This document shows, one piece after another, positions 1 to 34,146 of a stretch of DNA of 34,146 nucleotides. The stretch covers positions 1 through 34,146 of the forward strand of contig CANQJT010000006.1 in NCBI GenBank assembly GCA_947624325.1, written 5' to 3'. Made by a program: the position numbers and the translations under genes. Origin of the DNA: Candidatus Gastranaerophilales bacterium. Lineage in GTDB: Bacteria > Cyanobacteriota > Vampirovibrionia > Gastranaerophilales > Gastranaerophilaceae. Under the pieces are notes generated by a model, which did not search any database, had not been told where the DNA came from, and saw only the letters and a list, made by a program, of their open reading frames with translations. Position 1 is the first letter of the stretch. Every line of letters starts with the position of its first letter.

Positions 1-1322
1 GGCAGATTGAAATCTAACTGAATAGTAGCACACTGCCAAGTTCTGCCTATTGCATCTTTAACTTTAAAGTCTATTTTTGGCCCGTAGAATGCACCGTCGC
101 CTTCGTTGATTTCGTATTTCATTCCTCGTTTATCCATGGCTTCTTTTAAGCCTGCTTCAGCAAGCTCCCAGTTTTTAAGGTCGCCAACGTAACTTTCGGG
201 GCGAGTTGATAACTCTACTTCAAATGTCATATTAAAGATTTTCATTGTATCTGCTACAAAATCAATAATTGAATTGATTTCATCAACAAGCTGTTCGGGG
301 GTGCAGAAGATATGTGCATCATCCTGCGTAAAACCTTGAACCCTTGTTAAACCCGATAATGCGCCTGATTTTTCTTTTCTGTAAACAGTACCTAATTCCG
401 CCATTCTTAATGGGAGCGAGCGGTATGAATGTCTGTTTGATTGATATATCAATATATGGAACGGGCAGTTCATCGGTTTTACTATGTATTGATCGTCTTC
501 TTCATTTTCCTTTTGTATAAAGAACATATTTTCTTTGTAGTGGTCAATATGTCCCGATAATTCCCAGAGTTTTGATTTTGCAATTTGAGGGGAATGTACT
601 ATAACGTAGCCTCTTTTTCTGTGTTCCGTTCTCCAGTAGTTTTCAATTTCTTCACGAACAACGGCTAAGTTAGGATGCCATAAAACAAGCCCTCCGCCGA
701 TTTCTTCTCTTACACTGAACAAATCAAGCTGTGCGCCCAGTTTTCTGTGGTCGCGTTTTTGTGCTTCCTCCAAGAAATTTAAGTATTGCTCTAAATCTTC
801 TTTTGTCCAAAATGCTGTTGCATATATTCTTTGGAGCATTTTATTTTTTTCGTTTCCTCTCCAATATGCACCTGCGACTTTTAGTAATTTTATTGCATTA
901 CCTTTAATATAACTTGTATTCGGAACATGAGGCCCCGAGCATAAGTCGTTAAATAATACATTTCCGTCTTTATCTTTTGTTAAATATAATGTAGGATTAT
1001 CGTTTCTGTGTTCTTCCAATAATTCGGCTTTATATATTTCGCCTTGTGATTTAAATTCATCTATTTGTTTTTGAACATCGGGGATTTCAAATCTTTCAAA
1101 TGTCAGATTTTGTTTAAGAATATTCTTCATTTCAGCTTCAATATTTGCTAAATCTTCATCAGTAAAAGAATGATTATCCAAATCAAAATCATAATAAAAT
1201 CCGTTATCAACAGCCGGCCCTATTGCAAGTTTTGCAGTCGGGAACAGCTTTTGTACAGCCTGTGCCATTATATGTGATGCAGAGTGCCTTAATATATGCA
1301 GTGTTTCATTATTCTTTTCCAT
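1..1322 (-). CDS. thrS: Threonyl-tRNA synthetase, C-terminus cut by window edge
   Basis: Charges tRNA-Thr with threonine in the cytoplasm. The reverse strand reads from ATG at 1322 straight into the editing (N2) domain: RHSASHIMAQAV carries the HxxxH pair, followed by a GPAVDNGFYYDF segment and later CSGPHVPNTS. The class II catalytic core follows, with the zinc-ligand motif PMNCPFH and, at the window edge, GAFYGPKIDFKV and WQCATIQLDF. Motif 3 and the anticodon-binding domain lie beyond base 1. The usual N-terminal TGS domain of about 60 residues is absent, and the DNA upstream of 1322 does not extend the frame. The gene starts 36 bases after the DUF4127 gene on the same strand, so it may be the last cistron of that operon. 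Identification is secure. Confidence 0.96.
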   Translation of the reverse strand, partial: MEKNNETLHILRHSASHIMAQAVQKLFPTAKLAIGPAVDNGFYYDFDLDNHSFTDEDLANIEAEMKNILKQNLTFERFEIPDVQKQIDEFKSQGEIYKAELLEEHRNDNPTLYLTKDKDGNVLFNDLCSGPHVPNTSYIKGNAIKLLKVAGAYWRGNEKNKMLQRIYATAFWTKEDLEQYLNFLEEAQKRDHRKLGAQLDLFSVREEIGGGLVLWHPNLAVVREEIENYWRTEHRKRGYVIVHSPQIAKSKLWELSGHIDHYKENMFFIQKENEEDDQYIVKPMNCPFHILIYQSNRHSYRSLPLRMAELGTVYRKEKSGALSGLTRVQGFTQDDAHIFCTPEQLVDEINSIIDFVADTMKIFNMTFEVELSTRPESYVGDLKNWELAEAGLKEAMDKRGMKYEINEGDGAFYGPKIDFKVKDAIGRTWQCATIQLDFNL

Positions 1323-1358
1323 TTTCGTCCCTCTTAAATTGTCCTTAATTAATTTATA

Positions 1359-2771
1359 TCACTCATAAAACAATATATCAACAAACGGAATTTTTATATA
1401 TTTATGATGAATTACAATCTCTGTTTCAAAGAACCTGTTCCACGGGAAAAAATATTCTATATGTACATTTTTAAGGTTGAATTTTTTAAGTAAAAAGTCC
1501 TCAAAACTTTTCATTTCTTCTTTTAGTTTGTTATTTGTAAGATTTTCGGTATTTTCTCTGATTTTTTCTCTAACATTTGCCTGATAAGCCCAATCATCAA
1601 GAAATCTTGTTATTTGTAAAATACGAAATATTTTGGGATCAGGATGTTTTGCTCCGAAATAGGTTAAGGCTGATGCTATTGCACTGCCGAGAGTATTCCC
1701 CGTGGTATTCCAAGCCGAATACCCGTAAAACTCTTTTAAATTATCATTTTCAAACAGCGCTTTTACAAAATTATTGTCACTTCCGTTTGCATTCGTTATG
1801 TCTGCTATAAAATAAGGTTTATTCGGCAGTTTTAATTCACCTGAAAATAAGGGAACTTTAACATTCATTACAAGTTCGCCCTGTTCATCTTTAAAATTAT
1901 TAACGAGCAAAATTAAATCGGCATTTTTTTCATCGGAAACTATTGCACCTGCTAACTCTATTTGTGATTTGACTGAGTCAGCCACACTAATATCTTCATA
2001 TTTTGAGATTTCGTTTATGCTTTCAGGATTTATATACTTTGGAGCAATCTTTAAGTTTTTATGTTTGTTTACTGCTCTTGATAACAATGTTAAAGGAATT
2101 TCATCCGCACCCGTTTTAATAAATACATTTTGACACCCCGATGAAAGCTCTTTCAGTTCATTTGCTTCTTTTATATTTAATCCGTATTCACTGCAATCAT
2201 CTTTTGAAAATACAAGTGTTTCAAATATTCCTTGTTTTGCCAGCTCTATATAATATTTATTGATTTCGAAATTTCTTTTCCTTGTCAAAAGATAATCATT
2301 AATTATATTTTCAGGAATATCCGTTTGAGCATTTCCTGTTTTATGAAGTTCATAGGAATATTTAAAAATTTTTGTTCCGTAATCAGCCCAATACTCTTTT
2401 TCTTCTTCATTTATATTATTATTTGAAATCCGCATTATACTTGAAAATGCATATATTTTTGCTTTTTTCTTTTTTAAAATGCCAATAAGTTCATCAATTC
2501 TTGTTTTTATCTGTTCAAAAGTATCAGTACTTCTTCTTGATGGTATCAAACCGCCATATGCTATTGTATCCAAAGACAATATTACAATTTCAGCATTATT
2601 ATTACCAAGCCATTTTAATAGTCCTTGAATATCAGCATTTTTTGTCAAATTCCCCAGCAGTTTTTTATCGGGAATATGTAAAGATATTCCTTTTTCAAGT
2701 TCCGCAATTTGTTTGGGAAGCTGATTGCATACAGGTCTGTCATCTATTGGTATTAATAATATTTTCTTCAC
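1359..2771 (-). CDS. DUF4127 family protein
   Basis: A 470-residue protein recognised as DUF4127 by its N-terminus (KKILLIPIDDRPVCNQLPKQ). The family's biochemical function is not established. Other visible features are SLDTIAYGGLIPSRR near residue 75, which is characteristic of the family, and conserved polar clusters such as ADITNANGSDNNF and YSAWNTTGNTLGSAIA in the C-terminal half. There is no signal peptide or membrane segment, so it is probably cytoplasmic. The start is GTG at 2771, four bases inside the end of the upstream WYL gene (GTGA overlap), with an AGAGGA ribosome-binding site seven bases before it. This overlap implies translational coupling to the WYL regulators. A hydrolase-like role has been suggested for the family only by fold resemblance; I do not assign one. 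Confidence 0.85.
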   Translation of the reverse strand: MKKILLIPIDDRPVCNQLPKQIAELEKGISLHIPDKKLLGNLTKNADIQGLLKWLGNNNAEIVILSLDTIAYGGLIPSRRSTDTFEQIKTRIDELIGILKKKKAKIYAFSSIMRISNNNINEEEKEYWADYGTKIFKYSYELHKTGNAQTDIPENIINDYLLTRKRNFEINKYYIELAKQGIFETLVFSKDDCSEYGLNIKEANELKELSSGCQNVFIKTGADEIPLTLLSRAVNKHKNLKIAPKYINPESINEISKYEDISVADSVKSQIELAGAIVSDEKNADLILLVNNFKDEQGELVMNVKVPLFSGELKLPNKPYFIADITNANGSDNNFVKALFENDNLKEFYGYSAWNTTGNTLGSAIASALTYFGAKHPDPKIFRILQITRFLDDWAYQANVREKIRENTENLTNNKLKEEMKSFEDFLLKKFNLKNVHIEYFFPWNRFFETEIVIHHKYIKIPFVDILFYE

Positions 2772-3688
2772 TGTTTTTCCTCTAAGTTTTTTAAAATATC
2801 ATCAGTTAATGATAAAAGTTCTTTTTGGTATGATTCAGGCTTTAATATTTTACAATTCTCACCATATTTTAATAATCTTTTTAACAAAACATCCTTATCT
2901 TCATCAGTATTTGAAATAGTTCTTGAACTTTCGGTAAAATCAACCAGTTTTTCTGACGGTTTTAATTTATATAATGAGGCTAATTTACCGTATATTTCAA
3001 AAGTTACTGAAGTATTTTTACTTACATTTGTGCTTTTTTGCGGCATTTGTTCTACTGAAGTTATTGTATCTATTAATATTCTTTTATTTCTTTCCTGTTT
3101 TTTACAATAACCGATTACATATATATTATTGTTTTTCTCAATAATCTCTTTTAATTCAAGTATTACTTCTTCTTCTTTATTTTGTTTATTTTTATATTTA
3201 ATTTTTACCAGTAAATTATCATTTAACAATTTATTAAATGTTTCCACTAAATTTTCTTTTATATTATCCGTAAATTTAGGTTGTTTTATAAAAAAACTTT
3301 CAATTAAATTTATATTTTCAAAATTACTTAAAAACTTATTTATTTTAATTATTGCAGATTTTAATGCATCTTCATCGGAAGTATTATGTAAAACTCTATA
3401 ATTATTTAATATATATAAAAGTAATTTTTTTTCATCTTCCTTTAGTTCTATATTTATCAAAGCATTTTCAAGTTCATATTTGTTCTTTATCTTATTTACT
3501 TTTAAACCTGCGATTTCAAGTGTATTAAAATATTTAATGAAAGCTTCATTTGTATAAACATTTTCAAACTTAGAATTATTTTTCAATAGATTAATAATTT
3601 CACTTTTACCGAAATTGTTATTTAATAAAATTTTTAACACTTCAAGTATTCTTAAACCGGTATCAAAATTTTTTTCTGACTTTAACAT
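2768..3688 (-). CDS. WYL-domain transcriptional regulator, second of a pair
   Basis: A 306-residue protein with an N-terminal winged-helix-like region (residues 1-90), a central WYL-type domain (about 150-215, LVKIKYKNKQNKEEE then NIYVIGYCKKQ and IDTITSVEQM) and a C-terminal WCX-like extension. WYL proteins are DNA-binding regulators that sense ligands, often nucleic acid or nucleotides. The sequence is divergent and no strict W-Y-L triplet is visible, so the assignment rests on domain order and on its neighbour. Its ATG shares one base with the TAA of the upstream WYL gene (TAATG), and its TGA overlaps the GTG of the DUF4127 gene. All three are therefore translationally coupled. A tandem WYL pair recalls PafB/PafC, but equivalence is inference. 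Confidence 0.72.
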   Translation of the reverse strand: MLKSEKNFDTGLRILEVLKILLNNNFGKSEIINLLKNNSKFENVYTNEAFIKYFNTLEIAGLKVNKIKNKYELENALINIELKEDEKKLLLYILNNYRVLHNTSDEDALKSAIIKINKFLSNFENINLIESFFIKQPKFTDNIKENLVETFNKLLNDNLLVKIKYKNKQNKEEEVILELKEIIEKNNNIYVIGYCKKQERNKRILIDTITSVEQMPQKSTNVSKNTSVTFEIYGKLASLYKLKPSEKLVDFTESSRTISNTDEDKDVLLKRLLKYGENCKILKPESYQKELLSLTDDILKNLEEKQ

Positions 3689-4626
3689 TATTCATACAGC
3701 TTTCTAATACTTTTAACTTTGTTAATAAGTTTTTCTTTAAAGAAATCAGGTGAGATTATTTTAAAATCACCGCAGAATTGTAATAATCTTTGAATAAACC
3801 AAAATTCATTATTAACATTTGCTTTTACAATAATATAATCAGGAGTTTTTTCTAAAATTGTCTCATAATCTTTTAATTGAAAATCAAGCATTGATAAACC
3901 GCACAGCTTATATGTAACATCATAAAGATTATCTTCAATATTAAATTTTTCGGTTGATACATAATTTATTTTTTTGATTTTTTCAATATTTAATAAATTA
4001 TTCATCTTATATTTAAAAATATAACACCATAAGTATATTTTCCCGTTTTCATATTTTATTTTATGAGGAACAATATCAAGATTTTCTTCTCCGTTTTTTG
4101 TAGAGAGATAATTAATCTGAATTTTTTTACCCGTTAATTTATTGCTTGACAGCTCCCATAATAAGTTTTTATTAATTGCGGATAAAGGTTTTGTTTCATT
4201 TACCAGATTTATATAATCTGAATTATTTGTTAAAGAAAATATTTTTTCATATAGTCTGTTTAAGACCAGAATATCTTTCCAATATAAATCTTCTGAGAAT
4301 TTTTCACGAAGTTTTATAAATGTTTCCGTTTCCGATTTTGAAAGATTTAAATTGAAAGGATGTGACTTTAATTCATATTTAAAATTATTCTTTTTTGACG
4401 GTCTTTGTATTTCACAGCCTGCTGATTTAAGAGTATTTATTGTTAATCTTACCGTATCTTTAGATAATGACTTATTGGTAATTTTATTATTTTTTAAATG
4501 CTCTATTAATTCGTCAACCGATCTGCTCTTTTCAATCAGCAATTTTAAAATAAAAAGAGTTCTGAATCCTGTTAAGCTTATCCACGGATTTTTTTCTTCT
4601 TTAACTAATTGATGCCGAATTTCCAT
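3688..4626 (-). CDS. WYL-domain transcriptional regulator, first of a pair
   Basis: A 312-residue protein. Residues 20-85 form a helix-turn-helix region (TLFILKLLIEKSRSVDELIE, then KDTVRLTINTLKSAGCEI). Residues 150-225 are the WYL-type domain (KIQINYLSTKNGEENLDIVP, KIYLWCYIFKYKMNNLLNIE), and the remainder is a WCX-like C-terminus (DYIIVKANVNNEFWFIQRLL, QFCGDFKIISPDFF). It is a probable cytoplasmic transcription factor and the first gene of the WYL-WYL-DUF4127(-thrS) run. No clear ribosome-binding site precedes the ATG. The gene is divergent from the dCMP-deaminase-like gene across an 95-base AT-rich gap, so it may regulate both directions. The family call is good; the target is unknown. Confidence 0.75.
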   Translation of the reverse strand: MEIRHQLVKEEKNPWISLTGFRTLFILKLLIEKSRSVDELIEHLKNNKITNKSLSKDTVRLTINTLKSAGCEIQRPSKKNNFKYELKSHPFNLNLSKSETETFIKLREKFSEDLYWKDILVLNRLYEKIFSLTNNSDYINLVNETKPLSAINKNLLWELSSNKLTGKKIQINYLSTKNGEENLDIVPHKIKYENGKIYLWCYIFKYKMNNLLNIEKIKKINYVSTEKFNIEDNLYDVTYKLCGLSMLDFQLKDYETILEKTPDYIIVKANVNNEFWFIQRLLQFCGDFKIISPDFFKEKLINKVKSIRKLYE

Positions 4627-4697
4627 AATATAATTTTAATTTAAAACAAAATTATGTATAAATACTTTACAAATGTTATTACTTAATAAGAAGCTTT

Positions 4698-4716
4698 GTT
4701 ATAATAAATTTGGAGG
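4698..4716 (+). promoter_or_regulatory. Extended -10 promoter and RBS of the deaminase gene
   Basis: TGTTATAAT is an extended -10 element (TATAAT at 4700-4705), with no good -35. GGAGG at 4712-4716 lies five bases before the ATG at 4722. The ribosome-binding site decides the start: the earlier in-frame TTG at 4710 lies two bases before GGAGG and cannot be used with it. Confidence 0.6.
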
Positions 4717-4721
4717 TAAAA

Positions 4722-5177
4722 ATGGTTAAAGAATGGAATGAGTATTTTTTAGAGATAGCAAAAACATGCGCTTCCCGTTCAAATTGCCTCAGAGCGCAAG
4801 TTGGAGCTGTTATAGTCGGTGAAGATAAAAAAATTAAAGCTACAGGATATAACGGAACACCTTCTAAAGTTATATCTTGTTATGAACTGGGAAAATGTTA
4901 TCGTATTGAAAATAATATTCCTTCAGGTACAATGTATGAAACCTGCAGAAGTATTCATGCAGAACAGAATGCTATTATTCAAGCAGGTCAAGACAGATGT
5001 CAAGGCGCTGTAATGTATATATACGGGCATAATTTTATTTGTATTCTCTGCAAAAGATTTATAGTACAGGCAGGGATAAAAGAAGTTTATCTTCGCAAGG
5101 ACGATACTTCTCCCATTGAACATATTTTTGTTGAAGATATTAAAAAAGAACTTTCTTCTCCCGTATATTCTTGTTAG
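4722..5177 (+). CDS. dCMP deaminase-like zinc deaminase
   Basis: A 151-residue member of the cytidine/deoxycytidylate deaminase family, probably converting dCMP to dUMP in pyrimidine nucleotide metabolism. The catalytic motif HAEQNAI (zinc-ligand His and proton-shuttle Glu) and a Cys-x2-Cys pair (ICILCKRFIVQAGI) supply the zinc site. The extra Cys residues around SRSNCLRAQVGAV and ISCYELGKCYR match the additional zinc-binding segment of dCMP deaminases and ComEB-like proteins. The proline usually before the first Cys of PCxxC is replaced by isoleucine. The start at 4722 is chosen by the GGAGG site. The gene stands alone and converges on the anti-sigma gene, whose end is one base away. tRNA-adenosine deaminase (TadA) is less likely given the extra Cys segment. 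Confidence 0.85.
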   Translation: MVKEWNEYFLEIAKTCASRSNCLRAQVGAVIVGEDKKIKATGYNGTPSKVISCYELGKCYRIENNIPSGTMYETCRSIHAEQNAIIQAGQDRCQGAVMYIYGHNFICILCKRFIVQAGIKEVYLRKDDTSPIEHIFVEDIKKELSSPVYSC

Positions 5178-5178
5178 T

Positions 5179-5862
5179 TTACTTTGCTGTTAAAAGCGGT
5201 TCATTATCATCTTCAAAAGTAAATTCTATAAGGTCAGCATCATTTTGAGGAAATTCTACAATATTATTTATTGTTTCCTTAGTTTCCTTTGCAAAAGATT
5301 TATTTAAGTAATTATACCCCATATAAAAAGACCCTAAAATTATTGCAAACACCATAAAACCCAATACAATACCGGCCCGTTTATAAACATTGTCAAATGA
5401 ATCTTTTGTTTCTTCTTTCAGTTTATTTATAATATTTTTTGAAAAATTAATGTTTAGATTATCTTTATACATAGCGATTGACTGCCTTATATTATTCTTT
5501 AATCCGTAAGCAGTCGCAAGTTCAGCTCTTGCAGGTTTTGATTTTAATAGATATTTCCTGAATTTTATACTGTCATCATAACAAAGTTCATCATCTATAT
5601 AAGGAGAAATATTTTGGTAAAAAACCTCATATTCTCTTATATTAAACACTTTATTTGCCTCAATACGGTTAAATTCGTTAATCATTTTTTCATATTCAAA
5701 ATGAAGATTATCCATAATATTTTTCATTTCTAAATACTTTTGATAACAGTCAGAGCAAAACATAAAATGATTTTCCACAAATAATTTGTCTTTTTCTTCA
5801 AGTTTATTTTCTATGTACATTGACAGTAACGAAATTACTTTTTTACAAATCGGGTTATCCAC
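5179..5862 (-). CDS. Membrane anti-sigma factor with zinc-finger motif
   Basis: A 227-residue protein. The N-terminus carries the anti-sigma zinc motif His-x3-Cys-x2-Cys (NHFMFCSDC, about residues 31-39). A single membrane helix (IVLGFMVFAIILGSFYMGYN) lies near residues 168-187, and a short acidic tail follows outside. It should hold the ECF sigma factor at the membrane until a signal triggers release. It lies 15 bases downstream of the sigma gene on the same strand, which is the standard arrangement. The middle (residues 75-130) holds a second region resembling the start of an anti-sigma domain (YIDDELCYDDSIKFRKYLL). The identity of the signal cannot be read from the sequence. Confidence 0.85.
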   Translation of the reverse strand: MDNPICKKVISLLSMYIENKLEEKDKLFVENHFMFCSDCYQKYLEMKNIMDNLHFEYEKMINEFNRIEANKVFNIREYEVFYQNISPYIDDELCYDDSIKFRKYLLKSKPARAELATAYGLKNNIRQSIAMYKDNLNINFSKNIINKLKEETKDSFDNVYKRAGIVLGFMVFAIILGSFYMGYNYLNKSFAKETKETINNIVEFPQNDADLIEFTFEDDNEPLLTAK

Positions 5863-5877
5863 TATAAAACTCCTTTA

Positions 5878-6486
5878 TTAAGTCAGATAAGGTTTAAGAC
5901 ATTCCTGCAGTTTATTCCTTGCCCGGGAAATTCTTGATTTAACCGTGCCGACATTGGTATTTGTAATTTTAGCGATTTCTTCATAACTGAGTCCTTGAAG
6001 TTCTCTTAGGATAATTACAAGCCTGAAATGTTCGGGCAGTTTTGATATCATTTCTCTTATAACATCAGAAAGCTCTCTGCCTAATGTTTTTTCATCAGGC
6101 TTTAGTGTGTTATCGCATATATTTAAAATACTGTTGTCATTGTTTTCATCATTAAGCCAATAAGAGTCTATTGAAACAGAATCAGGAATTCGTTGTTTCT
6201 TACGCAATTCATCATAAAAAAGATTGGATATAATCTGCCCAAGCCAAGATTTGAATAATCTTGGATTTTTAAGACTTTTAATATTTTTTGAAACCCGAAA
6301 TAAAGCTTCTTGAGTTAAATCAGAAAGACTTTCTTTTTCCGCACCAAGATAGCAAAAAGATGCAAAAACATTTTTCTGCTCTCGTTTAATTAATTCTTCA
6401 AGCGCATCGTAATCATCTTCCTGGGCGCTGCAGATTAAATCGTACAAGTTCATATCTTTATATTTTCTTTTAGACATTCCTTTCAA
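5878..6486 (-). CDS. ECF-family RNA polymerase sigma factor
   Basis: An ECF sigma factor of about 200 residues. Region 2 spans roughly residues 25-100 (ALEELIKREQKNVFASFCYL, DLTQEALFRVSKNIKSL, FKSWLGQIISNLFYDELRKK). Region 4 spans roughly 140-200 (MISKLPEHFRLVIILRELQG, LSYEEIAKITNTNVGTVKSR). It directs RNA polymerase to an unknown regulon and is presumably held by the adjacent anti-sigma factor. The start is uncertain. TTG at 6486 has AAGG six bases upstream, while ATG at 6477 has AAAGGA directly against it; the alternatives differ by three residues. Autoregulation is common in the family, but I could not identify an ECF-type promoter with confidence upstream. Confidence 0.92.
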   Translation of the reverse strand: MKGMSKRKYKDMNLYDLICSAQEDDYDALEELIKREQKNVFASFCYLGAEKESLSDLTQEALFRVSKNIKSLKNPRLFKSWLGQIISNLFYDELRKKQRIPDSVSIDSYWLNDENNDNSILNICDNTLKPDEKTLGRELSDVIREMISKLPEHFRLVIILRELQGLSYEEIAKITNTNVGTVKSRISRARNKLQECLKPYLT

Positions 6487-6620
6487 AATATCCCTTGTAT
6501 TTAAACTGTTTTCACAATTAATAAATAATCAAAACCACCGATATAATCTATGACCTGTCAGGATAGTCATATAGGTATACATGTGAGTAATATGAAAAGA
6601 AGTAATTTTTTAAATTTTTT

Positions 6621-6629
6621 TGTTATAAT
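6621..6629 (+). promoter_or_regulatory. Extended -10 promoter of glycan locus 1
   Basis: TGTTATAAT (TATAAT at 6624-6629) lies about 30 bases before the ATG at 6657 in the divergent gap between the sigma gene and glycan locus 1. No convincing -35 is present, consistent with an extended -10 promoter. Confidence 0.5.
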
Positions 6630-6656
6630 TAATTGTAGTTATTAAATGGTGAAATT

Positions 6657-8162
6657 ATGAAAATTATTATTCAGGCAGGCGGAAAAGGTACAAGACTTGA
6701 AGGTTTAACAAGAAATAAACCTAAATGTCTGGTGAGTATTAATAATCTGCCGATGATTTTTCATACTTTCGAAAAATTTAAAAATTCTATGTTTACAATA
6801 ATATCCGATTATAAAACGGAGGTTCTTGAAAAATATCTTGCATGTTTTGCATCTGACTATAACTATAAAATTATTAAAGCCGAAAAAAAAGGAACTATAT
6901 CAGGTATAAAACAAGCTGTCAGAGATTTTTCATCTGATGAACCGTTTATGATATTGTGGTGTGACTTGATTTTATCAGATGAATTCCCCCCCCCACAAGA
7001 ATTTAAGGGAAATTATATAGGCATTTCAAAAGATTTTGAATGCAGATGGTCTTTTATAAACAATAAATTTATTAAGGAAACCTCAAAAGAAAACGGAGTA
7101 GCCGGTTTATTTATTTTTGAAAATAAAAAATGCCTTGATAATATTCCCGAGGAGGGTGCTTTTGTTGATTGGCTGCAAACTCAGAATATTGAATTTAAAA
7201 GGCTTAATTTATATGGTACAAAAGAAATAGGTACACTGCTTTCGTATTCCGATAATAATGAAAATAACAAAAAATGCAGACCGTTTAATTCTCTTGAATT
7301 TGACGGTGATATTGTTATCAAAAGAGGTATAACTGAACAAGGCAGAAAAATTGCTTCTGATGAAATAAACTGGTATAAGCATGTTAAAAATCTCAATTAT
7401 AAAAATATTCCCGAAATATATGAATATGAACCTTTAAAGATGAAAAAGGTCAACGGCAGAAATATTTGGGAATATGACTGTCTTATAACTTCACAAAAAA
7501 AAGAAATACTAAAACAAGTAATTAATTCACTAAAGGAACTGCATAATTTAGAGGGCAGAAAGCCGGTTAATATTCAGGATGTCGAGGATAATTATATTAA
7601 TAAAACTTTTGACAGATTAAAAAAAGTTGAAAAATTAATTCCTTTTGCTGATAAACAGTTTATAAAAATAAACGGACAGTATTATAAAAATGTTTTCTAC
7701 AATAAAGATGAATTAAAAGATGAAATTAAAAAATTATATCCCGAATATTTTTGTTTAATACATGGTGATTGTACCTTTTCAAATATAATGTTTGATACAT
7801 TTAATATGAAATGTATATTAATAGACCCCCGAGGCTATTTCGGCGAAACAAAACTCTATGGAGATGCTGATTATGATTGGGCAAAATTGTATTATTCGCT
7901 TAAAGGTGAGTATGATCAGTTTAACAGAAAGAAGTTTACTCTTGATATAAGAGAAAAAGAAGTAGAATTTGCCATAAAACCAAATAATTGGGCAGATATG
8001 GAGGAATACTTTTTTGAATGTCTGCCTGAAATTAATAAAAGAAAAATAAAACTTTTGCACGCAATAATATGGCTGTCCTTGACAACATATGCCTGGGAGG
8101 ATTATGATTCAATCTGCGGAGCTTTTTATAACGGTATTGTAAAATTAGGCGAGGTTCTATAA
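6657..8162 (+). CDS. Nucleotidyltransferase fused to APH/choline-kinase-like kinase, phase-ON
   Basis: A 501-residue two-domain enzyme. Residues 1-185 are a sugar-nucleotide-type nucleotidyltransferase (IIIQAGGKGTRLEGLTRNKP with the GxGxR signature and catalytic Lys, then MILWCDLIL as the metal-binding Asp segment). Residues 210-500 are an aminoglycoside/choline kinase-like domain with catalytic-loop LIHGDCTFSNIMF and metal-binding LIDPRGYFGE. It likely phosphorylates a small substrate and activates it as a nucleotide derivative for a surface glycan; the substrate is unknown. A C9 tract at 6986-6994 encodes part of EFPPPQEF (residues 109-116) and is in frame, so the gene is ON. One base gained or lost would truncate the protein soon after residue 112. 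It is followed directly by the HAD gene (stop 8162, next start 8163). Confidence 0.85.
   Translation: MKIIIQAGGKGTRLEGLTRNKPKCLVSINNLPMIFHTFEKFKNSMFTIISDYKTEVLEKYLACFASDYNYKIIKAEKKGTISGIKQAVRDFSSDEPFMILWCDLILSDEFPPPQEFKGNYIGISKDFECRWSFINNKFIKETSKENGVAGLFIFENKKCLDNIPEEGAFVDWLQTQNIEFKRLNLYGTKEIGTLLSYSDNNENNKKCRPFNSLEFDGDIVIKRGITEQGRKIASDEINWYKHVKNLNYKNIPEIYEYEPLKMKKVNGRNIWEYDCLITSQKKEILKQVINSLKELHNLEGRKPVNIQDVEDNYINKTFDRLKKVEKLIPFADKQFIKINGQYYKNVFYNKDELKDEIKKLYPEYFCLIHGDCTFSNIMFDTFNMKCILIDPRGYFGETKLYGDADYDWAKLYYSLKGEYDQFNRKKFTLDIREKEVEFAIKPNNWADMEEYFFECLPEINKRKIKLLHAIIWLSLTTYAWEDYDSICGAFYNGIVKLGEVL
6986..6994 (+). repeat. C9 homopolymer, in-frame (ON)
   Basis: Nine consecutive C in an AT-rich gene. 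The reading frame passes intact through the tract, so nine is the ON length. It is one of four equal tracts in the glycan genes of this window. Confidence 0.9.
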
Positions 8163-8528
8163 ATGGAATTATCAACTTTGCCTAAAACTTGGATATTAGA
8201 TATTGACGGTACTATTGTAAAACATAACGGTTATCTAATTGACGGAGAAGATACTCTATTAGAAGGAGTTAAGGAATTTTTCTCCGGTTTAAATCCTGAG
8301 GATAAAATTATACTTCTCACTGCCAGAGGTAAAGAATATTTGAAAAACTTACAAATTTTTCTTGAAAAAAATAAAATTCGATACGACTTTTTGTTAACAG
8401 ATATTCCAATCGGAGAAAGAATTTTAATTAACGATAAAAAACCAAGCGGATTACAGACTGCGTTTTGCATTAATAAAAACCGAGATGAAAAATTACATAT
8501 TGATTATGAAATTAAGGATACATTATAA
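8163..8528 (+). CDS. HAD-family phosphatase of glycan locus 1
   Basis: A 121-residue minimal HAD hydrolase. Motif I is WILDIDGTIV (nucleophile and acid/base Asp, residues 10-19), motif II is IILLTARG, and a conserved Lys/Asp pair occurs in ILINDKKPSG. There is no large cap domain, as in the small capsule-type and GmhB-like phosphatases. It probably dephosphorylates a sugar or sugar-like intermediate in the cytoplasm. It begins immediately after the nucleotidyltransferase-kinase stop and shares a TAATG junction with the next gene, so it is translationally coupled. The same domain occurs fused to a nucleotidyltransferase in the second glycan locus (17658-18713). Confidence 0.82.
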   Translation: MELSTLPKTWILDIDGTIVKHNGYLIDGEDTLLEGVKEFFSGLNPEDKIILLTARGKEYLKNLQIFLEKNKIRYDFLLTDIPIGERILINDKKPSGLQTAFCINKNRDEKLHIDYEIKDTL

Positions 8529-9706
8529 TGATTTTCTTTAAATATATTTCAAATACAGAAATACGTTCTTACACTTTTTTGGGGCTTAACATATATTTTA
8601 AACAAAAAAAATATCCTGAAAAAAAAATATTTTTTAATGGTCTTATTAAAATAATAAAAAGATTTAACAACAGGACAATCACAAGTGCTAAGTATATAAA
8701 GCTATTTAATAAGACAATTTATAAAAAATTCAATACTTGTGATATTGACGTAGCATATTTATTTAATATACCTATAAAAATTACAAATTTAAAGGATTTT
8801 TACAAAAAACAAATTAATAAAACCATCAGTAAGGAGTATGACGATATATATGTTTTTTCATACAACAGCGGAGAAATATATGTTTTTTTAACATATTTTA
8901 TAGACGCTTATTTAAAAATCAATAAAAGCAAAAATCCTATAATTATTACAAGATATAAGTATCACAACGATTTAATTGAGATGATTTATCCGAAAATTCC
9001 GCATGTATATTTGAAAAATGCTCCTCGGCTAAAGAACCACTCTTTTGTTATAGGGCATCAGAGATTTTTTCAAATTTATGGTAGTGATTTTGAGTATGGA
9101 GAAATTAAGGAAAATAGAGTCAGTGAAAATCCTATACCATATTTTAATTTATGTAAAAATCACTTAAATATTCCTGATGATATGCTTTCTGTAAATCCTA
9201 TAAAGATTACGGAAAAAATGGAAAACAGTATGACGGAAAAAATATCAAAAATAAATCTCAACATGGATAATTTTATATTTATTTCTCCGGAAGCAAAATC
9301 TTATAAAATGCTTCCGCAAAAATTTTGGGATGAAATAATAGGATATTATAAAAATAAAGGGATAGACATATTTTTAAATATTAATGACCATAAGTTTAAA
9401 AGATTTGATAAATATTGTAAATCTATTGATTTAACATTTCCTGAAGCTTTTGCGTTAGCAAAGAAAGCTAAAAAAATTATAACTTTAAGAAGCGGGTTAT
9501 CGGAAATTCTTATGCAAACAGGTGTTGAACATTATATTATAAATACTAACGAATTTGGATATAAAACATTAAGGGTTGATAAACATTTACCGCTTTTTAA
9601 TATAAACACAAATCATGAATACTTAATTCCCGAGACTCAAACACAAGAGGAAATGGATAGAGTCAAGGAAATAATTTTGAATGATAAAATAGAAATTGGG
9701 CAATAA
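8528..9706 (+). CDS. Putative GT-B-fold glycosyltransferase
   Basis: A 392-residue protein with no signal peptide and a basic N-terminus. The C-terminal half has the layout of heptosyltransferase/GT9-like enzymes. FIFISPEAKSYKMLPQKFWD (about residues 252-271) corresponds to the phosphate-binding segment after the Rossmann start, and FPEAFALAKKAKKIITLRSG followed by LSEILMQTGVEH corresponds to the donor-binding helix region. The N-terminal half (YVFSYNSGEIYVFLTYFI) resembles an acceptor-binding domain. It would transfer a sugar or activated group made by the two preceding enzymes. It overlaps the HAD gene by one base (TAATG) and is the last gene of the operon. Lysine and isoleucine content is high. 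The family assignment is tentative and the substrate unknown. Confidence 0.55.
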   Translation: MIFFKYISNTEIRSYTFLGLNIYFKQKKYPEKKIFFNGLIKIIKRFNNRTITSAKYIKLFNKTIYKKFNTCDIDVAYLFNIPIKITNLKDFYKKQINKTISKEYDDIYVFSYNSGEIYVFLTYFIDAYLKINKSKNPIIITRYKYHNDLIEMIYPKIPHVYLKNAPRLKNHSFVIGHQRFFQIYGSDFEYGEIKENRVSENPIPYFNLCKNHLNIPDDMLSVNPIKITEKMENSMTEKISKINLNMDNFIFISPEAKSYKMLPQKFWDEIIGYYKNKGIDIFLNINDHKFKRFDKYCKSIDLTFPEAFALAKKAKKIITLRSGLSEILMQTGVEHYIINTNEFGYKTLRVDKHLPLFNINTNHEYLIPETQTQEEMDRVKEIILNDKIEIGQ

Positions 9707-9730
9707 TTAAATAAAAAATAAATAAAAGGC

Positions 9731-9759
9731 TTGACTCTAAATTATGCTTTAGATAAACT
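9731..9759 (+). promoter_or_regulatory. Promoter of tRNA-Glu
   Basis: TTGACT (9731-9736), a 17-base spacer and TAAACT (9754-9759). The predicted start of transcription is about nine bases before the mature tRNA 5' end. Confidence 0.6.
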
Positions 9760-9774
9760 ATAAATTGTTGATAA

Positions 9775-9850
9775 GGTCCCATCGTCTAGAGGCCTAGGAC
9801 ACATCCCTTTCACGGATGCGACAGGGGTTCAAATCCCCTTGGGACTACCA
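9775..9850 (+). tRNA. tRNA-Glu (UUC)
   Basis: The acceptor stem GGTCCCA pairs with TGGGACT. The D arm is GTCTAGAGGCCTAGGAC, the anticodon stem-loop is CATCC-CTTTCAC-GGATG with anticodon TTC, and the T arm is GGGGTTCAAATCCCC. The 3' CCA is encoded. The T loop reads TTCAAAT. Confidence 0.95.
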
Positions 9851-9879
9851 TTTTTTGAGCCTTTAATGGCTCTTTTTTT
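9851..9879 (+). terminator. Intrinsic terminator after tRNA-Glu
   Basis: GAGCC (9857-9861) pairs with GGCTC (9868-9872) across a six-base loop, preceded by six T and followed by a run of seven T. It starts directly after the CCA end. Confidence 0.85.
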
Positions 9880-9932
9880 ATTGGAATATAATAATAATTT
9901 GAACCGATAATTGCAAGTCTTTTTGGTTTTTA

Positions 9933-9949
9933 ATGGGACTCTGCTTAGA
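9933..9949 (+). repeat. Left attachment site (attL) of element 1
   Basis: ATGGGACTCTGCTTAGA, identical over 17 bases to 13520-13536. Its first nine bases match the T-arm/acceptor junction of tRNA-Leu at 13677-13685. It marks the left end of element 1. Confidence 0.65.
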
Positions 9950-10094
9950 TCGTAAAGCTATTAATAGAATTAAAGATTATTATCATAATAAATTAAGTAT
10001 TAATAGTAAAATTGATATTGAATTTGTTGATGGAAAGATAAGTGGAGCTGATGCTAATACAACAGGAATAAATGGTTCATCATCAAAAATTTAA
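9933..10094 (+). CDS. Short ORF beginning inside attL, probably a gene remnant
   Basis: 53 codons from the ATG that lies in the attachment core (MGLCLDRKAINRIKDYYHN...). The codon use looks genuine (IDIEFVDGKISGADANTTGI), but no ribosome-binding site precedes it, and its 5' end coincides with the recombination site. It is probably the 3' portion of a gene cut by the left junction. I do not recognise a family. Confidence 0.35.
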   Translation: MGLCLDRKAINRIKDYYHNKLSINSKIDIEFVDGKISGADANTTGINGSSSKI

Positions 10095-10101
10095 ATATTA
10101 A

Positions 10102-10320
10102 TTAAGTACACTTGAAGCATTTGAAAAATATTTAACTCAATTATTACAAAATAGAATAACTGAACCAACAGCTATTATAGATTCTTTAAGAGAGTTTGTT
10201 CAACCATTAAGAATGGAAAGAGAAATTCTCAACAACTGTACTGATGATAGTAAAATAGGACAATTTGTAAGAAATTTAAAAGCTAATGGTAGTGTTGAAA
10301 GTTATAAAGTCCGTGATTAA
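10102..10320 (+). pseudogene. Decayed ORF fragment in element 1
   Basis: An open frame of about 72 codons without a start (LSTLEAFEKYLTQLLQNRIT, then DSLREFVQPLRMEREILNNC and GQFVRNLKANGSVESYKVRD). The composition is protein-like, and the first ATG comes only at codon 38. It lies in a different frame from the fragment just upstream, so the two may be pieces of one frameshifted gene. No family is recognised. The following 10321-10507 is AT-rich and holds nothing I can support. Confidence 0.4.
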
Positions 10321-10507
10321 TTTATCATCCCTTAATATCAACCTTTGTTAAATTGGCATTACTTCTATCCCAGAATTAATGTTTTGATATTTGATAAGTT
10401 TATTTTTATAAGTTTATAAAATTGTAGATTTATAAAAGTAAATTTGTATATTTTTATTTTAAAATTGTTCTAATAAATATACCCAGAGTACTTATATTAG
10501 TACAAAA

Positions 10508-10711
10508 CTAAAATAATATGGTGGACTTAAAAATGGTTAACTCCAATTCCATAAGATGATGTTTGATGATTTGCTCCATAACCATAGGAAGAAGAACTAC
10601 CACGACTACTATATGAATTATTATAAAAATAAGGATCACTGTTCCTGATTGTCCTGTATAAGGATTTGTATTATCTACGGTAGAATAGTTATTATATAAC
10701 ATTTTATCCAA
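10508..10711 (-). pseudogene. Small Ser/Tyr/Gly-rich protein, apparently frameshifted
   Basis: The frame opens MDKMLYNNYSTVDNTNPYTG then runs into an improbable Ile/Val/Leu tail. Shifting frame at about 10640-10650 gives SDPYFYNNSYSSRGSSSSYG followed by YGANHQTSSYGIGVNHF and a stop. This continues the polar Tyr/Asn/Ser/Gly composition of the N-terminus. One missing base (a GGAAC run read as GGAAAC) would join them, so the intact ancestor was probably a low-complexity protein of about 65 residues. No homologue is recognised. The 11-bp phased repeats lie just upstream of its start. Confidence 0.4.
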
Positions 10712-10749
10712 ATAAAATAAGGTTTGATTTTAAGGTAAATACATAAATT

Positions 10750-10836
10750 TACGCAAAATCAACGCACTTTTTAGCCATTATTTACGCAAAACCGCAGGAC
10801 TTTTTACACAAAACTACACAAAATCCACACAACTTC
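10750..10836. repeat. Iteron-like 11-bp phased repeats
   Basis: The motif TACRCAAAA occurs at 10750 and 10783 (TACGCAAAA) and at 10805 and 10815 (TACACAAAA), with degenerate copies at 10761 (AACGCACTT), 10772 (TAGCCATTA) and 10826 (CACACAACT). Start-to-start distances are 11, 11, 11, 22, 10 and 11, so successive sites fall on one face of the helix. The period is not a multiple of three and no gene covers it. A replication-initiator, repressor or integrase-arm binding array would fit. Confidence 0.55.
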
Positions 10837-10863
10837 CTTTTTAATTTATATATTTTTATAATT

Positions 10864-10941
10864 TTATTTTATTTCTATTGCTTTAAAACCTAAGTAAATA
10901 AAACCAGCTATTGATAAAGTTACAAGTATAACAAAAATCAT
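10864..10941 (-). CDS. 25-residue membrane micropeptide
   Basis: Encodes MIFVILVTLSIAGFIYLGFK plus AIEIK: a single hydrophobic helix with a charged C-terminus. The ATG (10939-10941) overlaps the TGA of the upstream 80-residue membrane protein in the four-base ATGA pattern, so it is probably translated by coupling. It is too short for a usual gene cut-off. The role is unknown; it may be a partner of the neighbouring small membrane proteins. Confidence 0.5.
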   Translation of the reverse strand: MIFVILVTLSIAGFIYLGFKAIEIK

Positions 10942-11180
10942 AATTTTTCTAACTCCTTTATATTTTTAAACAATAATTGTAGCTTATTCATACAATTATA
11001 TATTATAAAAATCATAAATAAAATAAAAATAAAACCAACAGATATAAAACAATAATTTAATATTGTTTTGTTTTCGATACAAATTAAACCAATGACACCA
11101 CCAATTAATAAAGCAAGTATATTGATATATGTGTTTCTTAAAGTATATAAACTTTGTATTTGTAATTTTATCTCTTCCAT
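10938..11180 (-). CDS. Small membrane protein of element 1
   Basis: 80 residues with an amphipathic N-terminus (MEEIKLQIQSLYTLRNTYIN), two membrane helices (ILALLIGGVIGLICI and YCFISVGFIFILFMIFIIYN) and a basic/acidic tail (KLQLLFKNIKELEKL). It belongs to a minus-strand set of small element genes (82-, 79-, 80- and 25-residue products). No family is recognised. Superinfection exclusion is one speculative role for such membrane proteins in mobile elements. Confidence 0.55.
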   Translation of the reverse strand: MEEIKLQIQSLYTLRNTYINILALLIGGVIGLICIENKTILNYCFISVGFIFILFMIFIIYNCMNKLQLLFKNIKELEKL

Positions 11181-11222
11181 AAATTTATTATATCACAATT
11201 TAATTAAACATTTTATATTTTA

Positions 11223-11462
11223 TTAAAAGTGCATTCCAGAAGCTATTGCAGCACCCCAAACAAAACCAAAAGCAATTATTATATTTATTTTATATAGTTC
11301 CAATCCTCTAGTTTTACTAAATAAACACATTATATAAAAGAATAGCCACCAACCTATTATATAACTTAATTCTACTCCATTTTCAGTAAAGCATGTAATT
11401 TGAAATATTAATCCAATATAACTTAAAACTTGGTCTTGCATATATGTTTTAATATCATTCAT
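11223..11462 (-). CDS. Small membrane protein of element 1
   Basis: 79 residues with hydrophobic segments SYIGLIFQITCF, LSYIIGWWLFFYIMCLF and INIIIAFGFVWGAAIASGM, suggesting two or three membrane passes. It begins six bases after the stop of the repressor-like gene, in the same direction, so the two are probably cotranscribed. No family is recognised. Confidence 0.5.
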   Translation of the reverse strand: MNDIKTYMQDQVLSYIGLIFQITCFTENGVELSYIIGWWLFFYIMCLFSKTRGLELYKINIIIAFGFVWGAAIASGMHF

Positions 11463-11468
11463 AATAAC

Positions 11469-11717
11469 CTAACTCAATTCATAAATATAATTATCTTTTC
11501 TACGGATAAATTTAATATCATAGCCAATAGCTTGTAATAAGTTTTCTATTTCAACAAAAGAAATTGTATGCCGTTTTAATTTTCCTCTTATATTTTCATA
11601 ATTATAAGTGTTATTCAAAAATCGTTGATTATGAATTAATACAATTTTTCTTAATGAAATTCCATTATCTTTTAAAAATTGTAAAAAGAACCATTCAAAA
11701 TTACTATCAGTAGTCAT
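11469..11717 (-). CDS. Small repressor-like protein of element 1
   Basis: 82 residues. The segment FLKDNGISLRKIVLIHNQRF followed by NIRGKLKRHTISFVEIENLL and QAIGYDIKFIRRK has the helix pattern and the typical ending (LxxALGYxIKxIxxK) of small Cro/XRE-like phage repressors. It is transcribed away from the excisionase/integrase genes, across a region with repeated ACAGTTATT sites, as a lysogeny-type repressor would be. The helix-turn-helix call is from pattern only and is moderately uncertain. Confidence 0.45.
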   Translation of the reverse strand: MTTDSNFEWFFLQFLKDNGISLRKIVLIHNQRFLNNTYNYENIRGKLKRHTISFVEIENLLQAIGYDIKFIRRKDNYIYELS

Positions 11718-11733
11718 ATTTAATCCTTATGTA

Positions 11734-11813
11734 ACAGTTTCTTAATAAATTACAGTTATTTGTTAATATTTTAAATTAAGAGGCATTATATAAATATAAC
11801 AGTTATTTACTGT
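11734..11813. promoter_or_regulatory. Operator-like repeats between divergent element genes
   Basis: ACAGTT occurs at 11734 (ACAGTTT), 11752 (ACAGTTATT) and 11799 (ACAGTTATT). The last copy forms an inverted repeat, ACAGT-tattt-ACTGT (11799-11813). These sites lie just upstream of the repressor-like gene and before the rightward genes, the expected position for its operators. Confidence 0.5.
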
Positions 11814-11883
11814 AATTTATTTCAAAATCTTAATATAAATTGAATTAAAAGTAAATACATTAATTAAATGGAAGGGGCAAATT

Positions 11884-11973
11884 ATGAACTTAACATTAAA
11901 CAAACAAAAACTATTATTTTTATTTGTAGCTTTAGAACTTGTCTTTAAATATAGTAAAGACTTTAAAGAATAG
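11884..11973 (+). CDS. 29-residue small ORF of element 1
   Basis: Encodes MNLTLNKQKLLFLFVALELV plus FKYSKDFKE. A good ribosome-binding site (GGAAGGGG) lies eight bases upstream, the first strong one after the divergent operator region. It has one hydrophobic helix. It could be a genuine small membrane peptide or the decayed start of a larger early gene. No family is recognised. Confidence 0.4.
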   Translation: MNLTLNKQKLLFLFVALELVFKYSKDFKE

Positions 11974-12020
11974 AAGCGCTTTAACCTAATAAATATCAAA
12001 GATTAATTTGAATAGCAAAA

Positions 12021-12170
12021 GTGTTACAAGAGGGAGCAAGCAGATATGCTCCAAACAATTGGCGGTTAATTCCGCAAGAGGAGCATATTAACCACGCATT
12101 ATGCAGACTTATGATGGCTTATGCCACACAATGCAGTCCTAATTTAGAAGATAAAGAAGAAAAAAAATGA
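12021..12170 (+). pseudogene. Truncated DUF5664-like phage nucleotide-metabolism protein
   Basis: The frame reads VLQEGASRYAPNNWRLIPQE then EHINHALCRLMMAYATQ and ends in a charged tail. GAxxYxxxNWR followed by HxxHALxHLxAY is the signature of the phage DUF5664 family (dATP/dGTP diphosphohydrolase-like). A stop lies just upstream in frame, only a GTG is available as a start, and the C-terminal half of the family (HxxHAxCxxMF) is missing. It is probably a remnant and supports a phage origin for element 1. Confidence 0.45.
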
Positions 12171-12213
12171 AACCGAAAGTTAATAAAAGTTCATGAAGGG
12201 ATGTAAAAATTAA

Positions 12214-12408
12214 ATGTTTGGATTAATGACAATAAAGGAATTTTCAAAAGAAATAGGAAAAAGTGAAAGCACAATAAGAACATGGAAAAGACGAGGGGAA
12301 CTTCCCCCTTTTCTTTTCTTAAAGATAGGCGGTGATATTTTTATCAAAATAGAAAAGTTCAAAGAGCTTGTTCAAAATAATACATCAGGTATTTTAAAAG
12401 AGATATGA
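12214..12408 (+). CDS. Excisionase-like MerR/AlpA-type DNA-binding protein
   Basis: 64 residues. MTIKEFSKEIGKSESTIRTW followed by KRRGELPPFLFLKIGGDIFI is the winged-helix pattern of helix-turn-helix group 17 excisionases (helix-turn-helix, then RGELPP and a beta wing). It would bind att DNA and control the direction of integrase action, or act as an activator. The gene overlaps the integrase start by four bases (ATGA), so the two are coupled. The start could be the ATG at 12214 or the in-frame ATG at 12226; GAAGGG upstream is closer to the first. Confidence 0.75.
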   Translation: MFGLMTIKEFSKEIGKSESTIRTWKRRGELPPFLFLKIGGDIFIKIEKFKELVQNNTSGILKEI

Positions 12409-13403
12409 GTGTAAGTAAAAGAAAAAATAAATGGTATTGCAGATTTCAGATAAATGGTGAACGACATCATTATTTATGTGATGGAGCAATGAGCAAGCAA
12501 CAAGCCGAGCAAATCGAAGCATCATTAAAATTTAAGATAATGCAGCAGCAAAATGGTGTTCTTCCGAAAGAAGCTGAAAAATTAAAGTTAAGTACATTAT
12601 ATGAAGAATATACTAAGTATGCTCAATTAAATAAAAAAACTTGGAAAATAGATGTAAAAAGACTAGATATAATAAAACAATTTTGGAAAAATATTAAATA
12701 TGCTGAGGATATAAAGCCTAATCATATAGAAGAATTAAAAAAGGCTTTATTAGCAAGAAATTTAACAAAAACAACTGTAAATCGCTATTTAGAAATATTA
12801 TCAAAAATGTTTAATGTGGGTATTGATAATGATTGGTTAATAAAAAACCCTATTAAAAAGAAAACAAAATTTCCAATTAAAAATTACCAAATTAGATATT
12901 TAAGAGATGATGAAGAACAACAATTATATAAATATAGTTCACAAGTTTTAAGAGATATAATTTTTGTAGATTTGAATACAGGTTTACGGGAAGCAAATAT
13001 TCGATTGTTACAAGGTAAAAATATTAACTTAGAATTTAAAATATTTGAATTAACAGAAAATAAAAGTAATAAGCATTTAAAAATACCTATGAATACTAAA
13101 ATGTATAATTTCTTCAAAGATAAAGTATATGAACCGGATGAGTATATTTTTATTAATCCAAGAACTAATAAACCTTATACATATACAGGATTAAATGATG
13201 AATGGACTAGAACAAAAAAATTAGCAAAAATAGAAAACTTTAGATTTCACGATTTAAGGCATACTTTTGGTACAAGGTTAGCTAAGAAAGGTGTACCTGT
13301 AAATATTATAAAAGAGTTATTAGGACATTCTGATATAAGCACTACAATGAGATATTTACATTTTGCACAAGAGCAATTAGTGAATGCAGTAGAACAATTA
13401 TAA
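12405..13403 (+). CDS. Tyrosine recombinase / phage-type integrase
   Basis: A 332-residue integrase. Residues 1-55 are an arm-binding domain (SVSKRKNKWYCRFQINGERH), residues 60-150 a SAM-like core-binding domain, and the rest the catalytic domain. Catalytic residues are visible: Arg in LNTGLREANI, His-x2-Arg in FHDLRHTFGTRLAKKG, His in LLGHSDISTTMRYLHF, and the nucleophile Tyr in MRYLH. It should catalyse integration and excision at the 3' end of tRNA-Leu(CAG), whose sequence bounds the element 120 bases downstream. It looks intact, with no frameshift, so the element may still be able to move. Confidence 0.95.
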   Translation: MSVSKRKNKWYCRFQINGERHHYLCDGAMSKQQAEQIEASLKFKIMQQQNGVLPKEAEKLKLSTLYEEYTKYAQLNKKTWKIDVKRLDIIKQFWKNIKYAEDIKPNHIEELKKALLARNLTKTTVNRYLEILSKMFNVGIDNDWLIKNPIKKKTKFPIKNYQIRYLRDDEEQQLYKYSSQVLRDIIFVDLNTGLREANIRLLQGKNINLEFKIFELTENKSNKHLKIPMNTKMYNFFKDKVYEPDEYIFINPRTNKPYTYTGLNDEWTRTKKLAKIENFRFHDLRHTFGTRLAKKGVPVNIIKELLGHSDISTTMRYLHFAQEQLVNAVEQL

Positions 13404-13442
13404 TTTAATTCACAGACTTAGTATTTAATTCAAAATCAAAAA

Positions 13443-13461
13443 TGGACACAGAGTGGACACA
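13443..13461 (+). repeat. Possible integrase arm-type direct repeat
   Basis: TGGACACA occurs at 13443-13450 and 13454-13461, an 11-base spacing, between the integrase stop and the right attachment site. Its position fits arm-type integrase binding sites. This is inferred from position and repetition only. Confidence 0.35.
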
Positions 13462-13500
13462 AGAGAAAGTCAAAACCGGTGAAATTGGTATAAATAAAGA

Positions 13501-13536
13501 GAAAAAGAAACTGTCGAAGATGGGACTCTGCTTAGA
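13501..13536 (+). repeat. Junction attachment site between element 1 and the mini-element
   Basis: Bases 13501-13528 are identical over 28 bases to 13658-13685, the 3' end of tRNA-Leu and its trailer. Bases 13520-13536 are identical over 17 bases to the left end at 9933-9949. The site thus combines the right end of one element with the left end of the next, as expected for tandem insertions at one attachment site. Confidence 0.75.
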
Positions 13537-13685
13537 CCGTTGGCGAGTATGTGAAATACGAGCCTTACGGGATAAGTATGCGTAGCTGTACCCTATTGTT
13601 TGCGAATATTTTTGAGCAAACAATACGGTGAGAGTCCTCTCTTTAAAAAACCTTACAGAAAAAGAAACTGTCGAAGATGGGACTC
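13520..13685. mobile_element. 157-bp mini-element in tandem with element 1
   Basis: Its left end matches that of element 1 (ATGGGACTCTGCTTAGA, then a shared CGT one base later), and its right end carries the same 28-base tRNA-3'-end repeat. It has no gene. It can fold: GGACTCT near 13523 pairs with AGAGTCC near 13632, and inside this ATTGTTTGC pairs with GCAAACAAT. It is either an internally deleted relic of an earlier element or a non-autonomous element mobilised by the neighbouring integrase. Confidence 0.6.
13658..13685 (+). repeat. Attachment site within intact tRNA-Leu
   Basis: The 28-base copy that contains the 3' acceptor strand and T-arm edge of the functional tRNA-Leu (minus strand). 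The core ATGGGACTC is at 13677-13685. Both elements to the left restore this sequence, so the tRNA stays intact after integration. Confidence 0.7.
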
Positions 13686-13750
13686 GAACCCACAAGGCTT
13701 GCACCACATGAACCTGAATCATGCGCGTCTACCAATTTCGCCACTTCGAC
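13669..13750 (-). tRNA. tRNA-Leu (CAG)
   Basis: On the minus strand the acceptor GTCGAAG pairs with CTTCGAC, with discriminator A at 13669. The D arm is GGCGAAATTGGTAGACGC. The anticodon stem-loop CATGA-TTCAGGT-TCATG gives anticodon CAG. A type II variable arm is present and the T arm is TGGGTTCGAGTCCCA. CCA is not encoded, in contrast to tRNA-Glu in this window. Its 3' end is the integration target of the two elements; its 5' end is repeated twice upstream. Confidence 0.92.
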
Positions 13751-14000
13751 ATAGTTTCCAAGTATTCAATTGTCAGATTAACTCAACCGTCTGTGGCTCA
13801 TGGTTTTCTCTTCGTTCAAACCCCTCTCCTCGAACGATTATCAATCGTTCTCGTCGGCAGAGTGCCACTTCGACATAGTTTCCAAGTATTCAATTGTCAG
13901 ATTAACTCAACCGTCTGTGGCTCATGGTTTTCACTTCGTTCAAACCCCTCTCCTCGAAAGGTACACTGTACCTTCCTCGTCGGCAGAGTGCCACTTCGAC
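13740..14000 (-). repeat. Two tandem structured repeats sharing the tRNA-Leu 5' end
   Basis: Unit 1 is 13740-13863 and unit 2 is 13864-13989; each begins GCCACTTCGAC, and a third partial copy of that motif is at 13990-14000. Read on the minus strand, each unit starts with the first 11 bases of tRNA-Leu and then contains three hairpins: GGCA-ctc-TGCC, a variable hairpin, and GGTTT...AAACC. The units are nearly identical except in the variable hairpin: AACGAT/ATCGTT in unit 1 (13833-13849) and AAGGTAC/GTACCTT in unit 2 (13958-13974). Sequence changes while pairing is kept. No genuine gene covers the repeats. Confidence 0.75.
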
Positions 14001-14014
14001 ATAAAATAATTTTA

Positions 14015-14241
14015 TCACAAAATAATTTTTAAAATATTACCCTTTAACCAAATATTCCCCGTCTTTAATGCGAACCGCAAAACCGGTTCATTATTTGGAA
14101 GGTTACATTCGCTCGGCTCGGAGGCTTCAACTATGGGCGAAATATCTGCTGTAACATCTTGCGCTATTGTTTTATGAACTTTACATCCCACCGCAAACCC
14201 TATTAAACAAATAATTACAAAAAATAAAAAAATTTCTTCAT
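14015..14241 (-). pseudogene. Small lipoprotein-like gene broken at a T7 tract
   Basis: The ATG at 14241 has a well-placed TAGGAG ribosome-binding site and is followed by AAG AAA and seven T (14226-14232). As read, it stops after eight codons. With one extra T it would read MKKFFLFFVIICLIGFAVGC, a typical lipoprotein signal with lipobox Cys, then KVHKTIAQDVTADISPIVEA and on to the stop at 14015, 75 residues in all. The alternative ATG at 14272 lies inside the -10 element, upstream of the predicted transcription start, so it is unlikely. The gene is therefore a frameshift mutant, a slipping locus, or dependent on transcriptional slippage. Function unknown. Confidence 0.45.
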
Positions 14242-14270
14242 CAAAAACTCCTAATCTTAAGTGCTTAATC

Positions 14271-14279
14271 ATTATACCA
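14271..14279 (-). promoter_or_regulatory. Extended -10 promoter of the lipoprotein-like gene
   Basis: TGGTATAAT on the minus strand (TATAAT at 14276-14271). The predicted start near 14264 gives a leader containing the TAGGAG site and the ATG at 14241. No good -35 is present. Confidence 0.5.
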
Positions 14280-14381
14280 CTTTTACCCTCTTTTTTCCCC
14301 TCCCAAGGCACATTTGGGTAAAAACAGGAATGTAACAAAATATTCACAAATGTGTTTAAAATATTTTAAAAACGGGAATAG

Positions 14382-14540
14382 TATAATTAAGTTAAATTGT
14401 AACCATTTTTATATAAATTAAATACGAATATAATATATAAATTTTATAAAACACTAAGAATATTTCTTAAAACTGCATAAAAATTGCAGCATAGATATTT
14501 TTGCCCCTAAAAAATGCGGTTAAAATTAAATTTTTTAACC
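14382..14540 (+). promoter_or_regulatory. Possible promoter and long hairpin-containing leader
   Basis: TATAAT at 14382-14387 lies about 220 bases before the 164-residue gene, implying a long 5' leader if used. In the leader GGTTAAAA (14518-14525) pairs with TTTTAACC (14533-14540). No known riboswitch is recognised. The rest of 14348-14606 shows nothing else I can support. Confidence 0.3.
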
Positions 14541-14606
14541 CAAAGATAGTTACGACGCCCCAAAAGACGCCAATATTATGGTGAAAAAACAGAAAGGACT
14601 TTTATT

Positions 14607-15101
14607 ATGGAACAAAATAAATTTTTAAATGACTACCCTGAACAAGTTATTCTAATCCCTAACCCGAGAGAAATTGAAATACAAGGTGCCTGTGCCCGAA
14701 GAGCATACGGACTTTTTGACTCCCAAACAGGTACACAAGTCACGGAGTTTAAAAAAGATACAGAAGGTAAAGTTGAATTTAAAGGCTTAGAACCAAACAG
14801 ACACTATGACGTCGGTATTATTGAAGGCAAAGGAAATGAAAAACCTCAATTTGCTATTGCTTGGACTTGCGAAATGAAAGACGATACAGACGAAATATTA
14901 AAAAATTCCGATAATTTACCTGTTATATATCCTTGTCGCTATTTGATAAAAGATAAAGAAAACAGTTCCAAAAATACTTTTGATTTAGTTGATGATAATG
15001 GCGAAACTGTCGGGCAAGTTATAAATTTATCTCAGCAAGGAGATAAACCAAGATTTAATATGGTTTGTACTTTCAAAATGAAAGACGACACACAAAAATA
15101 A
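14607..15101 (+). CDS. Two-domain protein of unknown function
   Basis: 164 residues, no signal peptide. It appears to contain two related beta-rich units that each end in the same phrase: FAIAWTCEMKDDT (about residues 82-94) and FNMVCTFKMKDDT (about 150-162). Unit 1 contains YGLFDSQTGTQVTEFKKDTE then GKVEFKGLEPNRHYDVGIIE, reminiscent of a fibronectin-III or transthyretin-like beta sandwich; unit 2 contains FDLVDDNGETVGQVINL. AGAAAGGAC upstream is a plausible ribosome-binding site and a strong terminator follows. A fragment of a paralogue's last 16 codons lies at 20884-20934. Function not recognised. Confidence 0.7.
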   Translation: MEQNKFLNDYPEQVILIPNPREIEIQGACARRAYGLFDSQTGTQVTEFKKDTEGKVEFKGLEPNRHYDVGIIEGKGNEKPQFAIAWTCEMKDDTDEILKNSDNLPVIYPCRYLIKDKENSSKNTFDLVDDNGETVGQVINLSQQGDKPRFNMVCTFKMKDDTQK

Positions 15102-15121
15102 CAAACTTGTATATGTCAGAT

Positions 15122-15150
15122 AAAAAGCACCCCTCCTAAGGGTGCTTTTT
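15122..15150. terminator. Intrinsic terminator between convergent genes
   Basis: AAAAAGCACCC (15122-15132) pairs with GGGTGCTTTTT (15140-15150) across a seven-base loop. The A and T tracts make it bidirectional, serving the 164-residue gene and the amidase gene. Confidence 0.9.
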
Positions 15151-15169
15151 GTTATAAGGAAAAAACATT

Positions 15170-16570
15170 TTATTTATTAGCTTGCAGCGATAATATAAAC
15201 TCTCGTAAACTTTTTCTGATGGAATCTGCAGTTTCCATTTGGAATTTTTCTTCTTGCAGCAGCATATATTCTTCCGGATACGTAAGGTAAGCGACTTCTA
15301 CTAAAGTAGAAACAGGGTCGGTTGCTCTATCAAGCACCAAACTTTTGTAGTTTAAACCGTCATCTTTTAATTTTAAATCATTAACAAGGTTATTTTTTAT
15401 AGTGAGTGCTACATTTTTAGCATTGTAATTATAATAATATGTGCCAGTACCGTGTTTAATATAAGGGTCTTCGCCTTGCGGAAGCGAGTTATTATGTATG
15501 CTGATTGAAATTAGAGCATCATTTTGCTTTGCCAAATCAACTCTTTTATATAAATCAACAAAAACATCAGTATTTCTTGAATAAGAAACAATTGCTCCTT
15601 CTTCTTTTTGTAATAAATCAATTAATTTAAGAGCTATAGCAAGATTAAATTTCTTTTCGGGGATTTTTGTAGGCCCCATTGCTCCCGTATCTTTTCCGCC
15701 ATGACCTGCGTCTATGAATATTCTTAAACCCTCGAGCGGTTTATCGGGATTTTTTATAAAAGGCATTTTTGCAGTCTTGAAAACAAAATCACCTTTTGCA
15801 TAAATGCCGTCATAACCCAAAATTGTATTTTTAGAATTATAAGTATATTCAAGATTGCGTTTTTCTGCTTCCGGGCCGCCATATACACCATATAAAGTTA
15901 ATTTTAAAGTTTTGTCGTTTTGTTTAATAGTGTATAAAACAGGATACGATATTGCAAATTTAGTGTAATCATAAAGATTATCATAAGATTTCTCGGGAGC
16001 TGAAATTACAATAGGCATTCTGCAATCTGTTAAAGTCGGAGTAGAAATAAGGTTTTTATTAATCCAAAATTCGGTTTCGCCCGTTTCTTCTATTTTATAA
16101 TAATCCCCCTGCTTGCCTGATAAATAAAGAACTATGCCTTTAGGTAAATCAATAACACGGTTGGATTTTGCGCTTGCTCTTTCTCTTACCGGTGCATAAT
16201 CTTTTATTGTTTTGGCAGTCCAAATTGTATGAGGCTCTTTTGCAATAAAGGGCTGTACTTCCTCTTTAGGTTCTTCCATTCTCGTTATATTTATTACTTT
16301 TGTTTTTTTAGCACCGTTTTTTTGGGTTTCCGTAACTGTTATTTTATTATCTCCCATTTCTAATGGAATTGAATGCACAAAGAAATCTTTCCAAATCTTT
16401 ACTTTTTGAGAATTAATATGAACGGTTGATTCAGGGTTCACCGTTCCGTAAATATGTGTAGAATCAGAATAAACAGTAGATGATTTATTTGACGGTTCAA
16501 CTATTTCAAGTGCGAAAGTTTGTGAAGCAAAAGTAAAAATCAAAGTTAAAATTAATAAAATCTTTTTCAT
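15170..16570 (-). CDS. N-acetylmuramoyl-L-alanine amidase (amidase_3), secreted
   Basis: 466 residues. The N-terminal signal peptide MKKILLILTLIFTFASQTFA is followed by an Ig-like beta domain (residues 25-100), an SH3-like domain (about 125-185, DYAPVRERASAKSNRVIDLP) and a C-terminal zinc amidase (about 280-460). Zinc and catalytic residues are visible in IFIDAGHGGKDTGAMG (His), a Glu in the KIPEKKFNLAIALKLIDLL helix, SISIHNNSL (His), and the catalytic Glu in VSTLVEVAYLTYPEEY. It cleaves the amide between muramic acid and the stem peptide in cell-wall remodelling. The ATG at 16570 is preferred over an upstream TTG because it begins the signal peptide and the promoter overlaps the TTG. Confidence 0.9.
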   Translation of the reverse strand: MKKILLILTLIFTFASQTFALEIVEPSNKSSTVYSDSTHIYGTVNPESTVHINSQKVKIWKDFFVHSIPLEMGDNKITVTETQKNGAKKTKVINITRMEEPKEEVQPFIAKEPHTIWTAKTIKDYAPVRERASAKSNRVIDLPKGIVLYLSGKQGDYYKIEETGETEFWINKNLISTPTLTDCRMPIVISAPEKSYDNLYDYTKFAISYPVLYTIKQNDKTLKLTLYGVYGGPEAEKRNLEYTYNSKNTILGYDGIYAKGDFVFKTAKMPFIKNPDKPLEGLRIFIDAGHGGKDTGAMGPTKIPEKKFNLAIALKLIDLLQKEEGAIVSYSRNTDVFVDLYKRVDLAKQNDALISISIHNNSLPQGEDPYIKHGTGTYYYNYNAKNVALTIKNNLVNDLKLKDDGLNYKSLVLDRATDPVSTLVEVAYLTYPEEYMLLQEEKFQMETADSIRKSLREFILSLQANK

Positions 16571-16579
16571 AACAGATTT

Positions 16580-16609
16580 ATTATGAATTAAACTTAAACT
16601 TTTTGTCAA
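16580..16609 (-). promoter_or_regulatory. Promoter of the amidase gene, near-leaderless
   Basis: TTGACA (16609-16604), an 18-base spacer and CATAAT (16585-16580). The predicted transcription start, about 16573, is only some three bases before the ATG at 16570, and no ribosome-binding site is present. Confidence 0.65.
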
Positions 16610-16627
16610 ATAAATTGTCCGAGTTTT

Positions 16628-17641
16628 TTATTTAAAAGTTTTTTGATACTTGATTATATTAGCTAATCCTTCTTCTAAAGATGTTTTTGCTTCATACAAA
16701 AATTCATTTTTTATTTTTGTACAATCACCTATACAGTGTTTAAAAACTTCCTGTTCAACACGTTTAGTATTAAGTTTATACTTTGTGTTAAAAAGCTCAT
16801 TGTACTTATCCCAAAACTGTAACGGATTGCCCTTATCAAAATCTAACGGCTTATTTAACAATTTATATATTGTTTTTGCAATTTCCATTGCAGAATATGC
16901 CTGAGATGTTGCCAAATTAAATATTTCAGCACAATATTTTTTCTCACTTATCATCATTAAATATAAGTAATTCATTAAATCTTCAACGTATATATAATCA
17001 CGTTTAACATCGGAAGTATTAAATATAACAGGCTTTTTACCCCCCCCCAAGGCACATTTTATCAAATAGCTTGTAAAAGGCGGATATTTTCTTTTAAAAT
17101 CCTGATGAGGTCCAAAAACGTTAAAAAACCTGCATATTATTATATCCATGTCGTAGTTTTGAGCATAGCATTTGCAGATCTGTTCACTACAGTATTTTGT
17201 TGCAGCATAAATTAAGTTAGGATAAACCACATCAGTTTCTTTATGTATTTCATCTATCGGATTATTTTCATATACAGCAGAAGTCGAAGCGAATATTATT
17301 TTTTTTACATTAGATTTTCTGCATGAATTAAGAACATTTACCGTACCTGTTGTATTTACGTCAAAAGCTTTTTGCGGATTTGCTTCACATTCCGGAAGCG
17401 CTGAAATTCCTGCCAGATGGAATACAACATCTATGTCTTTCAGATATTTTTCAAAAGAATTTTCTCTTACATCAGCAAGTATAAAATTATTTTTTAATAT
17501 TAAATTGTCTTCAAAGTTATCCCGATATCCATATTCCAAATTGTCTAAAATTTTTACATTTACTCCTTTGGTCAATAAAAACTTAGCTAATTCAGAACCT
17601 ATAAAACCGGCACCTCCTGTTATAAGTACATTTAAAGTCAT
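16628..17641 (-). CDS. NAD-dependent sugar epimerase/dehydratase, phase-ON
   Basis: A 337-residue extended SDR enzyme. The NAD-binding motif VLITGGAGFIGSELAKFL is at residues 5-22 and an Asp in LDNLEY binds the cofactor ribose. DVVFHLAGIS, the catalytic Ser segment IFASTSAVYENN and Tyr-x3-Lys in LIYAATKYCSEQ follow, then ICRFFNVFGPHQ. It probably converts a nucleotide sugar (UDP-glucose 4-epimerase or related) for the surface glycan of this locus. A G9 tract (17040-17048 on the plus strand as C9) encodes part of CALGGGKK near residue 199 and is in frame. It follows the nucleotidyltransferase-HAD gene by 16 bases with a ribosome-binding site. The exact substrate is not deducible. Confidence 0.88.
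   Translation of the reverse strand: MTLNVLITGGAGFIGSELAKFLLTKGVNVKILDNLEYGYRDNFEDNLILKNNFILADVRENSFEKYLKDIDVVFHLAGISALPECEANPQKAFDVNTTGTVNVLNSCRKSNVKKIIFASTSAVYENNPIDEIHKETDVVYPNLIYAATKYCSEQICKCYAQNYDMDIIICRFFNVFGPHQDFKRKYPPFTSYLIKCALGGGKKPVIFNTSDVKRDYIYVEDLMNYLYLMMISEKKYCAEIFNLATSQAYSAMEIAKTIYKLLNKPLDFDKGNPLQFWDKYNELFNTKYKLNTKRVEQEVFKHCIGDCTKIKNEFLYEAKTSLEEGLANIIKYQKTFK
17040..17048 (-). repeat. G9 homopolymer, in-frame (ON)
   Basis: Nine C on the plus strand, read as TTG GGG GGG GGT in the epimerase gene. The frame is intact at nine. It is one of four equal tracts. Confidence 0.9.
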
Positions 17642-17657
17642 AATTTCACTCCTATAA

Positions 17658-18713
17658 TTACAAATATTCTTTAATTAAATTATTTCTGGGCAACGTTATA
17701 GCAATTGCGGAAGGATATGGGTTAGTAGGGGCAAAATCATTAATAACTACTCTTGCAGAGTGATTTAACCCCATAAGTATTGAATAGGGTTTTATTCCGT
17801 TTGTTAAGAGAATTTTTTCCAAATCCTTCCTGTATTCTTCACTTCTTGATGTTGTTATAATTATTTGTCCTCCCTTTTCTTGAAGTTTTCGTATCTGTTC
17901 TATATTTTCTGGTATAATTTCTTCATTATTTGACCAATTCTTACTGCCGTATTTACCGCAATTTTTCAACAATATGCCATCTACATCTACAAAATATGTG
18001 CGATAATTCTTTTGAACTTCATTCCATTCAATAAGTGTTCCCCAATCTTCATAACCTTCTGCGTATATTGCCGTAAAAATATACTTTTTTGTACTCAAAA
18101 GATACGAAATAACATGAGAAATATATATTTCACCTGAAATGTTTTTATCTAAAAGTTCTTTATAACCTTTTTTAAATATTTCAACGTTATTAAAAGAATA
18201 CAGCCCAAGACAAATAAAATTGGAAACAACTCTTTTTTCTATAATATCTTCAATAATATTTTGTTCATTTACTATTATAAAACTTTTACCCGGAATATTG
18301 CTTACTTCGGTATGTTTATGCAAATCATAGCAAGCTATGGAATTTTCTAAGTTTGCCGGTAAATTAACATTAACATAATTATCAGCATCCTTAACGGCAA
18401 AAGCTCCTTCAACTTTCATTTTTGTCAAAGTTAAATATACTGTTTCCGAAGCACTTGATGTAAAATCGTCAAGCAGACATATTTCAATTTTTTTATTGTT
18501 TTTAAAGACTTGGCTTAGAATAAGTCCTGCTTCATATTCTTTATTATGCGGTTCAACTATTGTTATGATAATTCTGTCAAAAACATCCGTGTTTATGCCT
18601 TTTATGGCTTTTTCTATCATAAGTTCCCCGTCAGGATGGGTTAACATCCATTTAGGCTTCATATTCGGAAAACGGTTTGATTTGCCTGCACAAGGTACAA
18701 TTAATGTATTCAT
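17658..18713 (-). CDS. Nucleotidyltransferase fused to HAD phosphatase
   Basis: 351 residues from the ATG at 18713. Residues 1-230 are a nucleotidyltransferase (TLIVPCAGKSNRFPNMKPKW with the binding loop and Lys, then AFAVKDADNYVNV as the metal-binding Asp segment). Residues 235-345 are a small HAD domain (TYFVDVDGILLKNCGKYG as motif I, IIITTSRSEEYRKDLE as motif II, ARVVINDFAP as the Asp motif). In HAD motif I the usual DxDGT reads DVDGI. It likely activates a small phosphorylated compound and removes a phosphate elsewhere in the same pathway. The ATG shares one base with the TAA of the kinase gene (TAATG); an earlier ATG at 18722 is possible. Confidence 0.8.
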   Translation of the reverse strand: MNTLIVPCAGKSNRFPNMKPKWMLTHPDGELMIEKAIKGINTDVFDRIIITIVEPHNKEYEAGLILSQVFKNNKKIEICLLDDFTSSASETVYLTLTKMKVEGAFAVKDADNYVNVNLPANLENSIACYDLHKHTEVSNIPGKSFIIVNEQNIIEDIIEKRVVSNFICLGLYSFNNVEIFKKGYKELLDKNISGEIYISHVISYLLSTKKYIFTAIYAEGYEDWGTLIEWNEVQKNYRTYFVDVDGILLKNCGKYGSKNWSNNEEIIPENIEQIRKLQEKGGQIIITTSRSEEYRKDLEKILLTNGIKPYSILMGLNHSARVVINDFAPTNPYPSAIAITLPRNNLIKEYL

Positions 18714-19634
18714 TATAACCATCCGTCCTTTCTTTTTAGTTTTTTTGTTAAAATTTCTACTGCTTTGTTTAAATACAATAATGTACTTGTATCTTTTGTA
18801 TAAGGATAAATTCTTATAACATTTAACAAAAGCAGATGATATATTGTCTTTAATTTTTCTTTTCCGTCTTTAATTTTTAAAACTTCTTCAATTAAAGCCT
18901 CCCTGGCTACTTCTAAACGCATAGCTCTGACGGGCAAAATATCTTTATCTCTAAATGCCCATTTAAGTTCTAAATCTTGCAGCAGTTTTGCAATATCTAT
19001 CTGCCAGGAATTATAAAAAGAATCAAGAAAATCAATTAAATATAGTTTTTTATCTTTTGTGATTAAAATATTTTCTAAAGTTAAATCTCCATGGCAAGCA
19101 GATTTATATACATTTGTCCAATCAAAACTCTCAAGTATATTAAATGCTTCCGAAAGTTGATTTTCATTATTTAATTTTTCTTTTAAGCCGGCTATTTTTT
19201 TATTAAATATCTTAGCTGATTTTACATCTCGCTTTGAATTTTCCCAATATAAAGACTTAAATAAACAACATATTAAATCTGCAATTTCAACTATACTTAT
19301 GTCATTTGTATATTCGGCAAGGGTTTTCCCCTGAATAAATTCCATATTAAAATAAAATATGCCGTTATCATATCCGCTTTTTATAATTTTTGGGGTTAAA
19401 ACATTATATCCGGTGTTTTGTGTATGTTTGTTTGAAAGAAAGAGTGTATGTGAGGGGGGGGGAATAACTATTTTGTTTTTTGAATTGTTTTCTTAATCGC
19501 AAATTATACTCAAGAGAGCCGGAAGTTTTTGAAACAAATATATGTCCATCATCATTTATCAGTTCAAGTTTGCAGCCAGAATGTCCGTTTAGTTTATATT
19601 TTATTTTATTTTGTTCTCTTGTTTGCACTTCCAT
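18713..19634 (-). CDS. APH/choline-kinase-like kinase, phase-OFF at a C9 tract
   Basis: One gene split into two frames at a C9 tract. From the ATG at 19634 the first frame gives KYKLNGHSGCKLELINDDGH and GSLEYNLRLRKQFKKQNSYS, then runs out of frame to a stop at 19404. The frame after the tract continues SHTLFLSNKHTQNTGYNVLT, IFYFNMEFIQGKTLAEY, catalytic loop SACHGDLTLENILI and metal-binding LYLIDFLDSF. With eight (or eleven) C the two join into a 306-residue kinase like the C-terminal half of the glycan locus 1 fusion. As sequenced it is OFF. Its end overlaps the nucleotidyltransferase-HAD start, so switching may also change that gene's translation. Substrate unknown. Confidence 0.85.
19454..19462 (-). 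repeat. C9 homopolymer, out of frame (OFF)
   Basis: Nine G on the plus strand. In the kinase gene TAT T+C9 is followed by TCA CAT ACA CTC. The codon phase is restored only when the C count is 8 or 11. Confidence 0.9.
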
Positions 19635-19844
19635 TAAGATTTATCCGATTTATCAAATAGTTTATTTATAATTTTAATTTTTAAAACCTTCAATTTCAGC
19701 ATTAGATATATAATCCGGTGTCGCAGCATTCAGCTTGTTGAAATTTTTACAATATTCCTGAAATTATATTAACATAAATAAAACTGCAAAAATACAATTA
19801 GGCATGATTATTTAAACCACTTTACAAAGCGAAACTTGATTAAG
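19634..19844 (-). other. Gap between glycosyltransferase and kinase genes, with remnant coding
   Basis: A 22-codon frame (19702-19634, MLKLKVLKIKIINKLFDKSD...) ends in a TAA that overlaps the kinase ATG (TAATG). It has no clear ribosome-binding site. A second overlapping frame reads FQEYCKNFNKLNAATPDYIS and stops near 19680. It shares ACACCGGATTAT with the minus strand near 20950. These look like gene-end remnants left by rearrangement rather than full genes. Confidence 0.3.
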
Positions 19845-20850
19845 TTAATTAAAGTTATATTTTTTTACTCGTTCTTTTAAAAGCGGCAAATATTTTTCTA
19901 TTGCGTAATCATTATCAACGGAAAGATAGTTTGGATAAAAAGGTTTGTTAAAACGTGGTATAGCGCCATCTGCCTTACCTTTTTTTAATCTCAACATAAA
20001 TTCTTCATAAGATTTTGTCCAATAGTGATTTATTCTAATCTCATCTATACAAACCGGGGTATTAAAAGGACCTCTTGTTAGAGGAAGTCCTTTTGAATTA
20101 ACAGCCGTTGCTCCGAATGCCGCAGCAACACTGTGTGGATTTTCAAAGACCACAACAATTAAAGGATTAACTATCGACTTAATGTGCTTATTATCACTGA
20201 CATTATAATCACACTTTTTGTAAATTTCGGTTACAAGGCCGTTTTGTTTATTATAATAACCGCCATAGCCGAACATTAACCAATTAATTCCTATTACATC
20301 AGGCTTTTTGTTTATTTTCTTTTCAAGATTATTTAAAAATTCTGTTATAGTATTATATTTAACAGGTACAATAAATTCATCACAATCAATAATAGCTATA
20401 TATTCACAGTCGAACCTATGCTTTTTAATGCAATTTTTATAAGAAGCAATCTGTTTTTTTCTGCCGGGGAAAAACGTATATTCTACCAGTCCGGATTTAA
20501 TATAAGGATTTAAAATTTCTTTTAAATTATCATTGCTTTCGTTATCGTAAATATAAAATTTTTCAACTCCGACAAGTTTATGAAATTCAATCCATTCAAC
20601 TATATAAGGTGCTTCGTTCTTTGCAATTGCACAAATCGCTAACTTGTATGGGGGGGGGAATTAATTTTATTTCTTTTAAATAATTAATGCAGGCATAAAA
20701 AACCATTGCATAAATTTGTTTAACAAATGTATAAGGTAAATATATAAAATTAATCATAATAACTTTATATAAACGTTTAGCTATTTTAAAAGGTTTTTTA
20801 TACGATTCTTCCGTGAATGTAAATTTTATGCCTAAAATTTTTATTCTCAT
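19845..20850 (-). CDS. GT92-like glycosyltransferase, phase-OFF at a C9 tract
   Basis: From the ATG at 20850 the first frame reads MRIKILGIKFTFTEESYKKP to IKLIPPP, then meets C9 and stops at 20596. The frame after the tract reads YKLAICAIAKNEAPYIVEWI, FHKLVGVEKFYIYDNESNDN, the DxD-type motif AIIDCDEFIVP, VIGINWLMFGYGG, and continues to the stop at 19845. This is a family 92/GT2-like glycosyltransferase (GT-A fold, Asp-Cys-Asp metal site). Eight or eleven C would join the frames into about 334 residues. It would add a sugar to the surface glycan. As sequenced it is OFF. The start at MRIK is favoured over upstream codons because the promoter lies between them. Confidence 0.85.
20650..20658 (-). 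repeat. C9 homopolymer, out of frame (OFF)
   Basis: Nine G on the plus strand. In the glycosyltransferase gene ATT+C9 is followed by ATACAAGTTAGCG; the downstream frame needs A to be the third base of a codon, so 8 or 11 C restores it. Confidence 0.9.
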
Positions 20851-20856
20851 TTCACA

Positions 20857-20885
20857 AGTGTACCACGTGAGCATAAAAAACACAA
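20857..20885 (-). promoter_or_regulatory. Promoter of glycan locus 2, apparently leaderless
   Basis: TTGTGT (20885-20880), a 17-base spacer and TACACT (20862-20857) with an extended -10 TGG. The predicted transcription start falls on the A of the ATG at 20850, and no ribosome-binding site is present. Confidence 0.55.
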
Positions 20886-20934
20886 ATTTAATATGGTTTG
20901 GACTTTCAAAATAAAGGACAATACAAAAGAATAA
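20884..20934 (+). pseudogene. 3' fragment of a paralogue of the 164-residue protein
   Basis: The frame reads KFNMVWTFKIKDNTKE then a stop. It matches the end of the protein at 14607-15101 (RFNMVCTFKMKDDTQK, stop) in both protein and DNA. The rest of the gene is gone: it abuts the glycosyltransferase promoter, and its DNA now supplies the -35 region. It indicates that the glycan cassette was joined here through loss of an earlier gene copy. Confidence 0.7.
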
Positions 20935-20955
20935 CAGTCTTAGCACACATAATCC

Positions 20956-20991
20956 GGTGTCTCATTCTTCGCTTGCTCGCTTTGTGACACC
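20956..20991. repeat. Small inverted repeat
   Basis: GGTGTC (20956-20961) pairs with GACACC (20986-20991), enclosing CTTCGCTTGCTCGC. The left part, ATAATCCGGTGTC, recurs near 19709. No coding role is evident. Confidence 0.4.
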
Positions 20992-21033
20992 ACTTTGCGG
21001 TTTATCGTAAATTTTGTTCAGATAAACTAATAT

Positions 21034-21067
21034 AAAAAAATCGGGCAAATATTTGCCCGATTTATAT
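21034..21067. terminator. Intrinsic terminator of the alcohol dehydrogenase gene
   Basis: A perfect palindrome of 20 bases at 21041-21060 (arms TCGGGCAAAT/ATTTGCCCGA), flanked by seven A on the left and a T-rich run on the right. It lies just after the dehydrogenase stop on the minus strand and could work in both directions. Confidence 0.88.
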
Positions 21068-21078
21068 TTTTTTAAAAT

Positions 21079-22293
21079 TTATTTGTTATAAGGTTTTAAA
21101 GATTCAGTAAATATTGCTTTTACTGTTTCTTTATTGCCGTCAACAGGTGCAATAGCTAATAAGCCCGATAATGACGGAGTTTCAAAAGTTAAATTAACAA
21201 GTTTATCTATATCGGCTTCAGAAAATCCTTCATCTGAAAGTTTTTTCTTAATACCTACAGAATACAACCATTCTTCAACTTTTTTGGAAGCAAATTCCGC
21301 TTCATCTGGTGTTCCTTTTAATTCAGGTATTATTGTATGGAATAATGTCGCTATTGTTTTTGCTTTTGCAGGGTAGATATACTTAATTACCGCAGGTAAT
21401 ATCATTGCAAGCCCTAATCCGTGAGATAATTTCGGTTTAACACCGCTCAAGGGGTGTTCAAGTGCGTGTGTAAAGTGTAACAAACCGTTATCAAAACTTA
21501 CACCGCCCAGTATTGATGCATAAAGCAAGAAATATCTTGCCTCTTTGTCATTAGGATTAGTGTTAATCCTCGGCAGATATTTTCCTACAAGTTCAATACA
21601 TTCTTTTGCAGTTGATACCGATAAAGGTGAAGCTACCTTTGATGTTGCCGCTTCAACCGAGTGATTAACCGCATCTATTGATACATATATTGTTTGCTCG
21701 GGTGATAAATTCATCATCAAAGCAGGGTCATCTATTGAGTATGAAGGATATATACAATCATATGCAATAGCAGGTTTATATTGTGTTTCAGGAATAGTAA
21801 CAACGGCAAATCTGTTTGTTTCCGTGCCTGTTCCGTGTGTAAGGTTTATTGCCACAATCGGAACGGCTTTTTCAGGAATGAACTTAAATTCCATAATATC
21901 TCTTGCGCTTACTCCGCTATTAGCAAGCATAATTGCCGCAGTTTTAGCAGCATCAATAGGAGAGCCTCCGCCTATACCCATAACAGCTTTTGCGCCAAAA
22001 TCCCTGCCGAGTTTTGCGGCAGCATCAACAGCATCCGCTGTCGGGTTCGGTGTTACTTCCGCATAATTTATATATGTTATTGCGTTATTCTTAAATGCTT
22101 TTTCTATTACATCCCAAGCACCTGAAGACTTATAAGCATTTCGACCTGAAACCACAAGCACTTTATCAAGTCCCTTTGATTTCATATCTTTTGCTATATC
22201 TTCCATTTTATTGATAGCGCCAAAACCAAAATAAACATTAGGTTTTACACGCAGCTCAACTACGGAATTGATATCAACATCACTTCTCCACAT
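21079..22293 (-). CDS. Iron-containing alcohol dehydrogenase
   Basis: A 404-residue group III (iron-dependent) alcohol dehydrogenase that interconverts an alcohol and an aldehyde or ketone with NAD(P)H in the cytoplasm. The nucleotide-binding motif GIGGGSPIDAAKTAA is near residue 107 and TGTETNRFAVV near 155. The metal ligands are the Asp and His in SIDAVNHSVEAA and the His residues in LHFTHALEHPLSG and LSHGLGLAMILPA. Length is usual for the family. The ATG has a strong AAGGAG site, with TATAAT on the minus strand at 22325-22320 upstream. It is monocistronic, with its own terminator. The substrate (butanol, ethanol, 1,3-propanediol type) cannot be told from the sequence. Confidence 0.93.
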   Translation of the reverse strand: MWRSDVDINSVVELRVKPNVYFGFGAINKMEDIAKDMKSKGLDKVLVVSGRNAYKSSGAWDVIEKAFKNNAITYINYAEVTPNPTADAVDAAAKLGRDFGAKAVMGIGGGSPIDAAKTAAIMLANSGVSARDIMEFKFIPEKAVPIVAINLTHGTGTETNRFAVVTIPETQYKPAIAYDCIYPSYSIDDPALMMNLSPEQTIYVSIDAVNHSVEAATSKVASPLSVSTAKECIELVGKYLPRINTNPNDKEARYFLLYASILGGVSFDNGLLHFTHALEHPLSGVKPKLSHGLGLAMILPAVIKYIYPAKAKTIATLFHTIIPELKGTPDEAEFASKKVEEWLYSVGIKKKLSDEGFSEADIDKLVNLTFETPSLSGLLAIAPVDGNKETVKAIFTESLKPYNK

Positions 22294-22371
22294 ATTATGT
22301 CTCCTTTCTTGAATATCCGATTATACTACATTTTTTTATTAAAATAAATATACCGATTTTATGATATATTC

Positions 22372-22400
22372 TTGATAATAAAAAAAATATTATTTAAAAT
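22372..22400 (+). promoter_or_regulatory. Promoter of the radical SAM gene
   Basis: TTGATA (22372-22377), a 17-base spacer and TAAAAT (22395-22400). The TTG of the -35 is in frame with the gene but cannot be its start; AAAGG at 22408-22412 serves the ATG at 22420. Confidence 0.65.
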
Positions 22401-22419
22401 ATTTTTAAAGGTTAAAAAT

Positions 22420-23403
22420 ATGCACTATAAAAGCTGTCAATGGATAAACAGAGGAATAGAATTCAGAACGGATGAAATCCGCCTTTGCTGTTACGGATAT
22501 TTGCAGGGCAGAGAAACCGAATATCAAACAACTTTATTTTCTGATTATCATGGCGGAAAAATCGATTGGGATAAATTCTTTGAAATAAAACATCAATTAA
22601 AGCAAATGCATAAAGAAGGCAAATACTTGGATGCCTGCAAAGACTGTATTTATTTGCATGAAAGCGATTGGGATGATGATGATTACATAAATCATTTTAC
22701 ATTCAACCATTGGACAAAGTGTAATTGCGCTTGCACATACTGTTACACGAATAATGACAAAAAAGCTTACAATCAATATAAAGAATATAAAATTTATCCG
22801 ATAATAAAAGATATGTTTAAAAAAGGGATAATAAAAAAATTAGAGAGTTCCTGTTTGTGTTTTGGGGGCGGTGAACCCACTATTTTAGATGATTTTGATA
22901 AACTTATTGATATCTTTTTAAAGAACGGAAGCAAAAATATCAGAATTAATACTTCGGGAATAAAATATTCCAAAAGCATTGAAAAAGCACTTAAACTTGG
23001 GGCTATGAGTATTGTAATATCAACTGATGCAGGCTGCCGTGAAACATATGAAAAAATAAAACAGGTAAAGTGCTATGATAAAGTCTGGGATAATATAAGA
23101 AAATATATAAAGTATCAGAAAGAGCCTAATCTTGTAAAAGTCAAATTTATTTTAATCCCAAAAGTAAATGACAGTTACGAAGAAATAAACAAATGGTTTG
23201 ATGAAGTTATTAAAAACGGAGTTAAAGCTGTAAGTTTGAGTGTTGAGCAGGACTGGTTTAACACTAATCAGCCGAATTTTCCCCAAGACATATATGAAAA
23301 GATTTCATACATGGAGCAAAAAGCAAAAGAATTAAATCTGGATATGGAAATTTATTGTGAGGCACTCGCTGTTCTAAGAGATTATAAAAAAAACCCTTCT
23401 TAA
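22420..23403 (+). CDS. Radical SAM protein with N-terminal extra Cys motifs
   Basis: 327 residues. The radical SAM cluster motif Cys-x3-Cys-x2-Cys is visible in HWTKCNCACTYCYTNN (about residues 103-118), with the glycine-rich LCFGGGEPTILDD (GGE motif) and NTSGIKY downstream. Before it are extra Cys clusters, IRLCCYGYLQG near residue 25 and ACKDCIYLHESDW near 80. These could bind an auxiliary iron-sulfur cluster, placed N-terminally instead of in the usual C-terminal SPASM position. It reductively cleaves S-adenosylmethionine to modify an unknown substrate, possibly a peptide or sugar. It stands alone, divergent from the alcohol dehydrogenase, and no precursor peptide gene is recognised nearby. 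Confidence 0.85.
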   Translation: MHYKSCQWINRGIEFRTDEIRLCCYGYLQGRETEYQTTLFSDYHGGKIDWDKFFEIKHQLKQMHKEGKYLDACKDCIYLHESDWDDDDYINHFTFNHWTKCNCACTYCYTNNDKKAYNQYKEYKIYPIIKDMFKKGIIKKLESSCLCFGGGEPTILDDFDKLIDIFLKNGSKNIRINTSGIKYSKSIEKALKLGAMSIVISTDAGCRETYEKIKQVKCYDKVWDNIRKYIKYQKEPNLVKVKFILIPKVNDSYEEINKWFDEVIKNGVKAVSLSVEQDWFNTNQPNFPQDIYEKISYMEQKAKELNLDMEIYCEALAVLRDYKKNPS

Positions 23404-23414
23404 AATAAGAAGGG
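23394..23414. terminator. Hairpin overlapping the radical SAM stop codon
   Basis: CCCTTCTTA (23394-23402) pairs with TAAGAAGGG (23406-23414) around an AAA loop, and the left arm contains most of the TAA stop. Eight A precede it but no T run follows, so it would terminate better on the minus strand. The remaining gap to 23695 is AT-rich and shows nothing I can support. Confidence 0.45.
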
Positions 23415-23695
23415 GATGAGCACTAAGAATAAGCAATCAGAAGAGTTGAGGATTTACTCTCTTATAATAAATTATTTTTCTTGTATCTTCATTACACTTA
23501 ATGACTATATTTAATAGTTATACTTTTGTATAAATAAACTTAACATTTGTAATATTTTTTATTTTTAAAACTCAATAAAAATAAGCTTTTTGGCTGTCTG
23601 CTTCTTTCATCTTCAATTTTAATTTATGAAATTGTACAGTTCTTGTTTATGTTTGATAAAATAAAAACTATAAGGGTTAAAAGAGAAAGTATAAC

Positions 23696-26047
23696 ATGAC
23701 TGCGGATAATAATTATAAAGAAATTCTGGAAGAAGTTGTTAATAAATTGGATAAAATTGATACCGTAAAAGAAGTTGATGTTCTTAATATAAAAGAAGCG
23801 GTTGAAGAGCTCGGAAATTTAATGACTGATTCACAGGTCAAATTAAATTTTCAGGAAATAAAAGATAAGCTTGAATCTATTTCACTGCAAATGGATAATT
23901 GTAATGAATCTTTGTTAAAAGACATTTATACAGATATTAATAAATTAAAAGAATCATCAACATCCGTAAATCAATATATAGAAAATCTGCAAAATATGCA
24001 AAATTTGGCACTTACAAGTGCGGAATTTGAAGAATATCAAAAACAGCAATTGGATTTAGCTCTTAAAACAAATGAAAATATATTTAATGAATTAACCACA
24101 ATAAAAGAAAATTCCAATAATGAAAATTCTGCAGCCAATATAAAACAAATAGAAACAAATTTGGAAAATTTACATAAAAATTTAACAGGTTATATAGAAA
24201 CCATTACAACAAAATTAGATAATGCCCCGAATTTAGATGAAATCGGTGCAATCATGTCAGATCTTAACGGCATAAGCCAAAAAAACATTAAAGAAACTAA
24301 TTCATTAATTAAAAAATTACAATTAAAATTTGAAAATTTTCAAAATAAAGAATTTCAAAATCAACTTTCAAAAATTTCCGAAATATACGACAGTATTACA
24401 ATTATTAATGCCTGGATAGAAAAAGTCGGATTTCTCAATAAATCCATTGAAAACGTATATTCAAGATTAGGTGCAAATATTGATTTTGATGATGTTTCGG
24501 ATAAAGTTGATATAATTTATGAAAATATCACCGCTTTGAATAATTGGACATCAAAAATTGATTCCGTTGATGAATCTGTTATTGAAATCCAATCTAAAAT
24601 CAGTGCTTTAAGTGATTATATGTCAACTTCAGGCAATATTTCAGAACTTCTTTCCGGCTTAAAACAAAAATTTGATTCCGCTTTTAATCAGGATATTGAT
24701 TTTGAAGATATTACAAATAAGATAGATATTGTTTACGAAAACTTATCTTCAATAAATACTTGGGCTAATAAAGTTGATGAAATTAAAGAAAATATTTCCA
24801 ACATAAATAATGTTTTAGATGAAGATATGATTTCTTCTAAGATTGATATTATTTATGAAAATATAACTCTGTTAAATAAATGGATTAATAAAATAGATGA
24901 TATTTCAAAACAAAGCGAAGAGCTTGATAATAAGTTAAATGAAGCTAATTCCGAATTAAACGAAAAAATAGATAAAATAACTCAAACTTTAACAACCGCA
25001 TCTGAAACTTTAGTTAATGTTCCCGATATTAAAGATAAACTTGAGGAAATATCAACTGCTTTAAACTCAATTACACATTCAACTACTAATGATAATGATT
25101 CATATATTTATTCATTACTGGATATTGAATCTGATTTCTTAAAATTACATAAATTTTTAGATGATAATACAAAAAATACTTCGCAAAATATAAATGCTTT
25201 AAAAGACAGATTTGAAGAACTTAATGATGATATCTCAAGCATAAGTGTAAGAACTAATAAATTAATACTTTCAGCCGATGATGCAAATAAAGAATTTAAA
25301 ACTCATCTGGAAACATTTAAAAGCACCATTGATTTGTTAAACAAACAAAGAGAAAGTTTTAATCCGGAGTTAAAATTTAATTTATTGGGTACAAGGTTAA
25401 CCGAACTTGTTAAATTAATGAAAAATAACCTTGAATCAAATAAAAATATTAATACTGCATTTATTTATCTTGCAGAATGGATTGATGCAACAGGCAAAAC
25501 TTTAAACAATATTTCGGATGATTTAGAACAATTAAAATCACAACAAAATAATAATATTGAATCTATTACAAAGAACGATTTGAAAGATATTTTAAATGAT
25601 AATACTAAATTAAATGATGATATTTCAGAAATCAAAAGCCTGTTAACAGGTATAATTGTTCAATTAAATACAGCTTTAACTCCTGATATTGATTCATTGA
25701 ACGAAAGAATTGATAAGCTGGAAGAAGAAAATAATAATCGATTTAAAGCACTTGAAGATATGCTTCAAAATCAAGTATCACAGCAGGAAAAACAAATCAA
25801 TTCTTTAGAAGCTAAAATTGATAATATGACTTCTAAATTTAATAAATTAATAGAAGCAATGTCAGAAGACAATAAAAGTTATGAAATAAAAGATATATTG
25901 AATTATATAGCATCACAGACATCATCAATGAACGAGGCTATGCAAAACCAACAAAATACGAATTCGATTATAGATACGGTAGCAGAAAAGCTTACAAGTT
26001 TTGATGAGAATATTAATAAAATAGTTTCATATATTGAAGAAGAATAA
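23696..26047 (+). CDS. Large repeat-containing coiled-coil protein
   Basis: 783 residues, acidic, almost entirely predicted helix and coiled coil, with no signal peptide or membrane segment. A Trp-containing unit recurs: KISEIYDSITIINAWIEKVG (about residue 225), KVDIIYENITALNNWTSKID (267), KIDIVYENLSSINTWANKVD (337), KIDIIYENITLLNKWINKID (380), and a weaker NINTAFIYLAEWIDATGKTL (582). Each is followed by a stretch of about 15 heptad-like residues. Cysteine is almost absent. It ends two bases before rsmA and is probably cotranscribed with it. It could be a structural, filament-forming or segregation scaffold; no known family is recognised. The long gap upstream suggests its own promoter. Confidence 0.75.
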   Translation: MTADNNYKEILEEVVNKLDKIDTVKEVDVLNIKEAVEELGNLMTDSQVKLNFQEIKDKLESISLQMDNCNESLLKDIYTDINKLKESSTSVNQYIENLQNMQNLALTSAEFEEYQKQQLDLALKTNENIFNELTTIKENSNNENSAANIKQIETNLENLHKNLTGYIETITTKLDNAPNLDEIGAIMSDLNGISQKNIKETNSLIKKLQLKFENFQNKEFQNQLSKISEIYDSITIINAWIEKVGFLNKSIENVYSRLGANIDFDDVSDKVDIIYENITALNNWTSKIDSVDESVIEIQSKISALSDYMSTSGNISELLSGLKQKFDSAFNQDIDFEDITNKIDIVYENLSSINTWANKVDEIKENISNINNVLDEDMISSKIDIIYENITLLNKWINKIDDISKQSEELDNKLNEANSELNEKIDKITQTLTTASETLVNVPDIKDKLEEISTALNSITHSTTNDNDSYIYSLLDIESDFLKLHKFLDDNTKNTSQNINALKDRFEELNDDISSISVRTNKLILSADDANKEFKTHLETFKSTIDLLNKQRESFNPELKFNLLGTRLTELVKLMKNNLESNKNINTAFIYLAEWIDATGKTLNNISDDLEQLKSQQNNNIESITKNDLKDILNDNTKLNDDISEIKSLLTGIIVQLNTALTPDIDSLNERIDKLEEENNNRFKALEDMLQNQVSQQEKQINSLEAKIDNMTSKFNKLIEAMSEDNKSYEIKDILNYIASQTSSMNEAMQNQQNTNSIIDTVAEKLTSFDENINKIVSYIEEE

Positions 26048-26049
26048 AA

Positions 26050-26886
26050 ATGAACTATTTTGAACGGGCAAAAAAATTCAGAGCAAAAAAAAGGCTCGGA
26101 CAGAATTTTCTTATTGATGAAGATTGTATCCAAACAATATTGGATGTTTCTGACATATCAAAAAATGATACTGTTGTTGAAATAGGGCCGGGGCTTGGCT
26201 TTGTAACTGAACAGCTGGTAAAATATGCAAAAAAAGTTTATGCCGTTGAACTTGATGAAGATATGATTAATGAAATATCCAAAATCAATGCGGATAATCT
26301 TGAAATTATTCATAATGATATTTTAAAAACTGATTTATCCGAGTTTGGCGAAAATTTAAAAGTTGTAGCTAATATTCCTTATTATATAACTTCGCCGATT
26401 TTAGCACATTTGTTAGGCGAGGTCGATGATTTGGATAATAAAAACAGAAAATCAATTTCGCAAATTGTTTTAATGGTTCAGTATGAAGTAGCAAAAAGAC
26501 TCGGCGCAAACGAAAAATCACCGTCCAAAGAATTCGGGTTATTATCAATTCTGGCACAGTTTTGGGCGGATATTGAATTTATAAGAAAAGTAAGTTCAAG
26601 GGCATTTTTCCCTGCACCAAAAGTAAATTCGGCAATTGTAAAAATCATCGTTAAAAATGAACCTTTATTAAAACTTACAAATTATAATTTTTTTAGAAAA
26701 GTTATAAAAGCCTGCTTTGCGACAAGAAGAAAAAATATAAAAAACTCACTTGTTAATGCAGGTTTTAGTAAAAATGCAGTTGAAAAAACTCTTAATGACC
26801 TTAATATTAATGAAAACCTCCGTGGTGAAGTGCTTTCAATTAAACAAATGGGGGATTTAAGCGAAAAATTGAAAGAAAATCTATGA
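26050..26886 (+). CDS. rsmA: 16S rRNA (adenine-N6,N6) dimethyltransferase
   Basis: 278 residues. Dimethylates two adjacent adenines in the 3' helix of 16S rRNA during small-subunit assembly. The N-terminal KKRLGQNFLIDEDC precedes the SAM-binding motif VVEIGPGLGFVTEQL. VYAVELDEDM holds the acidic ribose-binding residue, VVANIPYYITSPI is the catalytic motif IV, and the C-terminal helical domain contains FFPAPKVNSAIVKI and ACFATRRKNIKNSL. The length is normal. It starts two bases after the coiled-coil gene and overlaps ispE by four bases (ATGA), so the three are coupled. Confidence 0.97.
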   Translation: MNYFERAKKFRAKKRLGQNFLIDEDCIQTILDVSDISKNDTVVEIGPGLGFVTEQLVKYAKKVYAVELDEDMINEISKINADNLEIIHNDILKTDLSEFGENLKVVANIPYYITSPILAHLLGEVDDLDNKNRKSISQIVLMVQYEVAKRLGANEKSPSKEFGLLSILAQFWADIEFIRKVSSRAFFPAPKVNSAIVKIIVKNEPLLKLTNYNFFRKVIKACFATRRKNIKNSLVNAGFSKNAVEKTLNDLNINENLRGEVLSIKQMGDLSEKLKENL

Positions 26887-27734
26887 AAACCATAAAAATA
26901 AAAACTCCCGCAAAAATTAATTTAACTCTTGAAGTTTTAAATAAACGTCCTGACGGATTTCATAACATTCAATCAATTATGCAAACAATTAATTTATATG
27001 ATTATTTAACCTTTGAACTTGAAGAAAAAGATGGAATTAAAATAAATTTAAGCGGTAATTCTGATGAAATTCCTTATGATGAAAGGAATTTAATATATAA
27101 ATGTGCATTAAAATTTTTTGAAAAATTGCAGATTAAAAATGCTCATTTAAATGTGTTTATTGAAAAAAATATTCCCGTTTCGGCAGGTCTGGCAGGTGGA
27201 AGCACAAATGGAGCCGGCACTTTTTATGCTTTAAATAAACTGTATAATAATATGCTCAATCAAAATGAATTAGAAAAATTATGCGCTCAAATGGGGTCAG
27301 ATTTAAATTTCTGCCTGAATGGCGGCTGCATGCTATGTACTTCAAGAGGCGAAATAACTGAAAAATTACCGTTTTATGAACAGGATGTTTCCTTAATAAA
27401 ACCCAAAAATCTGGGAATAAGCGCAAAAGAAGCATATACTAAATTTTCAATGCTCAAGGATAAAACAAATCCTGATAATACAAATAAATTAAAAAAACTT
27501 TTAGAGAAGGGGAAATTTGATAAATCACTTATATACAACAGCTTGGAAAAAGCACTGTTAAACGATTATAAAGAATTAAAAGAAATAAAAACTAATGTTA
27601 AAAATTCTCTTATGTCAGGGAGCGGATCAACGTTTTTCGTATTAAATGATAAAATTGAAGGGAATTTTGACGCAAATAAATATCAAATTTTTGAAGGTTT
27701 AAAAACAATACCGCAAGGAGTTAGGGAAGTATAA
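26883..27734 (+). CDS. ispE: 4-diphosphocytidyl-2-C-methyl-D-erythritol kinase
   Basis: 283 residues. Phosphorylates CDP-methylerythritol in the MEP pathway to isoprenoid precursors. It is a GHMP kinase: N-terminal KTPAKINLTLEVLNKRPDGF with the substrate Lys and Asp-Gly-(Phe/Tyr)-His, the ATP-binding loop IPVSAGLAGGSTNGAGTFYA, GSDLNFCLNGGCMLCTSRGE, and the third motif LMSGSGSTFFVL. It overlaps both rsmA (ATGA) and murQ (TAATG). The rsmA-ispE pairing is common in bacteria. In the catalytic segment the usual G-S-D-V-P-F reads GSDLNF, a mild variation. Confidence 0.95.
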   Translation: MKTIKIKTPAKINLTLEVLNKRPDGFHNIQSIMQTINLYDYLTFELEEKDGIKINLSGNSDEIPYDERNLIYKCALKFFEKLQIKNAHLNVFIEKNIPVSAGLAGGSTNGAGTFYALNKLYNNMLNQNELEKLCAQMGSDLNFCLNGGCMLCTSRGEITEKLPFYEQDVSLIKPKNLGISAKEAYTKFSMLKDKTNPDNTNKLKKLLEKGKFDKSLIYNSLEKALLNDYKELKEIKTNVKNSLMSGSGSTFFVLNDKIEGNFDANKYQIFEGLKTIPQGVREV

Positions 27735-28630
27735 TGGAAAATATAATCATAACCGAAAAAAGCAATCCCGATACGGTAAATATAGATATATCATCGTCGC
27801 TTGAAATAGCGCAGATGATAAATAACGAAGATTTAAAAGTTGCGCAGAAAATAAAAGAAAACTTAAACTCTATAGCGCAGGCGATAGATTTAATTAGCAA
27901 AAACTTTTTAAAAGACGGAAAATTATTTTATTTTGGTGCAGGCACAAGCGGAAGATTAGGTGTCTTAGATGCATCAGAGTGTCCTCCTACCTTTAACAGC
28001 CCTTATAATATGGTGCAAGGAATAATCGCAGGAGGAGATAGAGCCTTAAGGTATGCAATCGAAGGAGCTGAAGATTCAACAGAACTGGCAAAAGAAGATT
28101 TTACAAAATGCTCGATTACAGAAAATGATACTGTTTGTTCAATATCCGCAAGCGGAAATGCAAATTATGTAATAGAGATTTTAAGGCTTGCTAAAGAAAA
28201 TAACACTAAGACTATTGCAGTTACATGCAACCCGAAAGCAAAAATGAGTGAATATGCAGACATAGTAATATGTATAGAAACAGGGGCTGAAGCAATAACA
28301 GGTTCAACAAGGATGAAAGCCGGAACTGCGCAAAAAATGGTATTAAATATGCTCACAACAGGTGCTATGGTTAAAATCGGCAAAACTTATAAAAATCTTA
28401 TGATTGATGTTAAACCGACTAACACAAAATTAAAGGATAGAGCAGTAAGGATAACTTCTCAAATCGCTGAAACCGATTATGAAACAGCAAAAAATCTGCT
28501 TGAAAAAAACAACTATAAAATTAAAGAAACCATTTTACAGCTTAAATATAATATCCCGTTTGATGAAGCACAAAAAATTTTAAATGCCGAAAACGGAATA
28601 ATCAGAAGAGTGTTTGAAAAAAATAATTGA
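27734..28630 (+). CDS. murQ: N-acetylmuramic acid 6-phosphate etherase
   Basis: 298 residues. Removes the lactyl ether from MurNAc-6-phosphate, giving GlcNAc-6-phosphate, in cell-wall recycling. It is a SIS-fold protein: FYFGAGTSGRLGVLDASECP with the catalytic Glu of the SEC motif, then GIIAGGDRALRYAIEGAEDS, DTVCSISASGNANYVIEILR, and the C-terminal GAEAITGSTRMKAGTAQKMV. The C-terminal UBA-like helices are present (AKNLLEKNNYKIKETILQLK). It overlaps ispE by one base. The usual recycling partners (an anhydroMurNAc kinase or a MurNAc transporter) are not next to it in this window. Confidence 0.96.
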   Translation: MENIIITEKSNPDTVNIDISSSLEIAQMINNEDLKVAQKIKENLNSIAQAIDLISKNFLKDGKLFYFGAGTSGRLGVLDASECPPTFNSPYNMVQGIIAGGDRALRYAIEGAEDSTELAKEDFTKCSITENDTVCSISASGNANYVIEILRLAKENNTKTIAVTCNPKAKMSEYADIVICIETGAEAITGSTRMKAGTAQKMVLNMLTTGAMVKIGKTYKNLMIDVKPTNTKLKDRAVRITSQIAETDYETAKNLLEKNNYKIKETILQLKYNIPFDEAQKILNAENGIIRRVFEKNN

Positions 28631-28662
28631 AGTGCTAAATTTAAAGAAAAAAGGGATAATTT

Positions 28663-29655
28663 ATGCCGAAAAGTATTTTGTTTGTTATTGATGAACTTGA
28701 GTTAAAGTATTTTGAATTTAATGATTTAGTTACTAATTTTTGGTTTATAAAAGAATTCTTAAAGAGGGATTATAAAGTATCCGTTGCAGTAAAAGGCAGT
28801 TTATTTATTGAAAATGCACAAGCTTGGGTTTTATCGCATAATTCATTTTTAAAAGATGAAAACATATTTTATGAAAAAGAACGGGTAAAAAATAAAGTCA
28901 ATGATTTTGATATAGTATTCTTTAGACCGGATCCCCCCGTTGATATTGAATATATTAATGCCTGCTATGTATTTGACTATGTAGATAGAAGAAAGACATT
29001 ACTAATAAATGACCCGTCCGAAATAAAAAACTTTAACGAGAAACTGCACGTAAATTATTTTCCCGAATTTGCACCCGAAAATATAGTAACGGCTTCACCC
29101 GAGTTAATTTTGAAATTTGCGGAAAAAAATCATGAAACAATCCTGAAACCCTTAAACAGATGTTTTGGAAGCGGAGTTTATTATTTAAACAGCGAAGATA
29201 AAAATCTTTTAACAATAATAAACTCAATGACACAAGAAGGCAAAACTCCCGTAATGGTTCAAAAATATATTCCCGAAGCAAAATTCGGAGATAAAAGAGT
29301 TTTAATTATCGGCAGAACCGTAATGGATGAATGCATACAAAAATTACCCGGCGACCATAATTTTAAATTTTCCATCCACAATGATAAATACTTCCAAGAT
29401 TCATATTTAACTCAAAACGAAAAATTAATGGCTGAAAAAATAGCAAGTCAATTATCTGAAAGAGGATTATATTTAATCGGACTTGATGTTATAAATGAAA
29501 AAGTAATAGAAATAAATGTAACAAGCCCTTGCTATTTTATAAGAGAAATTAATCAGCATTACGGCATACATTTTGAAGAAAAAATAATGGCACATTTAGA
29601 AAAATTAATTTCTAATCGTTATGCACAAGAAAGGTTATATGCTGTTAACCGATAA
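28663..29655 (+). CDS. gshB: Glutathione synthetase
   Basis: 330 residues. Joins gamma-glutamylcysteine and glycine with ATP. The N-terminal domain begins SILFVIDELELKYFEFNDLV. DIVFFRPDPPVDIEYINACY is the family signature, with LLINDPSEIKNFNEKLHVNY after it. The ATP-grasp domain shows TILKPLNRCFGSGVYYL (ATP-binding Lys and Gly loop), MVQKYIPEAKFGDKRVLIIG and VIEINVTSPCYFIREIN (metal ligands). AAGGGA precedes the ATG. The gene lies 32 bases after murQ and overlaps gshA by 17 bases. Its C-terminus reads TSPCYF where many homologues read TSPTG/CI, which is within family variation. Confidence 0.95.
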   Translation: MPKSILFVIDELELKYFEFNDLVTNFWFIKEFLKRDYKVSVAVKGSLFIENAQAWVLSHNSFLKDENIFYEKERVKNKVNDFDIVFFRPDPPVDIEYINACYVFDYVDRRKTLLINDPSEIKNFNEKLHVNYFPEFAPENIVTASPELILKFAEKNHETILKPLNRCFGSGVYYLNSEDKNLLTIINSMTQEGKTPVMVQKYIPEAKFGDKRVLIIGRTVMDECIQKLPGDHNFKFSIHNDKYFQDSYLTQNEKLMAEKIASQLSERGLYLIGLDVINEKVIEINVTSPCYFIREINQHYGIHFEEKIMAHLEKLISNRYAQERLYAVNR

Positions 29656-30922
29656 CAAAACCAACATTCCATTAACTATAAAAGAACTGAGTGAAGTATT
29701 TTTCTCGGGATGTAAAAATGAAACATCAATAGGTGTTGAATCCGAAAAACTTCTTGTTTATACGAATTCAAAAAAAGCCGTAAAATATGAAGATGTAGTA
29801 AAAATATTAAATTCTTTTGATGAAAATAAATGGCAGAAAATATATGAGGAAGGTCATTTAACAGCCTTGAAGGGTGATATCGGGATGATAACACTTGAAC
29901 CCGGGAGCCAGATAGAAATAAGCCTGAAACCATATAAAACTCTTGATGAAATAGCGGCTAAACTTAATGAATTCTATACGGAACTTAAAAATTATGCCCA
30001 AAATATCGGGGCGGAAGTATTAGATATCGGTATTCAGCCCGTATCAACTTTTGATAATATAAAAATAATTCCAAAAAAACGATATGAGTATATGACAAAA
30101 TACTTGCCCACAAAGGGATTAAGTCCTTTTATTATGATGCGAGAAACAGCAGGTATTCAGGCAAATTTTGATTATAAAAACGAAGAAGATGCAATCAGAA
30201 AACTTTCTTTAGCATTAAAAATGAGTCCTATAATAAGCGCAGTATATTCTAATTCACCCGTTAGAGGCGGAAAATTAACCGATTATAAATCTTTTAGAGC
30301 AAATGCTTGGCTGAATGTTGATGAACAAAGGTGCGGACTTGTAAACAAAAAACTTTTTGATAAAAATTTAAATTTTACATTTAATGATTATACTCAAACT
30401 CTTCTTGATGTACCGATGATTTTTATTGAACGAAACGAAAATTACTTTGGAGCGGATATTACTTTTAGAGAATTTATGAAAAACGGGTTTGAAGGATTAA
30501 CAGCGCAAATGAGCGATTGGTTAACACATATCAGTTTATATTTTCCTGACGTAAGGCTGAAAAGCTATGTTGAAATCCGTAACCATGATGCACAAAATAA
30601 GGAAATGACATTTTCCGTTCCGGCATTTTGGAAAGGGATTATATATAACTCAAATGCAATGAGTGAAATTGAAAAAATCTTATCAGACTTTACATATGAA
30701 GACTTTATGCAATTAAGACAAGACACCCCGAAAACGGGAATAAATGCCAAATTGAACAATTATATAATTGCCGATTTAGCAAAGGAATTTTTTGAAATTT
30801 CAGCTTCAAGCCTAAAAGAAAACAAACTTAATGAAGAAAAATACCTTGAATGTGTATTTGAATACTTAGATAAAGGCATAACTCCTGCAGATAATATAAT
30901 TAACCAATTTCCGTGCTATTAG
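29639..30922 (+). CDS. gshA: Glutamate-cysteine ligase, plant/cyanobacterial type
   Basis: 427 residues. Makes gamma-glutamylcysteine, the first and limiting step of glutathione synthesis. SIGVESEKLLVY is the N-terminal metal/glutamate-binding segment. GDIGMITLEPGSQIEISLKP matches the plant/alphaproteobacterial/cyanobacterial family (GCS2-like), and MRETAGIQANFDYKNEEDA, YSNSPVRGGKLTDYKSFRAN and SYVEIRNHDAQN follow. The ATG at 29639 is chosen because AAAGG lies five bases before it; the earlier ATG at 29621 lacks one. It overlaps the end of gshB, so the two are coupled. Glutathione synthesis of this type supports a link to Cyanobacteria or to an alphaproteobacterial donor. Confidence 0.94.
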   Translation: MLLTDNKTNIPLTIKELSEVFFSGCKNETSIGVESEKLLVYTNSKKAVKYEDVVKILNSFDENKWQKIYEEGHLTALKGDIGMITLEPGSQIEISLKPYKTLDEIAAKLNEFYTELKNYAQNIGAEVLDIGIQPVSTFDNIKIIPKKRYEYMTKYLPTKGLSPFIMMRETAGIQANFDYKNEEDAIRKLSLALKMSPIISAVYSNSPVRGGKLTDYKSFRANAWLNVDEQRCGLVNKKLFDKNLNFTFNDYTQTLLDVPMIFIERNENYFGADITFREFMKNGFEGLTAQMSDWLTHISLYFPDVRLKSYVEIRNHDAQNKEMTFSVPAFWKGIIYNSNAMSEIEKILSDFTYEDFMQLRQDTPKTGINAKLNNYIIADLAKEFFEISASSLKENKLNEEKYLECVFEYLDKGITPADNIINQFPCY

Positions 30923-30961
30923 TCTGTTACTTTTCATGGTTTTAAAATTTAAAATTATGAA

Positions 30962-31171
30962 ATGCAAATTGATTATTTTGAAGTTTTAAGAAAAAATTTA
31001 AAAAGATATAGAAATGAAAAAGGCTATACTCAAGAGAAATTAAGCCTTGAATCAGATATTTCAGCTGATTATATTTCTGAAATAGAACGAAGGAAAAAAA
31101 CTCCAAGTTTAAAAAGATTTATTAAAATTGCCGATGTGTTGAAAGTTCCTGTTAATAAGTTTTTTGAATAA
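30962..31171 (+). CDS. Small XRE-family DNA-binding protein
   Basis: 69 residues, essentially a single helix-turn-helix domain: LRKNLKRYRNEKGYTQEKLS, LESDISADYISEIERRKKTP, SLKRFIKIADVLKVPVNKFF. It binds DNA as a small repressor, possibly autoregulatory. It lies 39 bases after gshA, has a weak ribosome-binding site and converges on mutS2 with 12 bases between the stops. It could be the final cistron of the glutathione operon or an independent regulator. No toxin partner is visible beside it. Confidence 0.85.
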   Translation: MQIDYFEVLRKNLKRYRNEKGYTQEKLSLESDISADYISEIERRKKTPSLKRFIKIADVLKVPVNKFFE

Positions 31172-31183
31172 ATAAATATATAA

Positions 31184-33553
31184 TTAATTAATATCCACAA
31201 CACTTACACCGTCACCGCCTTCGGCATTTTCTCCCGGGCGGAATTTGGCAACATACGGTGAATTCATCAGGTAGTCCCGTATTACCTGCTTTAATGCACC
31301 CGTCCCATGCCCGTGGATAATATAAACAGGCGATAAATTAACCAAACTTGCCTTATCAAGGTAAGCTTCAATCTCATCAAGCGCTTCCTCACAGCGATAT
31401 CCCCTTAAATCCAAAGTCTGCGAAATTGATCTTCTTTCTATAGAAAAATCCTTTTTGAATATACCTTTTGCTTTTGCCTCATGCTTAATCAAATTTTTAT
31501 TTAAAACAGCGAGTTTGTTTTGTTTAACCTTTGTTTTTAGTTGTCCCATTTGAATTTGGACATTTTTATTTTTATCCGGCAGAGCAAGAATTGTAACCTC
31601 TTGATTTAAATCCGTAATCATAACCTTATCGCCAATTTTTGCGGTTTCCCAATCAATAGGAGTATATTTTTCTGCAATTTCATCTTCATCCGTGCGAAAC
31701 CCCGAGCGCATTGCCGTTTCTATTCCTGCAAGACGATGAAAACTCCTTCGTGCTATTTTTTCGGATTTTTCCTCACGCATTTGTTTTAAGATATCTTTAA
31801 TTTCTTCTCTTGCCTCATCAAGCGAGGTTTCGTATTTCTTTTTATAAATATGGATATTTTTCTTTTTTTCTTTTTTAATTTCGTTCAATTTATCATTTAA
31901 ACTCTGTTCAAGCCGTTTTACATTTTCTTCTTTTTCTTCAATAATTCGTTTTGAATCGGATAATTCCTGCTGAGTTTTTTGCAGTTCCTCTAAAACCTTT
32001 GCTGTATTATCTTTTTCATTAAAATATGTTTCTCTTGCATTTGATATTATTTCTTCTTTTAAACCGAGATTTTGCCCGATTGATATTGCATTACTTGCCC
32101 CCGGAATTCCTATTAAAAGTTTATACGTCGGCTGAAGTGTATTAATATTAAATTCAACCGAAGCATTTATGAAGCCTGATTTTAAATATGCAAGCGACTT
32201 AAGTTCTCCGTAATGGGTTGTTGCAACAACAAATGAGCCTTTCTTTTGCAGATACTCCAATATCGCCTGAGCAAGCGAAGCTCCCTCTTTAGGGTCAGTA
32301 CCTGCCGATATTTCATCAGGCAGAATAAGACTTTCACTATCGGCATGGTTGATTATATTTACAATGTTGGTCATATGTGCCGAAAATGTTGAAAGATTTT
32401 GTACTATGCTCTGCTCATCACCGATATCGGCAAAAACCTTTTTAAACGGGTATATTTCAGCCTCATAGCAAGGGATGTGCAGTCCTGCCTTTGTCATTAA
32501 CACACATAATCCCACAGTCTTTAAAACGACCGTTTTTCCGCCCGTGTTAGACCCCGTGATTATCATACAATTTTTATTTTCATCAATATAAAAATCATTT
32601 TCAACAATATCAGTTTTTGATTTTATTAAAACGGGATTTTTCATCATTTTTAAGTTAATAACTTTTTTATCCGATATTTTAGCGCTTGTCCCGTCAAAAG
32701 ACATAGAATATTTAGCCTTTGCAAAAATGAAATCAAGTTCGATTAACTGCAGATTGGAATTTTTAATTTCATCAGCATATTGCCCGATTTCATTAGAGAG
32801 AATTTTTAATATTTTTTCCGTTTCAATTCGGATTTGTGCTTCAATTTCCCTTATTTTATTATTTAATCCGACCAAAATTTCAGGCTCAATAAAATATGTC
32901 TGATTACTTGCTGATACATCATGAACAATCCCCGAAATTTTATTTTTACACTCCGCTTTAACCTGAAAAACAGTTCTGCCGTCTCTTTGGGTATATACCG
33001 TATCTTGAAGATTTGAAGTAAAATCACTGTTCTGCATTAAAGTTGATACGCAGGCACGAACATTTTGGTTAGTATCCCTTAAAGTTTGATATAAACTTTT
33101 TAACTCGCTTGTTGCATCTTCTTTAACCGTATATGAAGGAGTAAATGTATTAAATATCTTATCTTCAAACTCTTTATCAGCATATAATGTGTTTTTTAAC
33201 TGCGAAAGTTCAGGATAATCTTTATAAAAATCATCAAGAAAATTACGTATTAATCTTGACGTTCTTAATGTACGGGCAACGTTTACAATTTCTTCTTCAC
33301 TTAAGCGAAGCTTCTTTTTGGCATCATCTAAAGTTTTATCAATATCATAAATATTTTCTAAAGGAATATTTAATCCCTTTGAAAGGATATTTTTTGCTTG
33401 AGTTGTTAATAATAACTGATTAATAATTGTATTAACATCATCATAAATTTTGGCATTAAGACACCTTTGCGCACCGAGATTACTTACGGCATATTCGCTT
33501 AAATAGCCTAATACTTTATCAAATTCTAAAACTTGTTCTGTTGATTTACTCAT
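31184..33553 (-). CDS. mutS2: MutS2 family protein, ribosome-rescue/anti-recombination ATPase
   Basis: 789 residues. The N-terminal clamp and core region is followed by the MutS-type ATPase (MIITGSNTGGKTVVLKTVGL, Walker A, about residues 330-350), the SLILPDEISAGTDPKEG segment (Walker B) and VVATTHYGELKSLAYL. A long coiled coil (about 510-610) and a KOW-like domain precede the C-terminal Smr nuclease domain: TLDLRGYRCEEALDEIEAYL, then YIIHGHGTGALKQVIRDYL. The Smr LDxRG and HGxGTG motifs are intact. MutS2 suppresses recombination in some bacteria and rescues collided ribosomes in others. The length is usual and no frameshift is present. Confidence 0.96.
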   Translation of the reverse strand: MSKSTEQVLEFDKVLGYLSEYAVSNLGAQRCLNAKIYDDVNTIINQLLLTTQAKNILSKGLNIPLENIYDIDKTLDDAKKKLRLSEEEIVNVARTLRTSRLIRNFLDDFYKDYPELSQLKNTLYADKEFEDKIFNTFTPSYTVKEDATSELKSLYQTLRDTNQNVRACVSTLMQNSDFTSNLQDTVYTQRDGRTVFQVKAECKNKISGIVHDVSASNQTYFIEPEILVGLNNKIREIEAQIRIETEKILKILSNEIGQYADEIKNSNLQLIELDFIFAKAKYSMSFDGTSAKISDKKVINLKMMKNPVLIKSKTDIVENDFYIDENKNCMIITGSNTGGKTVVLKTVGLCVLMTKAGLHIPCYEAEIYPFKKVFADIGDEQSIVQNLSTFSAHMTNIVNIINHADSESLILPDEISAGTDPKEGASLAQAILEYLQKKGSFVVATTHYGELKSLAYLKSGFINASVEFNINTLQPTYKLLIGIPGASNAISIGQNLGLKEEIISNARETYFNEKDNTAKVLEELQKTQQELSDSKRIIEEKEENVKRLEQSLNDKLNEIKKEKKKNIHIYKKKYETSLDEAREEIKDILKQMREEKSEKIARRSFHRLAGIETAMRSGFRTDEDEIAEKYTPIDWETAKIGDKVMITDLNQEVTILALPDKNKNVQIQMGQLKTKVKQNKLAVLNKNLIKHEAKAKGIFKKDFSIERRSISQTLDLRGYRCEEALDEIEAYLDKASLVNLSPVYIIHGHGTGALKQVIRDYLMNSPYVAKFRPGENAEGGDGVSVVDIN

Positions 33554-33568
33554 AAAGTAATTATAAAC

Positions 33569-33607
33569 AAAAAAAGAAGGATAAGAAAAAATCCTATCCT
33601 TCTTTTT
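33569..33607. terminator. Intrinsic terminator of the HU gene
   Basis: AGAAGGATA pairs with TATCCTTCT, with A-rich and T-rich flanks on both sides. It lies 16 bases beyond the HU stop on the minus strand, before the mutS2 start. Confidence 0.85.
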
Positions 33608-33623
33608 AATATAAATTAATTGA

Positions 33624-33917
33624 CTATTTTTTAGCTAAAACTTTACCGTCAACAATTTCTTTGAATTTTTTACCTGCAGTAAATACGGGAGCTGTTTTAG
33701 CAGCGATTTTAATTTTAGCACCTGTTTGAGGGTTACGACCTGTTCTAGCTGCTCTTTTTCTGGCTTCCCAAGTTCCGAAACCTACTAAAGTTACTTTTTT
33801 ACCTTTAGCTACTGTTTTTTCGATAGTTGACATTAAACTATTTAAAATTTCTGCTGCATCTTTTTGAGTAACTTTTGCTTTTTTTGATACTTCTTGTACG
33901 AGTTCTTCTTTATTCAT
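33624..33917 (-). CDS. HU-family nucleoid DNA-binding protein
   Basis: 97 residues. MNKEELVQEVSKKAKVTQKD opens the helical dimerisation part, KKVTLVGFGTWEARKRAART and GRNPQTGAKIKIAAKTAPVF form the DNA-binding beta arm with the RxGRNPxTG signature, and FTAGKKFKEIVDG closes it. It binds and bends DNA without strong sequence preference, compacting the nucleoid. A strong promoter and an AAGGGG site precede it and a terminator follows, indicating a highly expressed single-gene unit. HU rather than IHF is favoured by the all-in-one small protein and the Lys-rich tail. Confidence 0.96.
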   Translation of the reverse strand: MNKEELVQEVSKKAKVTQKDAAEILNSLMSTIEKTVAKGKKVTLVGFGTWEARKRAARTGRNPQTGAKIKIAAKTAPVFTAGKKFKEIVDGKVLAKK

Positions 33918-33952
33918 GGTATAAACCCCTTTCCATTAAATATAACATCCTT

Positions 33953-33980
33953 ATTATATCTATTTTTTTCAAACTGTCAA
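33953..33980 (-). promoter_or_regulatory. Strong vegetative promoter of the HU gene
   Basis: TTGACA (33980-33975), a 16-base spacer and TATAAT (33958-33953), both perfect consensus hexamers. It is the best match to the housekeeping promoter in the window. Confidence 0.88.
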
Positions 33981-34020
33981 TAGTTATGTTTCAATACAGT
34001 CATATTTTTGAGCGATGGGG

Positions 34021-34146
<126 letters not shown>

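Follow-up and report, generated by a model that had tools for sequence, protein, structure and literature searches.

A C9-split kinase gene of a Gastranaerophilales bacterium looks like one of dozens of on/off switches for surface chemistry in its genome

Why is a kinase gene of a gut bacterium interrupted at a run of nine cytosines when the frames on both sides of the run look intact? Gastranaerophilales are gut relatives of cyanobacteria. Most known cases of phase variation through slippery tracts come from cultured pathogens and bacteria related to them, and slipped-strand mispairing is established in Campylobacter, Neisseria, and Haemophilus. Here, we analyzed a stretch of 34,146 nucleotides (the window) from a Candidatus Gastranaerophilales genome of 1.98 Mb in 20 contigs, placed in this order by its relatives. 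The features concerned are as follows.

18713-19634, minus strand: APH-fold kinase gene, split by a C9 tract and OFF as sequenced; 306 amino acids at 8 C
19454-19462, minus strand: the C9 tract, proposed to act as the switch, with 8 or 11 C as the ON lengths and 7, 9, or 10 C as the OFF lengths
18713-19345, minus strand: internal open reading frame (ORF) from ATG 19345, 210 amino acids, without the conserved N-terminal segment that includes K36
17658-18713, minus strand: nucleotidyltransferase-HAD gene, overlapping the kinase stop (TAATG)
16628-17641, minus strand: NAD-dependent epimerase/dehydratase with an in-frame G9 at 17040-17048, ON as sequenced
19845-20946, minus strand: GT92 glycosyltransferase gene that lies upstream of the kinase, split by C9 at 20650-20658 and OFF; 366 amino acids with 8 C
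6657-9706, plus strand: second cassette that combines the same activities in a different order of domains

The kinase frame was read from ATG 19634 at each tract length. With 8 C the product has 306 amino acids and with 11 C it has 307; the sequence-only reading had given 306 residues for both, which is correct for eight and one residue short for eleven. At the other lengths the product is truncated, to 78 amino acids with 7 C, 76 with 9 C, and 79 with 10 C. The tract lies inside the kinase frame, where a one-unit change in length toggles between the full-length and a truncated product. No second frame break was found between ATG 19634 and the kinase stop at 18713, in agreement with the earlier claim that no other mutation splits the gene. 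The claim that the break sits at C9 itself was supported. A tract of 8 C does open the frame. However, the frame from ATG 19634 ends at a stop 47 nt past C9 and the following frame opens 30 nt upstream of it, which leaves an 86-nt stretch that must contain the frame change and that also holds an A6 run. Since A6 and C9 share this stretch, homology alone cannot assign the break to C9. C9 is the outstanding slippage site there.

C/G runs of nine in the window are beyond chance. Four runs of at least nine were observed in 34 kb, versus about 0.002 predicted from base composition, and C7 was matched 12 times (overlapping matches from the four 9-base runs) versus 0.46 expected in dinucleotide shuffles. 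The C/G run lengths of the window go straight from 5-6 to 9, with none in between.

One scan of species genomes found relatives of the kinase at 55 loci or contigs, in Gastranaerophilales, Alphaproteobacteria, Firmicutes, and others. Except for a few distant or contig-end-cut sequences, the match of these homologues starts no later than query residue 18. The expectation that full-length homologues would align across the tract was borne out: aligned relatives span the C9 site and keep the N-terminal segment. In 46 aligned sequences, G17, S19, G20, K36, R46, and Q50 are conserved upstream of the tract and G182, D183, N188, and D201 downstream. None of the 46 begins at the internal ATG (19345), which the sequence-only reading had raised as an alternative start, and this ATG was ruled out as the true gene start because homologues retain the N-terminal segment. 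At L060 (Butyrivibrio sp. INlla16, 5938-6861), the frame that leads into the kinase core contains an in-frame stop, and the true kinase start there is probably further downstream.

The read-through kinase has the profile score, the catalytic HGD...N and D motifs, and the fold of the APH superfamily (PF01636). In Pfam it scored 31 bits against the APH phosphotransferase family, above the cutoff of 23.2, and 27.1 bits against the choline kinase family, below the 29-bit cutoff; its scores against the NCBIfam APH models were far under their cutoffs. A profile of the 46 sequences gave pneumococcal LicA as the best solved relative. AlphaFold modeled the read-through product as one continuous kinase domain (pLDDT 92.6), poorly ordered only at both ends and around residues 61-78, adjoining the tract. 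This region is the loop joining helix 44-56 to strand 83-89, and in the model the tract is located where the kinase would be expected to tolerate added residues. The break at the tract deletes the HGD...N and D motifs. Fold neighbors of the model include methylthioribose kinase, LicA, APH enzymes, and N-acetylhexosamine 1-kinase. Attempts to assign a substrate from folds reached the superfamily level only, and those from neighboring genes found only glycosyltransferases and epimerases; neither gave an assignment.

In the protein encoded by the gene after the kinase, a nucleotidyltransferase of the sugar-phosphate type is fused to a HAD domain; it is closest to 4evw, and LicC was not among its profile matches. 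The overlap of the kinase 3' end with this gene, proposed from the TAATG, is real. ATG 18713, not 18722, is the probable start of this gene, given that relatives open with MNTL. In most homologue loci a nucleotidyltransferase gene directly follows the kinase, often with a 4-nt ATGA overlap, and the pair is conserved across phyla; the TAATG of the window is a variant of this arrangement. Lowered coupled translation of the partner in the OFF state is plausible. In a Selenomonadaceae relative (L057), a C9 splits the glycerophosphodiesterase-like gene that immediately precedes the kinase (5552-5996), and about 870 bases interrupt the nucleotidyltransferase match (6816-8400).

Within Gastranaerophilales, the kinase gene was found in five species. 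Two carry intact, tract-free orthologues (L037 and L038), the latter in a tract-poor genome (G011) with a single C/G tract of at least 9. The other three have tracts at three sites: in the window, a C9 near residue 58 with the frame broken, a C10 near residue 121 in G008 (L066), also with the frame broken and open at 8 or 11 C, and a G9 near the C terminus in G062 (L041), in frame. An Acidaminococcales relative (L054) carries a kinase with an in-frame G11 near residue 29. The differing positions in orthologues point to independent origins of the tracts. In these tract-rich genomes, a given 0.9-kb gene has a chance of about 2 to 4% of containing a tract, and kinases across all 55 loci showed 3 tracts versus about 1 expected from the surroundings. 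Thus, the kinase does not stand out and is one of many targets.

These comparisons also bear on programmed slippage, in which the polymerase or the ribosome would slip at the C run and yield some full-length kinase from C9. Slippage is possible at long homopolymers, and both frames are open for some distance around this tract. However, neither position nor length of the tract is conserved and several relatives are tract-free; no stimulatory structure was found, the 126 nt around the tract folding no better than shuffles (z = 0.86). We therefore consider programmed slippage extremely unlikely. A phase-variable gene, in which tract length itself changes, is strengthened by tracts that sit elsewhere in orthologues and by the pattern across the genome.

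The genome contains 58 C/G tracts of at least 9, of which 33 are exactly 9. For a survey of tract genes, the stretches around 54 tracts (of at least 8) were read. A restorable break was defined as a tract interrupting an ORF, where a change of one base would make that ORF markedly longer. By this definition 12 tracts were restorable breaks; 23 lay in ORFs open as sequenced, 7 were ambiguous, and 12 fell outside long ORFs. The restorable class thus made up 12 of 54 tracts versus 1.6 to 1.8% of random positions (P about 2e-10). The identified tract genes, chiefly surface-glycan enzymes, comprised glycosyltransferases, acyltransferases, epimerases and dehydratases, an FkbM methyltransferase, a polysaccharide pyruvyl transferase, a UbiA-type transferase, and a pilin-like protein. 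Several large membrane proteins among the tract genes had no family match.

The survey weighs on two simpler accounts. The gene could be an ordinary pseudogene, killed by a one-off frameshift and now decaying; it is broken in the sole genome seen, and a homopolymer frameshift is a common first hit. However, 306 codons have no second lesion and all catalytic residues are kept, restorable tract breaks number 12 in this genome, and tracts occur in orthologues as well, both ON and OFF, so we regard this account as very unlikely. Alternatively, the C-run length might be an assembly or sequencing error and the kinase gene intact, given that homopolymers are error-prone and that the length of the kinase tract is known from one genome. 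Such an error is very unlikely to be the answer: the 54 tracts include 23 in frame and 12 out of frame, the tracts are real whatever their exact length, and a true 8 C would still leave a candidate switch, in the ON state.

Tract richness varies strongly in the lineage. Species of the same family (G000 to G097) form tract-rich and tract-poor groups, with 0 to 119 C/G tracts of at least 9, a range also counted for species of one genus. MutS1 and MutL were found in the host genome, and their presence would tend to hold slippage rates down, which is a point against switching. Loss of mismatch repair was rejected as the cause of tract richness, since MutS1 and MutL occur in nearly all relatives, tract rich and tract poor; no link was seen from G000 to G097 between tract richness and the presence of MutS or MutL.

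As sequenced, the window combines both states, with the kinase and the GT92 glycosyltransferase OFF and the epimerase and the second nucleotidyltransferase-kinase cassette ON. This second cassette consists of a nucleotidyltransferase-APH fusion with an in-frame C9 (6986-6994), a separate HAD gene, and a glycosyltransferase-like gene. The two cassettes have related HAD parts (E 6e-9). Common ancestry of the two kinases was considered and not retained, the match being confined to the HGD motif region (E 0.008). Elsewhere in the window (12405-13958), an integrase gene adjoins a tRNA-Leu gene (13668-13751), with a 95-nt direct repeat (13740-13834 and 13864-13958, 99% identical); this looks like the boundary of an integrated element.

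Taken together, the locus is very probably a translational contingency (phase-variable) gene driven by slipped-strand mispairing at the C tract. We infer that mispairing at replication would alter the length of the tract in some daughter cells, reversibly. Cells with 8 or 11 C would make the full APH-fold kinase and be ON; the sequenced 9 C would truncate it shortly past residue 57, leaving the glycine-rich strand and Lys36 as the sole catalytic parts, and be OFF. In the ON state, a small alcohol or sugar may be phosphorylated by the kinase and then activated or processed by the adjoining nucleotidyltransferase-HAD protein, after which a transferase may attach it to a surface polysaccharide. 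With the kinase OFF, this decoration would be lost, and a clone would become mixed for it.

This type of switch is known and apparently undescribed in Gastranaerophilales; no report of phase variation in this order was found in the literature searched, outside which many subscription papers lie. More broadly, we consider it somewhat probable that Gastranaerophilales run a poly-C/G phasome of Campylobacter scale despite their mismatch-repair genes, with 0 to more than 100 tracts within a genus, and that this kinase independently gained tracts at four sites, across at least two phyla, with the result that switching affects donor synthesis in addition to transferases. Large-scale slippery-tract phase variation would then operate in an uncultured gut lineage. 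If so, gut populations of a single strain would be mixed for surface glycans, with a bearing on recognition by phages and host antibodies. In addition, tracts recurring at different sites of one kinase would offer a natural experiment on the origin of contingency loci.

The nearest known counterpart is licA. In Haemophilus influenzae, the licA choline kinase is phase variable by CAAT repeats. The likeness lies in a kinase of the same superfamily that is switched, here putatively, by an intragenic repeat and has a nucleotidyltransferase partner for surface decoration. In Campylobacter upsaliensis, phase variation of licA is probably mediated by a poly-G tract (PMC539331), so there the repeat is also a homopolymer. 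However, the kinase of the window misses the choline-kinase cutoff, and its partner, the sugar-phosphate-type nucleotidyltransferase-HAD fusion, does not match LicC; for these two reasons the kinase is not classed as LicA. Neither licB nor licD was seen among the recurrent neighbors of the kinase loci. Within the APH superfamily, the kinase shares score, motifs, and fold and differs in its setting, in glycan gene clusters next to a nucleotidyltransferase; it is no known resistance enzyme.

At the genome scale, the closest comparison is the Campylobacter phasome, in which PhasomeIt found many G/C homopolymers of about 7 to 11 nt, mostly translational, in surface-modification genes (PMC6321876). 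The Gastranaerophilales genome likewise has many C/G homopolymers in surface-modification genes. In contrast, it belongs to another phylum, it carries MutS1 and MutL, and the number of tracts of at least 9 ranges from 0 to 119 among species of a single genus.
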